NCBI RefSeq assembly: GCF_030450125.1 | Contig: NZ_CP123923.1 | Location: 1,736,001 to 1,800,000, forward strand | DNA: 64,000 bases | Source of the DNA: Streptomyces sp. WP-1 | GTDB lineage: Bacteria; Actinomycetota; Actinomycetes; Streptomycetales; Streptomycetaceae | Direction: 5' to 3' | Shown: one piece after another, positions 1-64,000 of the stretch | Layout of the letters: each line of letters starts with the position of its first letter | Position numbering within the stretch: the first letter of the stretch is position 1 | Translations under genes and position numbers: made by a program | The notes under the pieces: generated by a model | Told to the model about the DNA's origin: nothing | The model's database searches: none | The model's input: only the letters and a program-made list of their open reading frames with translations

Positions 1-48
1 GAGGCGAACACCAGTGCAACTTCAGATCGTCCATAGCTACCCACCCGA

Positions 49-63
49 AAAGACTTGGTCTTT
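49..63. promoter_or_regulatory. Perfect 15-bp palindrome upstream of first small ORF
   Basis: AAAGACTTGGTCTTT is a perfect inverted repeat (6-bp arms, 3-bp centre) lying 28 bases before the start codon of the small ORF at 91. It could be an operator or a short hairpin in the leader. Nothing in the window identifies a cognate regulator. The sequence around it is clearly less GC-rich than the rest of the window. Confidence 0.35.
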
Positions 64-90
64 ACAGCCGACGGCCGAACAAGGAGATAA

Positions 91-189
91 ATGGCGGATC
101 AGAAGAACTCTGCCGACGCCATGCGACTTGTGTCCGACCTTGACACGTCTCCTGACGTTACGTCAAGATCACGACGCTGCTCGCAGTAG
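91..189 (+). CDS. Small ORF of 32 codons with strong RBS; possible peptide gene
   Basis: The ATG at 91 is preceded by AAGGAGATAA, one of the best Shine-Dalgarno sequences in the window. The peptide has 32 residues, begins MADQKNSADAMRLVSDLDTS and ends RSRRCSQ, with a single Cys three residues from the C-terminus and several Asp, Ser and Thr residues. It has no signal peptide or membrane segment. It lies about 220 bases before a two-gene unit encoding an AsnRS-like ligase and an FMN oxidoreductase, so it could encode a substrate peptide for them, but it could equally be the decayed end of a gene: the base composition is unlike typical Streptomyces coding sequence. No family was recognised. Confidence 0.35.
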   Translation: MADQKNSADAMRLVSDLDTSPDVTSRSRRCSQ

Positions 190-407
190 AGAGTAAACCT
201 CCGACTTTGACTTCGCGGACGAGGGACGGCCTTGAAGGGCTGTGCTTCATCTCACACGCAAAGGTTGCGACCGGCTTGCGTTCGCTTACGAAATAGGTCA
301 GAGCAAAGGCAAATGATTTCTCAACGTTGGTTCAGCCTGAGGTGAGCGGAATGTTTCGCCCCGGATCGGCCGGCCGACGCGACCGACGGACATGAAAGGT
401 TACGAGG

Positions 408-1403
408 TTGTCCCAGGAGACGGGTAGGGTCCAACTGCCCACCCCACGCGCCCACCTGACGTCGGACCGGACCCGCGCCACGCTGGCGGTGCAGAGCAAG
501 TTCCTTGCCGGGGCCAGGGAGTTCCTGGTCGGCGAGGGCTTCCAGGAGCTGCTGCCGCCCACGATCGGACCGGTCACCGACCCCGGCGCCCGCGGTGCCA
601 AGCAGGTCGACATCGACTACTACGGGCACCGCTACAAGCTGATGACCAGCGGAATCCTGTACAAGCAGGCCTCCCTGCTCAGCTTCGACAAGATCTTCCA
701 CGTGGCCCCGAACGTGCGACTCGAACCGCTGGAGACCGCGGTCACCCACCGCCACCTGGTGGAGTTCCACCAGCTCGACGTGGAGATCGGCGAGGGCTCC
801 CGCGAGGACGCCCTGGACATCGCCGAGCGGCTCACGAAGCACGTGGTGGAGTACGTCCTCGTGCACGCCCAGCCCGAACTGGCGGTGCTCGGCCGCGACT
901 TGGAGGCATTCAAGCAGATACTCGCCGGCCCCTACGGCCGCCGGAGCCACGCCGACGTCGTCGCGGACCTCCAGGCCCGCGGGCACGCGCAGGAGGCCGG
1001 TGCGGAGGTGGACTGGGAGGGCGAGGAGATCATCTCCCGGGCCGCCGCCCACCCCTTCTTCATCACCGACTACCCCAAGGGCTCGCGCGGCTTCTACGAC
1101 AAGGAGAGCACGACGGAGCCGGGGGTGCTGCGCAACTTCGACCTCATCTTCCCGGGCGGTTTCGGCGAGATGATGAGCGGAAGCGAACGCGAATCCGACT
1201 ATCGCAATCTCGTCATGCGCATCCGGGAAACCGGCGAGAACCCCGCCAAGTATGACTGGTACTTGACGCTGGCCCGCGAGGGACTCCCGTCCAGCGCCGG
1301 CTTCGGGCTCGGCGTGGAGCGCTTCACCCGGTTCCTGTGCGGCCTCGACGCGGCCTGGCAGGCGTCGGGCTACCCGAAGCTCCCGGGGGACCCGCGGCCA
1401 TGA
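408..1403 (+). CDS. Class II aaRS-like ligase, catalytic domain only (AsnRS / asparagine-synthetase-related)
   Basis: This 331-residue protein is the class II catalytic core of the AspRS/AsnRS type without the N-terminal OB-fold anticodon-binding domain. Visible signatures are SGILYKQ (about 81-87), the motif 2 region NVRLEPLETAVTHRHLVEF (about 102-120) with the ATP-binding Arg, and motif 3 GFGLGVERFTRFL (about 298-310). Length and architecture resemble the archaeal AsnRS-related asparagine synthetase, which makes asparagine from aspartate through an acyl-adenylate without tRNA. A free-standing amide-forming ligase is therefore likelier than a tRNA synthetase, but the substrate is unknown. 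The start is TTG at 408, because an in-frame stop lies just upstream at 393 and GAAAGG provides a spaced RBS; GTG at 489 would remove part of the fold. The stop overlaps the next start as ATGA, implying translational coupling. Confidence 0.82.
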   Translation: MSQETGRVQLPTPRAHLTSDRTRATLAVQSKFLAGAREFLVGEGFQELLPPTIGPVTDPGARGAKQVDIDYYGHRYKLMTSGILYKQASLLSFDKIFHVAPNVRLEPLETAVTHRHLVEFHQLDVEIGEGSREDALDIAERLTKHVVEYVLVHAQPELAVLGRDLEAFKQILAGPYGRRSHADVVADLQARGHAQEAGAEVDWEGEEIISRAAAHPFFITDYPKGSRGFYDKESTTEPGVLRNFDLIFPGGFGEMMSGSERESDYRNLVMRIRETGENPAKYDWYLTLAREGLPSSAGFGLGVERFTRFLCGLDAAWQASGYPKLPGDPRP

Positions 1404-2656
1404 CCGATCTCCACGCCCCGGGCTTCCCCCGGCAGCAGGTGGCGGAACGCGCCCGGCACGGCACCGCGTCGGCGTTCCCCGAAGCCGCCGGCTACGGGAC
1501 GACCATGTTCGGGCAGGGGCCCCCGGAGCCGGACGTGCCCCTGGACGCGATCGACCGGACCCGGCTGGTGCCCCCGGTCTTCGTGCCCCGGCGCCTTGAG
1601 CGGCTGATCGACCTGGGCCGCGAGCCGGTGGTGTCGGACGCCGAACTCGCCACCACCATCGGGGGGTTCAGCGCTCCGCTGCCGGTCTACGTCTCCGCGT
1701 TCGGCTCGACCCGGGTCGCCAGCGGCGACCTCGGCCAGGCCGTAGCACGCCAGGCGGGCCGGCTGGGCATCCCCATGGTCATTGGCGAGAACATCGTCCC
1801 TGTCGCCGGATACGGCCGCATGACGGAGACGGCTCCCAGCTCGCTGCTGCAAAGGATCACGGAGTACGCCGCCGCCGTCCCCGACGGACAGGGCGGTGTG
1901 GTCGTCCAGCAGAGCACCGAGGACGCCGACGCCGAGGTCTGGAACCTCGTCTACAGCGATCCCGCGGTGCAGCCGCTGCTCGAATCGGGCCGTCTGGCCT
2001 TCGAGTTGAAGGTGGGCCAGGGCGCCAAGCCCGGTCTGGGCGGCATGACGCTCGTACCTCGGGAGAAGGCCACGGCGCTCTCCGCGCAGTACGACCTCAT
2101 GGACGTCTTCGGCGCCCACAGCGACGCGGTGCTGCGGTGCAGCAGTCCGGGCACCTTCACCGACGAGATCCTGCGGCACCAGATCCGGCTCATGCGGAAC
2201 AACTATCCGCGCTGCCGGGTGTGGGTGAAGCTGCCGCCGGCCCGCGATGTGGGCGAGGCGGCGGCCGTCGCCTGGGCGGCCGGGGCGGACGCGGTCGGCG
2301 TGGACGGCGCCGAGGGCGGCACCGGCTGGGCGCCGCGGGCGTTCCTCGGCCATGTCGGGCTGCCGCTCGCGGAGTGCCTCGGCCGGATCGACCCCCAGGA
2401 CCACTGCCTGCTGGTCACCGGGCGGATCTGGGAGGGGGCGCGCGCCACCAAGTGCCTCGCGCTCGGCGCCCGCGCCGTGGGTCTGGGCCGGGCCGCGCTC
2501 GCGGCGGTGGACGAGGATCCCCAGAGCGGTCTGGTGAACCTGGTGGAGTGCCTGGCGCTGGAGATGCGGATGCTGCTCAGTTCGCTCGGCAAGTACGAGA
2601 TATCCGAGCTGGGCCGGGAGGATCTCTGGTCCGAGGAGCGGCCGGGGCCCCGCTGA
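1400..2656 (+). CDS. FMN-dependent glutamate-synthase-domain protein (GltB-like, no glutaminase)
   Basis: The 418-residue product matches the FMN-binding TIM-barrel domain of glutamate synthase, which in GOGAT reduces the 2-oxoglutarate/ammonia iminium. The glutaminase and beta-helix domains are absent. Recognisable segments are ELKVGQGAKPGLGG (substrate/FMN loop), the barrel segment GADAVGVDGAEGGTGWAPRAFLGHVGLPL, LVTGRIWEGARATKCLALGARAVGLGRAAL, and the C-terminal helix NLVECLALEMRMLLSSLGKYEI. The Cys clusters of a 3Fe-4S site are not obvious. Free-standing members occur as oxidoreductases of unknown substrate. The start overlaps the ligase stop by four bases, so the two proteins are probably made together in one pathway. 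Downstream hairpins at 2792-2874 end the unit. Confidence 0.82.
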   Translation: MTDLHAPGFPRQQVAERARHGTASAFPEAAGYGTTMFGQGPPEPDVPLDAIDRTRLVPPVFVPRRLERLIDLGREPVVSDAELATTIGGFSAPLPVYVSAFGSTRVASGDLGQAVARQAGRLGIPMVIGENIVPVAGYGRMTETAPSSLLQRITEYAAAVPDGQGGVVVQQSTEDADAEVWNLVYSDPAVQPLLESGRLAFELKVGQGAKPGLGGMTLVPREKATALSAQYDLMDVFGAHSDAVLRCSSPGTFTDEILRHQIRLMRNNYPRCRVWVKLPPARDVGEAAAVAWAAGADAVGVDGAEGGTGWAPRAFLGHVGLPLAECLGRIDPQDHCLLVTGRIWEGARATKCLALGARAVGLGRAALAAVDEDPQSGLVNLVECLALEMRMLLSSLGKYEISELGREDLWSEERPGPR

Positions 2657-2791
2657 CCGGGGCGCGGAATGCGCGGGCGCCGTCCGCGACGGGTGATCGT
2701 CTCCCCGGACCGGGCGGCGCCGCACGCGTGAACGAGCGGCTGGGCCCCGACGCCACCGGCGTCACCGACTGGGCTACGGCCCTGCTGCCGG

Positions 2792-2821
2792 ACGAGCCGA
2801 CACGGTGATCGTCCGGCTCGT
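2792..2821. terminator. Small hairpin downstream of FMN oxidoreductase
   Basis: ACGAGCCG (2792-2799) pairs with CGGCTCGT (2814-2821) around a 14-base loop. It lies just before the stronger hairpin at 2826-2875, between two convergent units. Confidence 0.4.
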
Positions 2822-2825
2822 TGCG

Positions 2826-2875
2826 CGGGACGGCACGGCCGAGGAGCGTGCAGCGTCCCGCGCCGTGCCGTCCCG
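2826..2875. terminator. Strong bidirectional hairpin between convergent genes
   Basis: CGGGACGGCACGGC (2826-2839) pairs perfectly with GCCGTGCCGTCCCG (2862-2875) across a 22-base loop. It sits between the 3' ends of the FMN oxidoreductase gene and panE. There is no T-run on the plus strand, as is usual for Streptomyces terminators. Confidence 0.65.
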
Positions 2876-2886
2876 TGTGCCGGTGG

Positions 2887-3816
2887 TCAGGCGGAGGGGG
2901 CCACCGCCGTGCCGTCGGACAGTTCCGCGACCAGGCGGGTGACGAGCGGCACCTCGATGCCGTGCCGCTCGGCCGCCCGCAGTACGGCGCCGCCGATCGC
3001 GTCCAGCTCCAGCGCCCGGCCGGCCTCCGCGTCCTGCAGCATGGAGGACTTGCTCGGCGCCGGGAAGGCGTCGTAGCGCGCGAGCACCTGGGCGGCGTCG
3101 CCCGGTCCCCCGCAGGCCCGGCTCACCGCGGTGGTCTCCTCGACCAGCGCCGCCAGCTCCTCGGGGTGCTCGTCCCGGACACCGCCGATCGGCAGTCCGT
3201 AACGTGTCGTGAGCAGGGCGAAGGGCGCGAGGAAGGCCAGCTTGGCCCAGAGGGCGGCGTTCTCGTCGGCGACCGTGCGGGTCTTCACCCCGGCGCCGTT
3301 CAGCACGGCGGCCAGCGGCGCGAGCCGGGCCTCGTCCGCGCCGGCCACGTCGATCTCGGTGAAGGGGCTGCCGTGCTCGACGACGCCCGGGGCGGGGCGG
3401 GCGGACGCGACCCGGATGACGGCCGGTACGACCTGTCCGTCGCCGTAGCGGGCGCGCAGCGCGGCGACGTGCTCGACGCCGTTGAGCAGCGGCAGCACGA
3501 ACCCCCGGGCGAACCGGGGCGGCACCCGGTCGAGCGCCGCGTCGAGCGCGGTGTGCTTGACCGTGACCAGGCACAGGTCGACGGGCTCGCGCAGTTCGGT
3601 GTCGGCCTCCACCCGGGCGGTGAAGCCACCGTGCTGCCCGCTGGACACCCGGATGCCGTCCCGGGCCAACGTACGCGCGGTGTCCTCGCCCGCCAGGCAG
3701 ATCACGCGGTGTCCGGCACGGGAGAGCAGGGCCGCGAGGAGGCCGCCGATGCCTCCGGGGCCCAGTACGGCGATGGTCCAGGGCGTTGCGGGCGCGGTGT
3801 CCGGCGCGGTGTCCAT
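2887..3816 (-). CDS. panE: 2-dehydropantoate 2-reductase (ketopantoate reductase)
   Basis: The 309-residue protein reduces ketopantoate to pantoate with NADPH in pantothenate and CoA synthesis. The N-terminal Rossmann motif VLGPGGIGGLLAALLSRAGH is at about residues 16-35. It is followed by CLVTVKHTALDAAL, with the substrate-side Lys, and the C-terminal helical domain with NAALWAKLAFLAPFALLTTRYG and PAPSKSSMLQDAEAGRALELDAIGG. The last segment is the typical KSSML/ELDAI block of the family. The ATG at 3816 was chosen over the more upstream frame because the first Rossmann strand follows about 14 residues later and AAGGAGAG precedes it. It is monocistronic, convergent with the upstream two-gene unit. 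It could serve another 2-oxo acid, since Streptomyces usually carry several paralogues. Confidence 0.88.
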   Translation of the reverse strand: MDTAPDTAPATPWTIAVLGPGGIGGLLAALLSRAGHRVICLAGEDTARTLARDGIRVSSGQHGGFTARVEADTELREPVDLCLVTVKHTALDAALDRVPPRFARGFVLPLLNGVEHVAALRARYGDGQVVPAVIRVASARPAPGVVEHGSPFTEIDVAGADEARLAPLAAVLNGAGVKTRTVADENAALWAKLAFLAPFALLTTRYGLPIGGVRDEHPEELAALVEETTAVSRACGGPGDAAQVLARYDAFPAPSKSSMLQDAEAGRALELDAIGGAVLRAAERHGIEVPLVTRLVAELSDGTAVAPSA

Positions 3817-4204
3817 AGAAGGGGTGCCCTCTCCTTGGGTCGCGCGAGCGACCGGGGGATCGTCAGGATGTCCGGCAAGATCATCAGTTTGGGCCGGGGG
3901 CTCCGTCAACCCCAGGGACCGCCGGGGACGCCGTGGAGAAGCCCCGGCACGGTCCACGGACCGTCATCGGGCTCCCACTGTGCGTCGAAAAGGAGGGTCG
4001 CCGGAAACCGCCTCGCGACCGGCTTCCCCTCCCCCGAATCGGGCCGTTTCGGGCCGTTTCGGGGCCCCGGCTTGTGACGCCACCCATAGGAGCCACATCA
4101 CGTCCTAGGCCAGGCCGTAGGAACCGGGGGCCCTGAGCTGCGCGGATATCTCCATACCAGGGCATAACGGTCATCGCTCCGAAGTCGGGTAGTACGTCAC
4201 ATCC

Positions 4205-4310
4205 TTGCCAAGCACTTCGGGCCCGGCTAACCATTGCTGTCGTTGCCGGGAAGCAACGGGCCGGACCGAGCGGATCTCCGCCGGGATCAAACGCCCGGTC
4301 CCACCCGCAG
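4205..4310 (+). promoter_or_regulatory. Structured leader before transglycosylase gene; possible cis-regulatory RNA
   Basis: In the long leader, GGCCCG near 4220 can pair with CGGGCC near 4256. The enclosed segment contains a second small stem, TTGCT (4232-4236) with AGCAA (4250-4254). Streptomyces cell-wall hydrolase genes are often preceded by structured leaders, some of them c-di-AMP riboswitches. The conserved blocks of that riboswitch class were looked for and not convincingly found. No other gene is seen in 3817-4387. Confidence 0.3.
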
Positions 4311-4387
4311 CGCGGGGCTCACCGCCCCACCGCCACCGCGAGACTCGCGGCAGGCACGACCTTGTCCCCCAGAGGAAGAGTTCACGC

Positions 4388-4888
4388 ATGACCATGGCCA
4401 CCACCCGCACCCGCATCGCCCGCCTCGCCGTCACCGGTCTCGCCACCACCGGAGCCGCTGCCGCGGCCCTGACCCTGGTGCCGACCGGCGCGCAGGCCGC
4501 CGAGATGCCGCAGGTGCACGCCTCTGTGGTCAAGGCATCCCACACCACCGCCGCCAAGGCGGGCTCCGGCAACAACCTGGACGGCTGGATCAAGCAGTCG
4601 CTGGCCATCATGAAGGCCAAGGGCATCCCCGGTAGCTACGACGGTCTCAAGCGCAACATCATGCGCGAGTCCGGCGGTAACCCCAACGCGCAGAACAACT
4701 GGGACATCAACGCCAAGAACGGCGTTCCGTCCAAGGGTCTGCTCCAGGTGATCTCCCCCACCTTCAACGCGTACCACGTCTCCGGTACCGCGAAGAACAT
4801 CACCGACCCGGTGGCGAACATCACCGCCGCGGCCAACTACGCCGCCCACCGCTACGGTTCGATCGACAACGTCAACTCGGCGTACTGA
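4388..4888 (+). CDS. Secreted SLT-type lytic transglycosylase
   Basis: This 166-residue protein has a Sec signal peptide (RTRIARLAVTGLATTGAAAAAL, with cleavage likely after GAQA near residue 37) and a single soluble lytic transglycosylase domain. LKRNIMRESGGNPNAQNNWD holds the catalytic Glu of the ES-x-GNP motif. SKGLLQVISPTFNAY is the GLLQ block, and ITAAANYAAHRYGSI closes the fold. It would cleave the MurNAc-GlcNAc bond of peptidoglycan outside the cell, as in spore germination and growth remodelling. The start is ATG at 4388, preceded by AGAGGAAGAG; a second ATG lies at 4394. It is a single gene with a long structured leader and a perfect terminator behind it. Confidence 0.88.
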   Translation: MTMATTRTRIARLAVTGLATTGAAAAALTLVPTGAQAAEMPQVHASVVKASHTTAAKAGSGNNLDGWIKQSLAIMKAKGIPGSYDGLKRNIMRESGGNPNAQNNWDINAKNGVPSKGLLQVISPTFNAYHVSGTAKNITDPVANITAAANYAAHRYGSIDNVNSAY

Positions 4889-4917
4889 TCGCGGCAGTCG
4901 ACGCGGTCCCCGCTCCG

Positions 4918-4959
4918 AAGGCCGGTGCCGGCAGCTCCCACGCTGCCGGCACCGGCCTT
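4918..4959. terminator. Perfect 18-bp stem terminator
   Basis: AAGGCCGGTGCCGGCAGC (4918-4935) pairs perfectly with 4942-4959 around the loop TCCCAC, followed by TTCC. It ends the transglycosylase transcript and, read on the other strand, can end the SNF2-SWIM transcript. Confidence 0.88.
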
Positions 4960-5003
4960 TTCCATGTCCGCCTTCCAGGCCCGCGCGGGACCGGGGTGTT
5001 GGG

Positions 5004-7796
5004 TCAGCCGCCGTCCGGGGTGCCGAGTCCGGTGAGCGCGCCGACCGGATCGAGGTCGGGGGTGCCCCGGGGCCACCAGTCCTCCTCGCCGGGCTCGGAC
5101 TCGTAGACGTACCACAGCCCGTCGCGGCCCAGGCGGAGCTGGACATGGCCGAGCGGATGGGTGAGCCGGTTGCGCCAGGGCCGGAACGCGGGCAGGTCGG
5201 CGGCGAGCAGCAGCGGTCTGGCCCGGTCGAAGCGGCCGGCCGGCGGGTCCCACGGCTCCTCCAGGACGGCCAGCCCCTCCACCCCGCCCTGCCGCCAGGC
5301 GGCGACGGCCCGGGCGAGGTCGGCCGGGGTGCGGTCGGTGGCCCGGGCGAGCGTCGCGTAGAGCGCGCGGGTCGTCACGGTCAGGCCGGAGCCGGGGCGG
5401 GCCGCGGCGAGCCGTACCGCGTCCTGCCACAGGGACAGCTCGCCGACCGGGTCGCGTCCGGTGCCGAGCAGCGCGTGCGCGCGGGCGGCGGCGTCGGTCG
5501 CCAGCTGGTCCAGCGCGAACGGGTCCGGGCCGCCGGGGGCCGCGGGATACGCCGGGGGCTGCTCGGGGTGCGCGGGGACCGGCGCGGGCGGGGGCAGCGG
5601 GGGGCGCTCGCGCGGGGCGAGGGCCTCGGTGGCGCGGATCCCGGGCAGGGCGGAGGGCTGCCGTTCCTGTCCGTCGCGGGCCGCACGGGCGGCGCTGCGC
5701 CGGGAGAGCGCGTCGAGCAGCTCCCGCTCGCCCCGGCCGCGCAGGAGCAGCAGCACGAAGGGGTCGGCGTCGAGCAGCCGCGCCGTCTGGTAGCAGAGGG
5801 CGGCCGCGTGCTTGCAGGGGTGGCCCGAGTCGGGGCAGCTGCACCGGGGGGCGAGGTCGCCGGGGCCGGGCAGCAGCGGGACCCCGCAGTCGGCGAGGGA
5901 CTGGGGCAGCTCCTTGTCGAGCAGCGCGGCGATATGGCCGGGCCGGTCGACGGCCGCGTCCAGGAAGCGCTCCCACTCGGCGTCCGCCAGCGGCCGCACC
6001 CGCACCTGGACGCGGTACGGGCGGGGGCGGCTCCCCCGCACATAGGCGAGGACGGATCCCGGGGTGACGGTGATCGCGTCCACATGCCCCTGGTCCGCGT
6101 ACCCCCGGCCGCGCGCCACCCGCTTGGCGTCCAGCGCGCCCCGCTCCAGCGCCGTCACCCACGCGTTCCCCCACCAGGTCCCGGCGAACGGCCCGTCCCC
6201 GGCGCGCTCCCCACGGGGCGCGAACGGCGGGAACGTGCGCCGGTGCTCACCGTCCCGGTGCGGTGTGGCCATGGTCGGCGGCGCGTGCGGGACGGTGGGC
6301 TCGTGCGCGGGCTCGTGCTCGTGCTCGTGCTCGGGGAGAGGGGAGGGCGCGGGCTCGTCCTCCACCTCGGCATCGGTCTCCGGCGGCATCCGGAAGGCGT
6401 TCTTGAGGAAGTGCCGCATCTCACCGGCCGCCTTGAGCCGCGCGGCACGGGAGGGGTCGTGCTCGGCGGGACGCGTGGAGGAGGGTCCGCCCTTGCCACG
6501 GCCCTCGGTGGTACGGGCCTCGGCGCCGGCCCCCACCGAACGTCCAGCCTTACGCCGCCCACCACGCTCGGCCTCCGCCGCCTCCGCCTCCACCCGCAAC
6601 GCCTCCCGCCGCGCGGCCCGCAGGGCCTCCCGTGCGATGTCGCCGGGGCGGGGGCGGGGGGTGATGTCGGCGGCGAGACTCGGGCCGGGGCCGGAACTCG
6701 CACTGGAGTCGGGACCCGGGCCGGAGTCGGGGCTGGGGTCCGGGCCGGGGCTGGGATCGAGGCCACGGCTCGGGTCCAGGCCGGGGCTCGGATCCAGGCC
6801 GGGGCTCGGATCCAGGCCGGGGCTCGGATCCAGGCCGGGGCAAGAGTCGGAAACGCGGCCGGGAGTGAGGTCACGGTCGGAGTCGGTCTCACGATCGGGG
6901 CTCAGGTCCGGATCGGGGCGAGAGTCGGAGACGCGGCCGTGAGTGGAGCCACGGTCGGGGTGGGTCTCACGGTCAGGGTGTGCATCACGGTCGGGGGTGA
7001 GGTCGCGACCGGGATCGGTGTCATGGCCGGGAGCGGCGCCCTGGGTGAGACCGGTGTCACGACCGAGACCGGTCTCACGGCCGAAGCCGTTGCCGCGGCC
7101 CTGACCGGAATGGCGGCCCTGGTCGGAGTGACGGCCGAGGCTGGAATCACGGCGCAGGTCGAAGTGACGGTCGAGACGGGGGTCACGGCCCTGCCCGGTA
7201 GCACGGCCCTCGTCGGAGTGACGGCCGAGGCTGGAATCACGGCGCAGGTCGAAGTGACGGTCGAGACGGGGGTCACGGCCCTGCCCGGTAGCACGGCCCT
7301 GACCGCTGGCACCGCTCTGGCCAGAGGCACGGCCCTCGTCGGAGTGACGACCCTGGTCGGAGTGATGACCGACACTGCAATCACGGCGCAGGCTGAGGTC
7401 ACGAGCGGGCGCGGAGTCACGCCCGAGGCCGGTCTTCTCCCCTCCCTCCCTTTCCGCCCTCTCCCCCTCGAACCCCGCGTCCGCCCTCTCGAACCCCGCG
7501 TCCGTTCCCTCACCCCTCGCGCCCGCCCCCTGAGCCCTCGCATCCGGCCGCCGAGTCCCCGCGCCCGCCCCCTGGGCCCTCACATCCGACCCCTGGGCCC
7601 TCGCGTCCGCCTCCTGAGCCCCCACATCCGCCCCCCGGGTCCCCGCGTCCGCCCCCCGGGCCCCCTCCGTCCCGGCCGAGCCCTCCGACGCCGTCCGTGT
7701 CTCCACCCGCTCAGCCCCCGGCAGGGCCCGGCGGCGTGCCGCCCGCAGGGCCTCGCGGGCCAGGTCGGCCGGGCGGGCGGGGTCGGTGGGGGTCAT
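5004..7796 (-). CDS. SWIM zinc-finger protein with huge repetitive N-terminal region
   Basis: The 930-residue protein ends with a conserved half carrying a SWIM zinc finger, CSCPDSGHPCKHAAALCYQ (about 651-669, C-x-C...C-x-H), of the type found next to SNF2 ATPases in actinobacteria. The role is probably in DNA binding or chromatin-like remodelling with that partner. Residues about 40-380 are low-complexity Arg/Asp/Gly-rich sequence built from recent repeats: two identical 30-residue blocks (90-bp DNA repeat) and a GLDPSP hexapeptide array. The segment AREALRAARR occurs near residue 14 and again just before the conserved part, as if the repeats expanded between two copies. The start overlaps the SNF2 stop by ATGA. 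Typical family members are several hundred residues shorter. Confidence 0.85.
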   Translation of the reverse strand: MTPTDPARPADLAREALRAARRRALPGAERVETRTASEGSAGTEGARGADAGTRGADVGAQEADARAQGSDVRAQGAGAGTRRPDARAQGAGARGEGTDAGFERADAGFEGERAEREGGEKTGLGRDSAPARDLSLRRDCSVGHHSDQGRHSDEGRASGQSGASGQGRATGQGRDPRLDRHFDLRRDSSLGRHSDEGRATGQGRDPRLDRHFDLRRDSSLGRHSDQGRHSGQGRGNGFGRETGLGRDTGLTQGAAPGHDTDPGRDLTPDRDAHPDRETHPDRGSTHGRVSDSRPDPDLSPDRETDSDRDLTPGRVSDSCPGLDPSPGLDPSPGLDPSPGLDPSRGLDPSPGPDPSPDSGPGPDSSASSGPGPSLAADITPRPRPGDIAREALRAARREALRVEAEAAEAERGGRRKAGRSVGAGAEARTTEGRGKGGPSSTRPAEHDPSRAARLKAAGEMRHFLKNAFRMPPETDAEVEDEPAPSPLPEHEHEHEPAHEPTVPHAPPTMATPHRDGEHRRTFPPFAPRGERAGDGPFAGTWWGNAWVTALERGALDAKRVARGRGYADQGHVDAITVTPGSVLAYVRGSRPRPYRVQVRVRPLADAEWERFLDAAVDRPGHIAALLDKELPQSLADCGVPLLPGPGDLAPRCSCPDSGHPCKHAAALCYQTARLLDADPFVLLLLRGRGERELLDALSRRSAARAARDGQERQPSALPGIRATEALAPRERPPLPPPAPVPAHPEQPPAYPAAPGGPDPFALDQLATDAAARAHALLGTGRDPVGELSLWQDAVRLAAARPGSGLTVTTRALYATLARATDRTPADLARAVAAWRQGGVEGLAVLEEPWDPPAGRFDRARPLLLAADLPAFRPWRNRLTHPLGHVQLRLGRDGLWYVYESEPGEEDWWPRGTPDLDPVGALTGLGTPDGG
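6745..6834. repeat. 18-bp tandem repeat coding for GLDPSP
   Basis: Three identical 18-bp units lie at 6781-6798, 6799-6816 and 6817-6834 (CCGGGGCTCGGATCCAGG), preceded by two diverged units at 6745-6762 and 6763-6780. In the minus-strand SWIM gene they encode a hexapeptide array. The unit length keeps the frame open, so copy number can vary without breaking the gene. Confidence 0.9.
7122..7300. repeat. 90-bp direct tandem duplication inside SWIM gene
   Basis: The 89 bases at 7122-7210 recur without a mismatch at 7212-7300, a 90-bp period. The duplication adds 30 residues to the disordered region of the SWIM protein. The lack of divergence indicates a recent event or ongoing homogenisation. 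Confidence 0.92.
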
Positions 7797-10645
7797 GGGG
7801 TGCTCCGCAGGGAGACGAGGTCGGAGAGTTCGCGGTCGGTCAGTTCGGTGAGGGCGGCCTCACCGGAACCGAGGATGGCGTCGGCCAGAGCCCGCTTCGC
7901 GGCGAGCATCTCGGCGATCCGGTCCTCGACCGTGCCCTCGGTGACCAGGCGGTGGACCTGGACGGGCTGGGTCTGGCCGATGCGGTAGGCGCGGTCGGTG
8001 GCCTGTTCCTCGACGGCCGGGTTCCACCAGCGGTCGAAGTGCACGACATGCCCGGCACGGGTGAGGTTGAGGCCGGTGCCCGCGGCCTTCAGGGAGAGGA
8101 CGAGCACCGGCGTGGCGCCGTCCTGGAACCGGTCGACCATGCGCTCGCGCTCCGGCACCGGGGTGCCGCCGTGCAGCAGGTCCACGGGGACCGCGCGGGC
8201 GGACAGATGGGCGGTGATGAGCCGCGCCATGCCGACGTACTGGGTGAAGACGAGCGCCGAGCCGTCCTCGGCGAGGACCGTGTCCAACAGCTCGTCCAGC
8301 AGGGCGAGTTTGCCCGAGCGGTGGACCAGCCGGTCGGTGGCCCCGGCCTCCTTGAGGTAGAGCGCGGGGTGGTCGCAGATCTGCTTCAGCGCGCCGAGCA
8401 GCTTCAGGACGAGGCCCCGGCGGGCGATGCCCTCGGCGGTCTCGATGGCCAGCATCGACTCACGCACCACCGCCTCGTACAGCGCGGCCTGTTCGCGGGT
8501 GAGCGGCACCGGGTGGTCGGTCTCGGTCTTCGGCGGCAGCTCCGGGACGATGCCCGGGTCGGACTTCTTGCGCCGCAGCAGGAAGGGCCGGACGAGGCGG
8601 CCGAGCCGGTCCACGGCCTCCTGGTCCTCGCCGTTCTCCACCGCGCGGGCGTGCCGGGCGCGGAAGGACTTCAGCGGGCCGAGCAGTCCGGGGGTGGTCC
8701 AGTCGAGCAGGGCCCACAGCTCGGAGAGGTTGTTCTCCACCGGGGTGCCGGTGAGCGCCACCCGCGCGGGGGCCTCGATGGTGCGCAGCGCCTTGGCGGT
8801 GGCCGAGTAGGGGTTCTTCACATGCTGGGCCTCGTCCGCGACGACCATCCCCCAGGTGTGCCCGGCGAGTTGGGCCGCGGCGGAGCGCATCGTGCCGTAC
8901 GTGGTGAGGACGAAGCCGCCGTCGGGCTCGGCCAGGGTGCGTTCCGTGCCGTGGAAGCGGCGGACGGGGACGCCGGGGGCGAACCGGTTGATCTCCCGCT
9001 GCCAGTTGCCCAGCAGGGAGGCGGGGCAGACGACGAGGGTGGGTGCGCTGCGGGCCCGCTTCAGGTGCAGGGCGATGAGGGTGACGGTCTTGCCGAGGCC
9101 CATGTCGTCGGCCAGGCAGCCGCCGAGGCCGAGGGAGGTCATCAGGTCGAGCCAGGCGAGGCCGCGCAGCTGGTAGTCGCGCAGGGTGGCGGCGAGGCCG
9201 GGGGGCGCCTCGGCGGGGCGCAGGCCCGCGGTGAGGCGGTCGCGGAGGGCGGCGAGGGCGCCGACGGGCACGGCCCGGACGGTCTCGCCGTCGACCTCGG
9301 CGGTGCCGGTGAGCGCCACGGACAGCGCGTCGAGGGGGTCGAGCAGGCCCAGTTCCCGGCGGCGGGCCTTGCGGACGAGGGCGGGGTCGACGAGCACCCA
9401 GCGGTCCCGCAGTCGTACGACGGGACGGTGGGCCTCGGCGAGGGCGTCCATCTCGGCCTCGTCCAGCGGGTCCCCGCCGAGCGCGAGCTGCCAGCGGAAG
9501 CTCAGCAGGTCCGCGCTCTCGAAGAAGCCGGTGCCGTCGGTCGCGGAGCCGGGCGCGGGCCGCACCTCGGCGGTGGCGGTGAGGTCGCGGGCGAGGTCCC
9601 GGGGCCAGTGCACGGCGACCCCGGCGGCGGCCAGCCTGCTCGCCGCGAGGCCGAGCAGGTCGCCCACTTCCTCCTCGGACAGGGCGAGGACGTCGGGCAC
9701 GTCCTGTTCGGCGAGCCGGTCCAGGGGCGGCCAGACGCGTCCGGCGCGGCGCACGGCGAGGGCCGCGTCGACCCGGGCGCGGGGCCCGAAGGCGGTGTCG
9801 GCCTCGCCCGCCCACAGGGCGGCCGCGTCGGCCACGAGGGTGGGGTCGGCGAGGCTGTGGACCTGCACGATCGCGGCCCCGGCGGCACGGGCGCCCGCGC
9901 TCGCGCCGGTGTCGAAGGCGTCGTACGCGGACAGGTCCAGGCGCAGCGAGATCCGTACGCCCGCGTCCATGCCGGCGGCGACCTCGGCCGCCCACGCGTG
10001 CGCGCCCGGCAGGGACTGGGGCTCGCGTGCGGCGAAGGGGCGGCCGCAGGCGTGGGCGGCGGCGGGGGTGCGGGGCAGGGTGTCGGCGATCGCGTCCAGG
10101 AAGGAGCGGACCAGCGCCTCCGGCTCGGGCAGCCGCAGCGGCCCGGGGTCCGGCAGCGGCACGGCGTGTCCCTCCGGGGGCAGGGCGGCGGCGATCGCGC
10201 GCAGGTGGGCGATGTCGCCGGGCTCCAGCGGACCGGCCCGCCAGGCGTCCTGGCCGCCCGAGGTGAGGCCGGGCAGCAGCCGCCCCCAGGCGACGAGCCG
10301 CAGCGCGTGCAGCGCGGCGGCGCCCCAGCAGGCGGTGGCGGGGTGCGCGGCGGGGTCCCGGCGGGCGCGGACCAGCAGGGGCAGGGCCGCGGCGAGCGGC
10401 AGGCTGAGCGCGGGCACCCGTCGGCGGCGCACGGTGGCGCCGTGCGGTCGTACGACCGTCAGCTCCTCGGGGTCGCCGGCCGCGGCGGGCAGGGGCTCGC
10501 CGTCGGGGTCCCAGAAGGCGATACGGCCCTCGCGCGGCAGCGGCGCGGGCAGGTAGAGCGCGGCCAGGCGCACCGGCACCGGGTCCCCTGCGGACGCCGT
10601 CCGGGAACCCGCCGTCCGCTCGGCCGTCGTCACCACACCGCTCAT
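7793..10645 (-). CDS. SNF2-family DEAD/DEAH-box ATPase (Swi2/Snf2 helicase-like)
   Basis: The 950-residue protein is a bacterial SNF2 translocase. The N-terminal half is the SNF2-associated region. The ATPase core follows: ADDMGLGKTVTLIALHLKRA (Walker A), VVADEAQHVKNP (DEAQ box), LTGTPVENNLSELWALLDW (motif III), LVFTQYVGMARLITAHL, VLVLSLKAAGTGLNLTRA (motif V) and DRAYRIGQTQPVQVHRLV (motif VI with the Arg finger). It would move along double-stranded DNA using ATP, probably acting with the overlapping SWIM protein. ATG at 10645 is preferred because GGGAGGTG lies at the right distance; the GTG 12 bases upstream overlaps that ribosome site. It follows the small membrane protein gene by 85 bases. 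Confidence 0.92.
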   Translation of the reverse strand: MSGVVTTAERTAGSRTASAGDPVPVRLAALYLPAPLPREGRIAFWDPDGEPLPAAAGDPEELTVVRPHGATVRRRRVPALSLPLAAALPLLVRARRDPAAHPATACWGAAALHALRLVAWGRLLPGLTSGGQDAWRAGPLEPGDIAHLRAIAAALPPEGHAVPLPDPGPLRLPEPEALVRSFLDAIADTLPRTPAAAHACGRPFAAREPQSLPGAHAWAAEVAAGMDAGVRISLRLDLSAYDAFDTGASAGARAAGAAIVQVHSLADPTLVADAAALWAGEADTAFGPRARVDAALAVRRAGRVWPPLDRLAEQDVPDVLALSEEEVGDLLGLAASRLAAAGVAVHWPRDLARDLTATAEVRPAPGSATDGTGFFESADLLSFRWQLALGGDPLDEAEMDALAEAHRPVVRLRDRWVLVDPALVRKARRRELGLLDPLDALSVALTGTAEVDGETVRAVPVGALAALRDRLTAGLRPAEAPPGLAATLRDYQLRGLAWLDLMTSLGLGGCLADDMGLGKTVTLIALHLKRARSAPTLVVCPASLLGNWQREINRFAPGVPVRRFHGTERTLAEPDGGFVLTTYGTMRSAAAQLAGHTWGMVVADEAQHVKNPYSATAKALRTIEAPARVALTGTPVENNLSELWALLDWTTPGLLGPLKSFRARHARAVENGEDQEAVDRLGRLVRPFLLRRKKSDPGIVPELPPKTETDHPVPLTREQAALYEAVVRESMLAIETAEGIARRGLVLKLLGALKQICDHPALYLKEAGATDRLVHRSGKLALLDELLDTVLAEDGSALVFTQYVGMARLITAHLSARAVPVDLLHGGTPVPERERMVDRFQDGATPVLVLSLKAAGTGLNLTRAGHVVHFDRWWNPAVEEQATDRAYRIGQTQPVQVHRLVTEGTVEDRIAEMLAAKRALADAILGSGEAALTELTDRELSDLVSLRSTP

Positions 10646-10730
10646 ACGTTCTGCCACCTCCCGCCCGCACCTCGGATCAGACGTCTCCGACTCTACGGGC
10701 GGGGTCTGACAACCGGCCCCGGAGCAGGGG

Positions 10731-11315
10731 CTACGGCACGGTCCGCGACACCACGTACACCATCGGGAAGCTCGGGTCGGCCATGTTCACGACCACGTCC
10801 TGGGTGGGTGCCGGGTTCTTCTGGGTGTGGGTGAGGCCGTACCAGGGGCCGGAGCCGCCGAAGGTCCAGCCGCTGACCTTGCGGTCGCGGGAGCCGACGG
10901 CGATGTCGCCCTTCTTCAGCTCGTCACGGCGCGAGCCCATGGACTGGAGGAAGGTGTCCAGGCCGGCCGGGTTGGTGCGGAACTGCACGTACAGGCGGCT
11001 GGTCTTCCAGTTGTTGGTCTCGTACGAGGCGATGCGGTCGGCGGGGCGCGGGACGTTCACCTGGTAGAGGCGGCGCTGCACCTTGGACGGCCAGCCCGCG
11101 GTGAGGCCGGTCGCGGAGTACTTGGCCTCCTTGTCCTTGCCGCTGTTGCGGCTCTGGTTCGCCGAGATCACCAGATAACCGGCCGGCACACCGATGAGCA
11201 GCACGATGATCAGCAGGGTGAGCGCCCGGCGCCTGGCCTTGTGGCGGGGGTCCTCGGGAGGCCGCCCCGGTCGCGGCGCGGCGGCCTGGCGGGGCACGGA
11301 GGTGGAGGCGGTCAT
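10731..11315 (-). CDS. Single-pass membrane protein of unknown function at end of sugar operon
   Basis: The 194-residue protein has a basic, Pro-rich cytoplasmic N-terminus, one transmembrane helix (ALTLLIIVLLIGVPAGYLVI, about 30-49) and an extracytoplasmic domain of about 140 residues without cysteines or recognised motifs. The segments WKTSRLYVQFRTNPAGLDTFLQSMG and SGWTFGGSGPWYGL suggest a folded domain. Its start overlaps the ROK kinase stop as ATGA, so it is co-translated with the sugar operon. Whether it takes part in sugar use or is a hitchhiker cannot be decided. Similar small membrane proteins occur in other Streptomyces, but no function is known to me. Confidence 0.75.
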   Translation of the reverse strand: MTASTSVPRQAAAPRPGRPPEDPRHKARRRALTLLIIVLLIGVPAGYLVISANQSRNSGKDKEAKYSATGLTAGWPSKVQRRLYQVNVPRPADRIASYETNNWKTSRLYVQFRTNPAGLDTFLQSMGSRRDELKKGDIAVGSRDRKVSGWTFGGSGPWYGLTHTQKNPAPTQDVVVNMADPSFPMVYVVSRTVP

Positions 11316-12457
11316 GCGGTGTCCCGTTCGCGGCGGGCCTGGGCGTACCGCTCGTAGCGCTCGTACCGCTCGACCCGGCGGCGCTTGGCCCGCCGGAACC
11401 GGCGGGCCACCAGGCGGGCCAGGTCGGCCGCGCCCACCATGCCGGCCTCGGGGCCGAGCTGGGCGCGGGTGATACGGGCCTCGGGGCGGTAGCCGCGGCC
11501 GGTGAGATGGCGCTTGAAGGCGTCTCTGGCGGGGCCGATGAGCAGATCGTCGGCGGCCGAGACGCCGCCGCCGATGACGAAGCAGGAGGGGTCGAGGGCG
11601 GCGGCCAGGTTGGCGATGCCGACGCCGAGCCACTGGCCGATGTCCTGGAGCAGCTCCACACACATCGCGTCGCCCTCGCGGGCCAGCTCGGTGATCATCG
11701 GACCGGTGATGTCGCCGATGTTGCCCTTGACGTGCTCGATGATCCCGTAGGCGACCGGCGAGTCGGCCTGGGCCAGCTCGCGCGCCTCGCGGACCAGGGC
11801 GTTCCCGGAGCTGTACTGCTCCCAGCAGCCGCGGTTGCCGCACGGGCAGCGGTGGCCGCCGGGCACGACCTGCATATGGCCGAACTCGCCCGCGACACCG
11901 AACTTGCCCCGCTTGACCTGGCCGTCCTCCAGGATCGCGCCGCCGATACCGGTACCCAGGGTGATCATCACCAGGTGGTCCTCGCCGCGCCCGGCGCCGA
12001 AGCGCCACTCGGCCCAGGCGGCCGTGTTGGCGTCGTTGTCCACCAGCACCGGCACGGAGAGGCGGCCGCTGAGCCGGTCGCGCAGCGGTTCGTTGCGCCA
12101 GGACAGGTGGGGGGCGAACAGGACGCGGTTGCGGTCCGCGTCGACCCAGCCGGCGGCGCCGATGCCGACCGCGTGCACGTCGTGCCGGTCGGAGAGGTCC
12201 AGGACCAGCTCGACGATGGTGTCCTCGACGACCTTGGGGCTCTTCGACTTGTCCGGGGTCTCCGTGCGGAGCTTCTCCAGGATGTTGCCGTCGGCGTCCA
12301 CGACGCCCGCCATCACCTTGGTGCCGCCGATGTCGATGCCGACGGTGGGGACACGGGGGGCCGTCAGGTGGGACCGGCGCTCCCGGGTGCCGACCGTCCG
12401 CAGGACGGGGGCGCGGCGGGAGCCGATGGGGGCCGTGAGGTCGCGATAGGTGCTCAT
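11312..12457 (-). CDS. ROK-family sugar kinase (glucokinase-like)
   Basis: The 381-residue protein has the ROK signatures: N-terminal phosphate loop VGIDIGGTKVMAGVVD (about 39-54), VLVDNDANTAAWAEWRFGAG with the catalytic Asp, LGTGIGGAI, and the zinc-binding motif HRCPCGNRGCWEQYSSG. It phosphorylates a hexose at the cytoplasmic face using ATP. There is no HTH N-terminus, so it is an enzyme rather than a ROK repressor. It follows the ABC ATPase gene in the sugar operon with a gap of about 100 bases containing a hairpin, and overlaps the next gene by ATGA. The C-terminus has a YERYERYAQARRER tail that looks dispensable. ATG at 12457 was preferred over an upstream TTG. Confidence 0.87.
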   Translation of the reverse strand: MSTYRDLTAPIGSRRAPVLRTVGTRERRSHLTAPRVPTVGIDIGGTKVMAGVVDADGNILEKLRTETPDKSKSPKVVEDTIVELVLDLSDRHDVHAVGIGAAGWVDADRNRVLFAPHLSWRNEPLRDRLSGRLSVPVLVDNDANTAAWAEWRFGAGRGEDHLVMITLGTGIGGAILEDGQVKRGKFGVAGEFGHMQVVPGGHRCPCGNRGCWEQYSSGNALVREARELAQADSPVAYGIIEHVKGNIGDITGPMITELAREGDAMCVELLQDIGQWLGVGIANLAAALDPSCFVIGGGVSAADDLLIGPARDAFKRHLTGRGYRPEARITRAQLGPEAGMVGAADLARLVARRFRRAKRRRVERYERYERYAQARRERDTA

Positions 12458-12508
12458 CGTTGGTCGATTGTGCCTCAACGACGGTAAGCGTGTCGTACAG
12501 GGCGAGGG

Positions 12509-12558
12509 CGAGGGGCGGGCGATCCCGGTGGTGTCCCGGTTGACCGCGGCGCCCCTCG
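12509..12558. terminator. Hairpin between ABC ATPase and ROK genes
   Basis: CGAGGGGCG (12509-12517) pairs with CGCCCCTCG (12550-12558) across a 32-base loop. It may be an attenuator or processing site between the transporter and kinase parts of the operon. Confidence 0.4.
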
Positions 12559-12564
12559 GGACCC

Positions 12565-13404
12565 TCAGTCGCGCTGGAGTTCGTGGCGCAGGACGTCCAG
12601 GTCGGAGCCGCCGGCCATCTGCGCGGTCAGCTCGTCCAGGGTGATCTCGTCCCGTGTGTGATTACCCACCATGGTGCCGCGGCGCAGCAGTACGAACCGG
12701 TCGCCCACCAGGTAGGCGTGGTGCGGGTTGTGGGTGATCAGGACGACGCCCAGGCCCTCGTCGCGGGCGGCGGCGACGTACTTGAGGACCACGCCGGACT
12801 GCTTGACGCCCAGGGCCGCGGTCGGCTCGTCCAGGACGAGGACCTTGGCGCCGAAGTGGACGGCGCGGGCGATGGCCACGCACTGGCGTTCGCCGCCGGA
12901 GAGAGTGCCGATGGGCTGGTCGACGTCGCGCAGGTCGATGCCCATGCGCAGCAGCGCCTCGCGGGTGGTGCGGCGCATCAGGGCGGTGTCGAGGCGCTTG
13001 AAGGGGCCGGTGCCCGTGCGGGGCTCGGAGCCGAGGAAGAAGTTGCGCCAGACCGGCATCAGGGGCACGACGGCCAGGTCCTGGTAGACGGTGGCGATGC
13101 CCCGGTCCAGGGCGTCGCGCGGGGAGGCGAGGCGGGTTTCCTCGCCCTCGATGCGCAAAGTGCCGCCGTCGTGCTGGTGCAGTCCGGCGATCATCTTGAT
13201 CAGGGTGGACTTGCCCGCGCCGTTGTCGCCGAGGACGCAGGTGATCTCGCCCGCGTGCACCTGGAGGGACACGCCGTCCAGGGCGCGCACATTGCCGTAG
13301 TGCTTGCCGACGCCGGACAGCTCGACCAGGGCGGGCGCCGCCGCCGTCGGGGTGGTCTCGTCCGTCGTCCCGGCCGTCGTCCCGGGCGTCACGTCGTCCG
13401 TCAT
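12565..13404 (-). CDS. Sugar ABC transporter ATP-binding protein (CUT2, single domain)
   Basis: The 279-residue protein has one nucleotide-binding domain: Walker [18 protein letters not shown] (about 63-79), Q-loop TVYQDLAV, signature [15 protein letters not shown], Walker [13 protein letters not shown] and switch His [15 protein letters not shown] single ABC domain, rather than the duplicated RbsA type, places it with FrcA-like members. It energises uptake of a monosaccharide from the periplasmic side through the adjacent permease. ATG at 13404 overlaps the permease stop as ATGA. Confidence 0.92.
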
Positions 13405-14477
13405 GTCGTCGCCTCCGCGCGCTTGCGGACCCAGGCGTTGAGCAGGGTCGCGAGGAGCAGCATCGCTCCGAGGAAGAACTTGAACCAGTCGGGGTTCCAC
13501 TCGGCGAAGACGATGCCCTTGCTGGTCATGCCGAAGATCAGGGCGCCCACGGCGGAGCCGATCGCGCTGCCGTAGCCGCCGGTGATCAGGCAGCCGCCGA
13601 TGACGGCGGCGATGATGTAGATCAGCTCGTTGCCGACGCCCTCGCCGGACTGGACGGCGTCGAAGGAGAAGAGCAGGTGCTGGCCGGAGATCCAGGCGCC
13701 GAACGCGACACCCATGTAGAGGCCGATCTTCGTCTTCGCCACCGGCACGCCGACCGCGCGGGCCGCGTCCTCGTTGCCGCCGACCGCGAAGATCCAGTTG
13801 CCGACGCGGGTGCGCAGCAGGATCCAGGAGCCGACGGCGACCAGGGCGAGCCACCACAGGATGGTGATCTTGAAGTCGACGCCGCCGACGCTCACCGTGG
13901 AGGCGAAGACGGCGCGGGCGCTGGAGAAGCCCTGCATGTCGGCGATGGTCTTGGTGGAGACCGTGCCGTCGATCAGCTTGGTGAAGCCGAGGTTCATGCC
14001 GCACAGCATCAGGAAGGTGCCCAGCGTGATGATGAAGCTGGGCAGCCCGGTGCGGGTGAGCATGAAGCCGTTGAAGGCGCCGATGGCGAGGCTGACCAGC
14101 AGGGAAACGCCGACGCCGACCCAGGTGTTCGCGGTCATCTGGTAGCTGAACATCGAGGAGATCAGCGCCGAGGACGTCACGAGGACACCGGCCGACAGGT
14201 CGAACTCGCCGCCGATCATCAGCAGCGCCACCGGTACGGCCATGATCCCGATGGTCGAGGAGGCGTACAGGACGGTGCTGAGGCTGGAGGCGCGCAGGAA
14301 GCCGTCGGCGATGAAGGCGAAGAAGAGGAAGACCGCGAGGGCGCCGACGACGGAGCCCAGCTCGGGGCGGGCGAGGAGCTTCTTCAGCGGAGAGGTCCGC
14401 AGGATCCGCTCGTCGGCCACCGGCACCTCGGTCTTCCGTTCGACCGCGTTCCGCTCGGGGGTCCGCTCGGCGGTCAT
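13401..14477 (-). CDS. Sugar ABC transporter permease (CUT2 / RbsC-FrcC type)
   Basis: The 358-residue integral membrane protein has about ten hydrophobic segments. It carries the family hallmarks [12 protein letters not shown] early in the protein and [17 protein letters not shown] with [14 protein letters not shown] in the C-terminal half, which match the RbsC/FrcC family loop contacting the ATPase. It forms the membrane channel for sugar uptake with the ATPase and lipoprotein encoded on either side. Both junctions are 4-base ATGA overlaps, so stoichiometry is probably set by translational coupling. Confidence 0.92.
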
Positions 14478-15478
14478 CGGGTGCCCCGCTCGGTGTACGC
14501 CTTCAGCGTGGCCGCCTGGTCCTTGGTGATGATCTGCGGGCCGGTCAGCACCGGCTTGCCGCCGCCGAGGACGTCGCCGTTGTACTTGTAGGCCCACAGC
14601 AGGTCGATCGCCTCGTAGCCCTGGAGGTAGGGCTGCTGGTCCACCGCGAAGCCCAGGGTGCCGTTCTGGAGCGAGGTCGCGACCTGCGCGTTGAGGTCGA
14701 AGGTGTCCACCTCGGCCTTGCTGCCCGCGTCGTTCTTCGCCTTCACGGCGGTGTCGGCGTAGGGCGCGCCGAGGGTGACGACGCTGTCCAGGGACTTGTC
14801 GGCCTGGAGCTTGGCCTCGATGGCGGACTGCACGTCGGGCATGTTCGTGCCGTTGACGTAGAGCTTCTGGAGCTTGCCCTGGAAGGTCTTGGCGACGCCG
14901 TCGCAGCGCTGCTCGTGGCCCACGTTGCCCTGCTCGTGCAGCACGCACAGGGCCTTCTTCCTGCCCCGCTCGTTCAGCTCGTCGCCGACGGCCTCACCGG
15001 CGATGGTCTCGTCCTGGCCGATGTGGGTGAGCGCGCCGAACGCCTTGGACTCCTGCGAGCCGGAGTTGACCGTGATCACCGGGATGCCGGCCTTCTCGGC
15101 GCGCTGGACGGCGGCCTTCATGGCGTCGGGCTTCGCCAGGGTGACGATGATGCCGTCGACCTTCTTGTCGACCGCCGCGTCCACCAGCTGGGCCTGCTGC
15201 TGGGCGTCGTCGTCGTGCGAGTACAGGAAGTTGATGTTGTCCTTGACGGCGGCCTGCTTGGCGCCGCTCTGCACGATGTCCCAGAAGGTGTCGCCGTCTC
15301 CCGAGTGCGTGATCATCGCGAAGGTCCAGCGGGGGGTGTTCACCGCCGACCTGCCCTGGGCGACGGCGGCCTTGCGGGCGTCCTCGGCCCGCTTCCCGCC
15401 GGTGCTGCTGCAGCCCGCCAGGCACACCGAGAGTGCCCCTGCGAGCGCCATGACTGCCCAGGTCCGAAACCGTGCCAC
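14474..15478 (-). CDS. Sugar-binding lipoprotein of CUT2 ABC transporter
   Basis: The 334-residue protein is a periplasmic-binding-protein fold of the RbsB type with a lipoprotein signal ([24 protein letters not shown] lipobox, Cys near residue 23). The two lobes show [52 protein letters not shown] and [19 protein letters not shown], all typical. GTG at 15478 is preferred because GAGAAGGG stands 9 bases upstream and the signal peptide follows directly. It heads the operon. A palindrome at 15658-15669 lies upstream, shared with the gntR promoter. Confidence 0.92.
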
Positions 15479-15657
15479 GAGGCCGTGCCCTTCTCGCTGT
15501 CTCCAGCTGACTCTCAGCTGTCCTTGCTCCGATGTGCGGATGGGGCGGGCGACCTCACCGTGGGTGTGTCCCGGCGGCGATCTCACCAGCCCCAAACACT
15601 TCAGTATCGGTCACCGGGGCCGGCGGGCGGACGGCCGGGGAGGAGATTCCGGTCACC

Positions 15658-15669
15658 TTGTCCGGACAA
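15658..15669. promoter_or_regulatory. Putative GntR operator of the ABC operon
   Basis: TTGTCCGGACAA is a perfect 12-bp palindrome between the gntR stop and the binding-protein start. It matches 10 of 12 bases with TTGTCCTGACAT at 16506-16517 in the gntR/oxidoreductase promoter region, which supports a shared operator. Confidence 0.55.
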
Positions 15670-15690
15670 TGCGACGAACGACCGAGGCGT

Positions 15691-16455
15691 TCAGGGCCGT
15701 ACGAGCAGCTGGAAATCGAAGGCGTAGCGGCTCGGGCGGTAGGTGTGGTCGCCGTACTCGACGGCGCGGCCGGTGTCGTCGTAGGTGGTGCGGCACATGG
15801 TGAGCAGCGGGGCGCCGTCGGCCTCGCCGAGCCGCTCGGCCTCGGTGGCAGTGGCGCCGCGGGCGCCGATCGACTGGCGGGCGCTGTGCAGGGTGATCCC
15901 GGCGGCGCGCAGCAGCCGGTACAGGCCGGTGGCCTCCAGCTGGGCGGTGTCCAGGTCGAGCAGGCCGGGCGGCAGATGGTTGATCAGGTAGGCGATCGGC
16001 TCGCCGTGCGCGAGCCGGAGCCGTTCGACGCGGTGGACGTCGCCGCCCTCGGTGGTCCCGAGCGCGGCCGCGATCTCGGCGGTGGCCGGGACGACCGTGT
16101 TGACCAGGACCTTCGTCGTGGGGCGCCGGCCGGCCGCCGCCAGGTCGTCGTAGAGGCTGCTCAGTTCCAGCGGGCGCTTGACCCTGCTGTGCACGACCTG
16201 GGTGCCGACGCCCCGGCGGCGCACCAGCAGCCCCTTGTCGACCAGGGACTGGATGGCCTGGCGGACGGTGGGCCGGGACAGGCCGAGCCGCGCGGCCAGC
16301 TCGATCTCGTTGCCCAGCAGGCTCCCGGGGGTCAGGCTTCCGTGCTCGATCGCGGCCTCCAGCTGCTGGGACAGCTGGAAGTACAACGGCACCGGCGAAC
16401 CGCGGTCCACGCGGAGTTCGAGCGCGACGGTCGGGTCCACATCTGGTTTCGGCAC
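15691..16455 (-). CDS. GntR/HutC-family transcriptional regulator with UTRA domain
   Basis: The 254-residue protein has an N-terminal winged helix (about 20-85; NEIELAARLGLSRPTVRQAIQSLVDKGLL is the recognition region, followed by the wing RRRGVGTQV) and a C-terminal UTRA ligand domain ending CRTTYDDTGRAVEYGDHTYRPSRYAFDF. UTRA members usually sense a sugar or amino-sugar derivative and repress uptake genes. It lies between the transporter operon and a divergent dehydrogenase, and two related TTGTCC-GACA sites flank it, so it probably controls both. The start is GTG at 16455. Confidence 0.92.
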   Translation of the reverse strand: MPKPDVDPTVALELRVDRGSPVPLYFQLSQQLEAAIEHGSLTPGSLLGNEIELAARLGLSRPTVRQAIQSLVDKGLLVRRRGVGTQVVHSRVKRPLELSSLYDDLAAAGRRPTTKVLVNTVVPATAEIAAALGTTEGGDVHRVERLRLAHGEPIAYLINHLPPGLLDLDTAQLEATGLYRLLRAAGITLHSARQSIGARGATATEAERLGEADGAPLLTMCRTTYDDTGRAVEYGDHTYRPSRYAFDFQLLVRP

Positions 16456-16505
16456 GGGCCCGAGCGTAGCCGCGTGCGCAGTTGACGGGAAGTCGTGAAG
16501 TCCGG

Positions 16506-16530
16506 TTGTCCTGACATATGAATTGACAGG
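16506..16530. promoter_or_regulatory. Putative GntR operator and -35 region between divergent genes
   Basis: The segment contains TTGTCCTGACAT (16506-16517), related to the palindrome at 15658, and TTGACA (16523-16528), a consensus -35 hexamer pointing to the oxidoreductase gene. A larger imperfect palindrome spans 16510-16530. Repressor binding here would block the promoter. Confidence 0.5.
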
Positions 16531-16558
16531 GGGCGGGCCGCGCCGTCACTTTGTTTCC

Positions 16559-17587
16559 ATGCGCATCGGGGTCATCGGTACGGGCCGCATCGGCACCCTT
16601 CACGCGAACACCCTCAGCCGCCACCGCGAGGTCGGCTCGCTGATCCTCACGGACGCCGATCCGGCGCGGGCGCAGCTGCTCGCGCACCGGCTGGGCGAGA
16701 CGGCGGCGCCGGGGGTGGACGAGATCTTCCGGTGGGGCGTGGACGCGGTGGTGATCAGCACGGCGACCGCGGCCCACGCCGAGCTGATCGGCCGGGCGGC
16801 GCGCTCGGGGCTGCCGGTCTTCTGCGAGAAGCCGATCGCCCTGGACCTGCCGGGCACGCTCCAGGCGCTCGCCGAGGTGGCGACGGCCGGGACGGTGCTC
16901 CAGATGGGCTTCCAGCGCCGCTTCGACGCGGGGTACGCCGGGGCGCGCGCGGCGGTGCGCGCCGGGCGGCTCGGCCGGCTGCACACCGTACGGGCCCTGA
17001 CCTGCGACCAGTCCCCTCCCCCGGCCGATTGGCTGCGGCTGTCCGGCGGGCTGTTCCGGGACACGCTCATCCATGACTTCGACATCCTGCGCTGGGTGAC
17101 GGGCCGGGAGGTCAGCGACGTCTACGCGGCCGGTTCGGACACGGGATCCGCGATGTTCCGCGAGGCGGACGACGCCTGTACGGGCGCGGCGCTGCTCACC
17201 CTGGACGACGGCACCCTGGCCACCGCGACCGCGACCCGCGTGAACGGCGCGGGCTACGACGTCCGTATGGAGCTGGCCGGGGAGCGCGACACCGTGGTGG
17301 TCGGCCTGGACGACCGCACCCCGCTCGCCTCCACCGAACCGACCGGGCCACCGCCCGCCGACAAGCCCTGGACCGGCTTCCTGGAACGCTTCGCGCCCGC
17401 GTACGAGGCCGAGCTGTGCGCCTTCGTGGAGGTGCTGCACGGCGAGCGCGCCAACCCCTGCGACGGCCACGAGGCCCTCCAGGCCCTGCGGATCGCCGAG
17501 GCGTGCGAGATCTCGCGGCGGGAGCGGCGGGCGGTGGCGATGGCGGAGATTCCGGCGGCGCCCGCACCCACGGCCGGGGGCGGCTGA
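16559..17587 (+). CDS. Gfo/Idh/MocA-family sugar oxidoreductase
   Basis: The 342-residue protein has the N-terminal Rossmann motif IGVIGTGRIGTLHANTLSR (about 3-21), the catalytic EKPIALDLPGTLQAL (EKP Lys) and DTLIHDFDILRWVTGREV, the family's conserved D-x-x-x-H motif. The C-terminal alpha/beta domain ends with GHEALQALRIAEACEISRRERR. It oxidises or epimerises a sugar or cyclitol with NAD(P), most like inositol 2-dehydrogenase members. Substrate specificity cannot be read from sequence. ATG at 16559 begins the Rossmann strand; there is no strong RBS, so translation may be leaderless or weak. It is divergent from gntR and probably co-regulated with the sugar transporter. Confidence 0.9.
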   Translation: MRIGVIGTGRIGTLHANTLSRHREVGSLILTDADPARAQLLAHRLGETAAPGVDEIFRWGVDAVVISTATAAHAELIGRAARSGLPVFCEKPIALDLPGTLQALAEVATAGTVLQMGFQRRFDAGYAGARAAVRAGRLGRLHTVRALTCDQSPPPADWLRLSGGLFRDTLIHDFDILRWVTGREVSDVYAAGSDTGSAMFREADDACTGAALLTLDDGTLATATATRVNGAGYDVRMELAGERDTVVVGLDDRTPLASTEPTGPPPADKPWTGFLERFAPAYEAELCAFVEVLHGERANPCDGHEALQALRIAEACEISRRERRAVAMAEIPAAPAPTAGGG

Positions 17588-17714
17588 GAGGCCGTACGGG
17601 AGGCGGTCGCGGGGCGGTCGTACGACGGTAAGGCGCGAGCCGTACGGCCGGGTGCGAGCCGTACGGCGTCCGCGTTCACGCCCGCGTCGTACGGCCGCCC
17701 GCCGCTCCTCCCCC

Positions 17715-18911
17715 CTACCAGCGCACCGGCAGGGTCCGCAGGCCGCGCATCAGCATGCCCGGCAGCCACTCGTCGTGCGGGCCGTCCAGGGCGAGGCCGG
17801 GGGCGCGCTCCAGCAGGGCGGAGAGGGCGACGCGGCCCTCCAGGCGGGCCAGGGGTGCGCCCAGGCAGTAGTGGAGGCCGTGGCCGAAGGCGAGGTGGCC
17901 GCGGGTGTCGCGGCGGATGTCGAAGCGCTCGGGGGCGGGGAAGCGGGCGCCGTCGCGCTGGGCGGCGGTGAGGCCGACCATCACGTGCTCGCCCTTCTCG
18001 ATGCGGACGCCCCCGAGCTCCAGCGGTTCGGCCGCGTACCGGAACGTGGCGTTCTCCACCGGGCCCTCCCAGCGCAGCGTCTCCTCGACCACGCCGTCGA
18101 TCAGGCTCATGTCGGCGCGCAGGGCGGCGAGCTGATCGGGGTGGGTGAGCAGGGCGAGGACGCCGTTGCCGATGAGGTTGACCGTGGTCTCGTGGCCCGC
18201 GATGAGCAACAGGAAGGCCATGCCGCGCAGCTCCTCGGCCGAGAGCCGGTCGCCGTCCTCGGCGGTGGTGCGGACCAGGTCGCCGAGGAGGTCGCCGGTG
18301 ACCCCGGAGCGGCGCTTGTCCTCGATCAGTTCGGTGAGGTACTCGCCGAGCCGGTCGATCGCCTCGCGCTCGGACCCGTGGTCGGTCGGGGCGACCACCT
18401 GGGTGGAGATCTTGCGGAACTCGGTGCGGTCCATCTCGGGGACGCCGAGCAGTTCGCAGATGACGGTGAGGGGCAGCGGGTAGGCGAGGGCGGCGATGAG
18501 GTCGGCGCGGCCGGCGCTGCCCGGCGACAGCATCTCGTCCAGCAGCTCGTCGGTGATCCGCTGGACGCGCGGGCGCAGTTGCTCGACCCGGCGCATGGTG
18601 AAGGCCCGGGTGACGAGGCCGCGCAGCCGGGTGTGCTGGGGCGGGTCGGTGGCCAGCAGATCTCTGCCGATCAGCTCCTGGTCGAGAAAGGTCACGCCGA
18701 TCTTCGTGCCGTCCTTGGCGAGCCGGGGGTCGGCGAGGGCGGCGCGCGCCTCCTCGTACCCCACGACGAGCCAGGTCTCGTAGTCCTCGTCCGCGTGGGG
18801 TATCCGGATCCGGTGCACCGGGCCCCGCTCGCGCAGCATGGCGTACACCGGATGGGGGTCGCGCCGGAACGCGTCCCCGAACTCCCCCAGATCCACTGCC
18901 TGTCGGTCCAT
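17715..18911 (-). CDS. Cytochrome P450
   Basis: The 398-residue protein is a soluble bacterial P450. It has the I-helix oxygen-activation motif LLLIAGHETTVNLIGN, K-helix EETLRW (ExxR), PERFDIRR, and the haem-binding loop FGHGLHYCLGAPLARLEG with the Cys thiolate ligand. Overall features fit the CYP105/CYP107 group common in Streptomyces, which act on macrolides, steroids or xenobiotics. No ferredoxin or biosynthetic genes lie beside it, so the substrate is unknown. ATG at 18911 is preceded by GGAAGGGGAG; a longer reading frame upstream has no RBS. Confidence 0.93.
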   Translation of the reverse strand: MDRQAVDLGEFGDAFRRDPHPVYAMLRERGPVHRIRIPHADEDYETWLVVGYEEARAALADPRLAKDGTKIGVTFLDQELIGRDLLATDPPQHTRLRGLVTRAFTMRRVEQLRPRVQRITDELLDEMLSPGSAGRADLIAALAYPLPLTVICELLGVPEMDRTEFRKISTQVVAPTDHGSEREAIDRLGEYLTELIEDKRRSGVTGDLLGDLVRTTAEDGDRLSAEELRGMAFLLLIAGHETTVNLIGNGVLALLTHPDQLAALRADMSLIDGVVEETLRWEGPVENATFRYAAEPLELGGVRIEKGEHVMVGLTAAQRDGARFPAPERFDIRRDTRGHLAFGHGLHYCLGAPLARLEGRVALSALLERAPGLALDGPHDEWLPGMLMRGLRTLPVRW

Positions 18912-19138
18912 GACTCCCCTTCCGGACTCCCCCCGAGGCCGTCCGGGCGCATCCCGGTGCCTGGAGAACGCGCACGGTGGCCGCATGGTGCCCGGCCGCG
19001 CGGAAATGCCGTGCGGAAAGCGGGAGATGGCCGGAAACGATGTGCCGGGCGGCCGGACACGGCTCGCCCCGCGGCCGTCACGTGGGGTGGGGCCGCGGGG
19101 CGGGGCTCGGTGCGGATCAGCTGTTGTCCGGCGGTGGT

Positions 19139-19543
19139 TCAGCAGTCGAAGTCGATCAGGTCGAACGTCTCGTAGTGGTCGGAGGTGTAGTAGTCCTCCT
19201 GGCTGCGCTCACCGGTGATGATGCGGCGGGTGCCGCGGGTGGGGGCGCCGGGGGTCACCACGGTGTACTCGTGGTAGTAGCCCGAGGACCGGCTGGGCAG
19301 GACGCCCTCGCGGTTGGAGAAGACCGTGCCGTCCTGCGAGTAGGGATAGGGGCCGCCCTGGGCGATGAGGTCGAGGGTGTCGTCGGCCTGCGACGGCAGG
19401 TCGCTGTGGCAGATGCTGCCGACGGAGGCGGCGGAGACGACGGACGCGTCCGCCGTGGTGGCGGAGACGGTGCCGCCGACGAGGAGTGCGGACAGGACTG
19501 CGGCAGCGGCGCCGATACGAGCGGCGCGTGGGGGGATTCGCAT
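19139..19543 (-). CDS. Secreted guanyl-specific ribonuclease (RNase Sa family)
   Basis: The 134-residue precursor has an Ala-rich signal peptide and a mature part closely matching RNase Sa: DTLDLIAQGGPYPYSQDGTVFSNREGVLP, then GYYHEYTVVTPGAPTRGTRRIITG and a C-terminal ending in Cys. The catalytic Glu (HEYTV), Arg (TRGTRR) and His (DHYETF) are all present, as are two Cys able to form the single disulfide. It cleaves RNA after guanosine outside the cell. No barstar-like inhibitor gene is adjacent; in this family the inhibitor is usually encoded elsewhere. It is monocistronic. Confidence 0.93.
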   Translation of the reverse strand: MRIPPRAARIGAAAAVLSALLVGGTVSATTADASVVSAASVGSICHSDLPSQADDTLDLIAQGGPYPYSQDGTVFSNREGVLPSRSSGYYHEYTVVTPGAPTRGTRRIITGERSQEDYYTSDHYETFDLIDFDC

Positions 19544-19711
19544 GCCGCCATGATGACGCGCGTAGACAAGGACATGTCAACGACAACACCGTGGAATTCC
19601 CCCGCAGGTAACCGTGTTTTTCAACGAGTTCACCTTCCTCCTCGGGAGGCCCACAAGAAGGTCACATATAAGCCACCGAATGTGCGGTGCGCCACCGGTC
19701 GTGCGCCGGGG

Positions 19712-20290
19712 TCACTCCACCGCGGCCAGCAGGTCGCGCACCGCCGCACTCGTCCGCTCCAGGTCGCCGGTGGCGAGGAGGTCCAGCAGGGCTCCCCTGA
19801 GGGCGGCGAGCACGAACGTGCGCTGGGCCAGGCCCGCTTCGGTGTCGCGCACCCCGGGCCCCTGGCTGGTGGCGAGCAGGGCGAGCCAGTCCCCGACCGT
19901 GTCGCTCGCGAATCCGGCCCAGGGGCCGTCGGGCTCCACGAGGGAGCGGGCGTAGCTCTCGACCCAGAGCGTCAGCAGACCGCGGTGGGCGTCCTCGGAC
20001 AGCCAGCGCCACAGCTCGCGGGCGACCGGCCCCAGCCCCGCCGCCGGATCGCGCGCGGCCGCGAGCCGTCGCAGGGCGGCCAGCTCATCGGCCCTGGCCC
20101 GCGCCAGCAGGGCCCGGACCAGGCCGTCCTTGCTGCCGAACAGGTACAGCAGCACCCGCGGGGAGGACTTGATCTCCTCGGCGAGCGGGCGCAGGGACAG
20201 ACCGGCCAGGCCGCTGCGCAGCGCGTGGGCGTACGCCGCCTCCAGCAGTTCCTGCCGGCGCGGAGAAGGGGTTGCTTCGGATCGGGCCAC
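19712..20290 (-). CDS. TetR-family transcriptional regulator
   Basis: The 192-residue protein has the TetR HTH at the N-terminus: RRQELLEAAYAHALRSGLAGLSLRPLAEEIKSSPRVLLYLFGSKDGLV (about 11-58), where SSPRVLLYLFGSK is the recognition helix. The all-helical ligand domain that follows is unassigned. The GTG start at 20290 lies 13 bases from a perfect palindrome (20303-20322) that overlaps the divergent acetyltransferase promoter, so it probably represses both itself and that gene. Confidence 0.9.
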   Translation of the reverse strand: MARSEATPSPRRQELLEAAYAHALRSGLAGLSLRPLAEEIKSSPRVLLYLFGSKDGLVRALLARARADELAALRRLAAARDPAAGLGPVARELWRWLSEDAHRGLLTLWVESYARSLVEPDGPWAGFASDTVGDWLALLATSQGPGVRDTEAGLAQRTFVLAALRGALLDLLATGDLERTSAAVRDLLAAVE

Positions 20291-20302
20291 CCGGGTTAGT
20301 GT

Positions 20303-20322
20303 ACTGAAACAGTCGTTTCAGT
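20303..20322. promoter_or_regulatory. TetR operator, perfect 20-bp inverted repeat
   Basis: ACTGAAACAGTCGTTTCAGT has 8-bp arms separated by AGTC. It lies exactly between the divergent TetR and GNAT starts, the standard position for autoregulation by a TetR dimer. Confidence 0.78.
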
Positions 20323-20340
20323 GAGAGGTGGGTGGTCCCG

Positions 20341-20838
20341 ATGGCGACGGAACACGAGGTGGTCGTCCGTCCGCTCGGCCGGCCCGGGGACCTGGGCTGG
20401 GTGGTGATGGCGCACGGTGAGCTGTACGACCGGGAGTTCGGCTGGGACGCGGACTTCGAGGCGCTGGTCGCCCGGATCGTCGCCGACCACACCCGCGCGG
20501 CGGGCCCGGGACCGCGGGCGGCGTGGATCGCCGAGGTCGACGGGGCGCGGGCCGGCTGCGTCTTCTGCGCGCCCGGGGACGACGAGGGCACCGCGAAGCT
20601 GCGCCTGCTGCTGGTGGACCCCGCCGCGCGCGGGCTCGGTCTCGGCACCCGTCTGGTCGAGGAATGCCTGCGCTTCGCGCGCGAGGCCGGGTGCGGGGCG
20701 ATCACGCTGTGGACCAATGACGTACTGAAGACGGCCCGCCGCATCTACGAGGCGCACGGCTTCGAGCCGGTCGCGGCGGAGGCCCACCACAGCTTCGGCC
20801 ACGACCTGGTCGGCCAGACGTGGCGGCGCGCTCTGTGA
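20341..20838 (+). CDS. GNAT-family N-acetyltransferase
   Basis: The 165-residue protein has the GNAT fold. WIAEVDGARAGCVFCAP is the beta strand pair, LRLLLVDPAARGLGLGTRLVEECLRFAREAG is motif A with the acetyl-CoA pyrophosphate loop (RGLGLG), and LKTARRIYEAHGFEPV is motif B. It acetylates an amine of unknown identity. An MarR-like domain is absent. ATG at 20341 was chosen, with AGAGG upstream; GTG at 20332 is possible. It is divergent from the TetR gene and probably its target, a pairing often seen for drug or polyamine resistance. Confidence 0.88.
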   Translation: MATEHEVVVRPLGRPGDLGWVVMAHGELYDREFGWDADFEALVARIVADHTRAAGPGPRAAWIAEVDGARAGCVFCAPGDDEGTAKLRLLLVDPAARGLGLGTRLVEECLRFAREAGCGAITLWTNDVLKTARRIYEAHGFEPVAAEAHHSFGHDLVGQTWRRAL

Positions 20839-20866
20839 CCTCCCCGCGCACGCGGACTCTCGGCGC

Positions 20867-21676
20867 TCACCCCGCGTGCGTGGAGAACAGGCCGCCCGTC
20901 GGGCCCTGCTTGTCGCCGCCCTGGGCCTTCTTCAGGGCGTTGGCCAGGCTCTCGATGGTCAGGGACTGGAGGATGACGCGGCCGTTGCCCTCCAGGGTGG
21001 CCAGGGAGAGGCCCTCGCCGCCGAAGACGGCGTTCATGACGCCCTGACGGTTGAGGCCGCCCACGCGCTGGACGCCGTACTGGATGCCCTCCTCGAAGGC
21101 GACCACGCAGCCGGTGTCCACCTCGATGCGGCCGCCGAAGTCCGCCGGATCGAGGTCGATGAAGTTGCCCGCGCCCGCGATGATCACGGTGCCGTGCCCG
21201 GTGAACTTCTCCAGGATGAAGCCCTCGCCGCCGCTCATGCCGGTGCGGCCGCCCGCGAAGGCGATGCCGAACTCCACCGAGGACTCGGCGGCCACGAACG
21301 CGTCCTTCTCGGCGAACCAGGCGCGGTGCCCGTCGAGTTCCAGCGCGCGCATCTCGCCGGGGAGCACGCCCGCGAAGCCGACCGTGCCCTGGCCGCCCTG
21401 CGCGGTGAAGTACTGGAAGGCCAGCGACTCGCCCGCGAGCATCCGCTGGCCCACCTGCATGGCGGTGCCCATGGCCTGGCGCAGCAGGCCGCCCATGCCG
21501 CCGCTGCCGCCCTGCTGCCCGCCGCTCCCGGAGGGGCCGGACAGCCGGGTCTCCATGGTCACGTTCGTGGTCTTGAACAGGAACTTCCCGGCCTCGCAGT
21601 ACACGGTCTGGCCGGGGTTCAGGTTGACGACCGCCATCTGCATGGCGTTGCCGACGATCTCTTGCTGAAGGGTCAC
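20867..21676 (-). CDS. AIM24-family (DUF124) protein
   Basis: The 269-residue protein is the double-stranded beta-helix AIM24 family. It has the typical start QQEIVGNAMQMAVVNLNPGQTVYCEAGKFLFKT, a Gly-rich linker GSGGQQGGSGGMGG and the repeated motif GFILEKFTGHGTVIIAGAGNFIDLDP. In yeast the homologue helps keep mitochondrial membrane structure; in bacteria the role is unknown. Streptomyces usually carry several copies in tandem, but here only one is seen. GTG at 21676. It lies downstream of the flavohaemoprotein gene on the same strand with a 58-base gap, which may or may not be an operon. Confidence 0.85.
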   Translation of the reverse strand: MTLQQEIVGNAMQMAVVNLNPGQTVYCEAGKFLFKTTNVTMETRLSGPSGSGGQQGGSGGMGGLLRQAMGTAMQVGQRMLAGESLAFQYFTAQGGQGTVGFAGVLPGEMRALELDGHRAWFAEKDAFVAAESSVEFGIAFAGGRTGMSGGEGFILEKFTGHGTVIIAGAGNFIDLDPADFGGRIEVDTGCVVAFEEGIQYGVQRVGGLNRQGVMNAVFGGEGLSLATLEGNGRVILQSLTIESLANALKKAQGGDKQGPTGGLFSTHAG

Positions 21677-21734
21677 GTCCGAAAGAACGCGGGAGGAGGG
21701 GGGAAGAGTTCCGGGGCGGCGCGCGTGGCGTGGC

Positions 21735-23063
21735 TCACCTTCCGGTGATCGCCGCCGGTGCCCCGGCCCGGGACGGTCGCGCGGCCGGGGGCAGGGTGCC
21801 GTCGACCGGGTCGTGGTGGATGCGGTCGGGCGGCAGGGCCAGCGCGGTCAGGCCGTACACCGTGGCGGTGACCATCATGGGCGGGCCGCTGACGTAGGCG
21901 GTGTGGCCGGACCAGTCGCCGCGCCGGGCCACCGCGTCGGCCACCGAGCCGCTCTCGGCGGCGCCGGACTCCTCGCCGATCACCGGCACGACCCGCAGCC
22001 AGGAGCAGCTCTTCTCCAGGCGGGCGAGGGCGGCGGTGTCGTACAGCTCGTCCAGGGTGCGGGCGCCGACGAACAGGTGGGTGCCGCGGTGCAGGGGGCT
22101 TTGGGACAGCTCTTCGAGCAGGGCGCGGGCGGTGGCCCAGCCGGTGCCGCCGGCCACGATCAGGACGTCCCGCGCCGGGTCGCCGTCCAGGACCATGGAG
22201 CCCTGGGCGGGGCCGAGGCGGAGCTGGTCGCCGGCGCGGGTGCCGGTGACCAGCGCGTCGCTGACGCCGCCGGGGGCGGTGCGGCGGACGTGGAACTCCA
22301 GTTCGCCGTCCGGGCGGGGCGCGCAGGCGATCGAGTACGGCCGCCAGGTCAGCGGCAGCAGCGGGGTCTGGATCCGGGTGTACTGGCCGGCCTCGTAGGG
22401 GAACGGTTCCGCGGGGCGTACCCGGAGCACCGCGAGGTCGGGGCCGCGCAGCTCGTGGGCGGTGACCGTGCCGTTCCAGTACGGCGGTTCGGCCAGCGCG
22501 CCCGCCGCGCCGTCCACCATGGCCGTGACGGCTAAGCGCACCATGCGCAGCCACGCCTGTTCCATCTCCTCGCTCCAGCGCGCGCCCGCGCTGCGCCGCA
22601 GGGCCTCGGCGAGCGCCTGTTCGAACACCTCGAAGTGCACGGGCTGGACGCCGAGTTTGCGGTGGTCGCGGCCGAGCCGGGCGCAGAAGTCGGCCACCTC
22701 CTGCGGCCGGTCGAGGTGTTCGATCAGGTACCAGAAGGCCCGTTCCAGATGGACCCGCTGGAACTCCATGGAGTCGGGGAAGAGCGAGCGCAGATAGGGG
22801 TGGCGCTCGAACATCGCGTCGTAGAGATGCCCGATGAGCTTGGCGAAGGGGGTGACCAGCGGCAGCTGGCGGGTGATGATCCGCTGGTCGGCGGCGCCGT
22901 CGTACGGCTGCCCGTGAGCGGCTCGCGCACCGGCCCGCCGGGTTCCCGTGCCCGCGTCCGGACGGGCGGACGGGGACAGGAGCTGCTGGCGCAGGCGCAT
23001 CGCGTCCCGCCGGGCGAGGAGGGCGTGGTACTCGTCGTGGCCGTCGCTTCTGGTGGTGTTCAC
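21735..23063 (-). CDS. Flavohaemoprotein-like globin/FAD/NAD oxidoreductase
   Basis: The 442-residue protein has a globin domain (about 65-195; LIGHLYDAMFERHPYLRSLFP, then VADFCARLGRDHRKLGVQPVHF with the proximal-His region), a ferredoxin-reductase FAD domain (YEAGQYTRI, WRPYSIACAP) and a C-terminal NAD domain (VLIVAGGTGWATARALLEEL). It resembles Hmp, which turns NO plus O2 into nitrate. An extra N-terminal stretch of about 60 residues precedes the globin. GTG at 23063 follows AGGGAGAG. A rare TTA codon sits at 22533-22535, so translation may depend on the bldA tRNA. No NsrR-type palindrome was recognised in the 400 bases upstream. Confidence 0.87.
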   Translation of the reverse strand: MNTTRSDGHDEYHALLARRDAMRLRQQLLSPSARPDAGTGTRRAGARAAHGQPYDGAADQRIITRQLPLVTPFAKLIGHLYDAMFERHPYLRSLFPDSMEFQRVHLERAFWYLIEHLDRPQEVADFCARLGRDHRKLGVQPVHFEVFEQALAEALRRSAGARWSEEMEQAWLRMVRLAVTAMVDGAAGALAEPPYWNGTVTAHELRGPDLAVLRVRPAEPFPYEAGQYTRIQTPLLPLTWRPYSIACAPRPDGELEFHVRRTAPGGVSDALVTGTRAGDQLRLGPAQGSMVLDGDPARDVLIVAGGTGWATARALLEELSQSPLHRGTHLFVGARTLDELYDTAALARLEKSCSWLRVVPVIGEESGAAESGSVADAVARRGDWSGHTAYVSGPPMMVTATVYGLTALALPPDRIHHDPVDGTLPPAARPSRAGAPAAITGR

Positions 23064-23407
23064 GGACTGGCTCTCTCCCTGCGGTACGTCGCGCGCCGCC
23101 CGCCCGTGCCCGGCCCCGTACCCGGCGGTCGTCGGCGCGCCCTCTCGGCGCCGTCTTCGCGTGGCCCGCGCGGTGTGCCTGGTCATGGCGCCGCGCAACT
23201 CTCCTGCGCCGTGCGCGAGTTCACCGCTGGAAGAAGACGGTGGCGGTGGACCCGTGCCTCACGGCGCCGGAGGTCCGGCCGGAAGACGAGCCAGTATTGC
23301 ACCGCGGGCCCGGCGCCGTCCGGCCCTGTCCGATGGGGCCGTTCGGCCCTGTTCACCCCCCACCACCTGCTGGTTCGCTGTACGGGCGGCACGCACCGCG
23401 GACAGCA

Positions 23408-23448
23408 CGAGGGGCGGGCGCCCGCCTCCCCGCGGTGCCCGCCCCTCG
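23408..23448. terminator. Terminator hairpin after allantoicase gene
   Basis: CGAGGGGCGGGC (23408-23419) pairs with GCCCGCCCCTCG (23437-23448). It lies 18 bases past the alc stop codon. The rest of 23064-23407 holds no recognised gene and should contain the flavohaemoprotein promoter. Confidence 0.78.
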
Positions 23449-23465
23449 ATCCGTGTGACGGTGTG

Positions 23466-24581
23466 TCAGCCGCCCAGTTCCTGGTGCCGCGCGGCCAGTC
23501 GGGCCGTCCCGGCCTCGGTCGGGGAGCCGTACAGGCGCAGCCGGGAGATGCCGCCGTCGGGGTAGATGTCGATGCGCGCGTGGGTGCCGACGGCCGCTTC
23601 CGGCAGCACGAACCGGTGGTTGGTGTCGGGCTGGAGGCGGGTGCGGGGCAGGATCTCGCGCCACTCGCCGTCCTCGCCGTCGCGCACCGAGACCGATGCC
23701 CAGCCCGCGCTGTTGCCCTTGAGGTACGCGGTGTCGATCTCGACGGCGCCGATGCGGGACTGGGTGCCGAGCCGGTAGCGGATCCAGTCGTGGCCCCGGT
23801 CGCGGCGGCGCCGGGTCTCCCAGCCGTCGTCCATCTTGCGGGAGCGGCCGGGCTGGATGGTGTTGGTGGCCGGGGAGTAGAAGCGGTCGGAGGCGTCCTC
23901 GACGCTGCCGCCGTTCTCCAGGGCGACCACGTCGAAGGTGCCGAGCACCGCCAACCACGCGGGATCCGGGACGACTTCGCCGTACACGCGCAGCCGGGCG
24001 ATGCCGCCGTCGGGGTGCTGGCTGACGCGCAGGTGGGTGAAGCGCTGCTCCACGGAGACGGCGAAGCCGTTCGCGGCATGGCCGCCGACGGGGGTGCGCG
24101 CGAGGAGGGTCGTCCACTTCACGTCGTCGCCGAGCAGCTGCGCGGGCGAGGGCGAGCCGGGGACCGAGGCGGCCTCGACGGAGACGGCCTGCGGGTAGTT
24201 GCCGCGGAAGTGGGCGGTGTCCACCACGATGCCGCGGATCACCCCGGGGGCGCCGAGGCGGATCAGGGCCCAGTCGTGGTCCTCGGCGGTGGGCCAGGGG
24301 TCCTCGGTGCTGGCGCCGCGCCGGCGGCGGGTCTCCCAGCCGTCCATGATCTTGCCCTTGTGCCCGAAGTGCTCGGGGTCGAACTCGGCGCGCTCGGGCA
24401 CCAGCAGGTTCTCCCGCTGGGCGAAGAACTCGTCGTTGGCGGCGACGACACCGGCGCCGAGGCGGCGGTCGGCGAGGTTGGCGTACTGGGTGAAGGGGAA
24501 GTCGGCGGTGCGGTAGTCCGCGTACGGGTCACCGCCTCCGTAGGGGTGCGCGTCGCCGGTAAAACCTGATGTCGCCGTCAC
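23466..24581 (-). CDS. alc: Allantoicase
   Basis: The 371-residue protein has the two jelly-roll repeats of allantoicase. Each half carries the conserved block seen as GKIMDGWETRRRRG and again as SRKMDDGWETRRRRDRGHDWIRYRLG, and a GNYPQAVSVEA / GNSAGWASVSV block. It hydrolyses allantoate to ureidoglycolate and urea in purine degradation, in the cytoplasm. It follows allB by 76 bases on the same strand, so they form one operon under the allB/allR promoter region. The start is GTG at 24581. The strong terminator behind it ends the unit. Confidence 0.95.
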   Translation of the reverse strand: MTATSGFTGDAHPYGGGDPYADYRTADFPFTQYANLADRRLGAGVVAANDEFFAQRENLLVPERAEFDPEHFGHKGKIMDGWETRRRRGASTEDPWPTAEDHDWALIRLGAPGVIRGIVVDTAHFRGNYPQAVSVEAASVPGSPSPAQLLGDDVKWTTLLARTPVGGHAANGFAVSVEQRFTHLRVSQHPDGGIARLRVYGEVVPDPAWLAVLGTFDVVALENGGSVEDASDRFYSPATNTIQPGRSRKMDDGWETRRRRDRGHDWIRYRLGTQSRIGAVEIDTAYLKGNSAGWASVSVRDGEDGEWREILPRTRLQPDTNHRFVLPEAAVGTHARIDIYPDGGISRLRLYGSPTEAGTARLAARHQELGG

Positions 24582-24657
24582 GGTGATCAGTGCTTCCTCT
24601 CGGGAGTCGGGGTCGGCCGGATGGGTCTGCGGGTCACCCCGTGGCCGGGGCCGTGGC

Positions 24658-25995
24658 TCAGGGGCGGTCGAGCAGCGTGCCCTTCGGCGGGGTGAACTCG
24701 CCGTCGGCGACGATGCGTCGGCCGCGCAGCCAGGTGGACCTGACGACGCCGTGCAGGGTGCGGCCCGCGTACGCGGTGACCCGGTTGCGGTGCTGGAGTC
24801 CGGCCGGGTCGACGGTGAAGGTCTCCTCGGGGGCGAGGACCGCGAAGTCGGCGTCGCGGCCGGGGGCGATGGCGCCCTTGCGGGCGTCGAGTCCGACGAG
24901 GGCGGCGGTGCGCGCGGACATCCAGCGCACGACGTCGTCCAGGGTGTGGCCGCGCCTGCGGGCCTCGGTCCACACGGCGGAGAGGCTGAGCTGGAGGCCG
25001 GAGATGCCGCCCCAGGCGGTGGCGAAGTCGCCGGTCTTCAGGTCGGCCGTGGAGGGCGAGTGGTCGGTGACGACGCAGTCGATGGTGCCGTCGGCGAGCG
25101 CGGCCCACAGCAGGTCCTGGTTGGCGGCCTCGCGGATCGGCGGGCAGCACTTGAACTCGCTGGCGCCGTCGGGGACTTCCTCGGCGGTGAGGGTGAGGTA
25201 GTGCGGGCAGGTCTCCACGGTGATCCGGACGCCGTCGGCGCGGGCGGCGCGGATCAGCGGCAGCGCGTCGCCGGAGGACAGGTGCAGGACGTGCACCCGA
25301 GTGTCCAGGCGGCGGGCGTGGGCGATCAGCGCGGCGATGGCGGTATCCTCGGCGTCGCGGGGGCGCGAGGCGAGGAAGTCGGCGTAGCGGGGGCCGCCGT
25401 GCTGCGGGGCGGCGGCCAGGTGGTGCGGGTCCTCGGCGTGCACGATCAGCAGGCCGCCGAAGCCGGCGATCTCCGCGAGGGAGCGGGCGAGTTGCTCCTG
25501 GTCGAGGTGCGGGAACTCGTCCACCCCGGACGGGGACAGGAACGCCTTGAAGCCGAAGACCCCGGCGTCGTGCAGCGGGCGCAGGTCCTTGACGTTGTCG
25601 GGCAGGGCGCCGCCCCAGAAGCCGACGTCGATGTGCGCCTTGTCCCGGGCCACGTCCCGCTTGATCCGCAGATGCTCGACGGTGGTGGTCGGCGGCAGGG
25701 AGTTGAGCGGCATGTCGACGAGGGTGGTGATGCCGCCGGCGGCCGCGGCGCGGGTGGCGGTCCAGAAGCCCTCCCACTCGGTGCGGCCCGGGTCGTTGAC
25801 GTGCACATGGGTGTCGACCAGGCCGGGCAGCAGCGCGTCGTCGCCGACGTCGACCAGACGGGCGCCGGGCGGGACCTCGGTGTCGTACGGCAGTACGGCC
25901 GTGATCGTCCCGGCGGACACGGTGACCGTGGCGGCCCGTGTCCCCTCCGGGGTGATGACACGCCTGGAGCGCAGCACCAGTTCAGCGTCGGACAC
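24658..25995 (-). CDS. allB: Allantoinase
   Basis: The 445-residue amidohydrolase opens allantoin to allantoate using two metal ions. Metal and catalytic motifs are all present: [19 protein letters not shown] (His-x-His), [10 protein letters not shown] (carboxylated Lys), [18 protein letters not shown] and CVVTDHSPS (Asp). The start is GTG at 25995. Upstream lie a TTCAAC-N5-GTTGAA palindrome (26074-26090) and a TTCC-type palindrome (26166-26180), shared with the divergent regulator. It is first gene of the allB-alc operon. Confidence 0.95.
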
Positions 25996-26073
25996 CCGGA
26001 CCCCTTTCTGTACCGCCGTCGGACGCCCGGGTCTTCATGCCCGGGGAACGGGATATACAGCCACGAAACGGAT

Positions 26074-26090
26074 TTCAACGTTCTGTTGAA
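26074..26090. promoter_or_regulatory. Purine-regulon palindrome type 1 (allB/allR)
   Basis: TTCAACGTTCTGTTGAA is a perfect inverted repeat (6-bp arms, 5-bp centre), 79 bases upstream of the allB start. The same pattern recurs upstream of aceB, uraD and katA. Confidence 0.68.
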
Positions 26091-26165
26091 GGAGTCTTCA
26101 CTCCCGGTTCGGCGCCGTCAAGGGGCGTCCGCCCGGCGAGAGGGGGAGGGTGACACCCTGGACGT

Positions 26166-26180
26166 TTCCACAAAGCGGAA
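26166..26180. promoter_or_regulatory. Purine-regulon palindrome type 2, putative AllR box (allB/allR)
   Basis: TTCCACAAAGCGGAA lies about 100 bases upstream of the allR start. The same 15-bp pattern, TTCC-R-Y-AAW-G-M-GGAA, recurs upstream of aceB, hyi and katA. Palindromes with TTCC/GGAA arms are typical of IclR-family operators, so AllR is the natural candidate. Confidence 0.65.
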
Positions 26181-26279
26181 TTAGAATTCCAGTAGACAGA
26201 ATGTAGCTCCGCACAAGCGGGGAGTCAACCGTCCGCCGGGTAGGCTGCTGCCCTCCGTTCGCCCCGAAAGGAACGTGCC

Positions 26280-27074
26280 GTGCCGACGTCGAGCGCCAGC
26301 ACCCCCGAATCCGCCAAGGCCTCCGGCGGTGGCGGGGTCCAGTCCCTTGAGCGCGCCTTCGACCTGCTGGAACGGATGGCGGACGCGGGCGGCGAGGTCG
26401 GCCTCAGCGAACTGTCCGCGACCAGCGGACTGCCGCTGCCCACCATCCACCGGCTGATGCGCACCCTGGTCGCCTGCGGCTATGTGCGCCAGCAGCCCAA
26501 CCGGCGCTACGCGCTCGGCCCCCGGCTGATCCGGCTCGGCGAGTCGGCGTCCCGGCTGCTCGGCACCTGGGCGCGGCCGTACCTCGCGCGGCTCGTGGAG
26601 GAGACCGGCGAGACCGCGAACATGGCGCTGCTGGACGGCGACGAGATCGTGTACGTGGCACAGGTGCCGTCCAAGCACTCGATGCGGATGTTCACCGAGG
26701 TCGGCCGGCGGGTGCTGCCGCACTCCACGGGCGTGGGCAAGGCGCTGCTCTCGGCGGTGCCGGACGACGAGGTGCGGGCACTGCTGGGCCGTACCGGTAT
26801 GCCCGCGGCGACGGACCGGACCATCACCACACCGGAGGGCTTCCTCGCGGCGCTGGCCGAGGTGCGGCGGCAGGGGTACGCCGTGGACGACAACGAGCAG
26901 GAGGTCGGGGTGCGCTGCCTCGCCGTCTGCGTACCGGATTCCCCGACGGCCGCGGCGATCTCCATCTCGGGCCCGGCGGGCCGGGTGACCGAGGACGCCA
27001 CGGACAAGATCGTGCCGGTGCTCCAGCAGGTCGCGGCCGAGCTGTCCCGGTCGCTGGCGAGTTCCGGCATGTAG
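26280..27074 (+). CDS. allR: IclR-family regulator of allantoin/purine catabolism (AllR)
   Basis: The 264-residue protein has the IclR winged helix (about 20-80; VGLSELSATSGLPLPTIHRLMRTLVACGYV) and the effector domain with TGVGKALLSAVPDDEVRALL, EVRRQGYAVDDNEQEVGVRCLAV and the PTAAAISISGP block. Streptomyces coelicolor AllR, in the same neighbourhood, represses allantoin genes and is relieved by pathway intermediates; this is its apparent orthologue by position and family. GTG at 26280 follows GAAAGGA. It is divergent from allB-alc, with shared palindromes between them, which suggests autoregulation. A further near-palindrome (CTCCGC...GCGGGGAG, 26207-26224) sits close to its own start. Confidence 0.9.
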   Translation: MPTSSASTPESAKASGGGGVQSLERAFDLLERMADAGGEVGLSELSATSGLPLPTIHRLMRTLVACGYVRQQPNRRYALGPRLIRLGESASRLLGTWARPYLARLVEETGETANMALLDGDEIVYVAQVPSKHSMRMFTEVGRRVLPHSTGVGKALLSAVPDDEVRALLGRTGMPAATDRTITTPEGFLAALAEVRRQGYAVDDNEQEVGVRCLAVCVPDSPTAAAISISGPAGRVTEDATDKIVPVLQQVAAELSRSLASSGM

Positions 27075-27127
27075 GGTCCCCGGGCACCGGTCCCGTCCGC
27101 CCTGCCGCCGGGGAAGGGGAGCCACCG

Positions 27128-27730
27128 ATGCGAGAACCCGGGCCGCGCGACCTGTTCGACGCCGTCGCCCATACCGCCCGGCTCCGCGATGTCGAGCGGC
27201 ACGACAACGCCACCCCGGACCGCCGGGAGAGCGCCGCCGAGCACTCCTGGCATCTGGCGCTGGTCCGCCGGCTGCTGCACGGCGAGTTCGAGCGGGAGAG
27301 CGGCCGGTCGCTGGACCTGGCGCGGATGATGAAGATGTGCCTGATGCACGACCTGGTGGAGATCGACACCGGCGACCCCTCGGCCTGGAGTGCGGGCGAC
27401 CGGGACCAGAAGGCGCGGGCGGAGGAGGCCGTCGCGCGGCGGCGGTACGGCGCGCTGCCCGGTCCGCTCGCCGCCGAGTTCCCGGACCTGTGGCACGAGT
27501 ACGAGGAGAGCGGCACCCCCGAGGCGCGTCTGGTGCGCGGGGTGGACCGGCTCGACCCGGCCCTGATGCGCCCGCTCACCGGTCAGGGCCGGCACGACAT
27601 GCCGGCCGGCGCCGAGGCGCTGGACCGGCTCCAGCTGCCCCGGGTGGGGGTGCGCGGGACGCTGACCGCGCTGTACCGCCGCATCCGCGAACAGGCTCAG
27701 GAGCGGGGGCTGTTCGCGTCGGAGGAGTGA
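27128..27730 (+). CDS. HD-domain phosphohydrolase (YfbR/YGK1-like nucleotidase)
   Basis: The 200-residue protein has the HD metal-binding residues in HSWHLAL and LMHDLVEIDTGD (His-Asp pair), followed by an Asp in RGVDRLDPAL. It resembles the family of HD 5'-deoxynucleotidases. The likely reaction is release of phosphate from nucleoside monophosphates, which fits a purine-salvage neighbourhood, but the substrate is not provable here. It follows allR by 53 bases on the same strand and may be co-transcribed. Its 3' end overlaps the convergent gene at 27697 by 34 bases. Confidence 0.82.
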   Translation: MREPGPRDLFDAVAHTARLRDVERHDNATPDRRESAAEHSWHLALVRRLLHGEFERESGRSLDLARMMKMCLMHDLVEIDTGDPSAWSAGDRDQKARAEEAVARRRYGALPGPLAAEFPDLWHEYEESGTPEARLVRGVDRLDPALMRPLTGQGRHDMPAGAEALDRLQLPRVGVRGTLTALYRRIREQAQERGLFASEE

Positions 27731-28014
27731 TCCGGGCGGGGCAGCGACTCCTGGCCCCGGCGCGCGGGTTCCCCGAACAGGTCCACCGCCGCCCTGACCT
27801 CCCGCAGGGCCCCCGACAGGGCGCTCATCGAGCCGATGGCGCCCGCGAGCAGCAGCAGCGAGCCGCGCAGCCGGGGTATCTCCGGGGAGCCGCCGGAGGT
27901 CATGGCGGCGAGCGCGGCCAGTTCGTCCTCCGCTGTCGCCCGGTCCGGGAAGTCCGTGCGCAGAGCGGCCAGTTGGCGGCGTAACCGGGACACCGCCGTG
28001 CGCAGCTCCGTCAC
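27697..28014 (-). CDS. Small helical protein, DUF5955-like
   Basis: The 105-residue product starts VTELRTAVSRLRRQLAALRTDF with heptad-like leucines, suggestive of a short coiled coil, then SPEIPRLRGSLLLLAGAIGSMSALSGALREVRAAVDLFGEP. It resembles a small Streptomyces family of unknown function. GTG at 28014 follows GAAGAGG at good spacing. Codon 11 is TTA (27982-27984), so it may be bldA-dependent. It overlaps the end of the HD gene convergently by 34 bases. A much longer reading frame upstream on the same strand is a shadow of the plus-strand transferase. Confidence 0.68.
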   Translation of the reverse strand: MTELRTAVSRLRRQLAALRTDFPDRATAEDELAALAAMTSGGSPEIPRLRGSLLLLAGAIGSMSALSGALREVRAAVDLFGEPARRGQESLPRPDHSSDANSPRS

Positions 28015-28201
28015 CCTCGGATCCTCTTCACCGCCGGTCACCGGCCTGTGCCCCAAGCTCCGCAAAGCAGCCCTCCCCAGGCAGCCACGCCGTCGTGCGC
28101 GGGCCAGTAAACGCCACCCGGCCCGGCGAGCGCCATGGGGCATGCCGAAATTCAGCCCGCGGAATCCTGAAAGCCGGGCCGCCGTCGGGTATGCAGGAGC
28201 C

Positions 28202-28810
28202 ATGACGGACATCGAGGACCCCGCCGCCCGGGTCGCCGCTCTCGTGCTGGCCGCCGGGGGCGGCCGACGGCTCGGCGGACGGCCCAAGGCACTGCTGGAA
28301 CACCGGGGGCGGCCACTGGTCGAGCACGCGGTGGGGGTGCTCCGGGCGGCCGGGGCCGGGCGTATCCATGTGGTGCTGGGCGCGCGGGCCGAGGAGGTGC
28401 GCGCGCGGGCGGACCTGGGCGACTGCGTCCTGGTCGACAACCCGCGCTGGGCCGAGGGCATGGGCTCCTCGCTGCGCGCGGGCCTCGCCGCCCTCGCCCG
28501 GACGGACGCACGGGCGGCCCTGGTCCTGCTGGTCGACCAGCCGGGCATCGGGCCCGAGGCGGTGGCGCGGGTCCTTGGGGCGTACGACGGCGAGAACGCG
28601 CTGGTCTCGGCCGCGTACGACGGGACGCGCGGGCATCCCGTGCTGTTCGGGGCCGCCCACTGGGCGGGGATCGCGGAAGCCGCCACCGGCGACCGGGGCG
28701 CCCGCGCCTACCTGAAGGCCCACGAGGGCGCCGTCCGGCTGGTGGAGTGCGCGGATGTGGCGCGGCCGTACGACATCGACACCGAGGCCGACCTGAGCCA
28801 CCTCGAATGA
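28202..28810 (+). CDS. MocA/MobA-like nucleotidyltransferase
   Basis: The 202-residue protein has the nucleotidyltransferase A fold: VLAAGGGRRLGGRPKALLEHRGRPLVEH (NTP loop with Lys), VDNPRWAEGMGSSLRAGL, VLLVDQPGIGPEAVARVL (metal Asp) and GHPVLFGAAHW. Homologues transfer CMP or GMP to molybdopterin; beside purine genes it may serve xanthine dehydrogenase maturation. That link is inference, because no xanthine dehydrogenase is in this window. ATG at 28202. The 200 bases between this gene and aceB hold two regulon palindromes. Confidence 0.85.
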   Translation: MTDIEDPAARVAALVLAAGGGRRLGGRPKALLEHRGRPLVEHAVGVLRAAGAGRIHVVLGARAEEVRARADLGDCVLVDNPRWAEGMGSSLRAGLAALARTDARAALVLLVDQPGIGPEAVARVLGAYDGENALVSAAYDGTRGHPVLFGAAHWAGIAEAATGDRGARAYLKAHEGAVRLVECADVARPYDIDTEADLSHLE

Positions 28811-28878
28811 ACGGGGGTGTCGTCGGCCGGGATCGGTGGCACCCGGCGTCAGCTTGCCTCGACCCGGAGAATCTCGAC

Positions 28879-28895
28879 ATCAACAAACCATTGAA
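28879..28895. promoter_or_regulatory. Purine-regulon palindrome type 1 (aceB)
   Basis: ATCAACAAACCATTGAA matches TTCAAC-N5-GTTGAA at 10 of 12 arm positions. It lies 119 bases before the malate synthase start, one base from the type 2 box. Confidence 0.5.
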
Positions 28896-28896
28896 G

Positions 28897-28911
28897 TTCC
28901 ACAATGAGGAA
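28897..28911. promoter_or_regulatory. Purine-regulon palindrome type 2, putative AllR box (aceB)
   Basis: TTCCACAATGAGGAA has the same 15-base layout as the allB/allR, hyi and katA boxes. It lies 103 bases before the aceB start codon. Confidence 0.62.
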
Positions 28912-29014
28912 ACTAGTATCCACTGCTCAGAAGCGTCCGGCCGCACAGCGGGCGCGATTCATCCCGTTCGTGCCACTTGGCACGTGGTGCCACCGCTGAA
29001 GGAAGTGACAGCTC

Positions 29015-30640
<1,626 letters not shown>

Positions 30641-30656
30641 GCCCCCAGGGGTCTCC

Positions 30657-30688
30657 GGGTGGCTCGGGGTTCCGTCCCCGGGCCACCC
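30657..30688. terminator. Hairpin after aceB
   Basis: GGGTGGC (30657-30663) pairs with GCCACCC (30682-30688), with an inner GGGG/CCCC stem. It separates aceB from the convergent HipA-type gene. Confidence 0.68.
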
Positions 30689-30708
30689 TGGCGTCTGACC
30701 CGGGCCCG

Positions 30709-31623
30709 TCAGCGCAGATGGACCGCCCCGTCGTGCTCCACGGCCGGCTTGCCGTGCAGATCGGGGACCTGCTTCAGCCAGTCCGGGCGGCCCGCCTGGG
30801 TACGGGCGGCGCGGGCGGCCTCCTCGGCGGCGACCTGCTCGCGGCTCGGGAAGTCGGTGGGCAGCCACTCGGCCGACAGCCGCACCCGGGCCAGGAGGTG
30901 GCCGACGTAGGCGTCCCGTACGTCGTCGGGCGTGGCGAACCCGGCGTCCTCGGCCAGCCAGGCGTCCGGCACCTCGGCGACGATCGCGCGCAGCAGCTCC
31001 TCCGTGACGCGCGGGGCGAGTTCGGCGTCGGCGGCGCGGACGTCGGGGCCGTACGAACCGAGGGCGTGGTGGCGGAAGTCGTAGCGCTTGCCCGGGGCCG
31101 TGGTGTCCCAGCGGTGGTGGAAGACGAGGGCGGCGCCGTGGTCGATGAGCCACAGCCGGGGCGGCACGGTGCCGAGGGTGGGCCACACCATCAGGTTGGA
31201 GCTGTGCACGGTGCGGTCGACGTTGACGGTCAGCGCGTCCAGCCACACCACGCGGCCGGCCTCCAGCGGGTCCACCGGGAAGTCGCGGGCCAGCTCCGGG
31301 GTGAGGTCGCGGGCGCCCGGCAGACAGTCCATGCCGAGGTTCACGCCCGCGCTGGCGCTGTGCAGGTCGCGCACCTCCTGGTGCGGCTCCGCGGCGGCGA
31401 CGGCCGGGTCGAAGTGCACGAGGACCAGCTCCGGGAAGCGCAGCCCGAGCGCGCGGGCCAGTTCGCCGACGATCACCTCCGCGACCAGCGCCTTGTGCCC
31501 CTGTGCCGAACCGGTGAACTTCACGACGTACGTGCCCAGGTCGTCGGCCTCGACGATCCCGGGGACCGAGCCGCCGGAGCGCAGGGGCTCGATGTAGCGG
31601 GTCGCGGTGACCTCTCTCAGCAT
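30709..31623 (-). CDS. HipA-family kinase, stand-alone
   Basis: The 304-residue protein has the HipA-like kinase core: YVVKFTGSAQGHKALVAEVIVGELARALGL (ATP Lys and helix C), WLDALTVNVDRTVHSSNLMVW (catalytic loop with N-x-D-R...N) and LWLIDHGAALVFHH (metal Asp). HipA kinases phosphorylate aminoacyl-tRNA synthetases and cause growth arrest, but this short form lacks the N-terminal HipA subdomain and has no adjacent HipB-type antitoxin. Many actinobacteria carry such lone members of unknown substrate. ATG at 31623. It is convergent with aceB. Confidence 0.82.
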   Translation of the reverse strand: MLREVTATRYIEPLRSGGSVPGIVEADDLGTYVVKFTGSAQGHKALVAEVIVGELARALGLRFPELVLVHFDPAVAAAEPHQEVRDLHSASAGVNLGMDCLPGARDLTPELARDFPVDPLEAGRVVWLDALTVNVDRTVHSSNLMVWPTLGTVPPRLWLIDHGAALVFHHRWDTTAPGKRYDFRHHALGSYGPDVRAADAELAPRVTEELLRAIVAEVPDAWLAEDAGFATPDDVRDAYVGHLLARVRLSAEWLPTDFPSREQVAAEEAARAARTQAGRPDWLKQVPDLHGKPAVEHDGAVHLR

Positions 31624-31966
31624 GTCCCTACGTCACCAGCCTCTTCCGCCCTGCGTGCCACGGGGTGAGCATAGACCGAGGGGGGGGCTCGGCGCGCTCC
31701 TGCTTCGTGCCCTCAATAGGGCTGCGTCGCCACAATTCCCGCCTTCGCTGAAGCGATGACGTATGACATGTCTCTGCGTTTTTTGGTCCCGAACCAAGGG
31801 CCGTTCAGGCAATGCGCGGGCAGAATGGCAGGAGGAAAGGCGGCGGCGTTTCCGGCCTTCGCCCTTCACCGCTACTGGTCTACACCACACTACCGCCCGT
31901 TTCACGGACGACATATGATCATACGGACAGTGAGATCCATGACTCCGACCGGTGAGGGGATCCAAG

Positions 31967-34900
31967 GTGGCAGGTGATGGGGGGCCACTGAGATTCGATC
32001 TGCTGGGCGCGCTGGAGGTGTGGGAGGGCGGCAGCAAACTCCGTCTGGGCGGGGCGATCCAGGAGCGGGTGCTCCTCATGCTGCTGCTGGAGTCCGGCAA
32101 GATGCTGCCCGTCTCCCGGCTCGTCGAGGCCGTCTGGGACGAGGACCCGCCCGCGACCGCTCCCCACCAGGTTCGCAAAGCCGTCGCCGATCTGCGCCGG
32201 CGCATACCCGGCGGCAGCGAGACCCTGGTGACCGAGGGCCCCGGCTACCGTGTCGTGGTCACCGAGTCCCAGCTGGACCTGGCCGAGTTCGACGCCCGGC
32301 TGCGCACCGCGAAGGAAGCCCTGGCCGCCGAGAACCCCGCCCGGACCGTCGACGCGCTCCAGGCGGCCCTGGCCCTGTGGCGCGGCCCTCTGCTCTCCGG
32401 CGAGGGCACTCCGGTCATCCAGCGCGCCTCGGTCATGCTGGAGGAGCGCATGCTGGCCGCCGCCGAGCAGCTCTTCGACCTGCGGCTCGGCCTCGGCGAG
32501 TCCGCCGAACTCGTCGTCGACCTTCGCCAGTTCGTCCACCAGAACCCCCTGCGCGAGACCCTGCGCGGCCAGCTGATGCTCGCGCTGTACCGGTCCGGCC
32601 GTCAGGCCGCCGCGCTGGAGGAGTACGCCGAGGCCCGCCGGCTCCTCGGCGAGGAACTCGGCATCGACCCCGGCCCCGAACTGACCAGGCTGCACGAGGG
32701 AATCCTCCGGGAGAGCCCCGAACTCGCCGCCGCGCCGAAGTCCTGGGAAGCCCCCGTCGCCCTCCCGGCCGCCCCCGAGATCAAGGCGCCCGCCACCCTC
32801 CCGCACGACCTCGCCGACTTCACCGGCCGGGACCGTGAACTCCAGGAGTTATTGAGGTACGCGCGGCACGAGGACGGCCGGGCCACCCGGATCGTGGCCA
32901 TCGACGGCATGGGCGGCAGCGGGAAGACCACCCTGGCGGTACGGGCCGCGCACCGGCTCGCCGCGGCCTACCCGGACGGCCAGATCCATATCGACCTGCG
33001 CGGATACACCCCCGGCGAGCAGCCCGTCACCATCGGCGCGGCCCTCGCCTCCGTGCTGCGCACCATGGGCGTACCGGGCCCCGGCCAGCAGCTGCCGGAG
33101 GACGACGCCGGGCGCGCGGCCCTGTGGCGGGCGACCCTGAGAAACAAGCGGGTCCTGGTCCTCGTCGACAACGCCACCGAAGCCGGAACGATCCTGCATC
33201 TGCTGCCCGCCTCCCCGGAGTGCCTCCTCCTCGTCACCAGCCGGGCCCGGCTGGTGGACCTCGACGGAGCCGACTGGATCTCCATCGGCCTGATGTCCCC
33301 CGCGGAGAGCGCCACCCTGATCGAGGACATCCTCGGCAGACAGCGGGTGTCCGCCGAGCCCGAGGCCGCCGCCGAACTGGCCCGCCTGTGCGGGTACTTG
33401 CCGCTCGCCCTGCGCATCGCGACGGCGCGGCTGCGCAACCGCCCCCGCTGGACCCTGGCCTACCTGGTCGAGCGGCTGCGGGACGAGACCCGGCGGCTGG
33501 ACGAACTCAGCCTGGGCGAGCGCAGCATCGCGGCGACGCTGCGGTTGTCGTACCAGGCCCTGGACAAGGACTCCCGGACCGCCTTCCGGACCCTCGCCCT
33601 GCACCCCGGCGGGGACATCGACGTGTACTCGGCGGCCGCCCTGCTCGGCATGGACGTGCGGACCGCCGAGGACACCCTGGAACGGCTGCTCGACGTGCAC
33701 CTGGTGCTGCAACCGGAGATCGGCCTGTACACCATGCACGACCTGGTGCGCAGCTTCGTCCGGAGCCTCGGCGGCGAGCCGGCCGCGCAGGACGACGGGG
33801 CCGCGGTCGAGCGGCTGCTCGACTACTACCTGACGGCCACCGAGGCGGCCTGCGAGGTGCTGTTCCCCGGGCGCAGGCGCCGGCCCACCGGGATCCCGCC
33901 GTCCACGGCCACGCTCCCGGACCTCACCCACGAGAAGCTGGCGCAGGTCTGGTTCTCCCGCGAGCACCCGGGGCTGCTGTCCCTGGTCACCCTGGCCGAG
34001 CGGTCCGGCCATGACCGGCACGCGGTGTGCCTGACCCGCAATCTCGTCTTCCACCTCAACGCACGCGGCCACCTCCAGGAGTTCGCGCAGCTGTGCCGTC
34101 TCGCGGTCACGGCCGCCCGGCGCCTGGGCGACCTGGACCTGCTCGGCGTCAGCCTGTCCAACCTGGGCGTCGCCTGCTGGAAGCTCGGCCGCTACGAGGA
34201 GGGCGTCAAGGTCGCCGAGGAGGGCCGGGACGTCGCCGCCCGGCTGGGCGACCGGCACACCCAGGCACACACCGAGAGCACGCTCGGCCTGTACAAGAGC
34301 CTGCTGGGCCGCTTCCCCGAGGCGCTCGCCCACCTCCAGTGGGCGATCACCTGTGAGCGCGAACTCGAATCGCCTCGCGCCGAGGCGGAGAGCCTCACCG
34401 CGCTGAGCGCCCTGTACGAGCAGTGGGGCAAGTACCAGGAGGCCGCCGAGGCGGCCCTGCGCGCGATGCGGCTCGCCGAGCAACTCGGGCGCCAGGGCGG
34501 GAGGTTGGTGGCGCTCACCGATCTGGCCCTGGCGCAGACGGGCCTCGGCGACTACGCGGAGGCCGATGAAACACTGGCCCTCGCCCGTCAGTTGTGCGAC
34601 GAGTCGATGGACCAGGGCCATGTCGCGATGACGTTGGCGCTGTCGGCCGACATCGCCCAGCGCCTGGACCGGCCCAACGAGTCGTCCGGTTTCGCGGACC
34701 GTGCCCTGGCCCTCGCCCAGGCGGGTTCCTCGCCGCTGCGCCAGGCGAAGCTGGAGAATGTGATCGGCCGGGTGCTGCGGCGGAAGCAGGAGTACGCTTC
34801 CGCCCTCGCCCTGCACAGCAGCGCACATGAACTGGCGTCCTCCGTCGGCCACCGGGTCGAGGAGGCCTACGCCCTGGCCGGCCTGGCCGCCGCGGCGGCG

Positions 34901-34996
34901 GCACTGGGCGACGAACCGTGGGCGGCCGAGCAGGCGGCGCAGGCCGAGGAACTGTTCTCGGCGATGGGCATCCCCCCGAACGCCCGGCGCACCTGA
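31967..34996 (+). CDS. AfsR/SARP-family regulator: DNA-binding, BTAD, NB-ARC, TPR
   Basis: The 1,009-residue protein has an OmpR-type winged helix (about 8-98), a BTAD helical domain (about 105-250), an NB-ARC ATPase (Walker A IVAIDGMGGSGKTTLAVRAA, about 310-329; LVLVDNATEA, Walker B) and C-terminal TPR repeats from about residue 680. It resembles AfsR, a global activator of secondary metabolism. The nucleotide and repeat domains probably gate DNA binding. GTG at 31967 has GAGGGG at good spacing; the upstream GTG at 31952 overlaps it. Codon 295 is TTA (32849-32851), implying bldA control. No biosynthetic cluster is adjacent, so targets are not obvious. The 340-base region before it holds no gene I can support. 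Confidence 0.92.
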   Translation: MAGDGGPLRFDLLGALEVWEGGSKLRLGGAIQERVLLMLLLESGKMLPVSRLVEAVWDEDPPATAPHQVRKAVADLRRRIPGGSETLVTEGPGYRVVVTESQLDLAEFDARLRTAKEALAAENPARTVDALQAALALWRGPLLSGEGTPVIQRASVMLEERMLAAAEQLFDLRLGLGESAELVVDLRQFVHQNPLRETLRGQLMLALYRSGRQAAALEEYAEARRLLGEELGIDPGPELTRLHEGILRESPELAAAPKSWEAPVALPAAPEIKAPATLPHDLADFTGRDRELQELLRYARHEDGRATRIVAIDGMGGSGKTTLAVRAAHRLAAAYPDGQIHIDLRGYTPGEQPVTIGAALASVLRTMGVPGPGQQLPEDDAGRAALWRATLRNKRVLVLVDNATEAGTILHLLPASPECLLLVTSRARLVDLDGADWISIGLMSPAESATLIEDILGRQRVSAEPEAAAELARLCGYLPLALRIATARLRNRPRWTLAYLVERLRDETRRLDELSLGERSIAATLRLSYQALDKDSRTAFRTLALHPGGDIDVYSAAALLGMDVRTAEDTLERLLDVHLVLQPEIGLYTMHDLVRSFVRSLGGEPAAQDDGAAVERLLDYYLTATEAACEVLFPGRRRRPTGIPPSTATLPDLTHEKLAQVWFSREHPGLLSLVTLAERSGHDRHAVCLTRNLVFHLNARGHLQEFAQLCRLAVTAARRLGDLDLLGVSLSNLGVACWKLGRYEEGVKVAEEGRDVAARLGDRHTQAHTESTLGLYKSLLGRFPEALAHLQWAITCERELESPRAEAESLTALSALYEQWGKYQEAAEAALRAMRLAEQLGRQGGRLVALTDLALAQTGLGDYAEADETLALARQLCDESMDQGHVAMTLALSADIAQRLDRPNESSGFADRALALAQAGSSPLRQAKLENVIGRVLRRKQEYASALALHSSAHELASSVGHRVEEAYALAGLAAAAAALGDEPWAAEQAAQAEELFSAMGIPPNARRT

Positions 34997-35073
34997 CCGC
35001 CGTACAGAGCTGACCGTCGTACCGCCGACGGTCCGGGAACCACACGCACCGTCGTACCGCCGACAGCCGGGAA

Positions 35074-35241
35074 CTACGCGCCCACGACCGGGGTGGTGAC
35101 GGTCGGGCCCTTGTCCTCGGCCGTCACGTGGTGGCCGTGCCGCTGCGTGTCCATGTGGCCTGCCTCGGCCGCCGCGGCGCCCAGCGCCAGCGCCACCACG
35201 GCCACGGCGATCCGGATCGAGTTGGTGAGCTTACGAGCCAT
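35074..35241 (-). CDS. Small secreted His-rich peptide facing the AfsR-type regulator
   Basis: The 55-residue product is RKLTNSIRIAVAVVALALG (n- and h-region of a Sec signal) followed by an Ala-rich cleavage region near AAEAG and a short mature part, MDTQRHGHHVTAEDKGPTVT, with several His. ATG at 35241 follows AGGGGGCGG. It is convergent with the regulator gene, with a gap of about 80 bases. AfsR is followed in S. coelicolor by the small gene afsS, but this peptide does not share the AfsS repeat pattern. Function unknown; a secreted metal-binding or signalling peptide is possible. Confidence 0.65.
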   Translation of the reverse strand: MARKLTNSIRIAVAVVALALGAAAAEAGHMDTQRHGHHVTAEDKGPTVTTPVVGA

Positions 35242-36343
35242 GTTGTCCGCCCCCTGGAGTGTCTCCGGTCTTTCCGACACCTCGAATATGGAGACGGGCG
35301 ATCCCGCGAGGATCCCGCTCCGTTACCGCCCGCGGGTAACGCCCGGAAACGGCCTCTGACCAGGGACGGAAGCGAATCCGGGAGGGTGGGACGGGAACGG
35401 ACCGGCGGGGCGGGAACGAGCGGGTGGGGCGGGGGGATGCGGGTGGTGCGGATGAGTCGGTATCGGCTCGGTCCGTGCCCGGTCCGGCGGCCGTCACGGT
35501 CGTACCGCCGAGCCGGCACGACAGCGCGCGCGGGCCCCTGCCGGTGCGGACGACCACCGTGTGGGCGGGCCCGCTCTCGTGCTCCGTCATGTCGAGCAGG
35601 GCCCTGGCCGAGGAGTGCGGGACGACGCGGTCCGCCTCTGCGTGCTCACCTCACGGGAGGGCGCGCTCCAGGTGATGCGGACGACCTCGCGCACGCCGTC
35701 GCGGTACTACGCGGCCGCCCCGAACCGCAGCCCCTCCCCCCTGCTCCGTCCGCGACACGGCCGTCCGACCCCGAGCACGAGGCGGCCCTCGCCGTCACCC
35801 GCCGCCGGGACGCATGCTGAGCACCGGCCGCCGCCGGGGAGTGGTCGACCGGTATCCGACCCGCCCCCGGCCGGCACGACCGCGTCAGGCCGAACGAGGC
35901 AACGCGTATGGCGGTGCGGACTCCAGACAAACCGGACTCGTTCGCGAGCGGGATCAGTTGCCGCCCAGGGCGTGCGGGTGAGGGTGCCGGGTGGCCGGCC
36001 ACCCGCGTGACAACCCTCACACGGGATCAGCCACTAAGGGTCCCGCATAGTAGGCGACTGTCCGATGACATATAGGATTTGTCCGTCTTGGCATCGACGC
36101 GAGCCGCTTCGGGAGCGACCGCTCCCGGAACGCGGGACACCTCTCCCTATTCGTCCCTGCGGGCGCCCTCCTGACGGGGCACCGGGTGACAGTGAACGTC
36201 GCGATCGCGAAGTCGGCACCTTCGCGGGCGTCTGACAAGAGGCCGTCGTGGCTACGAGGCCGGGTAGTAGGAGGGCTCGTTGCGGTCCTCTGCGGCCCGT
36301 GCTGAGACTGGGCGCTCGGCGATCACCGAGCGAGGTTCACACA
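35242..36343. other. 1.1-kb region without a supportable gene
   Basis: Open frames exist on both strands but none has a good RBS together with Streptomyces-like third-position bias along its length. A hairpin-forming inverted repeat, CGTTACC / GGTAACG (35321-35327 and 35335-35341), lies upstream of the small peptide gene and may be an operator. One short in-frame piece reads like a real coding tail (APGDADDLAHAVAVLRGRPE near 35,680-35,740), so a decayed gene is possible. The 36,000-36,340 part is less GC-rich and should carry the promoter of the CAP protein gene. Confidence 0.5.
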
Positions 36344-37165
36344 ATGGGCAAGCATCGCAAGACGCAGTATTTCCGGCGCATGGTCATCGGCGCCGTCGCG
36401 GTCGGCACGGTGGGCGTGCCGTCCGCCGCACTGGCCTGCGCGAACTGGCCGTCCGGTACGGCGGACCAGAGCGCGTCCGCCACCGGCGCCACCACTCTCG
36501 GGTCGGCGGACACGCCCGCGCCCACTACGGACACGGCCACGCCGGGACAGCCGGCGATACCCCGGCAGCCGGGCATATCCCTCGCCGTACCGAAGCAGCG
36601 GGCGCACCACCCTCACCCCCGCCATCTCGCGAAGACACCCGGCGCCCCGCTCACCACCGCCGCGCCGGCCGCCGCGCGGCCGAGCGGCACGCCCCCGGCC
36701 GCCCAGCCCGAGCAGACCGACGCCCCGGCGCCCGCCCCCACCGCGTCGAGCACCCCGACGACGGCCACGCCGTCCGCCACCGCCGCGTCCGGCGTCACCG
36801 CGCAGATCGTGCAGCTGGTCAACGCCGAGCGCGCGAAGGCCGGTTGCCGGCCGCTCACGCTCGACGCGAAGCTCACCGAGGCCGCGCAGGCGCACAGCGC
36901 GGACATGGCGGCCCACCAGAACATGTCGCACACCGGCTCCGACGGCTCCGACCCGGGCACCCGCATCACGCAGGCGGGGTACACATGGAGCGCGTACGGC
37001 GAGAACGTCGCGTACGGGTATTCGACCGCCGCCGAGGTCATGGCGGGCTGGATGTCCAGCCCCGGCCACCGGGCCAACATCCTCGACTGCGGCTACCAGG
37101 AGATCGGCGTCGGTCTCGCCCAGCCCGGCAGCTACTGGACACAGGACTTCGGCACGGCCCGGTAG
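36344..37165 (+). CDS. Secreted CAP-domain (SCP/PR1-like) protein
   Basis: The 273-residue precursor has a signal sequence (FRRMVIGAVAVGTVGVPSAALA), a Pro/Thr/Ala-rich linker of about 110 residues and a C-terminal CAP domain of about 120 residues. The CAP signatures are IVQLVNAERAKAGCRPLTLDAKLTEAAQAHSADMA, YGENVAYGYSTAAEVMAGWM and SPGHRANILDCGYQEIGVGL, with His residues and Glu of the CAP cavity present. The domain is stabilised by two Cys. Such proteins are secreted by many Streptomyces, often several per genome, and their activity is unsettled (protease, lipid or carbohydrate binding). ATG at 36344. Confidence 0.9.
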   Translation: MGKHRKTQYFRRMVIGAVAVGTVGVPSAALACANWPSGTADQSASATGATTLGSADTPAPTTDTATPGQPAIPRQPGISLAVPKQRAHHPHPRHLAKTPGAPLTTAAPAAARPSGTPPAAQPEQTDAPAPAPTASSTPTTATPSATAASGVTAQIVQLVNAERAKAGCRPLTLDAKLTEAAQAHSADMAAHQNMSHTGSDGSDPGTRITQAGYTWSAYGENVAYGYSTAAEVMAGWMSSPGHRANILDCGYQEIGVGLAQPGSYWTQDFGTAR

Positions 37166-37203
37166 CCGCCACCGCCTCTCCGGTGAGCCGTACGGACGCC
37201 GGG

Positions 37204-38799
37204 TCAGCGGCCGGCGAGCGGGTTGGGCAGCGGCCGATACCGCGCGTCCGCCCCGTCCGCGCCCGTCCACCGCAGCAGCAGGTTGGTCTTGCCCGGCAGG
37301 GTCGGCGAGCCGAGCAGGGCGGGGATCTCGGGCAGGTCGTGCCGGGCCAGTGACCGGCGCACGGCGGGCCAGGGGTCGTACCCGCGATGCCGCTCGGCCA
37401 GGGCGCCGGCGATCTCCATGAGGTGGTTGACGAGCAGGCAGTAGACCAGCCGCTCCCAGCCCGCGGCGCGCGGGATCTCCGTCAGCAGCTTGACGCCCTC
37501 GGCGTCCCGGAACAGCGCCTGTACGGGCATACCGGAGGCGTCCACCGCGACCAGGGTGTTCTGGAGATGCGCCTCCAGGACGACCCCGTGCGCGTCGAAC
37601 GCGGTCAGCGCGGGCGGCACGACCTGCCCCAGGTACGCCTCCCACCAGGCGGCGGGGTCGGCGGTCGCGGCGAGCGGGCTGCCGTCGAAGCCCTCGGCAA
37701 GTCCCGCGGCGAGCAGTGGCACGGCGCCCGGCAGCAGATGGTCGCGCAGCCCGTCGCGGACCACCACGGCCAGCTCCTCGTACGCGAAGGACGCGGTGCG
37801 ATGGCCCCGGTCGGCGAGCCACGCGGCGGACATGCCCGTCGTAGCGGATGCCCCCGTCGTAGCGGATGCCCCCGTCGTACCGGATGCCCCCGTCGTGGCG
37901 GTCGCCCCGGTCGCGGCGGGCGCCCTCATCGCGGTGAAGGCGCGCCCCGCGGCGCTGTCGGTGCGGCACAGCCGCCGCAGGTCGTGGCGCCAGAGCCGGC
38001 GGATGTCGTTGGTGATCCGCACGTCCAGGCTGAACTTCAGGAACAGGTCGGCCCGCGGCTCGTACACCGTGCGGATCGCGGCCGTCGGCCAGGTGTCGAA
38101 GGGGGTCGTGCCCAGCCGTACGAGACGGCCGTCGGCGAAGGCGGGGGCGAGGGTGTCGGCGACCAGGTCGAGCTGCCAGGGGTGGGCGGGCAGCAGCCGG
38201 TAACCGGGCGGGGCGCTGCCCAGGGCGTCCAGGGCGCGGGTGTCGCCCTCCTCGGCCACCTGGTCCTCGCGCACCCCGAGCAGCACCAGCGGGAAGCGGG
38301 CGTGCGCCTCCGGGGCGTACGGCAGCCAGGACGCGACCGGGCCGCCACCGCGCGCCTTGGGCGCCGGGTGGTAGGGGTGGCCGGTGATCAGGGACTGCTC
38401 GGAGCGCAGATAGGGGTCGGCGGGCGGAGCCGTACGCGCGCGGGCGGCGAGCAGCGCGGCGACGGCCTCACGGCTGTCGATCATCTCGGCGGGCAGGTCG
38501 CCGCCGGGCAGCCCGGTGTGCCGGCGCAGTTCCTCGGCGACGAGTTTGACCAGTTCGGGATGGCCGACGCGGTGCCAGGCGCCGGCCGTCAACACCTCGG
38601 GGTCGGCGGGGCGGCGGCCGGGGCGCACGCGCAGCAGCCGTCCGGTGTCGGGCAGCCGGTGGACCGGCCGCTCCCCGGGGGCGCCGGGCAGCGGCTCGGC
38701 CACCTCCCGGAGCAGGCAGTTGAGCAGGGGGGCGGCCGCATAGGCGTCGGCGAGCCGGCCGGGGGCGGCTGCGGGAGGCTTGAGGTCCACGCGATCCAT
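37204..38799 (-). CDS. NIS siderophore synthetase (IucA/IucC family), first of a divergent pair
   Basis: The 531-residue protein matches the IucA/IucC fold. SLITGHPYHPAPKARGG (ATP/substrate HP loop), LLPAHPWQLD, FLKFSLDVRITNDIRRL, GVVLEAHLQNTLVAVDASGMP and ARDAEG-like FRDAEG are the typical blocks, and the C-terminal GKTNLLLRW is the family end motif. It joins a carboxylate (citrate, succinate or related) to an amine or hydroxylamine via an acyl-adenylate. Between the second and third blocks lies an 18-bp DNA repeat array encoding ATTGAS repeats, an insertion into the enzyme. It is divergent from a second NIS gene; no exporter or receptor is adjacent. Confidence 0.9.
   Translation of the reverse strand: MDRVDLKPPAAAPGRLADAYAAAPLLNCLLREVAEPLPGAPGERPVHRLPDTGRLLRVRPGRRPADPEVLTAGAWHRVGHPELVKLVAEELRRHTGLPGGDLPAEMIDSREAVAALLAARARTAPPADPYLRSEQSLITGHPYHPAPKARGGGPVASWLPYAPEAHARFPLVLLGVREDQVAEEGDTRALDALGSAPPGYRLLPAHPWQLDLVADTLAPAFADGRLVRLGTTPFDTWPTAAIRTVYEPRADLFLKFSLDVRITNDIRRLWRHDLRRLCRTDSAAGRAFTAMRAPAATGATATTGASGTTGASATTGASATTGMSAAWLADRGHRTASFAYEELAVVVRDGLRDHLLPGAVPLLAAGLAEGFDGSPLAATADPAAWWEAYLGQVVPPALTAFDAHGVVLEAHLQNTLVAVDASGMPVQALFRDAEGVKLLTEIPRAAGWERLVYCLLVNHLMEIAGALAERHRGYDPWPAVRRSLARHDLPEIPALLGSPTLPGKTNLLLRWTGADGADARYRPLPNPLAGR
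37835..37924. repeat. 18-bp tandem repeat inside NIS synthetase gene
   Basis: Five units of 18 bp, CCCGTCGTAGCGGATGCC in the first two copies (37835-37852, 37853-37870), then progressively diverged copies to 37924. On the minus strand they encode the hexapeptide ATTGAS repeated. The units preserve the frame. Confidence 0.88.
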
Positions 38800-38923
38800 T
38801 CGTTCTTCGGCGGCGTTCTTCTTCGGGCTTCGGTGGCGTACTTCGCCGAGCCGTTCTCCTTCGAGCGTCGCACCCGGGGGGCGCGTTCTTCGCAGGGGAC
38901 CCGGAAGCGATCAGTATGGCTTC

Positions 38924-38964
38924 GTAGCCGACCATGATGTTGTCTTCCGTACCCGACCATCGTG
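38924..38964. promoter_or_regulatory. Direct repeat in divergent NIS promoter region
   Basis: GTAGCCGACCATGATG (38924-38939) and GTACCCGACCATCGTG (38949-38964) match at 13 of 16 positions with a 25-bp period. They lie within 72 bases of the second NIS start. No classical iron box (TTAGGTTAGGCTAACCTAA-like) was found. Confidence 0.4.
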
Positions 38965-38995
38965 CCCCGTACCGGCCGCGATCGAGGAGCCGACC

Positions 38996-40525
38996 GTGCC
39001 CCACTCCCCCACCGCCGAGGCCGAGGTCGCCGCGGAGCTGCGGTCCGAACGCCCCGGGCTGCTGCCCCGGTACGGCGCCGAGCTGCCCGGTGCCCGCGCG
39101 GCCGTGCTGACCCGGCTGTGGCGGGGGCTCGCGCACGAGCCGCTGCCCTGGATCACCGGGCGGGCGCGCGGGGCGTCCGGCCTGACGCTCCGGCTGGCCG
39201 ACGGCCGCACCCTGCACGGCCCGCACCCGGACCCGTACGCCACGCACGCCTATGTCACCGCCGTGCGCCTGGACCGGCAGTGGTACGACGATCCCGCCCG
39301 GCTGACGGCGGAGCTGGCGGCCGGTGCCGGGGTGGGGCCGGGGGCCGAGGGGTTCGCGGCGGAACTGGGGCACAGCGTGGCCTCCCTGGCGCTGTCCCGG
39401 GCCGCCGCCGACCACCCGGAGGAGTGGCCGGAACTCGACTGGGAGTGGGAGCAGCGGGTGGTGGACGGACACCCCTTCCATCCCAACTGCCGCTCCCGGC
39501 CCGGGTTCTCGGTCGCGGACCAGCTGGCGTACGCCCCGGAGCACCGGCCCGTGGTACCGCTCGGGACGCTGCCGGTGCCGGCCGCCGAATGCCTGGTGAC
39601 CGGTGAGTGGCCGCAGGAACTGCGGGACGGAGGGCGGCTGTTGGTGCCGGTGCACCCGTGGCAGGCGGCGCATGTGCTGAAGCGGTCGTACGACGACTGG
39701 CGCCCGGCCCACCCGCTGATGTCCCTGCGGACGCTGGCCGTGCCCGGCGGACTCCATGTGAAGACGGCGCTGAGCGCCCGGCTGACCTCCTCGGTGCGGG
39801 ACATCTCGCCGTACTCGGTAAAGGCGGCGGCGATCCTGTCCGACTTCGCGGCCGAACTCGCGGAGCGCAGCGGCGGGTTGCTGGACATCACCCGCACCCT
39901 GAGCGCGGTCACCGCGGGGTCCGCCGAACTGGCGGCGCTGCTGCGGGAGTCGCCCGAGCGGTGTGCGGGGCCGGGCGAGCGGGTCCTGCCGGTGGCCGCG
40001 CTCGCCACCACACCGCTGACCCGGGACCCCGGGTGGCTGGCCGCGTTCACCCGGCTCGCGCTCACCGTGGGACTGCGGCTGCTCGATCTCGGGGTGGCCC
40101 TGGAGGCGCACGGGCAGAACCTCCTGGTGGTGCTGGCCGCCGACGGGCGCCCGCTGCGGCTGGTCTACCGCGATCTGGCCGACATCCGGATCAGCCCGGC
40201 CCGTCTCGCCCGGCACGGCATCGCACCGCCCGCGCTCGCCGGACGGCTGGTCACGGACGACGAAACCGCCCTGCGCCGCAAGCTGTTCGGCTCCCTGGTG
40301 GCGGGCGCGCTGGCCTCGGTGGCAGGCTCCGGAGCGGCGCTCGGGGCGGCCCTGGCCGCGGTCGTGCCGGACCTTCCGGACACCTCCGATCTCGCGGCGC
40401 TGCGTGAAGGTCCGGTGCCCGCGAAGGCGTTGACGCTGATGCGGCTGTCGCCGGGGACACCGGGCGACCAGTGGACGGACCTGCCCCACCCGCTCGTTTT
40501 GGAGCCCGGCGCGGTTGATCAATAG
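38996..40525 (+). CDS. NIS siderophore synthetase (IucA/IucC family), second of a divergent pair
   Basis: The 509-residue protein has the same fold as its neighbour but is strongly diverged. The blocks are VVDGHPFHPNCRSRPGFS, LVPVHPWQAAHVL, HVKTALSARLTSSVRDISPY, GVALEAHGQNLLVVLAADGRPLRLVYRDLADIR and PAKALTLMRL. GTG at 38996 follows GAGGAG. The paired arrangement suggests two successive amide-forming steps on one scaffold, as in aerobactin- or rhizobactin-type routes, but no hydroxylase, decarboxylase or transporter is beside them. The stop is ten bases before the VWA gene start, so that gene could be transcribed from the same promoter. Confidence 0.9.
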   Translation: MPHSPTAEAEVAAELRSERPGLLPRYGAELPGARAAVLTRLWRGLAHEPLPWITGRARGASGLTLRLADGRTLHGPHPDPYATHAYVTAVRLDRQWYDDPARLTAELAAGAGVGPGAEGFAAELGHSVASLALSRAAADHPEEWPELDWEWEQRVVDGHPFHPNCRSRPGFSVADQLAYAPEHRPVVPLGTLPVPAAECLVTGEWPQELRDGGRLLVPVHPWQAAHVLKRSYDDWRPAHPLMSLRTLAVPGGLHVKTALSARLTSSVRDISPYSVKAAAILSDFAAELAERSGGLLDITRTLSAVTAGSAELAALLRESPERCAGPGERVLPVAALATTPLTRDPGWLAAFTRLALTVGLRLLDLGVALEAHGQNLLVVLAADGRPLRLVYRDLADIRISPARLARHGIAPPALAGRLVTDDETALRRKLFGSLVAGALASVAGSGAALGAALAAVVPDLPDTSDLAALREGPVPAKALTLMRLSPGTPGDQWTDLPHPLVLEPGAVDQ

Positions 40526-40534
40526 GATCCGTCG

Positions 40535-41797
40535 ATGATCAGAAGACAACGGCTGGCGGTAGGAGTGTGCGCTCTGCTCGCCGCACTGACCGCCGGGCTC
40601 ACGTTCCCGACAGCGGCGGCCGCCGACGAGACGGAGCAGGCCGCTCCGAAGGTCGAACTGGTGCTGGATGTCAGCGGATCCATGCGGACCCGGGACATCG
40701 ACGGCGGCACCCGGATGGCGGCGGCGAAGCAGGCGTTCGACGATGTGCTCGACGCGACCCCGCAGGACGTGGAACTGGGCATCCGCACGCTCGGCGCCAA
40801 CTACCCCGGCAACGACCGCAAGGAGGGCTGCAAGGACACCGCGCGGCTGTATCCGGTCGGCCCGCTGGACCGGACCGACGCGAAGACCGCGGTGGCGACG
40901 CTCCAGCCGACCGGCTGGACGCCGATCGGGCCCGCGCTGCTGAAGGCGGCGGACGACCTCGACGGGGGTTCCGGTACCCGCCGGATCGTGCTGATCAGCG
41001 ACGGCGAGGACACCTGTCAGCCGCTGGACCCGTGCGAGGTGGCCCGGGAGATAGCCGCCAAGGGCATCGGCCTGACCATCGACACCCTCGGCCTGGTGCC
41101 CGACTCCAAGACCCGCGACCAGCTCAGCTGCATCGCGGACGCGACCGGCGGCACGTACACCTCCGTGCAGCACAAGGAGGAACTGACGGACCGTGTCGGC
41201 CAGTTGGTGCACCGGGCGGCCGATCCGGTGGTGACGCCGGTGGCCACCTCGGGCGCCGGGCAGTGCACCAGCGCGCCGATGCTGAAGTCCGGTCTGTACA
41301 CCGACCGCGCGGCCTTCGGGCAGCAGCGCTGGTACAAGGTCGACGTCAAGCCCGGCCAGGAGCTGCGCGCCTCGGTGAGCGTCGCGGACGACCGGGCCGT
41401 GAACCCCTCCTACGGGGTGCTGCTGCGGGCGGTGACCGCCAAGGGGCGGGAGATCGTCCGCGGTGAGGCGGCCGGTACCGGGCGCACCGACATGATCTCC
41501 ACCGGGCTGCGCTACCCGAAGCCGTCGAGCGACGACGACAACGCGCCGCCGGAGACGGTGTGCCTGGAGGTCGCGCACTCCTTCTCGGCGCCCGCGGGCG
41601 TGAAGAGCACGCCGGGTCTGCCGCTGGAGCTGACCGTGGACGTGGTGAACGGTCCCGACCAGGCGCACGACGTGGCCTCGTTCGGTCTCGGCCGCGGCTG
41701 GTGGCTGCTGGGCACGCTGGTGCTCATCGGCTTCCTCGCGGGTGTGCTGTGGGGCTGGCTGTCGCGCTGGCGCGTCGCGATCTGGAGGACGAACTGA
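40535..41797 (+). CDS. Secreted/membrane-anchored VWA-domain protein
   Basis: The 420-residue protein has an N-terminal signal (GVCALLAALTAGLTFPTAAAA), a von Willebrand A domain (about 38-225) with MIDAS motif LVLDVSGSMR, TGWTPIGPALLKAADDL and VLISDGEDTC, and one C-terminal helix GWWLLGTLVLIGFLAGVLWGWL with a short basic tail. The topology is an extracellular domain held by one membrane anchor. Two Cys pairs in the VWA region could form disulfides. It overlaps the next gene by one base (TGATG), so the two products probably act together. No function beyond metal-dependent protein contact can be read. Confidence 0.87.
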   Translation: MIRRQRLAVGVCALLAALTAGLTFPTAAAADETEQAAPKVELVLDVSGSMRTRDIDGGTRMAAAKQAFDDVLDATPQDVELGIRTLGANYPGNDRKEGCKDTARLYPVGPLDRTDAKTAVATLQPTGWTPIGPALLKAADDLDGGSGTRRIVLISDGEDTCQPLDPCEVAREIAAKGIGLTIDTLGLVPDSKTRDQLSCIADATGGTYTSVQHKEELTDRVGQLVHRAADPVVTPVATSGAGQCTSAPMLKSGLYTDRAAFGQQRWYKVDVKPGQELRASVSVADDRAVNPSYGVLLRAVTAKGREIVRGEAAGTGRTDMISTGLRYPKPSSDDDNAPPETVCLEVAHSFSAPAGVKSTPGLPLELTVDVVNGPDQAHDVASFGLGRGWWLLGTLVLIGFLAGVLWGWLSRWRVAIWRTN

Positions 41798-42600
41798 TGC
41801 GTGCCGTACGAGTATTGAGCGCCCTGGGTGCGACGCTGCTCGCCCTCGGTCTTGCCGCGGGACCGGCCGCCGCCGATTCCTCGCCCTCCCCCAGCGCCTC
41901 CGACGGCTCCGAGAACTCGGCGCCCACGCAGGCGGGCACGTCCTTCCGTACGGCGACGGAGCTCCAGCAGGGGCAGCGGGCCACCGCTGCCGGGTCCACC
42001 GGTGACTACCTGTACTGGTCGTTCCCGGCGGACACCGGGCAGCGGCCGACGGTCACGGCGAGAGTGAAGCTGCCGCAGGCGCACGGCGCCGAGACCTGGC
42101 AGCTCGATGTGTTCGACGGGCTGCGCCGCCGCCAGTCCTGCCAGTACGGCGCCTCTTCCCGCACCGCAGAACAGGGTGCCAACTCGGTCGAGTTGGCGTG
42201 TGTGATGCGTACGGTGCGCGGCTGGGCGGAGCCGTGGGCCAACGACCCGCTGCCCGGCACGTACTACGTGCGGCTGACGGTCGTGGACCTCGGCGCCTCG
42301 GATCTCGGTCAGCCGGTGAACGCCGAGATCCAGGTGGACTCCAAGGACATCGGCGGCCCCTCGGCCGTCGACGGGTCCCTGGGCAAGCCGCTCGTCCCCG
42401 GCATCGCCGTCAAGTCCGAGGCGCGGGGCGACGATTCCAAGACCGCCGTGCTCTCCAGCTTCGGCTCCCGCGACGGCTGGTCCTCCGGCTGGTGGTCCGA
42501 CCGCTGGGTGTGGACGGGCATCGGCGCGGTGCTCGCCGCGCTGGCGGGCATCGGCGGATACGCGCTGACGCGGGGACACGGCAGGCCGCCGACCGTCTGA
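41797..42600 (+). CDS. Partner membrane-anchored secreted protein of the VWA gene
   Basis: The 267-residue protein has a signal peptide (ALGATLLALGLAAGPAAA), a Ser/Pro-rich linker, a beta-rich domain with two Cys (SCQYGAS, ELACVMRTV) and one C-terminal transmembrane helix (WVWTGIGAVLAALAGIGGYAL). The layout mirrors its VWA partner, and the middle domain resembles the C-terminal half of the VWA protein (both contain the pattern W-Y/YW...V-G-Q/T-x-L). ATG at 41797 overlaps the VWA stop. A perfect terminator follows. No function is recognised. Confidence 0.8.
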   Translation: MRAVRVLSALGATLLALGLAAGPAAADSSPSPSASDGSENSAPTQAGTSFRTATELQQGQRATAAGSTGDYLYWSFPADTGQRPTVTARVKLPQAHGAETWQLDVFDGLRRRQSCQYGASSRTAEQGANSVELACVMRTVRGWAEPWANDPLPGTYYVRLTVVDLGASDLGQPVNAEIQVDSKDIGGPSAVDGSLGKPLVPGIAVKSEARGDDSKTAVLSSFGSRDGWSSGWWSDRWVWTGIGAVLAALAGIGGYALTRGHGRPPTV

Positions 42601-42613
42601 CCGCGCCGTGGAG

Positions 42614-42643
42614 AAGGGCCCGCCCGTGTGGCGGGCCCTTTTT
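42614..42643 (+). terminator. Intrinsic terminator after VWA operon
   Basis: AAGGGCCCGCC (42614-42624) pairs with GGCGGGCCCTT (42630-42640) around CGTGT, followed by a T-run of five (42639-42643). It is one of the few classical terminators with a U-tract in the window. Confidence 0.9.
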
Positions 42644-42957
42644 CCGACCCCGGGCCGAGCGCTTCTTTTCCGGCCCCGGGCCGAGCGCTTCTCCCCGTCT
42701 TCGGCTGGGGCGCTTTTCTCCGCCTTCGGCTGAGCGCTTCTTCCTGGCCCTGGCCGGGCGCTGTCTTCTGACCCGGCCGGACGCTGCCATCTGCCCGCAG
42801 CCGGGCGCTTCGTTCCGACGCCGGCCGGGCCCTGTTCTGCTCCAGCCGGGCGCTTCGCTCTGAAACCGGCGGCCGAGCCCTTTCTACCCCCCAGTGGGGC
42901 GTTTCGTTCTGACTCTGGCCGGGCTCTTTTTCTGCCCCCGGCCGGGTGCGGCAGCCG
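42641..42957. repeat. Degenerate 24-bp tandem repeat array, about 13 copies
   Basis: The 300 bases after the terminator consist of about 13 imperfect units of 21-27 bp, most near 24, with the shared core C-C-G-G-C-C-G-G-G-C-G-C-T-T (for example CCGGGCCGAGCGCTTC, GGCCGGGCGCTG, AGCCGGGCGCTTCG). Units differ at many positions, so the array is old or under little selection. Its period is a multiple of three and the minus strand stays open across it, but I see no start or RBS for a gene. Confidence 0.82.
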
Positions 42958-42970
42958 ATAGCTTGGCGCC

Positions 42971-43501
42971 ATGTCCGCGTTCATACAGCAGCTTCCGGCG
43001 CTGGTCGGGGTCGTCATCGGCGCCGTCGGCTCGTATCTGGCGATCGCCCGCGGTGATCGGATCCGCTTCCACCGCGAGCGGGCGGCCCGCTGGGAGGAGC
43101 GGCGGCTGGCGATCTACTCCGAGTACGCGAGGGCGCTCAAGCAGTCCGTCACCCTGGCCTACCGGATGGCGGCCCATCTGGGCGTCGACCCGCATCCGCA
43201 CCCGCTCTCCCCCGAAGAGGCCGCTTCCCAGCTGGCCGAGGCGACCGACGCCAGGGATCCCGCCGGGGAGGCGCTGCTGATGCTGGGCAGCACCGGCGTG
43301 GTGGACCGGGCCCGCGAGTGGGTCGTCGCCGTGATGGACATGGAGCGGTTCATGCGCGGCGAGGTCCACGACCCCGAGTCCTGGCGGGCGTTGATGGCGC
43401 GGCAGCGGGCCGCTCGGGAGGCGTACTACGCGGCCGTCCGGCACGACCTCGGGCTCCCGCCCGGTCATTCGGGGGAATGGAGCCTGTCGGCGTTCTCCTG
43501 A
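42971..43501 (+). CDS. Membrane-anchored cytoplasmic protein of unknown function
   Basis: The 176-residue protein has one N-terminal hydrophobic helix (LPALVGVVIGAVGSYLAIA) followed by a charged, helical, Arg/Glu-rich domain (RFHRERAARWEERRLAIYSEYARALKQSV; LLMLGSTGVVDRAREWVVAVMDMERFM). It resembles a widespread actinobacterial family of unknown function with the same layout. ATG at 42971; no strong RBS. It is downstream of a repeat array and convergent with the HxlR gene. Confidence 0.75.
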   Translation: MSAFIQQLPALVGVVIGAVGSYLAIARGDRIRFHRERAARWEERRLAIYSEYARALKQSVTLAYRMAAHLGVDPHPHPLSPEEAASQLAEATDARDPAGEALLMLGSTGVVDRAREWVVAVMDMERFMRGEVHDPESWRALMARQRAAREAYYAAVRHDLGLPPGHSGEWSLSAFS

Positions 43502-43536
43502 ACCCACCGGCCGGGACCGTCACTTCGGGCGCTCCG

Positions 43537-44196
43537 TCATCCCTCCCGCAGCGCCTTCGCCACCGGCCCCTCGCCCTCCACCGTGATGTCCCCGGCGCGC
43601 AGGGCCGCCAGGAGGGAGAGGGTGCCGCGGGCCACGGCCTCGGAGACCGGGGTCGTCAGGGTGAGACACGCGTCCGCGGGGGTGGGGGCGGGCCCGTCGC
43701 CGTACACCGGTGCCGTGTCCGTTGGTTCCTTGCCCGTCGGTTCCTTGCCCGCGCGGACATGGAAGTCGCCCTCCTCCAGCCGGACTTCGACCAGCCCCCG
43801 CACTCCGAGACCCTCCAGCGCCCGCAGCAGCGGCAGGGCGAACCAGTGGGCGCGGACCGCGTCCGTCGGGCGGCGCTCGCCGAGTTCGGCCTCGCCCCAG
43901 GCGCCGAACGCCTGGAGGACGGGCAGCAACTCGGCTCCGCGTGACGTGAGTTCGTAGACCGTGGCCGCGCCGGGGGGCGGCAGCCGGCGCCGGGTGGCCA
44001 GGCTGTCGCGTTCCATGTCCTTCAGCCGGGAGGCGAGGACGTCGGTGCTCACGCCGGGCAGGTCCGCGTGCAGATCGGTGTAGCGACGCGGGCCGGCGAG
44101 CAGTTCCCGGACGATCAGCAGGGTCCAGCGGTCGCCGACGAGGTCGAGCGCACGGGCCGCGGAGCAGTACTGGTCGTAGCTTCGGCGAGGTGGCAT
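43537..44196 (-). CDS. HxlR-family regulator with C-terminal SCP2-like domain
   Basis: The 219-residue protein has the HxlR winged helix: YCSAARALDLVGDRWTLLIVRELLAGPRRYTDLHADLPGVSTDVLASRLKDMERDSL (about 10-65), followed by an extension of about 110 residues ending EAVARGTLSLLAALRAGDITVEGEGPVAKALREG, which is like the SCP2 sterol-carrier fold. There is a short direct repeat GKEPTGKEPT in between. ATG at 44196. A palindrome at 44239-44253 in the divergent region is a likely operator, so it probably controls itself and the aminotransferase gene. Confidence 0.88.
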   Translation of the reverse strand: MPPRRSYDQYCSAARALDLVGDRWTLLIVRELLAGPRRYTDLHADLPGVSTDVLASRLKDMERDSLATRRRLPPPGAATVYELTSRGAELLPVLQAFGAWGEAELGERRPTDAVRAHWFALPLLRALEGLGVRGLVEVRLEEGDFHVRAGKEPTGKEPTDTAPVYGDGPAPTPADACLTLTTPVSEAVARGTLSLLAALRAGDITVEGEGPVAKALREG

Positions 44197-44238
44197 GCGA
44201 CGCAGTCTAGACGTCTTGTTGGACTTTCCAAGCTCCCG

Positions 44239-44253
44239 CTTGGTAAAACCAAG
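44239..44253. promoter_or_regulatory. Putative HxlR operator
   Basis: CTTGGTAAAACCAAG is a perfect inverted repeat (6-bp arms, 3-bp centre) between the divergent hxlR-type and alaA genes, 25 bases before the alaA start. A second half-site CTTTCCAAG lies just upstream. Confidence 0.65.
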
Positions 44254-44277
44254 TAACACGAGTTCCCGGAGGGACGC

Positions 44278-45486
44278 ATGGAGTTCCGGCAGTCGAACAA
44301 GCTCAGCGAGGTCTGTTACGAGATCCGCGGCCCGGTGATCGAGCACGCGGACGCGCTGGAGGAGGCGGGCCACAGCGTGCTGCGCCTGAACACCGGCAAC
44401 CCCGCGGCCTTCGGGTTCGAGGCACCGGAGGAGATCCTCCAGGACATGATCAGGATGCTGCCCCGGGCCCATGGCTACACGGACTCCCGGGGCGTGCTCT
44501 CCGCCCGCCGCGCCGTCGCCCAGCGCTACCAGAACCTGGGCCTCGAAGTCGACGTGGACGACGTCTACTTGGGCAACGGCGTCTCGGAGCTGGTCTCCAT
44601 GGCCGTACAGGCGCTGGTCGAGGACGGCGACGAGATCCTCATCCCCGCCCCGGACTTCCCGCTCTGGACCGCGGTGACCACGCTGGCGGGCGGCAAGGCC
44701 GTGCACTACCTGTGCGACGAGGGGTCCGACTGGAACCCGGACCTCGCCGACATGGCCTCGAAGATCACGGACCGCACCAAGGCCGTGGTCATCATCAACC
44801 CCAACAACCCGACGGGCGCGGTGTATCCGAAGGAGGTCGTCGAGGGCATCCTGGACCTCGCCCGCCGACACGGCCTGATGGTGTTCGCCGACGAGATCTA
44901 CGACCAGATCCTCTACGACGACGCCGTGCACCACTCGGCCGCCGCCCTCGCCCCCGACCTGGTCGTCCTCACCTTCTGCGGGCTCTCCAAGACGTACCGC
45001 GTGGCGGGCTTCCGCTCCGGCTGGCTGGTCGTCACCGGTCCCCGGCAGCACGCGAAGAACTACCTGGAGGGGCTGACCATGCTCGCCTCCATGCGGCTGT
45101 GCGCCAACGCGCCCGCGCAGTACGCCATCCAGGCCGCGCTGGGCGGCCGCCAGTCCATCCGCGAACTCACCGTGCCCGGCGGCCGGTTGTACGAGCAGCG
45201 CACCGTGGCCTGGGAGAAGCTCAACGAGATCCCCGGCGTCTCCTGCGTCAAGCCCAAGGGTGCGCTGTACGCCTTCCCGCGCCTCGATCCCAAGGTGCAC
45301 CGCATCCACGACGACGAGAAGTTCGTCCTGGACCTGCTGCTGCGCGAGAAGATCCAGGTCGTGCAGGGCACCGGCTTCAACTGGCCCTCCCCCGACCACT
45401 TCCGCATCCTCACCCTGCCCCAGGCCGACGACCTGGAGGCGGCGATCGGGCGGATCGGGAGGTTCCTCGGGGGGTATCGGCAGTAG
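44278..45486 (+). CDS. alaA: PLP-dependent aminotransferase, AlaA type (glutamate-pyruvate)
   Basis: The 402-residue protein is a fold-type I aminotransferase very similar in layout to E. coli AlaA (405 residues): LNTGNPAAFGFEAPEEIL, GYTDSRGVLSARRAVAQRY, NPNNPTGAVYP, FADEIYDQILYD (PLP Asp and Tyr) and FCGLSKTYRVAGFRSGW (Schiff-base Lys). It transfers the amino group between glutamate and pyruvate, making alanine. ATG at 44278 follows GGAGGGACGC. It is divergent from the HxlR regulator and separated from it by a palindrome. Confidence 0.93.
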   Translation: MEFRQSNKLSEVCYEIRGPVIEHADALEEAGHSVLRLNTGNPAAFGFEAPEEILQDMIRMLPRAHGYTDSRGVLSARRAVAQRYQNLGLEVDVDDVYLGNGVSELVSMAVQALVEDGDEILIPAPDFPLWTAVTTLAGGKAVHYLCDEGSDWNPDLADMASKITDRTKAVVIINPNNPTGAVYPKEVVEGILDLARRHGLMVFADEIYDQILYDDAVHHSAAALAPDLVVLTFCGLSKTYRVAGFRSGWLVVTGPRQHAKNYLEGLTMLASMRLCANAPAQYAIQAALGGRQSIRELTVPGGRLYEQRTVAWEKLNEIPGVSCVKPKGALYAFPRLDPKVHRIHDDEKFVLDLLLREKIQVVQGTGFNWPSPDHFRILTLPQADDLEAAIGRIGRFLGGYRQ

Positions 45487-45552
45487 CGGCGAGGGGGGCA
45501 CACCAGCCGTACCGGCGCCGACCGCAGGGTCAGCGGCGCCGGTGCGCGTGGT

Positions 45553-46758
45553 TCACGCGCCGCACCACGCCGCCGTCGACGCGGTCCGTACGTCCGCGGC
45601 CAGGACGTCCGGGTCGGCGTGCCACAGCAGTACCGAGACGCCGAGGGCTCCCGAGGTGCCGGTGTGGGTCCGCCGGGCGGCCCGGCGGACGTGCACGAGC
45701 CGCTCGCTCGTCGTCCCGGGGGCGTGCCGGTACCGCTCGCCCGGCATGACGGGGATCCACACCCACGCGGCCTGGGTGCCCGTGGGGCGCGGCTCCGGGA
45801 CGGGGAGGTCGGCCTGGAGGGCGAGATCGGCCTCTTCCAGGTTCAGCCCCGCGTGCAGCCGGGCCAGTTCGGAGACCAGGGCGCCGGGCGCCCGCCCCGC
45901 GACCTCCACCACGATCAGCTCGCCGTCCCCGTTGACGGCGAACTCCGTGTGCACGACGAAGGCCCCCTCGGCGCCGAGCGCGGCGACCACGGCGCGGTTC
46001 AACTCCTGCGCGCGCCGGGACAGTTCACTGTCGTACGGGATGGTCCAGCCGCCGAGGCGGCGGCCGTCGGGCAGGTCGAGCAGCGGGCCGAGATAGGTGC
46101 CGGTCTGGACCGGGGTGGGCACTCCGTCGCGGACCAGGCTGTTGACATGGTGGAAGGTGCCGTCGAGGAACTCCTCGATCTGCCAGTCCTGTTCACCCCG
46201 GTGCCCGGCCAGCCAGTCCCGCAGTTCGGCCTCCGTGCGCAGGATGGCGACCCCGCGGGAGTTGGCCTCCCGGCGGGGCTTGACGACGGCCGGCAGGCCG
46301 ACGGTGCCGGCGACGAGGGCGAGACCGGCGCCCGGTTCCGGCACCCCCTCGGTGAGGGCGAGGAAGCGCGGCACCCGCACCCCGGCCGCGGCCAGGCGCT
46401 CCTTCATCAGCACCTTGTCGATGTAGTGCGCGGGCCGGTCCGGGTGCCGGGCGGGCAGGCCGAACTCGGCGCGCAGTCCGGCGCAGCCGATGAGGCAGTA
46501 CTCGTCGTTGGTGACGATCTGCACCGCCCGGTCCCCGGCGAGGCGCCGTATCTCCGGGGCCCAGGTGTCGCGCGGCGCCGTGCGGACGGCCGGAGCCCCG
46601 CCCGGCGCGTCCTCGCGCATCACCGCGTCGGCCCCGCCCTCGGCGTCGGTGAGGACGACGGTCTCCCAGTGCGCCGGGTCGAAGGTGGCCGCCGGGTCGG
46701 TGGTGAGGGGCTGCCGGGAGTGCAGGAGCACCGCCAGGGGGCGTGCCGGAGGTGCCAC
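45553..46758 (-). CDS. ATP-grasp domain protein (carboxylate-amine ligase-like)
   Basis: The protein of about 401 residues has a pre-ATP-grasp domain and an ATP-grasp domain: VVKPRREANSRGVAILRTEAELRDWL (ATP loop), WQIEEFLDGTFHHVNSLVRDG and FVVHTEFAVNGDGELIVVEVAGRAPGALVSEL (metal-binding Glu and loop). It joins a carboxylate to an amine or other nucleophile through an acyl phosphate, so it may make a dipeptide-like product, but no cluster genes lie beside it. The start is uncertain: GTG at 46758 was chosen for its spacing to AGGA; GTG at 46782 is possible. A 46-bp direct repeat (46988-47065) lies upstream. Confidence 0.8.
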   Translation of the reverse strand: MAPPARPLAVLLHSRQPLTTDPAATFDPAHWETVVLTDAEGGADAVMREDAPGGAPAVRTAPRDTWAPEIRRLAGDRAVQIVTNDEYCLIGCAGLRAEFGLPARHPDRPAHYIDKVLMKERLAAAGVRVPRFLALTEGVPEPGAGLALVAGTVGLPAVVKPRREANSRGVAILRTEAELRDWLAGHRGEQDWQIEEFLDGTFHHVNSLVRDGVPTPVQTGTYLGPLLDLPDGRRLGGWTIPYDSELSRRAQELNRAVVAALGAEGAFVVHTEFAVNGDGELIVVEVAGRAPGALVSELARLHAGLNLEEADLALQADLPVPEPRPTGTQAAWVWIPVMPGERYRHAPGTTSERLVHVRRAARRTHTGTSGALGVSVLLWHADPDVLAADVRTASTAAWCGA

Positions 46759-46987
46759 GCGCCTCTGTTCCTGGGTGGGCACGGCGTGCGGGGCGCCCGC
46801 GGAATCCGGCGGAGCCCAGGACAACCCGCTCAACGGTGCTTCGGACGTGCGGTCGCCGTCGATGATTCCCCCCGAGCCTATGGACCTGCCAAGGCGCACG
46901 AGCTTCGGCCGTTGTCTCCTTGGAGTCAATAGCCTCTTCGGCCAAGGCGGGGTGCCCGACAAGGCACGATCTGGTGGTGAACGGGCC

Positions 46988-47065
46988 GATGAGCAGCTGA
47001 TCCTTTGGATGATGAGCGGACGACATGTGAAGTGATGAGCAGGTGATCCGCTGGACGATGAACGG
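46988..47065. repeat. Direct repeats between ATP-grasp and phosphatase genes
   Basis: GATGAGCAGCTGATCCTTTG and continuation (46988-47019) repeats as GATGAGCAGGTGATCCGCTG and continuation (47034-47065), 32-base units with a 46-base period; further partial copies of GATGA-C-G-CTGATC occur at 47058 and upstream. The rest of 46759-47160 holds no gene I can support, and its GC content is below the local average. Confidence 0.68.
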
Positions 47066-47160
47066 CTGATCTTTCGAACGGGGGCCGTCTGGCGCAGTCC
47101 GGCCTGCGGGCGCCGGTCCTCCGTGGCACGGTGCTGCCAGACGAGCGGGAAGGCGCTGGG

Positions 47161-47757
47161 ATGGGTGACCTCTTTCTCGTCCGGCACGGTGAGACCGAGT
47201 GGTCACGGTCCGGACGGCACACCGGCTGGACCGACGTACCGCTGACCGAACGCGGCCGTGAGGAGGCGCGCCGACTGGTGCCGCTGATCCGCTCGCACCG
47301 TATCGGCGCCGCCTTCGTCAGCCCCCTGCGACGGGCCCGGGAGACCGCCGAGCTGATCGGCATCCACGACGCCCGGGTCGACGCCGACCTGCGCGAATGG
47401 GACTACGGCGGCTACGAGGGCGTCACCACCTTGGAGATCCAGCGCACCCGCCCCGGCTGGTTCCTGTTCACCGACGGTGTCGCGCCGGGTCCGCCCGGCC
47501 GTCCCGGGGAGAGCCCGGAACAGGTCGGCGAGCGTGCCGACCGCATGCTGGCCAAGGTCGACGCCGCGCTGTGCGACACCGAGGGCGTCGTGGTCCTCGT
47601 CGCCCACGGCCACTTCCTGCGTGTCCTGACCGCCCGCCACCTCGGCCTCCCCGCCGGGCGCGGCGCCCTGTTCCAGCTGGCCACGGGCGCGCTGTGCCGC
47701 CTCGGCACGGAGCACGGCCGGCCGGTGGTGGCGGGCTGGAACATCCGGCCGAGCTGA
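47161..47757 (+). CDS. Histidine phosphatase / phosphoglycerate-mutase-family protein
   Basis: The 198-residue protein has the RHG motif FLVRHGETEWSRSGRHTGWTDVPLT (about 4-28), second Arg SPLRRARETAELI, Glu in LREWDYGGYEG, and second His in VVLVAHGHFLRVLTAR. All four catalytic residues are present. It removes phosphate from a small molecule; the closest well-known relatives include acid phosphatases and alpha-ribazole phosphatase, and cofactor-dependent phosphoglycerate mutase is less likely at this length. ATG at 47161. The divergent region before it holds the direct repeats. Confidence 0.88.
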   Translation: MGDLFLVRHGETEWSRSGRHTGWTDVPLTERGREEARRLVPLIRSHRIGAAFVSPLRRARETAELIGIHDARVDADLREWDYGGYEGVTTLEIQRTRPGWFLFTDGVAPGPPGRPGESPEQVGERADRMLAKVDAALCDTEGVVVLVAHGHFLRVLTARHLGLPAGRGALFQLATGALCRLGTEHGRPVVAGWNIRPS

Positions 47758-47891
47758 GGAAGGGATCCACGGCTCCCACGGTCAGGTCCGCGTCCTCCTC
47801 CGGGGCCTTGTTGTCAGACCCTCGTCCTACGCTTTCCTTCGAGTCGCTGAACCCGGCGGCCGTACCCGGCGGAACCCGGAGGGGGCGCACC

Positions 47892-48524
47892 GTGAGCCGA
47901 GAACCGACCGCCGCCCAGCGGCGGGTGATCGACGCCGCCGACCCGGTCACCGGCCGGTTGCGCGGTACGGAGGCGCAGCTCACGGCGCTGGTGCGGCGGG
48001 GCCTCGCCTTCCGGCACCCGCGCCCGCCGCACGACCACTTCCTGACCCCGGAAGGCCGGCGCGTACAGGAGGGGTCACCCGGCACACCGGAGCAACCCGG
48101 GCAACCGGCGCCCTCCGCCGGTGTGTTCGCGGCACGCGTCGGCGGGGCGGAGGAGGCGGTCCTGCCCTCGGACCCCGGGCGGCTGCGGGAGGTGCGCGGT
48201 GCATGGCAGGGCCTGCTGGAGCTGCGCCGGATGACCAACCCGGACGGCTCGGTCGACCGGCCCTGCGCATGGGAGCGCGGCCATCTGGTGCGGGCCGCCG
48301 CCCTCGCCCTGGAGGCGGCCGGGCATCCCCCGGAGACGGCGTCCGCCCCGGGCTACCGGGTGCGTGCGACCCCGCAGCCGGATGCGGTCGCCGTGTACGC
48401 GCCGGACGCGACAACACTGTCGGCCTGCGCGGACACGCTGGAGCGGGCGGGATGGCAGCCGGGCGAGTACACCGAGCCCCGGACCCGGACGCGGTATCTG
48501 CTGGCGTCCCCGCGCCGTGCCTGA
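47892..48524 (+). CDS. Hypothetical protein with N-terminal winged-helix-like region
   Basis: The 210-residue protein begins PTAAQRRVIDAADPVTGRLRGTEAQLTALVRRGLAFRH and PEGRRVQEG, which looks like a winged helix. It then has a Pro-rich linker and a C-terminal domain with VRAAALALEAAGHPPETAS and VYAPDATTLSACADTLERAGW. GTG at 47892 follows GGAGGGGG. It resembles Streptomyces-specific proteins of unknown function. It is probably monocistronic. Confidence 0.72.
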   Translation: MSREPTAAQRRVIDAADPVTGRLRGTEAQLTALVRRGLAFRHPRPPHDHFLTPEGRRVQEGSPGTPEQPGQPAPSAGVFAARVGGAEEAVLPSDPGRLREVRGAWQGLLELRRMTNPDGSVDRPCAWERGHLVRAAALALEAAGHPPETASAPGYRVRATPQPDAVAVYAPDATTLSACADTLERAGWQPGEYTEPRTRTRYLLASPRRA

Positions 48525-48574
48525 CCCGGAGACGTGCCGCGCGCCGCGCGTGGAAGGATCACCGGACGGGCAGC

Positions 48575-48623
48575 GCCGCCGCGGCAAGCAGCCGCCGTGG
48601 CAAGCAGCCGCCGTGGCAAAGCA
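48575..48623. repeat. Three 16-17 bp direct repeats before thioesterase gene
   Basis: GCCGCCGCGGCAAGCA (48575-48590), GCCGCCGTGGCAAGCA (48591-48606) and GCCGCCGTGGCAAAGCA (48607-48623). They lie 48 bases upstream of the thioesterase start codon. Confidence 0.75.
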
Positions 48624-48670
48624 ACCGCTGTACCGGAGCAGCCGTCGTACCGGAGCAAGAGGGGAAAGCC

Positions 48671-49093
48671 GTGAGCGAACCGTTCTCCGTCCGCGTCACC
48701 GTCCGCGGGTACGAGACCGATGTGCAGGGCCACCTGAATCAGGCCGTGTATCTGAGCTACGCCGAGCACGCCCGCTGGTCGCTGCTCCAGGCCGCCGGCA
48801 TCGGCCAGACCGACCTGGTGCGCACCGGTGTCGGCCCGGTGGTCCTGGAGACGACCATCCGCTACCTGCGTGCACTCCTCGCGGGCGACGAGGTGGACGT
48901 GACCTGCGTCTTCGAGTGGACCTCCGGCAAGACCTTCAAGGTCCACCAGGAAATGCGCAAGGCCGACGGCACCCTGGCCGCCGAAGTCACCGGCCTCAGC
49001 GGCCTGCTGGACCTCAACGAACGCAGACTGGTCGCCGACCCGGCCAAGATCTTCGAAGAACTCGCCTCCGACCCGGCCCTGTTCGGCCTGTAG
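48671..49093 (+). CDS. Acyl-CoA thioesterase, 4HBT hot-dog family
   Basis: The 140-residue protein has the 4-hydroxybenzoyl-CoA thioesterase signature RGYETDVQGHLNQAVYLSYAEHARW (about 12-36, with Asp, Gly-His and Asn), then VVLETTIRYLRALLAGDEVDVTC and KTFKVHQEM. It hydrolyses an acyl-CoA in the cytoplasm; chain length unknown. GTG at 48671 follows AGAGGGGAAAG. It is separate from neighbours. Confidence 0.9.
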   Translation: MSEPFSVRVTVRGYETDVQGHLNQAVYLSYAEHARWSLLQAAGIGQTDLVRTGVGPVVLETTIRYLRALLAGDEVDVTCVFEWTSGKTFKVHQEMRKADGTLAAEVTGLSGLLDLNERRLVADPAKIFEELASDPALFGL

Positions 49094-49161
49094 CCGGGAG
49101 GGGGTAGGGGCGGCAGCCCGGAGGCGTCGGCCAAGCGGCACGGAACGCCCCCTCGTGGTAG

Positions 49162-49398
49162 CGCGTTGTCGCCGTCACGGACGTACCGCACCCCGGCCTA
49201 CCCACCGGCTTCCGCGCCCTGATCGGCGTCCCTCCCCGCTCCTACTTCACCGACCGGCTCCCGGCGCGGCCACCCTGCGGATCGCGCTCGGGCTGAGACT
49301 CCGCCCTGACCCGCCTTGCCCGTCGCACCGCACGCCACACGGACGCGGTCGCCCGGATCACGAAGGCGATCTCCGCCCGGTGCTGGTCGATGAACTGA
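49162..49398 (+). pseudogene. Possible gene remnant with an in-frame stop
   Basis: A plus-strand frame runs from 49162 with Streptomyces-like third positions, meets TGA at 49294-49296 and continues in the same frame as LTRLARRTARHTDAVARITK to TGA at 49396-49398. No start with RBS and no family were found. The rest of 49094-49664 has no supportable gene and should contain the promoter of the STAND gene. Confidence 0.22.
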
Positions 49399-49664
49399 AC
49401 GAGGTGCATCGTTCGTTCCTCCCTCTCGCTGCCGAACCCGCTGCCCGGCGCCGCTGTCCGGCCTCGTGGCTCCGGTCTACGGGGCGCCCCGTCCGGCCTG
49501 AAGCCCGTTCGGACAGGGCTCGGACAGCACGGCCGTCACCTGCGGATGGAACGCGCTGTCCGGGTGTCCGAGGTGTCCGCGCGCGGACATGCGCGGTCGT
49601 CGGGCGGACGGGTGCGCCGACCACGTAGGCTCGGTCGAGGGGCAACGACGCGGTGGGGGGCGGT

Positions 49665-52619
49665 ATGACGACGGGCCGGGAGCGGAGGCCGTCGACGGGG
49701 GGAATCATGCTGAAGCCCCTCGATCCGCAGGCTCCTGAGCCGATGCGGCAGTTGGCGCGACGGCTGCGGGAACTGCTGGCCGACGCGGGGTTCACGGGGG
49801 TCCGGGACATCGCGGCCGTCTGCGGCCTGGGCCGGAGCACCGTCTCGGACGCGCTGTCGGGTTCGCGCGCGCCGACCTGGACCACCGTGGCGGCGCTGCT
49901 CAGGGTGGGCGGGAGGGGTGCGAGTACGCAGTGGCAGCGCGCCGTGGAGCAGGCGAAGGAGAGCGAGCGGGAGTGGAAGAGCACTCGGCGGAGCCGGCCG
50001 GACGGCGCCGGGGCATCGGCGCCCGCCGAGGTCACGGCAGCCACGCGCGAGGCGGCCGACGCCGGGCCCGGCACCTTCTCGGTCCGCGCGCCCTACGGTG
50101 AACTACCGTGCCGGGTGCGGGGGCGCGACGAGCTGCTGACCGCGCTTGAGAGCGTCGTGACCGAAGGCTCCGACCGGATCCAGGTGCTGTGCGGGCTGGG
50201 CGGTTGCGGCAAGACCACGGTGGCGCTGCGGCTGGCACGGTTCGCCCATGGTCTGGGCCACCGCGTCTTCTGGATCTCCGGCGCCTCCCGGGACCGGCTC
50301 AGCACCGGGATGCGTCAGGTCGCCCGAGAGCTGGGCGTGTCCGAGCACGACATCGACGCCGCGTGGTCCGGCAGGTCGAGCGCGACCGACCTGGTGTGGC
50401 GCGCCCTCGACGGTGCCGACCGGCCGTGGCTGCTGGTGGTCGACAATCTGGACGAGCAGTCGGTGGCCTCGACCGTGGACGGCATGGTGGGTGACGGCGC
50501 GGGATGGATCCGGGCGAGCGCGGCCGGGCTCACCGTGGTCACGTCCCGGATCGGCAATCCGGTGCTGTGGGGCGGTGCGGCGGCCTGCCGACCGGTGGAC
50601 ACGCTGGCACCGGAGGACGGAGCGGCCGTCCTGATCGACCTCGCGGGCGAAGCAGGGAGCGAGGCGGATGCTCGGCGGCTCGCGGAACAGCTCGGAGGCC
50701 TGCCACTGGCATTGCGGCTGGCCGGATCGTTCCTCGCCCGGGCACGGCGGGGAATCGGGCTGCTCACCGCAGGAGGAGACCACGGCCCGGTGCGGGACTT
50801 CGCCGGATATTTACGGGAGTTGGAGCGACTGGGAGCGGAACTGCTCGATCGTGGCGAGCGCTCGGACGGCCTCCCGGACGAACGCCGGCTGCGCCGCCTG
50901 GTCGGCCGCACCTGGGAAATGAGCCTCGACCTTCTGGCGGGGCAGGGCATACCCGAGGCTCGACCGCTGATGCGGCTGCTCTCCTGCTTCGGGCGCGCGC
51001 CCTTCCCGATGGACCTGTTGCGCACCGCTCTGGAGAAGGATCCCGAGCTGCTGCCCGGCGACGCGGCACACTGCGAGGCCGCCATCGAGGCCTTGGTGGA
51101 CCTGAGCCTGCTGGGCGTGGAGGACATACCGCTGGCCTTCGGCCACGGGACGGAGTCGGTCGTCGTCCTGACCTGTCTGACGGCCCACCCCCTGGTCCTG
51201 GAGACGAACGCCCTCCAGATCCGCAACGCCCCGGAGCGTACCCGGACCCGCCTGTGGCGGTCGGCCTCGGTGATCGCCACCCTGCTGGCCGTGTTCACGA
51301 CCGGCCCGGAAACGTGGAAGATCTGGCAGCTCCTGGTTCCGCACGTGCGGGCGGGCCTGCGCCAGGTGCCCGACGCACCCGAGGAGGCGCTCGTCGTCTT
51401 CCTGCGCGCGGGCATGGCGGCGCGCAATTACGCGGCCGGGTCCAACAATCACGCGCTCATGCGGGAATTGGCCTCGGCACTGAGCGAGCGAGCCCCGGCC
51501 CTGCCCGAGCGGCATCCGATCCGGCTGGCCGCCCGGCGCGTCAGCTATGACCAGTGGGACGACAGCGACCGCTCCGCCGAGGCGAAGCAGGTGTACGAGG
51601 CATATGTTCGGCACTACGGCGCGGACGACGAACGCACGGTCTCCGCCCGGCGGGAGGTGGCGAGGGCGCTGCGCCGAGCCGGCCGGGTGGTCGAGGCCGA
51701 ACAGGAACTGCGCGCGATGGCCGAGGCCGCGCGTCAACTGTCCCAGCCCAAGCCGGTGCTGGTCATCGCCGATCTCGTGCATGTTCTGGTGAAGCTGGGC
51801 AGGACGGACGAAGCCGCCGAGAGAGCAGAAGAGTTGCTGGCCGTCCCCGACGGGCCGGAGAACACCCTCGACGTCCCCCTCGCCCACCAGGCCGCCCACG
51901 CCCTGGATGCCGCGGGTCTGCTCACCGGGGCGGAGACGTACTACCGCAGAATCCTCGTCCGGCTGGAGGAAGCCGCGGAGGAAGGCTCGCCGCTCTACCG
52001 CGACATGATCCGGCATCTGGCGGACAACCTCGCCCAGCAGGACCGCACGGACGAGGCGGTGGACCTGCTCGGCGGGCTGCTGGACTGGTACCGGTCGAAC
52101 ACCGCCACCGCCGCCAACCGCATCAGCACCCTGGTGCGGTTCGCCGAGAAGCGGTCGCACCTCCAGCTCGTATCGGACCAGCCGGAGCGGGCGGAGGCCG
52201 GGTTACGGGACATCCTGACCGAGGAGTTCGCGGAACTCGACCCCGCCGACGCGAGCGTGATACGCCTGCGCGTCCTGCTGGTGGACGTCCTGCTCGTCCA
52301 GAATCGGTGCACGGACGCCGAGCGGATGCTGGACGAGGTCGAGAGAGACCTGACCGAGGCCGGCGGCAGTCCGGGGGTACCTCAATGGGTCCTGCCCCTG
52401 TGGCGGGCCCGCTGCCGCTGTGCACACGACAGATGCGACCAGGCCGTCGTGATCTACGACGAAGTCATCGCGGCCGTCGCCGACAACCAGGATCTCGCCG
52501 CGTCCATCACCGCGGAGGCCGAGGAATGCCGACAGGCCCTGGCGGACCCGGCCCCACCCCCCGCCCCCACCCTCACTGCACCGGCGTCAACTCCTCCCCC
52601 GCCTCCATCGGATGGGTGA
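49665..52619 (+). CDS. HTH-STAND (NB-ARC-like) ATPase with TPR-like repeats
   Basis: The 984-residue protein has an N-terminal HTH (about 26-85; VRDIAAVCGLGRSTVSDALSG), a STAND NTPase (Walker A VLCGLGGCGKTTVALRL, about 174-190; Walker B LLVVDNLD, about 256-263; RLAEQLGGLPLALRLAGS, the GLPLA motif) and about 450 residues of helical repeats (YRRILVRLEEAAEEGSPLYRDMIRHLADNLAQQDRTDEAVDLL). It fits a ligand-gated regulator, and architectures like it are also used as antiphage sensors. There are TTA codons at 50811-50813 and 52203-52205. ATG at 49665 follows GGTGGGGGG. Its last 47 bases overlap the convergent permease gene. Confidence 0.87.
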   Translation: MTTGRERRPSTGGIMLKPLDPQAPEPMRQLARRLRELLADAGFTGVRDIAAVCGLGRSTVSDALSGSRAPTWTTVAALLRVGGRGASTQWQRAVEQAKESEREWKSTRRSRPDGAGASAPAEVTAATREAADAGPGTFSVRAPYGELPCRVRGRDELLTALESVVTEGSDRIQVLCGLGGCGKTTVALRLARFAHGLGHRVFWISGASRDRLSTGMRQVARELGVSEHDIDAAWSGRSSATDLVWRALDGADRPWLLVVDNLDEQSVASTVDGMVGDGAGWIRASAAGLTVVTSRIGNPVLWGGAAACRPVDTLAPEDGAAVLIDLAGEAGSEADARRLAEQLGGLPLALRLAGSFLARARRGIGLLTAGGDHGPVRDFAGYLRELERLGAELLDRGERSDGLPDERRLRRLVGRTWEMSLDLLAGQGIPEARPLMRLLSCFGRAPFPMDLLRTALEKDPELLPGDAAHCEAAIEALVDLSLLGVEDIPLAFGHGTESVVVLTCLTAHPLVLETNALQIRNAPERTRTRLWRSASVIATLLAVFTTGPETWKIWQLLVPHVRAGLRQVPDAPEEALVVFLRAGMAARNYAAGSNNHALMRELASALSERAPALPERHPIRLAARRVSYDQWDDSDRSAEAKQVYEAYVRHYGADDERTVSARREVARALRRAGRVVEAEQELRAMAEAARQLSQPKPVLVIADLVHVLVKLGRTDEAAERAEELLAVPDGPENTLDVPLAHQAAHALDAAGLLTGAETYYRRILVRLEEAAEEGSPLYRDMIRHLADNLAQQDRTDEAVDLLGGLLDWYRSNTATAANRISTLVRFAEKRSHLQLVSDQPERAEAGLRDILTEEFAELDPADASVIRLRVLLVDVLLVQNRCTDAERMLDEVERDLTEAGGSPGVPQWVLPLWRARCRCAHDRCDQAVVIYDEVIAAVADNQDLAASITAEAEECRQALADPAPPPAPTLTAPASTPPPPPSDG

Positions 52620-53970
52620 CGTCCTGTGCGTCCCGGCCCCGGCCGAGGTGGTTGAAGACCAGGTTGAGCAGGACCGCCATGACGCAGCCCGTGGAGATTC
52701 CCGAGTCCAGGACGATCCGTGCCGTGTCCGGGAACGCGTGGTAGAAGTCCGGGGCCGTGATCGGCACGATGCCGATGGCCAGGGAGACCGCGACGATGAG
52801 CACGTTGTTGTCCTTGTCCAGGCCGGCCCGTACCAGGGTCTGGATGCCGCTCGCGGCGACCGAGCCGAAGAGGACGACGCCCGCGCCGCCGAGGACCGGG
52901 CGGGGGACGACGGCGATCAGGGACGCGGCGGCCGGGCACAGGCCCATCAGGACGAGGAAGCCGCCACCGAACGCGACGACGAAGCGGCTGCGGATGCGGG
53001 TCATGGCGACCAGGCCGATGTTCTGGGCGAAGGCGCTGCACATGAAGCCGTTGAAGAGGGGGCTGAGGGCGGAGCCCAGGGTGTCGGCGCGCAGGCCGGC
53101 CGCGATGGTCCGTTCGTCGGAGGGCCGTTCGACGATCTCGCCGAGGGCCAGCATGTCGGCGGTGGACTCGGTCATCGAGACCACCATCACCACGCACATC
53201 GACAGGATCGCGGCGATGTGGAACTGCGGGGCGCCGAAGTGGAAGGGGGTCGGGAAGCCGACCAGGTCGGCCGACGCGACCGGGGAGAAGTCGGTGGCCC
53301 CGAACGGGATCGCGATCAGCGTGCCGGCGATCAGGCCGAGCAGTACCGCGATCTGCTTGACGAACCCGCGGGTGAAGCGGCGCAGCAGCAGGACGATCAG
53401 GAGGGTGACGCCGGCCAGGGTGAGGTTGGTGGCCGAGCCGTAGTCGTGGGCCGACGGGTCGGGGCCCTGGGCCCAGCCGAAGGCGACCGGGAGCAGGGAG
53501 ACCCCGATCAGGGTGATGACCGTACCGGTGACGACCGGCGGGAAGAAGCGGACGGCCTTGCAGAACACCGGGGCGGCGAGGAAGCCGAGGAGGCCGGCGA
53601 CCATGACCGCGCCGAAGATCATCGGCAGGGCGTCCGACTTGTCCTTGGCCGAGGCGATGATCGCCGTCATGGGGGCGACACCGGCGAAGGTGACGCCGTT
53701 GACGAAGGGCAGCCGGGCGCCGATCTTCCAGAAGCCGAGGGTCTGGAGGAAGGTGGCGAGCCCCGCGGTGAACAGACAGGCACCGGTGAGGAAGGTGAGG
53801 TCGGTGCCGGACAGACCGGCGGCCGCGCCGACGATCAGGGGCGGGGCGACGACGCCCGCGTACATGGCGGCCACGTGCTGGAGGCCGCTGGTCGCCATCT
53901 TCAGGGCGGGGAGTTTCTCGTCCACCGGGTGGACGGGGACTGGCGCTGCTTCGGCGGGTTGGGCGGACAC
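52573..53970 (-). CDS. NCS2 urate/xanthine permease
   Basis: The 465-residue protein has 12-14 hydrophobic segments of the nucleobase-ascorbate (NCS2) family, with GLQHVAAMYAGVVAPPLIVG at the start, VVSMTESTADMLALGEI (the conserved Glu of helix 8) and SAFAQNIGLVAMTRIRSRFVV (NCS2 signature with conserved QN-x-G). It brings in xanthine, urate or uracil with protons; the neighbours favour urate or xanthine. GTG at 53970 follows GGAGGAG. It lies downstream of the deaminase gene on the same strand, separated by a repeat array and a hairpin, so it may have its own promoter. Confidence 0.93.
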   Translation of the reverse strand: MSAQPAEAAPVPVHPVDEKLPALKMATSGLQHVAAMYAGVVAPPLIVGAAAGLSGTDLTFLTGACLFTAGLATFLQTLGFWKIGARLPFVNGVTFAGVAPMTAIIASAKDKSDALPMIFGAVMVAGLLGFLAAPVFCKAVRFFPPVVTGTVITLIGVSLLPVAFGWAQGPDPSAHDYGSATNLTLAGVTLLIVLLLRRFTRGFVKQIAVLLGLIAGTLIAIPFGATDFSPVASADLVGFPTPFHFGAPQFHIAAILSMCVVMVVSMTESTADMLALGEIVERPSDERTIAAGLRADTLGSALSPLFNGFMCSAFAQNIGLVAMTRIRSRFVVAFGGGFLVLMGLCPAAASLIAVVPRPVLGGAGVVLFGSVAASGIQTLVRAGLDKDNNVLIVAVSLAIGIVPITAPDFYHAFPDTARIVLDSGISTGCVMAVLLNLVFNHLGRGRDAQDVTHPMEAGEELTPVQ

Positions 53971-54091
53971 GGCGGGCTCCTCCGGTCGGTTAGACACGTC
54001 GGCTGTGGACGTGGGTGTCAGGGAGGTGGTGCGCGACGGGCATGGGGGCACCTCCCGCTCGAGCGCAGCCGAGAGTGGGGGAGGGACCGGG

Positions 54092-54190
54092 GACCCAGGG
54101 GAGGGTCGTGGACGGGGACCCGTGGGGAGGGTCGTGAACTGGACCCGTGGGGAGGGTCGTGGACGGGGACCCGTAAGGGTCGTGAAGGGA
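54092..54190. repeat. 25-bp tandem repeats between permease and deaminase genes
   Basis: Three units begin GACCC and contain GGGGAGGGTCGTG (54092-54116, 54117-54141, 54142-54167), with a shortened fourth unit after that. They lie upstream of the permease gene, within a GC-rich stretch of 53,971-54,299 that holds no gene. Confidence 0.8.
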
Positions 54191-54196
54191 ACCGTT

Positions 54197-54224
54197 CCGG
54201 GGCGCGCACGCTCGCGCGCCCCGG
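54197..54224. terminator. Hairpin after 8-oxoguanine deaminase gene
   Basis: CCGGGGCGCGC (54197-54207) pairs with GCGCGCCCCGG (54214-54224) around ACGCTC. It lies about 75 bases past the deaminase stop codon on the minus strand. Confidence 0.72.
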
Positions 54225-54299
54225 AGCCGGCCGCCGTGGGCCCCGCTCGGGTCCACGGCTGCCGGCCGGGAGCCGTCCCTCCCGGCCGGAGTCGGGGGG

Positions 54300-55679
54300 T
54301 CAGCGCTGAGCGGCGAGCCGCGCCAGGCGCCGGGCCTCGTCGCGGGTGGCGCGCGCGATCGCGTCCTCGTCGACGGTCAGCAGGCGGCCGTCCGCCACGA
54401 TCTGACGGCCGTTCACGAACGACGCGGTGACCGGGGCGGCCGCGCCGAAGACCAGGGCGGTCACCGGGTCGGCGATGGAGGCGTGGGCCAGCGTGTCCAG
54501 CTTCCAGAGCACCACGTCGGCCAGCTTGCCCGCCTCCAGCGAGCCGGTCTCGGCGGCCCTGCCGAGGACGCGGGCGCCCCCGTGGGTGCCGAGCCGCAGG
54601 GCCTGGCGGGCGTTGAGCGCGGCCTCCCTGTGGGCGCCGAGCCGGTTGATGAGCAGGGCGTTGCGCAGCTCGGTGTGGAGTTCACCGGACTCGTTGGAGG
54701 CGGTGCCGTCGACGCCGAGGCCGACCGGGACGCCGGCGGCGAGCATGTCCGGGACCCGGGCGATGCCCGCGGCGAGCCGGGCGTTGGACGAGGGGCAGTG
54801 CGCGACGCCGGTCCCGGTGCGGGCGAAGGCGTCGATGTCGGAGTCGTTCATATGGACGCAGTGCGCCATCCACACGTCCTCGCCCAGCCAGCCGGTGGAC
54901 TCGAAGTAGTCGGTGGGGCCCATGCCGAACAGCTCGTGGCAGAACTTCTCCTCCTCCACCGTCTCCGAGCCGTGCGTGTGCAGCCGTACGCCGAGCCGGC
55001 GGGCCAACTGGGCGGCGTCGCGCATGAGTTCGGTGGAGACGGAGAAGGGGGAGCAGGGCGCGACGGCGACCTGGGTCATGGCGTCGAAGGAGGGGTCGTG
55101 ATGCTCCTCGACGGTGGCCTCGGTCGCGGCGAGCGCGCCGTCCAGGCTCTCCACGGCGAAGTCCGGGGGCAGTCCGCCGTCCGACTCGCCGCGGTCCATG
55201 GAGCCGCGGGCGAGGGTGAAGCGGACGCCCGTCTCGCGGGCGGCGCGGATGATCGCGCCGGACAGGTCGCCGGTGCCGCGCGGGTGGACGTAGTGGTGGT
55301 CCATGGCGGTGGTGACCCCGCCGCGGGCCATCATGGCGAGCGAGCCCTGGGCCGCCGTGTAGGCCATGGACTCGTCGATGCGCGCCCAGACCGGGTAGAG
55401 CGCGACCAGCCAGTCGAACAGGTTGTGGTCCGTGGCCAGGCCCCGGGTGAGCCACTGGTAGAAGTGGTGGTGCGTGTTGATCAGGCCGGGGGTCGCGAGA
55501 TGACCGGTGGCGTCGATCCGGCGGACCACGTTCTCCAGGTTCCCGGGTGCCGGCCCCGCGCCGAGCGCCTCGATGCGGTTGCCGGCGAGGACCAGGTACC
55601 CGGAGGCGTACTCGGTGTCGTCGGCGTCGACGGTCGCGATCGAACAGTTCTCGATGACGATGCGCTGGGCTGCTGCCAT
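54300..55679 (-). CDS. 8-oxoguanine/guanine deaminase-type amidohydrolase
   Basis: The 459-residue metal-dependent amidohydrolase has the metal and catalytic motifs PGLINTHHHFYQWLTRGL, VRLHTHGSETVEEE, WMAHCVHMNDSDIDA and VPVGLGVDGTASNES. It deaminates a purine ring: members of this group include 8-oxoguanine deaminase and guanine deaminase, which send guanine bases to xanthine or urate. The position just before the uricolytic operon fits 8-oxoguanine to urate. ATG at 55679 follows AAAAGGACG. It is 145 bases downstream of uox on the same strand, so it may extend that operon. Confidence 0.88.
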   Translation of the reverse strand: MAAAQRIVIENCSIATVDADDTEYASGYLVLAGNRIEALGAGPAPGNLENVVRRIDATGHLATPGLINTHHHFYQWLTRGLATDHNLFDWLVALYPVWARIDESMAYTAAQGSLAMMARGGVTTAMDHHYVHPRGTGDLSGAIIRAARETGVRFTLARGSMDRGESDGGLPPDFAVESLDGALAATEATVEEHHDPSFDAMTQVAVAPCSPFSVSTELMRDAAQLARRLGVRLHTHGSETVEEEKFCHELFGMGPTDYFESTGWLGEDVWMAHCVHMNDSDIDAFARTGTGVAHCPSSNARLAAGIARVPDMLAAGVPVGLGVDGTASNESGELHTELRNALLINRLGAHREAALNARQALRLGTHGGARVLGRAAETGSLEAGKLADVVLWKLDTLAHASIADPVTALVFGAAAPVTASFVNGRQIVADGRLLTVDEDAIARATRDEARRLARLAAQR

Positions 55680-55824
55680 GGTGCGTCCTTTTCGCTCAAC
55701 GGACTTCTGTGGGGAGGGCACGGCAGGACCCTGGGGAGATTTGAGTGCCGCGGCCGGGCTCCGGTGGGGGTGGTACCCCGGCCGCGGGTGCCGAAAAGGA
55801 GGTCGATCGGGTGCGGGGGGTGAA

Positions 55825-56772
55825 TCAGAGGTTGGTGAGGTCCACCGGGATCCGCGGTTCGCAGCCGTCCCGCAGGATCGTCGCCTCGATCAGGCCGTAG
55901 GGCCGGTCGGCGGCGAAGTAGACCTCGTTGTCGTTCTTGAGCCCGAACGGCTCCAGGTCGACCAGGAAGTGATGCTTGTTGGGCAGCGAGAAGCGGACCT
56001 CGTCGATCTCGCTGCGGTTGTTGATGATGCGCGCGCCCATCTGGTACATCGTCTGCTGCAGGGAGAGCGAGTAGGTCTCGGCGAACGCCTGGAGCATGTG
56101 CTTCTTGACCTGCTCGTACGACTTCTCCCAGTGCGGCATCTTCTGCTCGTCGTCGGTCCAGTTGAACCGCCAGCGGCCGGAGACGGAGGTCGCCAGGATG
56201 CGGTCGTGGGCCTCCTGGAGGGTCGTGTACTTGTCCTTGACGTAGCCCCAGAACTCGGAGTTGGTCGAGTTCATGACGGTCAGGTCCTTGAGACCGGAGA
56301 CGACCTCCCAGGACGAGCCGTCGTAGGTGATCTGGGTCAGCCGGGTCTCCTGGCCCTTGCGGACGAAGGAGTGCTTGACCTCGTCGGCGCCGATGAACCG
56401 GGAGTTCGCGTCGGAGGTGGCGATCCGCTCCCAGGCGTACTCCTCGATCCGGATCCGGGCGCGCTGGATCGGTTCCTGCGAGGTGACGAAGTGCCGGGCG
56501 AGGTGGATGCCGAACTGCTCGGCGGACTCGATGCCGTACTCCTTGGCGAACGCGAACACCGTGTTCTTGGTGGTGTCGGTCGGCAGCACATGGGCGTTGG
56601 AGCCGGAGTAGTGGACGTCCTCCATGTCGCCGCTCAGCGCCACGGAGACGTTGAGGTCCTTGATGTGATGGGTGGCGCCGTCCCGCGTGATCCTGACGAC
56701 TCGGTTCTCGGCCTTGCCGTACTGGTTCTGTCCCAGGATCACAGGGCGGCCAGGGCGGGAATTGACGGTCAT
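55825..56772 (-). CDS. uox: Urate oxidase (uricase)
   Basis: The 315-residue T-fold enzyme oxidises urate with O2 to 5-hydroxyisourate and H2O2. Motifs are LGQNQYGKAENRVVRITRDG (N-terminal Lys), VLPTDTTKNTVFAFAKEYGI (the conserved TKNT), TSQEPIQRARIRIEEYAWERI and FSLPNKHHFLVDLEPFGL (signature). ATG at 56772 lies only four bases after the hiuH stop, so the two are co-translated. The peroxide made here is matched by a catalase gene in the same regulon. Confidence 0.96.
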   Translation of the reverse strand: MTVNSRPGRPVILGQNQYGKAENRVVRITRDGATHHIKDLNVSVALSGDMEDVHYSGSNAHVLPTDTTKNTVFAFAKEYGIESAEQFGIHLARHFVTSQEPIQRARIRIEEYAWERIATSDANSRFIGADEVKHSFVRKGQETRLTQITYDGSSWEVVSGLKDLTVMNSTNSEFWGYVKDKYTTLQEAHDRILATSVSGRWRFNWTDDEQKMPHWEKSYEQVKKHMLQAFAETYSLSLQQTMYQMGARIINNRSEIDEVRFSLPNKHHFLVDLEPFGLKNDNEVYFAADRPYGLIEATILRDGCEPRIPVDLTNL

Positions 56773-56776
56773 GTAG

Positions 56777-57184
56777 CTAGCTCCCTCGGTAAACGGAGTA
56801 GCCGAACGGGTTGAGCAGCAGCGGTACGTGGTAGTGCTCGCCCGGTACGACGGCGAAGGTGATCGCCACCTCGGGGAAGAACACGGCCGGTCCGCTGTCC
56901 CGATTCGCGGGGGCGTCCTGCTGCGCATCGGCTTGCTGGTTCGCTGATTGCTCTCGGAAATACGGCTCCACGGCGAAGTCGAGCCGTACCTGGGTGGTAC
57001 CCGCCGGTGGCGTCGGCAGGTCCTTGCACCGGCCGTCGGTGTCGGTCGCGGAGCCGCCGAGCGCCACCCAGTCCGCGTCCCCGCCCGCGCGGGCGAAGAG
57101 GCGGACGGCGACACCCTCGGCGGGGCGGCCGATCGAGGTGTCCAGGATGTGCGTGGACACGGAGGCGGTGGTGCTGGTGCTCAT
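56777..57184 (-). CDS. hiuH: 5-hydroxyisourate hydrolase
   Basis: The 135-residue transthyretin-like protein has the N-terminal motif STHILDTSIGRPAEGVAVRL (catalytic His) and ends with FGYSVYRGS, the family's C-terminal YRGS signature. HYHVPLLLNPFGYS carries the second His. It hydrolyses 5-hydroxyisourate to OHCU. A Gln/Asp/Ala-rich insertion of about 15 residues (EQSANQQADAQQDAPANRDS) sits before the ITF strand, in place of a short turn in typical members. It follows uraD by three bases. ATG at 57184. Confidence 0.95.
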   Translation of the reverse strand: MSTSTTASVSTHILDTSIGRPAEGVAVRLFARAGGDADWVALGGSATDTDGRCKDLPTPPAGTTQVRLDFAVEPYFREQSANQQADAQQDAPANRDSGPAVFFPEVAITFAVVPGEHYHVPLLLNPFGYSVYRGS

Positions 57185-57187
57185 GGG

Positions 57188-57700
57188 TCAGGCGTCCTCT
57201 TCGACGAGTCGGGCCAGTCGGATGCGGTTGATCTTCCGCAGCTCGGTGCGGACGATCTCCCGCTCCCGCTCCGGCGCGTTGCCGATCCGCTCCCGGACCG
57301 CGTCCCGCATCCGCTCGCCGGTCAGACCGGTGGCGCAGATCAGGAAGACATGCCCGAACTTCTCCTGGTATGCCAGGTTGAGTTCGAGCATCTCGGCCTT
57401 GAGTTCCTCGGACGCGCCGGCCATGCCGCGCTGCTCGCGGGCCGAGGCCGGATCGCCCGGCCGGGGCCGCCCGATCGGCGGGTGCCCGGCCATCGCCTCC
57501 GCCAGATCGGCGGCGGTCAGCTCGGCCAGGGCGGCGTCACTCGCCGCGTAGAGCTCGTCGGCGGTGGCGTAGGGGCGGGCGGCGGTCAGCCGTCGTGCCC
57601 ATGCCGTGGAGGCGCACGCCTCGTGGAGGGCGGCGAAGGCCGCCCGCCCCTCCAGATCGTTGAACCGGGCCAGGCCCGGGGGCGTGGAAGTCGACGTCAC
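57188..57700 (-). CDS. uraD: OHCU decarboxylase
   Basis: The 170-residue protein decarboxylates 2-oxo-4-hydroxy-4-carboxy-5-ureidoimidazoline to S-allantoin. Signatures are LAEAMAGHPPIGRPRPGD (catalytic His-Pro-x-Ile-Gly), EMLELNLAYQEKFGHVFLICATG (family end block) and the C-terminal RTELRKINRIRLARLVEED. GTG at 57700. It is first gene of uraD-hiuH-uox, with a type 1 palindrome 74 bases upstream. Confidence 0.95.
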   Translation of the reverse strand: MTSTSTPPGLARFNDLEGRAAFAALHEACASTAWARRLTAARPYATADELYAASDAALAELTAADLAEAMAGHPPIGRPRPGDPASAREQRGMAGASEELKAEMLELNLAYQEKFGHVFLICATGLTGERMRDAVRERIGNAPEREREIVRTELRKINRIRLARLVEEDA

Positions 57701-57773
57701 GGGAGCCTCCGTGGCCGGATTCGGCCTTCGTGCTGAACGGGCTGCCGATAGCTAACGCCCCCGGAAACGCCAC

Positions 57774-57790
57774 GTCAACACTTTGTTGAA
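57774..57790. promoter_or_regulatory. Purine-regulon palindrome type 1 (uraD operon)
   Basis: GTCAACACTTTGTTGAA, read on the minus strand as TTCAACAAAGTGTTGAC, differs from the katA site by one base of 17. It lies 74 bases before the uraD start and 62 bases after the HTH gene stop. Confidence 0.7.
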
Positions 57791-57851
57791 AAATCCGCGT
57801 TACGAGGCGTTACAGGCCACGACACCCCCCGGAGGGCCTCACACACCCGCT

Positions 57852-58214
57852 TCACACACCCTTCTCCCGGTTGAGGTAGTTGTAGACGGTGAAGCGGCTG
57901 ACGCCCAGCGCGCCTGCCACGGTCTCCACCCCGTGCCGCACGGCGAAGGCGCCCCGCGCCTCCAGTATCCGCACGACCTCCTGCTTGGCCCTGCGGTCCA
58001 GCTCGGACAGCGGCCGCCCCTCCCTGCGCTCCATCGCGACGAGGATGTGATCGAGGGAGTCGGCGAGCTGCGGCAGCCGTACGGCGACGACGTCCGCGCC
58101 CTCCCAGGCGAGCACGACATCCTCGGGGCCGGCCTCGCCGGGCGGCACCATCGTCCCGCCCATGGCGTCGACCAGCGGTTTCACGGCCGCGATGAAGGGC
58201 TCCTCCCCGGTCAT
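57852..58214 (-). CDS. Small HTH protein upstream of uricolytic operon
   Basis: The 120-residue protein ends with a clear helix-turn-helix: KQEVVRILEARGAFAVRHGVETVAGALGVSRFTVYNYLNRE (about 75-115), similar to the Fis/YheO-type C-terminal HTH. The N-terminal 70 residues look like a small ligand or dimer domain (ADVVAVRLPQLADSLDHILVAMERREG). It would bind DNA and is a candidate second regulator of purine genes. ATG at 58214 overlaps the upstream small gene as ATGA, and it lies 150 bases before uraD on the same strand. Confidence 0.78.
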   Translation of the reverse strand: MTGEEPFIAAVKPLVDAMGGTMVPPGEAGPEDVVLAWEGADVVAVRLPQLADSLDHILVAMERREGRPLSELDRRAKQEVVRILEARGAFAVRHGVETVAGALGVSRFTVYNYLNREKGV

Positions 58215-58534
58215 CCATCACCCTCCCCGGCCTGGTCACCGCTGCCCGGCTCGCCACCGGTGCCGCCGGTGCCACCCTCGGTACCCCCGTCGCCCAGCAC
58301 GTTGACCTGGAGCGAGATCCGGGTGGCACCGGCCGCGAGGCTCCGGCGCAGCAGCGTGTCCACCGCGGTGAGCACCTGCTCGGCGCCACCCTCGGCGGTG
58401 TTGCCGAACGGGCCGACGTCCACGGCGTCCAGGGCCGCGGTCTCGATGACCTCGCGCGCCGCCAGGGCGTGCGCGGGGGCCTCTTCCAGGTCGAAGGGTT
58501 CGGTCGTGAACTCCACTCTCAATCGCACGCGCAC
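58211..58534 (-). CDS. Small YkoF/MTH1187-like protein co-encoded with the HTH protein
   Basis: The 107-residue protein reads VRLRVEFTTEPFDLEEAPAHALAAREVIE, AALDAVDVGPFGNTAEG and LLRRSLAAGATRISLQVNVLG, which suggests the ferredoxin-like MTH1187/YkoF fold of small-molecule binders, followed by a Gly/Glu/Asp-rich tail with GTEGGTGGTGG. The fold call is inference from pattern. GTG at 58534. Overlap with the HTH gene suggests a ligand-binding partner of that regulator. Confidence 0.68.
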   Translation of the reverse strand: MRVRLRVEFTTEPFDLEEAPAHALAAREVIETAALDAVDVGPFGNTAEGGAEQVLTAVDTLLRRSLAAGATRISLQVNVLGDGGTEGGTGGTGGEPGSGDQAGEGDG

Positions 58535-58593
58535 AACCTAACGCGCGGTACGCGCCCCGGGGCGCCCCAGCGGGAACCGGCCTGCGGGCCCCC

Positions 58594-58599
58594 TTGACA
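58594..58599 (+). promoter_or_regulatory. Consensus -35 hexamer before hyi
   Basis: TTGACA at 58594-58599 is followed about 18 bases later by a weak -10 (CAATCT, 58618-58623). The two type 2 boxes at 58623-58658 then lie just downstream, where a bound repressor would block transcription. Confidence 0.4.
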
Positions 58600-58622
58600 A
58601 GCACTGACACACGGCGGCAATC

Positions 58623-58637
58623 TTCCAATACGCAGAA
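58623..58637. promoter_or_regulatory. Degenerate type 2 box (hyi)
   Basis: TTCCAATACGCAGAA keeps the 15-base layout with TTCC and GAA ends, directly upstream of the better box at 58644. Confidence 0.35.
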
Positions 58638-58643
58638 AAGAAC

Positions 58644-58658
58644 TTCCGTAATGCGGAA
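58644..58658. promoter_or_regulatory. Purine-regulon palindrome type 2, putative AllR box (hyi)
   Basis: TTCCGTAATGCGGAA is an inverted repeat with TTCCG/CGGAA arms, 31 bases before the hyi start codon. Confidence 0.65.
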
Positions 58659-58688
58659 TTACTACCACGGAAGGGAGCGCGGCCCGAC

Positions 58689-59546
58689 ATGCCAGGTTTC
58701 GACTGGGGCACAGCCGCAGACCAGCGCTTCAACGTCAACCTGTCGATCCTCTTCACGGAACTCCCGCTCCTGGAGCGCCCCGCGGCCGCCGCCGCGGCGG
58801 GCTTCACCGCGGTCGAGCTGTGGTGGCCCTGGGTCGACTCACCCACCCCCGAGCAGTCCCGCCTGGACGCCCTGAAACGGGCGGTCGAGGACGCGGGCGT
58901 ACAGCTGACCGGACTGAACTTCTACGCCGGACAGCTTCCGGGCCCCGATCGCGGCGCCCTGTCCGTCCCCGGCGAGGAGTCCGAGCGGTTTTGCGCCAAC
59001 GTCGATGTGGCGGCGGACTTCGCCGCGTCCCTCGGCTGCACGGCGCTCAACGCGCTCTACGGCAACCGCGTGGACGGCGTGGACCCGGCCGAGCAAAACG
59101 CGCTCGCCCTGGAGAACCTGACCCTCGCGGCCCGCGCCGCCGACCGGATCGGCGCGACGCTGCTGATCGAGGCGCTCAACGCGCCCGAGTCGCCGCGCTA
59201 CCCGCTGGTGTCGGCGCCGGCCGCGGTCGAGGTCGCCGACCGGGTCAACGCGGCGACGGGCCTCGGGAACGCGTCGTTCCTGATGGACCTGTACCACCTG
59301 GCCATGAACGGCGAGGACCTGCCCGCCGTGATCGACCGCTACGCGGCGCGGACCGGCCATGTCCAGATCGCCGACAGCCCGGGCCGCGGCGCCCCCGGCA
59401 CCGGCTCGCTCCCGCTGGCGGAGCTGCTGGGCCGGCTGCGGAAGGCCGGTTACGAGGGCTGGGTGGGCCTGGAGTACAAGCCGGGCGACCGCCCGAGCGC
59501 CGAGGCCTTCGACTGGCTCCCGCGCGAGGCGCGCCCCGCGCGCTGA
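58689..59546 (+). CDS. hyi: Hydroxypyruvate isomerase
   Basis: The 285-residue TIM-barrel protein interconverts hydroxypyruvate and tartronate semialdehyde. Motifs are AAGFTAVELWWPW, GLNFYAGQLPGPDRG, NALYGN, LLIEALN (metal Glu), NASFLMDLYHLAMN, HVQIADSPGRGAPGTG and VGLEYKP (metal Glu). ATG at 58689 follows GGAAGGGAGCG. It heads a hyi-glxR unit with a 44-base gap. Two palindromic boxes lie in its promoter. Confidence 0.93.
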   Translation: MPGFDWGTAADQRFNVNLSILFTELPLLERPAAAAAAGFTAVELWWPWVDSPTPEQSRLDALKRAVEDAGVQLTGLNFYAGQLPGPDRGALSVPGEESERFCANVDVAADFAASLGCTALNALYGNRVDGVDPAEQNALALENLTLAARAADRIGATLLIEALNAPESPRYPLVSAPAAVEVADRVNAATGLGNASFLMDLYHLAMNGEDLPAVIDRYAARTGHVQIADSPGRGAPGTGSLPLAELLGRLRKAGYEGWVGLEYKPGDRPSAEAFDWLPREARPAR

Positions 59547-59590
59547 ACTCCCCCGACTTCGCACAGCAGTTGAGAGAGGCACCCCCGAAC

Positions 59591-60484
59591 ATGAGCAAGA
59601 CACTCCCGAAGATCGCCTGGATCGGCCTCGGCATCATGGGCTCCCCCATGTCCGAGAACCTGATCAAGGCGGGTTACGACGTCACCGGCCACACCCTGGA
59701 GCGGGCGAAGCTGGACCGGCTGGCCGCCGCCGGCGGCACCGCGGCCCCCTCGATCGCCGAGGCGGTGCGCGACGCCGACGTGGTGATCACGATGGTGCCC
59801 GCGTCCCCGCAGGTGGAGGCCGTCGCCTACGGCCCGGACGGCATCCTGGAGAACGTCCGCCCCGGCACCCTGCTGATCGACATGTCCTCGATCACGCCGG
59901 GCACCTCGATCGAGCTGGCGGCCGCCGCGAAGGAGAAGGGCGTCCGGGTGCTGGACGCCCCGGTGTCCGGCGGCGAGGCCGGTGCCGTCGAGGCGGTGCT
60001 GTCCATCATGGTCGGCGGCGAGCAGGCCGACTTCGACGAGGCGAAGCCCCTCTTCGAGGCCCTCGGCAAGACCATCGTGCTCTGCGGGCCGCACGGCTCG
60101 GGGCAGACCGTGAAGGCGGCCAACCAGCTGATCGTCGCCGTCAACATCCAGGCGTGCGCCGAGGCCGTGGTCTTCCTGGAGAAGTCGGGCGTGGACCTCG
60201 CGGCCGCGCTCGACGTACTGAACGGGGGCCTCGCGGGCTCGACGGTGCTGACGCGCAAGAAGGACAACTTCCTGAACCGCGACTTCGCGCCGGGGTTCCG
60301 GATCGATCTGCACCACAAGGACATGGGCATCGTGACCGACGCCGCCCGCAGCGTCGGCGCGGCCCTGCCGGTCGGCGCGGTGGTCGCCCAACTGGTGGCG
60401 TCCCTGCGCGCGCAGGGCGACGGCGGCCTGGACCACTCGGCCCTGCTGCGGTCGGTGGAACGGCTGTCCGGCGCCCAGGTCTGA
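59591..60484 (+). CDS. glxR: 2-hydroxy-3-oxopropionate (tartronate semialdehyde) reductase
   Basis: The 297-residue beta-hydroxyacid dehydrogenase has the NAD(P) motif IAWIGLGIMGSPMSENLIKAG, DAPVSGGEAGAVEAVLSIMVGG (substrate loop) and GSGQTVKAANQLIVAVNIQA with the catalytic Lys. It reduces tartronate semialdehyde to glycerate, using the product that glyoxylate carboligase makes from two glyoxylates. That carboligase is not in this window. ATG at 59591. It is in one transcription unit with hyi. Confidence 0.94.
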   Translation: MSKTLPKIAWIGLGIMGSPMSENLIKAGYDVTGHTLERAKLDRLAAAGGTAAPSIAEAVRDADVVITMVPASPQVEAVAYGPDGILENVRPGTLLIDMSSITPGTSIELAAAAKEKGVRVLDAPVSGGEAGAVEAVLSIMVGGEQADFDEAKPLFEALGKTIVLCGPHGSGQTVKAANQLIVAVNIQACAEAVVFLEKSGVDLAAALDVLNGGLAGSTVLTRKKDNFLNRDFAPGFRIDLHHKDMGIVTDAARSVGAALPVGAVVAQLVASLRAQGDGGLDHSALLRSVERLSGAQV

Positions 60485-60589
60485 CACCTCCCGGGACCGG
60501 CCCCCGGGCCCCCTTCGAGACTTCCGGGTCGCGGTGCCGCTGACACCTGTCCCGTCGCGCCCGATGCGACACCGCGGCCCGGAACCACT

Positions 60590-60606
60590 TTCAACAAACT
60601 GTTGAC
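60590..60606. promoter_or_regulatory. Purine-regulon palindrome type 1 (katA)
   Basis: TTCAACAAACTGTTGAC has TTCAAC/GTTGAC arms around a 5-base centre, 93 bases before the catalase start. Confidence 0.65.
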
Positions 60607-60648
60607 GCCCCGTTCACCCCGCTCCTAGGCTCCACGCAGACTTCTAGG

Positions 60649-60663
60649 CTCCACAAAGCGGAA
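60649..60663. promoter_or_regulatory. Purine-regulon palindrome type 2, putative AllR box (katA)
   Basis: CTCCACAAAGCGGAA shares 14 of 15 bases with the allB/allR box. An 11-bp direct repeat, CTAGGCTCCAC, places a second partial copy 19 bases upstream (60625-60635 and 60644-60654). Confidence 0.62.
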
Positions 60664-60699
60664 GACTATTTCCGCTGCCACCCGCATGGAAGGTCCACG

Positions 60700-62157
60700 A
60701 TGTCGCAGCGCGTGCTCACGACAGAGTCCGGCGCCCCGGTCGCCGACAACCAGAACTCCGCCACCGCCGGCGTCGGCGGCCCGCTCCTGCTCCAGGACCA
60801 GCACCTCCTGGAGAAGCTCGCGCGCTTCAACCGCGAGCGGATCCCGGAGCGGGTGGTGCACGCCCGGGGCTCCGGTGCCTACGGCCACTTCGAGGTGACC
60901 GACGACGTCACCGGGTACACCCACGCCGCCTTCCTCGGCGGGATCGGCAAGCGCACCGAGGTGTTCGCGCGGTTCTCCACGGTCGCCGACAACCTCGGGG
61001 GCGCGGACGCGGTGCGCGACCCGCGCGGCTTCGCGCTCAAGTTCTACACCGAGGAGGGAAATTACGACCTCGTCGGCAACAACACCCCGGTGTTCTTCAT
61101 CAAGGACCCGCTGAAGTTCCCCGACTTCATCCACTCGCAGAAGCGGGACCCGTTCACCGGCAAGCAGGAGCCGGACAACGTCTGGGACTTCTGGGCGCAC
61201 GCCCCCGAGGCCACGCACCAGGTGACCTGGCTGATGGGCGACCGCGGCATCCCGGCGTCGTACCGGCACATGAACGGCTACGGCTCGCACACCTACCAGT
61301 GGACGAACGCCGCCGGCGAGGGCTTCTTCGTCAAGTACCACTTCAAGACGAACCAGGGCATCCGCTGCCTGTCCACCGAGCAGGCGCAGGAGCAGGCGGG
61401 CAAGGACCCCAACTCCCACCAGACGGACCTGCTCCAGGCGATCGAGCGGGGCGTGCACCCCTCCTGGACGCTGTACGTGCAGATCATGCCGGCGGCGGAC
61501 GCGGCGGACTACCGCTTCAACCCGTTCGACCTGACGAAGGTCTGGCCGCACCGGGACCACCCGCTCCAGCGCGTGGGCCGCCTGGTCCTGGACCGCAACC
61601 CGGACAATGTGTTCGCCGAGGTCGAGCAGGCCGCGTTCTCCCCGAACAACTTCGTGCCGGGCATCGGTCCCTCGGCGGACAAGATGCTCCAGGGCCGGCT
61701 GTTCGCGTACGCGGACGCCCACCGGTACCGCCTGGGTGTCAACCACACCCAGCTGGCGGTGAACGCGCCGCGTGCGACGACCGCGGACAACTACGGGCGC
61801 GACGGTCTGATGGCGGCCAACTTGCAGGGCCGGTACGCCAAGAACTACGAGCCGAACTCCCACGACGGCCCCGCCGAGACCGGCCGCCCCCTCGCGGCGC
61901 CGCTGCCCGTCTCCGGCCACACCGGCACCCACGCCGCGCCGCAGCACACCAAGGACGACGACTTCTACCAGGCGGGCGAGCTGTACCGCCTGATGTCGGA
62001 GGAGGAGAAGCGGCGCCTGGTCGCGAACATCGCCGGGGGTCTCGCCCAGGTCTCCCGCGACGACGTGATCGAGAAGAACCTCGCGCACTTCCAGGCGGCG
62101 GACCCGGAGTACGGCAGGCGGGTGCGGGAAGCGGTCGAGGCCCTGCGCGAGGACTGA
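60700..62157 (+). CDS. katA: Haem catalase (clade 3, small subunit)
   Basis: The 485-residue protein has the catalase core: [20 protein letters not shown] (active-site His), [27 protein letters not shown] (distal Asn region), [30 protein letters not shown], and [20 protein letters not shown] with the proximal Tyr ([12 protein letters not shown]). It turns H2O2 into water and O2. The position next to hyi-glxR and the palindromes upstream indicate that it removes peroxide made by urate oxidase. ATG at 60700 follows GGAAGG. Clade and length are as usual. Confidence 0.96.
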
Positions 62158-62391
62158 GCCGGCCGATCAGCAGGCGGCGTGCGGGGACTGACGGGAGGTC
62201 ATTCCCGCGCACGCGGCCCGCGCCGCACCGACGGCCCGGATTGAGGGGTGGCCGTCCGGGGCGGACGCGGGCAGGGCGAGGACCGCGGCGGCGTGCGAGC
62301 CAGTGCGGTGGTCAAGGAGCCGGGTCTCTTCTCGACCAGAGTGAAGAGCCCCCGTCTCCCTCACACCCCCGCGGTCCCACCCACCCCTACC

Positions 62392-62443
62392 CCGTCCGGC
62401 GGCGCGACCTACCTGTCGCGCCCAGCGCCGCGCCGCCGGACGG
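62392..62443. terminator. Long hairpin between convergent catalase and Shedu-type genes
   Basis: CCGTCCGGCGGCGCG (62392-62406) pairs perfectly with CGCGCCGCCGGACGG (62429-62443) around a 22-base loop. It can serve both genes. The rest of 62158-62391 has no gene I can support. Confidence 0.78.
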
Positions 62444-62460
62444 CACCAGCACGACGCTCC

Positions 62461-63678
62461 CTACGCCGGGTCGAAGTCCCCGGCGAGGGAGCGTTCGGCG
62501 TTGTCGAGGAGTTCCTTGTAGGTGAGGACCTCCACGCGGGTGACATGCGCGTTGAAGGTCCGCAGCGTCTCCGCGACCTCCTCCTCCGGCACCTCGGCGT
62601 GCAGGGCGGGGTGGCCGAGGAGCACGAGGGCGCCGGCCCGGCGGGTCTCGATGCCGAACTCCTCGCGGATCCGGGCCCGGTTCTCGTCCAGCCCGACGAG
62701 GTAGTTGACGGCCTGCCCGACGGCCTCGTGCACGGCGTCGGCCGGCACCCAGGCGTTGCGGTGCCGTCTGATCAGGGGCCGCTTGAGCCCCATGGCCCGC
62801 TTCAGTTCCACGATGTGCAGGGCGCCGTCCGCGCGTATCAGCGGGATGTCCACCTCGTCACCGGGCACCAGCCGGCGCCGGGCGGCCTCCCCGACGTACC
62901 GCCCACCGAAGATCCAGTGGTTCCCTTGCAGGGCGCGCTGGAGGTCCGCTTCCGTGGCGGCGGCGTCGTCCACGACGGCCCGCAGGGCGCGGAGACCCGC
63001 GGTACGGCGCTGGAGTTCGGCGGCCTGAAGGATGAGCCGACCGTCGTGGTCGGCGGCGAGCAACGCGAGGGCCTCCGGCGAGGTCGCGAGGCGGCGGGCC
63101 CGCGTCGCGGGGTCCTCGATGCCGATCCGGTCGCTGCGCAGCAGGCGCTCCAGCCACAGGGAGATCTCCGACGTGCCGCGCGGGATCACATAGCGTCCCG
63201 GCCGGTCGTCCGGGGCGCGCAGGAAGCCGGTGTCGGCGCGCTGGGCCTTGAAGTGGGCGAGCACGTCCTGCGCGCTCGCGCCGGGGTGGTCCCGCAGATA
63301 CGCCTCGCTCACCGCGACCAGCCACTCGTGCATGCCACGCAGGGAGGACGCCACGAAATCGCGGTTGCGGACCTTGCGCGCCCCGTCCCGGTAGACCCGG
63401 TACAGCTCATCGAGGTCGGGCCGGAGGATCCGGCCCTCGGCGTGGTCCAGAGAGTCCTGCAGCAGCCGTACGACCCGCCACTCCCCCACCTCCGCCGCGG
63501 TGCCCCGGGCGACCTTGAGCAGGCGCACGAGTTCCTTCCCCCCTCTGCGCCTGCCGCCGGGGCCACTGTGCATGTGGGTGAGGACGGCGGTCAGCGCGAA
63601 CCGCACCGGCGGCGCGGCCGTCTCCTTCTCCACCACACGGAGCTGCGTCTCCAGGGCCTTGTCACTGCGTGTCGCCAT
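62461..63678 (-). CDS. Shedu-type (DUF4263) nuclease homologue
   Basis: The 405-residue protein ends with a DUF4263 domain (about 275-395): EADLQRALQGNHWIFGGRYVG, PGDEVDIPLIRADGALHIVELKRAM (the PD-(D/E)xK-like Asp and Glu-x-Lys), AVHEAVGQAVNYLVGLDENR (Gln motif) and HVTRVEVLTYKELLDNAERSL. Shedu proteins protect bacteria from phage through a nuclease of this fold. The N-terminal 270 residues are helical and unassigned and may be the sensor. ATG at 63678. It is a single-gene locus here, as known for Shedu, convergent with catalase and divergent from a small ORF. Confidence 0.82.
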   Translation of the reverse strand: MATRSDKALETQLRVVEKETAAPPVRFALTAVLTHMHSGPGGRRRGGKELVRLLKVARGTAAEVGEWRVVRLLQDSLDHAEGRILRPDLDELYRVYRDGARKVRNRDFVASSLRGMHEWLVAVSEAYLRDHPGASAQDVLAHFKAQRADTGFLRAPDDRPGRYVIPRGTSEISLWLERLLRSDRIGIEDPATRARRLATSPEALALLAADHDGRLILQAAELQRRTAGLRALRAVVDDAAATEADLQRALQGNHWIFGGRYVGEAARRRLVPGDEVDIPLIRADGALHIVELKRAMGLKRPLIRRHRNAWVPADAVHEAVGQAVNYLVGLDENRARIREEFGIETRRAGALVLLGHPALHAEVPEEEVAETLRTFNAHVTRVEVLTYKELLDNAERSLAGDFDPA

Positions 63679-63750
63679 ACGCGCAAGTCTGCCCGCCGGG
63701 TCTGACAATCCCGACGTGCGCAAACACCGGGGGCGTCGCACGCTGGCGGT

Positions 63751-63984
63751 ATGGGCAGTCCGACGCAGCACCCGCACATCGTCGTCCACGCGCCCGCCCT
63801 GGACGGCTCCCGGCGCGTCACCGAGGGGGAGGTGACGCTCGGGCTGGCCTCGCACCTGGACGATGTGGTGGAGATCCTGCGCCTCGCCGATCTGGACCGG
63901 GTCGAGGTGGAGGAGGACGACCTCATCGAGTGGCAGGGCGGCGGGCCCGAGGACTGGCCGGGGCTCTCGGAGCGCGAGGCGTAG
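63751..63984 (+). CDS. Small acidic protein, function unknown
   Basis: The 77-residue protein is acidic (LDDVVEILRLADLDRVEVEEDDLIEWQGGGPEDWPG). It starts at ATG 63751, 72 bases from the divergent Shedu-type gene, and has weak RBS support. It has no signal peptide or recognised motif. Similar short acidic proteins are widespread in Streptomyces. Confidence 0.6.
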   Translation: MGSPTQHPHIVVHAPALDGSRRVTEGEVTLGLASHLDDVVEILRLADLDRVEVEEDDLIEWQGGGPEDWPGLSEREA

Positions 63985-64000
63985 GAACGCGTACGGAAGA

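Follow-up and report, generated by a model that had tools for sequence, protein, structure and literature searches.

A ligase of the asparagine synthetase A kind and a stand-alone FMN protein are encoded side by side at the left edge of the window, the 64-kb stretch of Streptomyces sp. WP-1 DNA analyzed here. We consider the chances about even that this pair is one half of a four-enzyme cassette that supplies a 3-methylaspartate-derived amino acid to a peptide natural product. The first-pass annotation was right about the two enzymes and wrong about the unit, as the true unit is larger and includes both subunits of a glutamate mutase. Because the pair belongs with glutamate mutase S and E, it probably acts on the free amino acid 3-methylaspartate and not on a peptide.

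A gene cluster cut by the window edge

The window edge cuts through the cluster, the rest of which is a divergent operon to the left (position 14001 of the extended locus L003 is window position 1). The features of the edge are as follows.

1..34, minus strand: first codons of a luciferase-like (LLM, SsuD-like) monooxygenase gene that runs leftward out of the window (whole gene, G000:C1:1734967-1736034)
91..189, plus strand: 32-codon frame, judged not to be a gene by a frame conservation test (2 of 11 related loci)
139..167, no strand: inverted repeat CTTGAC-N17-GTCAAG in the divergent intergenic region
408..1403, plus strand: class II synthetase-like ligase that stands alone, a member of the asparagine synthetase A family (NCBIfam, Pfam and fold match)
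1400..2656, plus strand: FMN enzyme with a GOGAT FMN region, motifs KVGQGAKPGLGG and DGAEGGTG, and an alpha-hydroxy-acid oxidase/IDI-2 fold
2725..2858, plus strand: remnant of a LysR-type regulator gene (tblastn with the intact LysR of L057)
2887..3828, minus strand: ketopantoate-reductase-like (PanE/ApbA) gene (TIGR00745)

The ligase ORF (331 aa, TTG start) shares the ATGA at 1400-1403 with the gene for the FMN protein (418 aa). After the LLM gene, which is found in 20 of 102 loci, the divergent operon encodes an MFS transporter, glutamate mutase S (MutS), an ATP-grasp ligase, a PP-loop protein, glutamate mutase E (MutE), a second ATP-grasp ligase and a flavin reductase. Pfam matches in the operon include Bac_luciferase (165 bits), ATP-grasp_4 and Flavin_Reduct. 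For the PP-loop protein, neither Pfam nor NCBIfam gave a match, and a PDB sequence search returned no relative (best E 0.16).

Mutase S matches the B12-binding model (49.3 bits, cut-off 32.1) and mutase E matches Met_asp_mut_E (253.1 bits, cut-off 26.6). Both fall below the NCBI equivalog cut-offs for methylaspartate mutase (135.6 versus 390.1 for E; 52.4 versus 110 and 43.9 versus 135.8 for S). Alignment of MutE with GlmE of C. cochlearium shows equivalents of R66, R100 and R149, which we take to be the substrate-binding arginines, and of E171, Y177 and Y181, presumably the catalytic glutamate and tyrosines. These columns are at least 98% conserved across 96 aligned MutE sequences (of 98 called).

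The association of the four genes extends well beyond this strain. Of the 96 distinct loci retrieved with the ligase, all 96 have the FMN gene, 95 have MutE and 94 have MutS. Strain ISL-66 (L038/L097) is the miss for the mutase genes, with a MutE on another of its contigs (G046:C183), and L081 also lacks MutS, on a contig of only 4.1 kb. The ligase and FMN genes are at most 60 bp apart in 89 of the 96 loci and 1.5-2.5 kb apart in five Kribbella-type loci, and in five loci (L089, L105, L110, L114 and L121) MutE and the ligase form a single frame of 759-767 aa. A ligase search of 150 Streptomyces genomes (E<1e-100) detected 23 genomes and 24 loci; an independent search with the FMN protein (E<1e-160) returned the same 23 genomes, again with 24 loci, and MutE occurs in 22 of these 23. 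In a phylum sample, two of 296 genomes are positive, one being Streptomyces sp. WP-1 itself. The earlier proposal of a conserved natural-product unit, made up of a flavin oxidoreductase and a ligase of the adenylating, amide-forming type, is thus borne out, both by the pairing in 96/96 loci and by the co-occurrence in the same Streptomyces genomes. Hosts of the cassette include Streptomyces, Nocardia, Amycolatopsis, Kribbella, Lentzea and others.

The cassette is found in NRPS, ATP-grasp and hydrazine-type clusters, the last recognized in some loci by Lys/Orn N-oxygenase, cupin and MetRS-like genes. NRPS adenylation domains near the cassette often carry a Val-like code, D-A/S-Y/F-Y-W-G..., with Tyr at position 278 (read by eye; the code names and position numbering are our assumption). 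We dropped this code as a marker of the cassette product: the pattern also occurs in a domain (G003:C10) whose surrounding 20 kb is free of cassette genes, different codes are seen in other domains of cassette loci, and the Trp is common to Val-type domains.

The ligase and the FMN enzyme

Residues 16-324 of the ligase match Pfam tRNA-synt_2, and a fold search matches it to AsnRS, AspRS and archaeal AsnA. It scores 417.6 bits against the asparagine synthetase A model NF005052 (cut-off 368), which 35/35 family members scanned match at E 1e-20 or better, and 182.5 bits against the AsnRS model, below the cut-off of 414. The ligase lacks an anticodon-binding domain, because its alignment begins at residue 83 or later in the AspRS and AsnRS chains listed and at residue 1-11 in archaeal asparagine synthetase A. 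Only 14 residues precede the aligned core, versus 116-142 in three Streptomyces AspRS-type proteins (L026, L029 and L032). Four further comparison loci (L027, L028, L030 and L031) and the L002 control were set aside because their translations were out of frame. The likeness to the archaeal enzyme that was first noted from the letters alone holds in both alignment and model score.

The lysine of the aspartate-type motif LYKQ/LHKQ (K86), which we take to read the side-chain carboxylate, is kept in 94/94 aligned ligases (the near full-length members of 97 called). In our alignments it is present in AspRS and archaeal AsnA and replaced by Leu or Ala in AsnRS. The other residues checked are kept across the same 94 members, the exception being E304, which is Q in eight. 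We rejected an AsnRS decayed at its N-terminus, given this conservation and the match of all members scanned to NF005052. Judged by its sequence, the ligase belongs to the asparagine synthetase A kind, an AspRS/AsnRS-type core that stands alone, and we propose that it is a 3-methylaspartate beta-amide synthetase.

The partner was initially described as having only the FMN domain of glutamate synthase, and this stands: it matches PF01645 (Glu_synthase, 76 bits, cut-off 20.4) and FMN_dh (54 bits). Within its 418 aa, Pfam found no glutaminase (glutamine amidotransferase) domain. The 3Fe-4S motif, presumably three cysteines following the FMN region of glutamate synthase, was not found in the aligned FMN proteins; their sole near-invariant cysteine (residue 326, 86/88 aligned) lies inside the FMN region. 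The glutamate-synthase motifs of that region are invariant across the family, so the protein could plausibly bind an alpha-amino or an imino acid. Its nearest matches include IDI-2. Glutamate synthase is absent from the 50 fold-search matches listed, which is not counter-evidence as large chains may rank low. We propose that the FMN protein oxidizes or desaturates the amidated amino acid at C-alpha.

The PanE-like protein (TIGR00745, 193.6 bits, cut-off 141.35) is a candidate NADPH reductase acting downstream of the FMN enzyme. In 17 of 20 loci of this cluster type, to which the gene probably belongs, gene calls place a homologue beside the FMN gene or with one LysR gene in between. In an eighteenth locus (L058) the FMN frame continues into the PanE-like homologue across a run of N, and we discarded the apparent 788-aa fusion for that reason.

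Proposed pathway and alternatives

It is very likely that the cassette product is a methylaspartate-derived amino acid. In the first step, which is well supported, the AdoCbl-dependent glutamate mutase (MutS and MutE) would convert L-glutamate into (2S,3S)-3-methylaspartate. The AsnA-like ligase would then adenylate the beta-carboxylate and add ammonia to give 3-methylasparagine, and formation of this beta-amide is the probable role of the ligase. Oxidation at C-alpha is our tentative assignment for the FMN enzyme and the least certain of the steps: the enzyme may remove two electrons from C-alpha of 3-methylasparagine, yielding an imine or its enamine tautomer (didehydro-3-methylasparagine). 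The FMN would be re-oxidized by O2 or another acceptor, because the enzyme lacks the 3Fe-4S cluster and the glutaminase domain found in glutamate synthase. In Streptomyces sp. WP-1 the PanE-like reductase, the luciferase-like monooxygenase or both may next act on the product, which the two ATP-grasp ligases would link to other acids and the MFS protein would export; elsewhere the same cassette would feed NRPS or hydrazine-type clusters. This raises the possibility, somewhat less probable than the oxidation step itself, of an interchangeable module (glutamate to 3-methylaspartate to 3-methylasparagine to an FMN-oxidized didehydro or imino amino acid) that combines a class II synthetase-derived ligase with a new Fe-S-free family of glutamate-synthase-like FMN proteins and serves three assembly logics: NRPS, ATP-grasp peptides and hydrazine-type.

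The FMN enzyme might instead be redox-neutral, oxidizing and then re-reducing a bound amino acid so as to invert C-3 or C-2, as a 3-methylasparagine epimerase. IDI-2, one of its nearest matches, employs FMN without net oxidation, the four-gene cassette itself has no partner for supplying or removing electrons, and glutamate mutase is described as yielding (2S,3S)-3-methylaspartate. We regard epimerization as unlikely, as the glutamate synthase motifs fit net oxidation equally well and the WP-1 cluster includes a flavin reductase.

Equally improbable in our estimate is a ligase that couples the carboxylate of 3-methylaspartate not to ammonia but to another nucleophile, such as an amino acid, hydroxylamine or hydrazine, forming a peptide or hydrazide bond. 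Class II synthetase cores serve other acyl transfers, EpmA-type models match the ligase weakly, and the hydrazine-type genes of some loci would suit such a reaction. However, the cassette is identical in NRPS, ATP-grasp and hydrazine contexts, for which one common small nucleophile is simpler, and these clusters already have separate ATP-grasp ligases or NRPSs.

Nitrogen housekeeping, with an ordinary aspartate-ammonia ligase for asparagine supply and a glutamate-synthase-like enzyme, is what the NCBI names (asparagine synthetase A and glutamate synthase-related protein) would suggest. It is very improbable given the sporadic distribution (23/150 Streptomyces and 2/296 phylum-sample genomes), the linkage to glutamate mutase and biosynthetic genes, the MutE-ligase fusions and the missing cysteine triplet of the FMN protein.

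A peptide-modification system with the 32-codon ORF as its precursor, suggested by the ORF's good ribosome-binding site, is largely refuted and we give it almost no weight: the frame, preceded by AAGGAGATAA, does exist, but it is not conserved and we rejected it as a gene. It is intact in two of 11 related loci compared (L054 and L055), disrupted in L056 and L057 despite a 97% identical ligase, and missing in the other seven. What is conserved there is the inverted repeat CTTGAC-N16/17-GTCAAG, which the 3' part of the frame overlaps. The repeat occurs once within the window. All eight sequences tested from Streptomycetaceae clusters of this type have it (with an N16 spacer in one), as do 0/10 Nocardia loci, and it is probably an operator or paired promoter element. 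The low GC remarked on at this place is real (0.58 over positions 1-500, versus 0.66-0.83 in 500-base windows from 1001 to 10000). The second tiny frame, starting with GTG (2728-2808), likewise exists as a frame, but it is debris of a LysR gene: relatives have this regulator intact, the frame matches its C-terminal part, and the intact LysR of L057 (299 aa) detects two stretches there by tblastn (E 4e-5 and 0.006). The L034 copy of the regulator carries Pfam LysR domains.

Comparison with known systems

The ligase-FMN pair offers a genome-mining handle, present in 23 of 150 sampled Streptomyces, for clusters expected to hold a methylaspartate-derived residue; we know of no product for any cluster with the pair. 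Proteins now annotated as asparagine synthetase A or glutamate synthase-related protein also gain a testable function through it. Should the FMN protein prove to oxidize or desaturate an amino acid, that chemistry would, to our knowledge, be new among glutamate-synthase-like proteins. No description of the cassette was found in the open-access literature searched.

According to the available portions of the published accounts, friulimicin GlmA/GlmB and vicenistatin VinH/VinI are the same kind of two-subunit mutase and make 3-methylaspartate for a secondary metabolite, the amino acid being either inserted as such or taken into a polyketide pathway and decarboxylated; those portions mention no AsnA-like ligase and FMN enzyme fixed to the mutase (PMC9113097, PMC11284099).

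The second ATP-grasp ligase matches the model of dapdiamide synthase DdaF at 193.1 bits, far under the cut-off of 840, and is a different enzyme. Archaeal asparagine synthetase A (AS-AR; PDB 3p8t, 3reu, 3rex, 3rl6 and 1nnh) has 294 aa versus 331 in the ligase, and their alignment is split between residues 159 and 204; the ligase differs further in the 3-methyl group of its proposed substrate and in the setting of its gene in a biosynthetic cluster. AsnRS (PDB 1x54 and 9sh9) has an N-terminal anticodon-binding domain and no aspartate-type lysine, whereas the ligase is the opposite in both. The FMN protein is 15-25% identical to the FMN TIM barrels IDI-2 (type 2 isopentenyl diphosphate isomerase) and alpha-hydroxy-acid oxidases, and scores under the NCBI cut-off of each model listed. 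It differs from the large subunit of glutamate synthase (PDB 1ea0 and 2vdc) in standing alone, without the glutaminase domain or the 3Fe-4S cysteines, while the two share GAKPG-GG and GGTG and align over profile positions 200-369.

The ligase–FMN pair and its co-occurrence with glutamate mutase

The window (G000:C1:1736001-1800000, on the Streptomyces sp. WP-1 contig NZ_CP123923.1) has its left edge within a biosynthetic gene cluster. The first-pass annotation had suggested a small natural-product or peptide-modification system made of a ligase, an FMN protein and a possible peptide from a 32-codon frame. Its two enzymes are real, as the open reading frames, their ATGA overlap and the family matches are confirmed; the peptide does not hold, and the true unit is larger than what is visible in the window.

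Features of the cluster within the window
139-167: inverted repeat CTTGAC-N16/17-GTCAAG, single occurrence in the 64-kb window
408-1403, plus strand: ligase gene (stand-alone asparagine synthetase A type)
1400-2656, plus strand: FMN-protein gene, ATGA overlap with the ligase gene
2887-3828: PanE-like reductase, right of the FMN gene

The ligase consists of the catalytic core of Asp/Asn/Lys class II synthetases (PF00152, 164 bits). It scores 417.6 bits with the NCBI asparagine synthetase A model NF005052, above the cut-off of 368, and the better asparagine--tRNA ligase model is far behind (182.5 bits, cut-off 414). For the FMN protein, the Pfam matches are Glu_synthase and FMN_dh. Loci in S. 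murinus and S. griseofuscus records encode ligases 98% identical to that of the window.

Relatives of the ligase were found at 175 loci in one scan of 84,980 species genomes. We analyzed 102 loci, comprising the best 80 of these 175, this genome's locus, one plasmid locus and, from an evenly drawn sample of 150 Streptomyces genomes, 20 of the remaining 23 loci (short-contig loci of genomes G113, G116 and G147 were excluded). By tblastn, the ligase and the FMN gene were each detected in all 102 loci (in L073 the FMN gene aligned over its first part only), glutamate mutase E (MutE) in 100 and glutamate mutase S (MutS) in 99. After merging identical loci, 96 distinct loci remain, with the FMN gene in 96, MutE in 95 and MutS in 94; ligase and FMN gene are at most 60 bp apart in 89 of them. 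The order MutS-MutE-ligase-FMN is found in 72, the mutase genes are divergent on the left in 17, and seven are arranged otherwise. In five loci (L089, L105, L110, L114 and L121), MutE and the ligase form a single uninterrupted frame of 759-767 amino acids. One FMN-gene copy (G075:C5:33580-34809) has an internal TGA, indicating a pseudogene or a sequencing error.

Within the Streptomyces sample, the FMN protein as query gave matches with E<1e-160 in exactly the 23 of 150 genomes that carry the ligase (24 loci), the next matches of the FMN model being partial and near 1e-22. The proposed pairing of the two genes is conserved. Of the 150 genomes, 60 have MutE, and 22 of these are among the 23 with the ligase; in the last of the 23, G113, MutE was not found and the contig that carries the ligase is 7 kb long. 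The mutase therefore exists without the pair, and the pair is hardly ever seen without the mutase. Across an even phylum sample, two of 296 genomes encode the ligase, one being this genome.

Neighbouring genes, short frames and the intergenic repeat

A divergent operon extends leftward out of the window. It starts with a luciferase-like monooxygenase, whose start codon is at window position 34, followed by an MFS transporter (named from its sequence alone), the B12-binding MutS, an ATP-grasp ligase, a PP-loop protein and MutE, and ends with a second, dapdiamide synthase-related ATP-grasp ligase and a flavin reductase. A second MutE homologue is encoded elsewhere in this genome, far from the cluster (G000:C1:4608649-4609800).

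The PP-loop protein (~500 amino acids) is encoded at 8496-10004 of this genome's locus L003, outside the window on its left, and in another 24 loci. Nothing in Pfam, NCBIfam or the PDB sequences matches it. YGGGKDS and three cysteines are invariant in the 25 aligned sequences, and in L092 its gene shares four bases with the end of the FMN gene. It may be an undescribed ATP-dependent enzyme of amidation, thiolation or nitrile formation.

Among the 20 loci of this type, gene calls place the PanE-like reductase beside the FMN gene, or with a single LysR gene between them, in 17. L058 brings an 18th case, where the FMN frame continues into such a reductase across a run of N. In the N-terminal part (~6300-7300) of a long minus-strand frame (5004-7796), the translation carries many near-repeats (DPSPGLDPSPGL, LGRHSDEGR).

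Of 11 related loci compared over the same region, only L054 and L055 keep the 32-codon frame (91-189) intact. It is broken in L056 and L057, whose ligases are nevertheless 97% identical, and absent from the other seven; kept in two of 11, it is not a peptide gene. The tiny frame at 2728-2808, also proposed earlier, aligns with residues 204-227 of a LysR regulator whose intact gene is found in L056 (the same as L034) and L057. As a second stretch further on matches the same protein, 2725-2858 is LysR debris.

The inverted repeat sits in the region that separates the ligase gene from the divergently read monooxygenase gene, and probably serves as an operator or promoter element. All eight Streptomycetaceae sequences tested from this cluster type carry it, and 10 Nocardia loci all lack it.

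Cluster contexts

In a gene-content clustering of the 102 loci, NRPS-type proteins are found in 57. The PP-loop protein is found in 25 loci (tblastn) and this cluster type's monooxygenase in 20, Nocardia and Streptacidiphilus among them. Thirteen loci have a gene of the Lys/Orn N-oxygenase family and 10 have cupin and MetRS-like genes, the families being named from the members in L116. The genomes concerned are Amycolatopsis, Dactylosporangium, Kribbella-type and related ones; such a gene set is known from N-N bond-forming pathways. That the same four genes (MutS, MutE, ligase and FMN protein) recur in assembly contexts unrelated to each other points to a building-block pathway that is complete in itself.

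Several loci carry further genes. L033, a 155-kb linear Streptomyces plasmid (NZ_CP134610.1), has the four genes with an NRPS, an MbtH protein and an ornithine-carbamoyltransferase-like gene. A PALP-family gene is present in L044, L046, L110 and L114, with the Pfam assignment tested for the L044 copy. In L044 and L046 its neighbour is an ornithine-cyclodeaminase-like gene, as in diaminopropionate synthesis. L116 (5214-6965) and relatives, 15 loci in all, encode a family-5 solute-binding protein homologue in the biosynthetic cluster; its called start in L116, MTDKPIKGG..., is unlike a signal peptide, and it could possibly serve product binding or self-protection.

A proposed three-step pathway

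On sequence evidence, the mutase step is the best supported of the three. R66, R100, R149, E171, Y177 and Y181 of C. cochlearium GlmE, positions with functional roles in that enzyme, are kept in this MutE, and these six columns are at least 98% conserved among 96 aligned family members. The mutase scores are under the NCBI equivalog cut-offs. The mutase would first produce 3-methylaspartate; in published clusters such a mutase makes (2S,3S)-3-methylaspartate (PMC11284099, PMC9113097).

In the second step, the ligase would amidate 3-methylaspartate to 3-methylasparagine. The MutE-ligase fusion suggests 3-methylaspartate as the natural substrate, hence this product. In alignments, the lysine of the LYKQ motif is seen in AspRS and archaeal AsnA and not in AsnRS; as it is kept in 94 of 94 aligned ligase members, the enzyme should read an acid side chain. 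Archaeal relatives make asparagine, judging by PDB titles, although the best overall PDB match of the ligase is an AsnRS, which counts against this reading.

Finally, we infer that the amidated amino acid would be the substrate of the FMN protein, which would work at its C-alpha/amine with no electrons supplied by an Fe-S cluster, either by oxidation to an imine or enamine or by redox-neutral epimerisation. Its predicted fold is a barrel of the alpha-hydroxy-acid oxidase/IDI-2 type (mean pLDDT 79, below 50 in the motif loops).

No description of ligase and FMN steps added to a glutamate-mutase pathway was found in the open-access literature searched; the two papers listed there for glutamate mutase together with asparagine synthetase/synthase deal with nickel/cobalt/B12 genomics and with gut microbiota. 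The unit is a glutamate-mutase route to an amino acid, extended by two proposed steps. Its FMN protein retains the motifs typical of the glutamate synthase FMN region but, unlike glutamate synthase, has neither the glutaminase domain nor the cysteine triplet.
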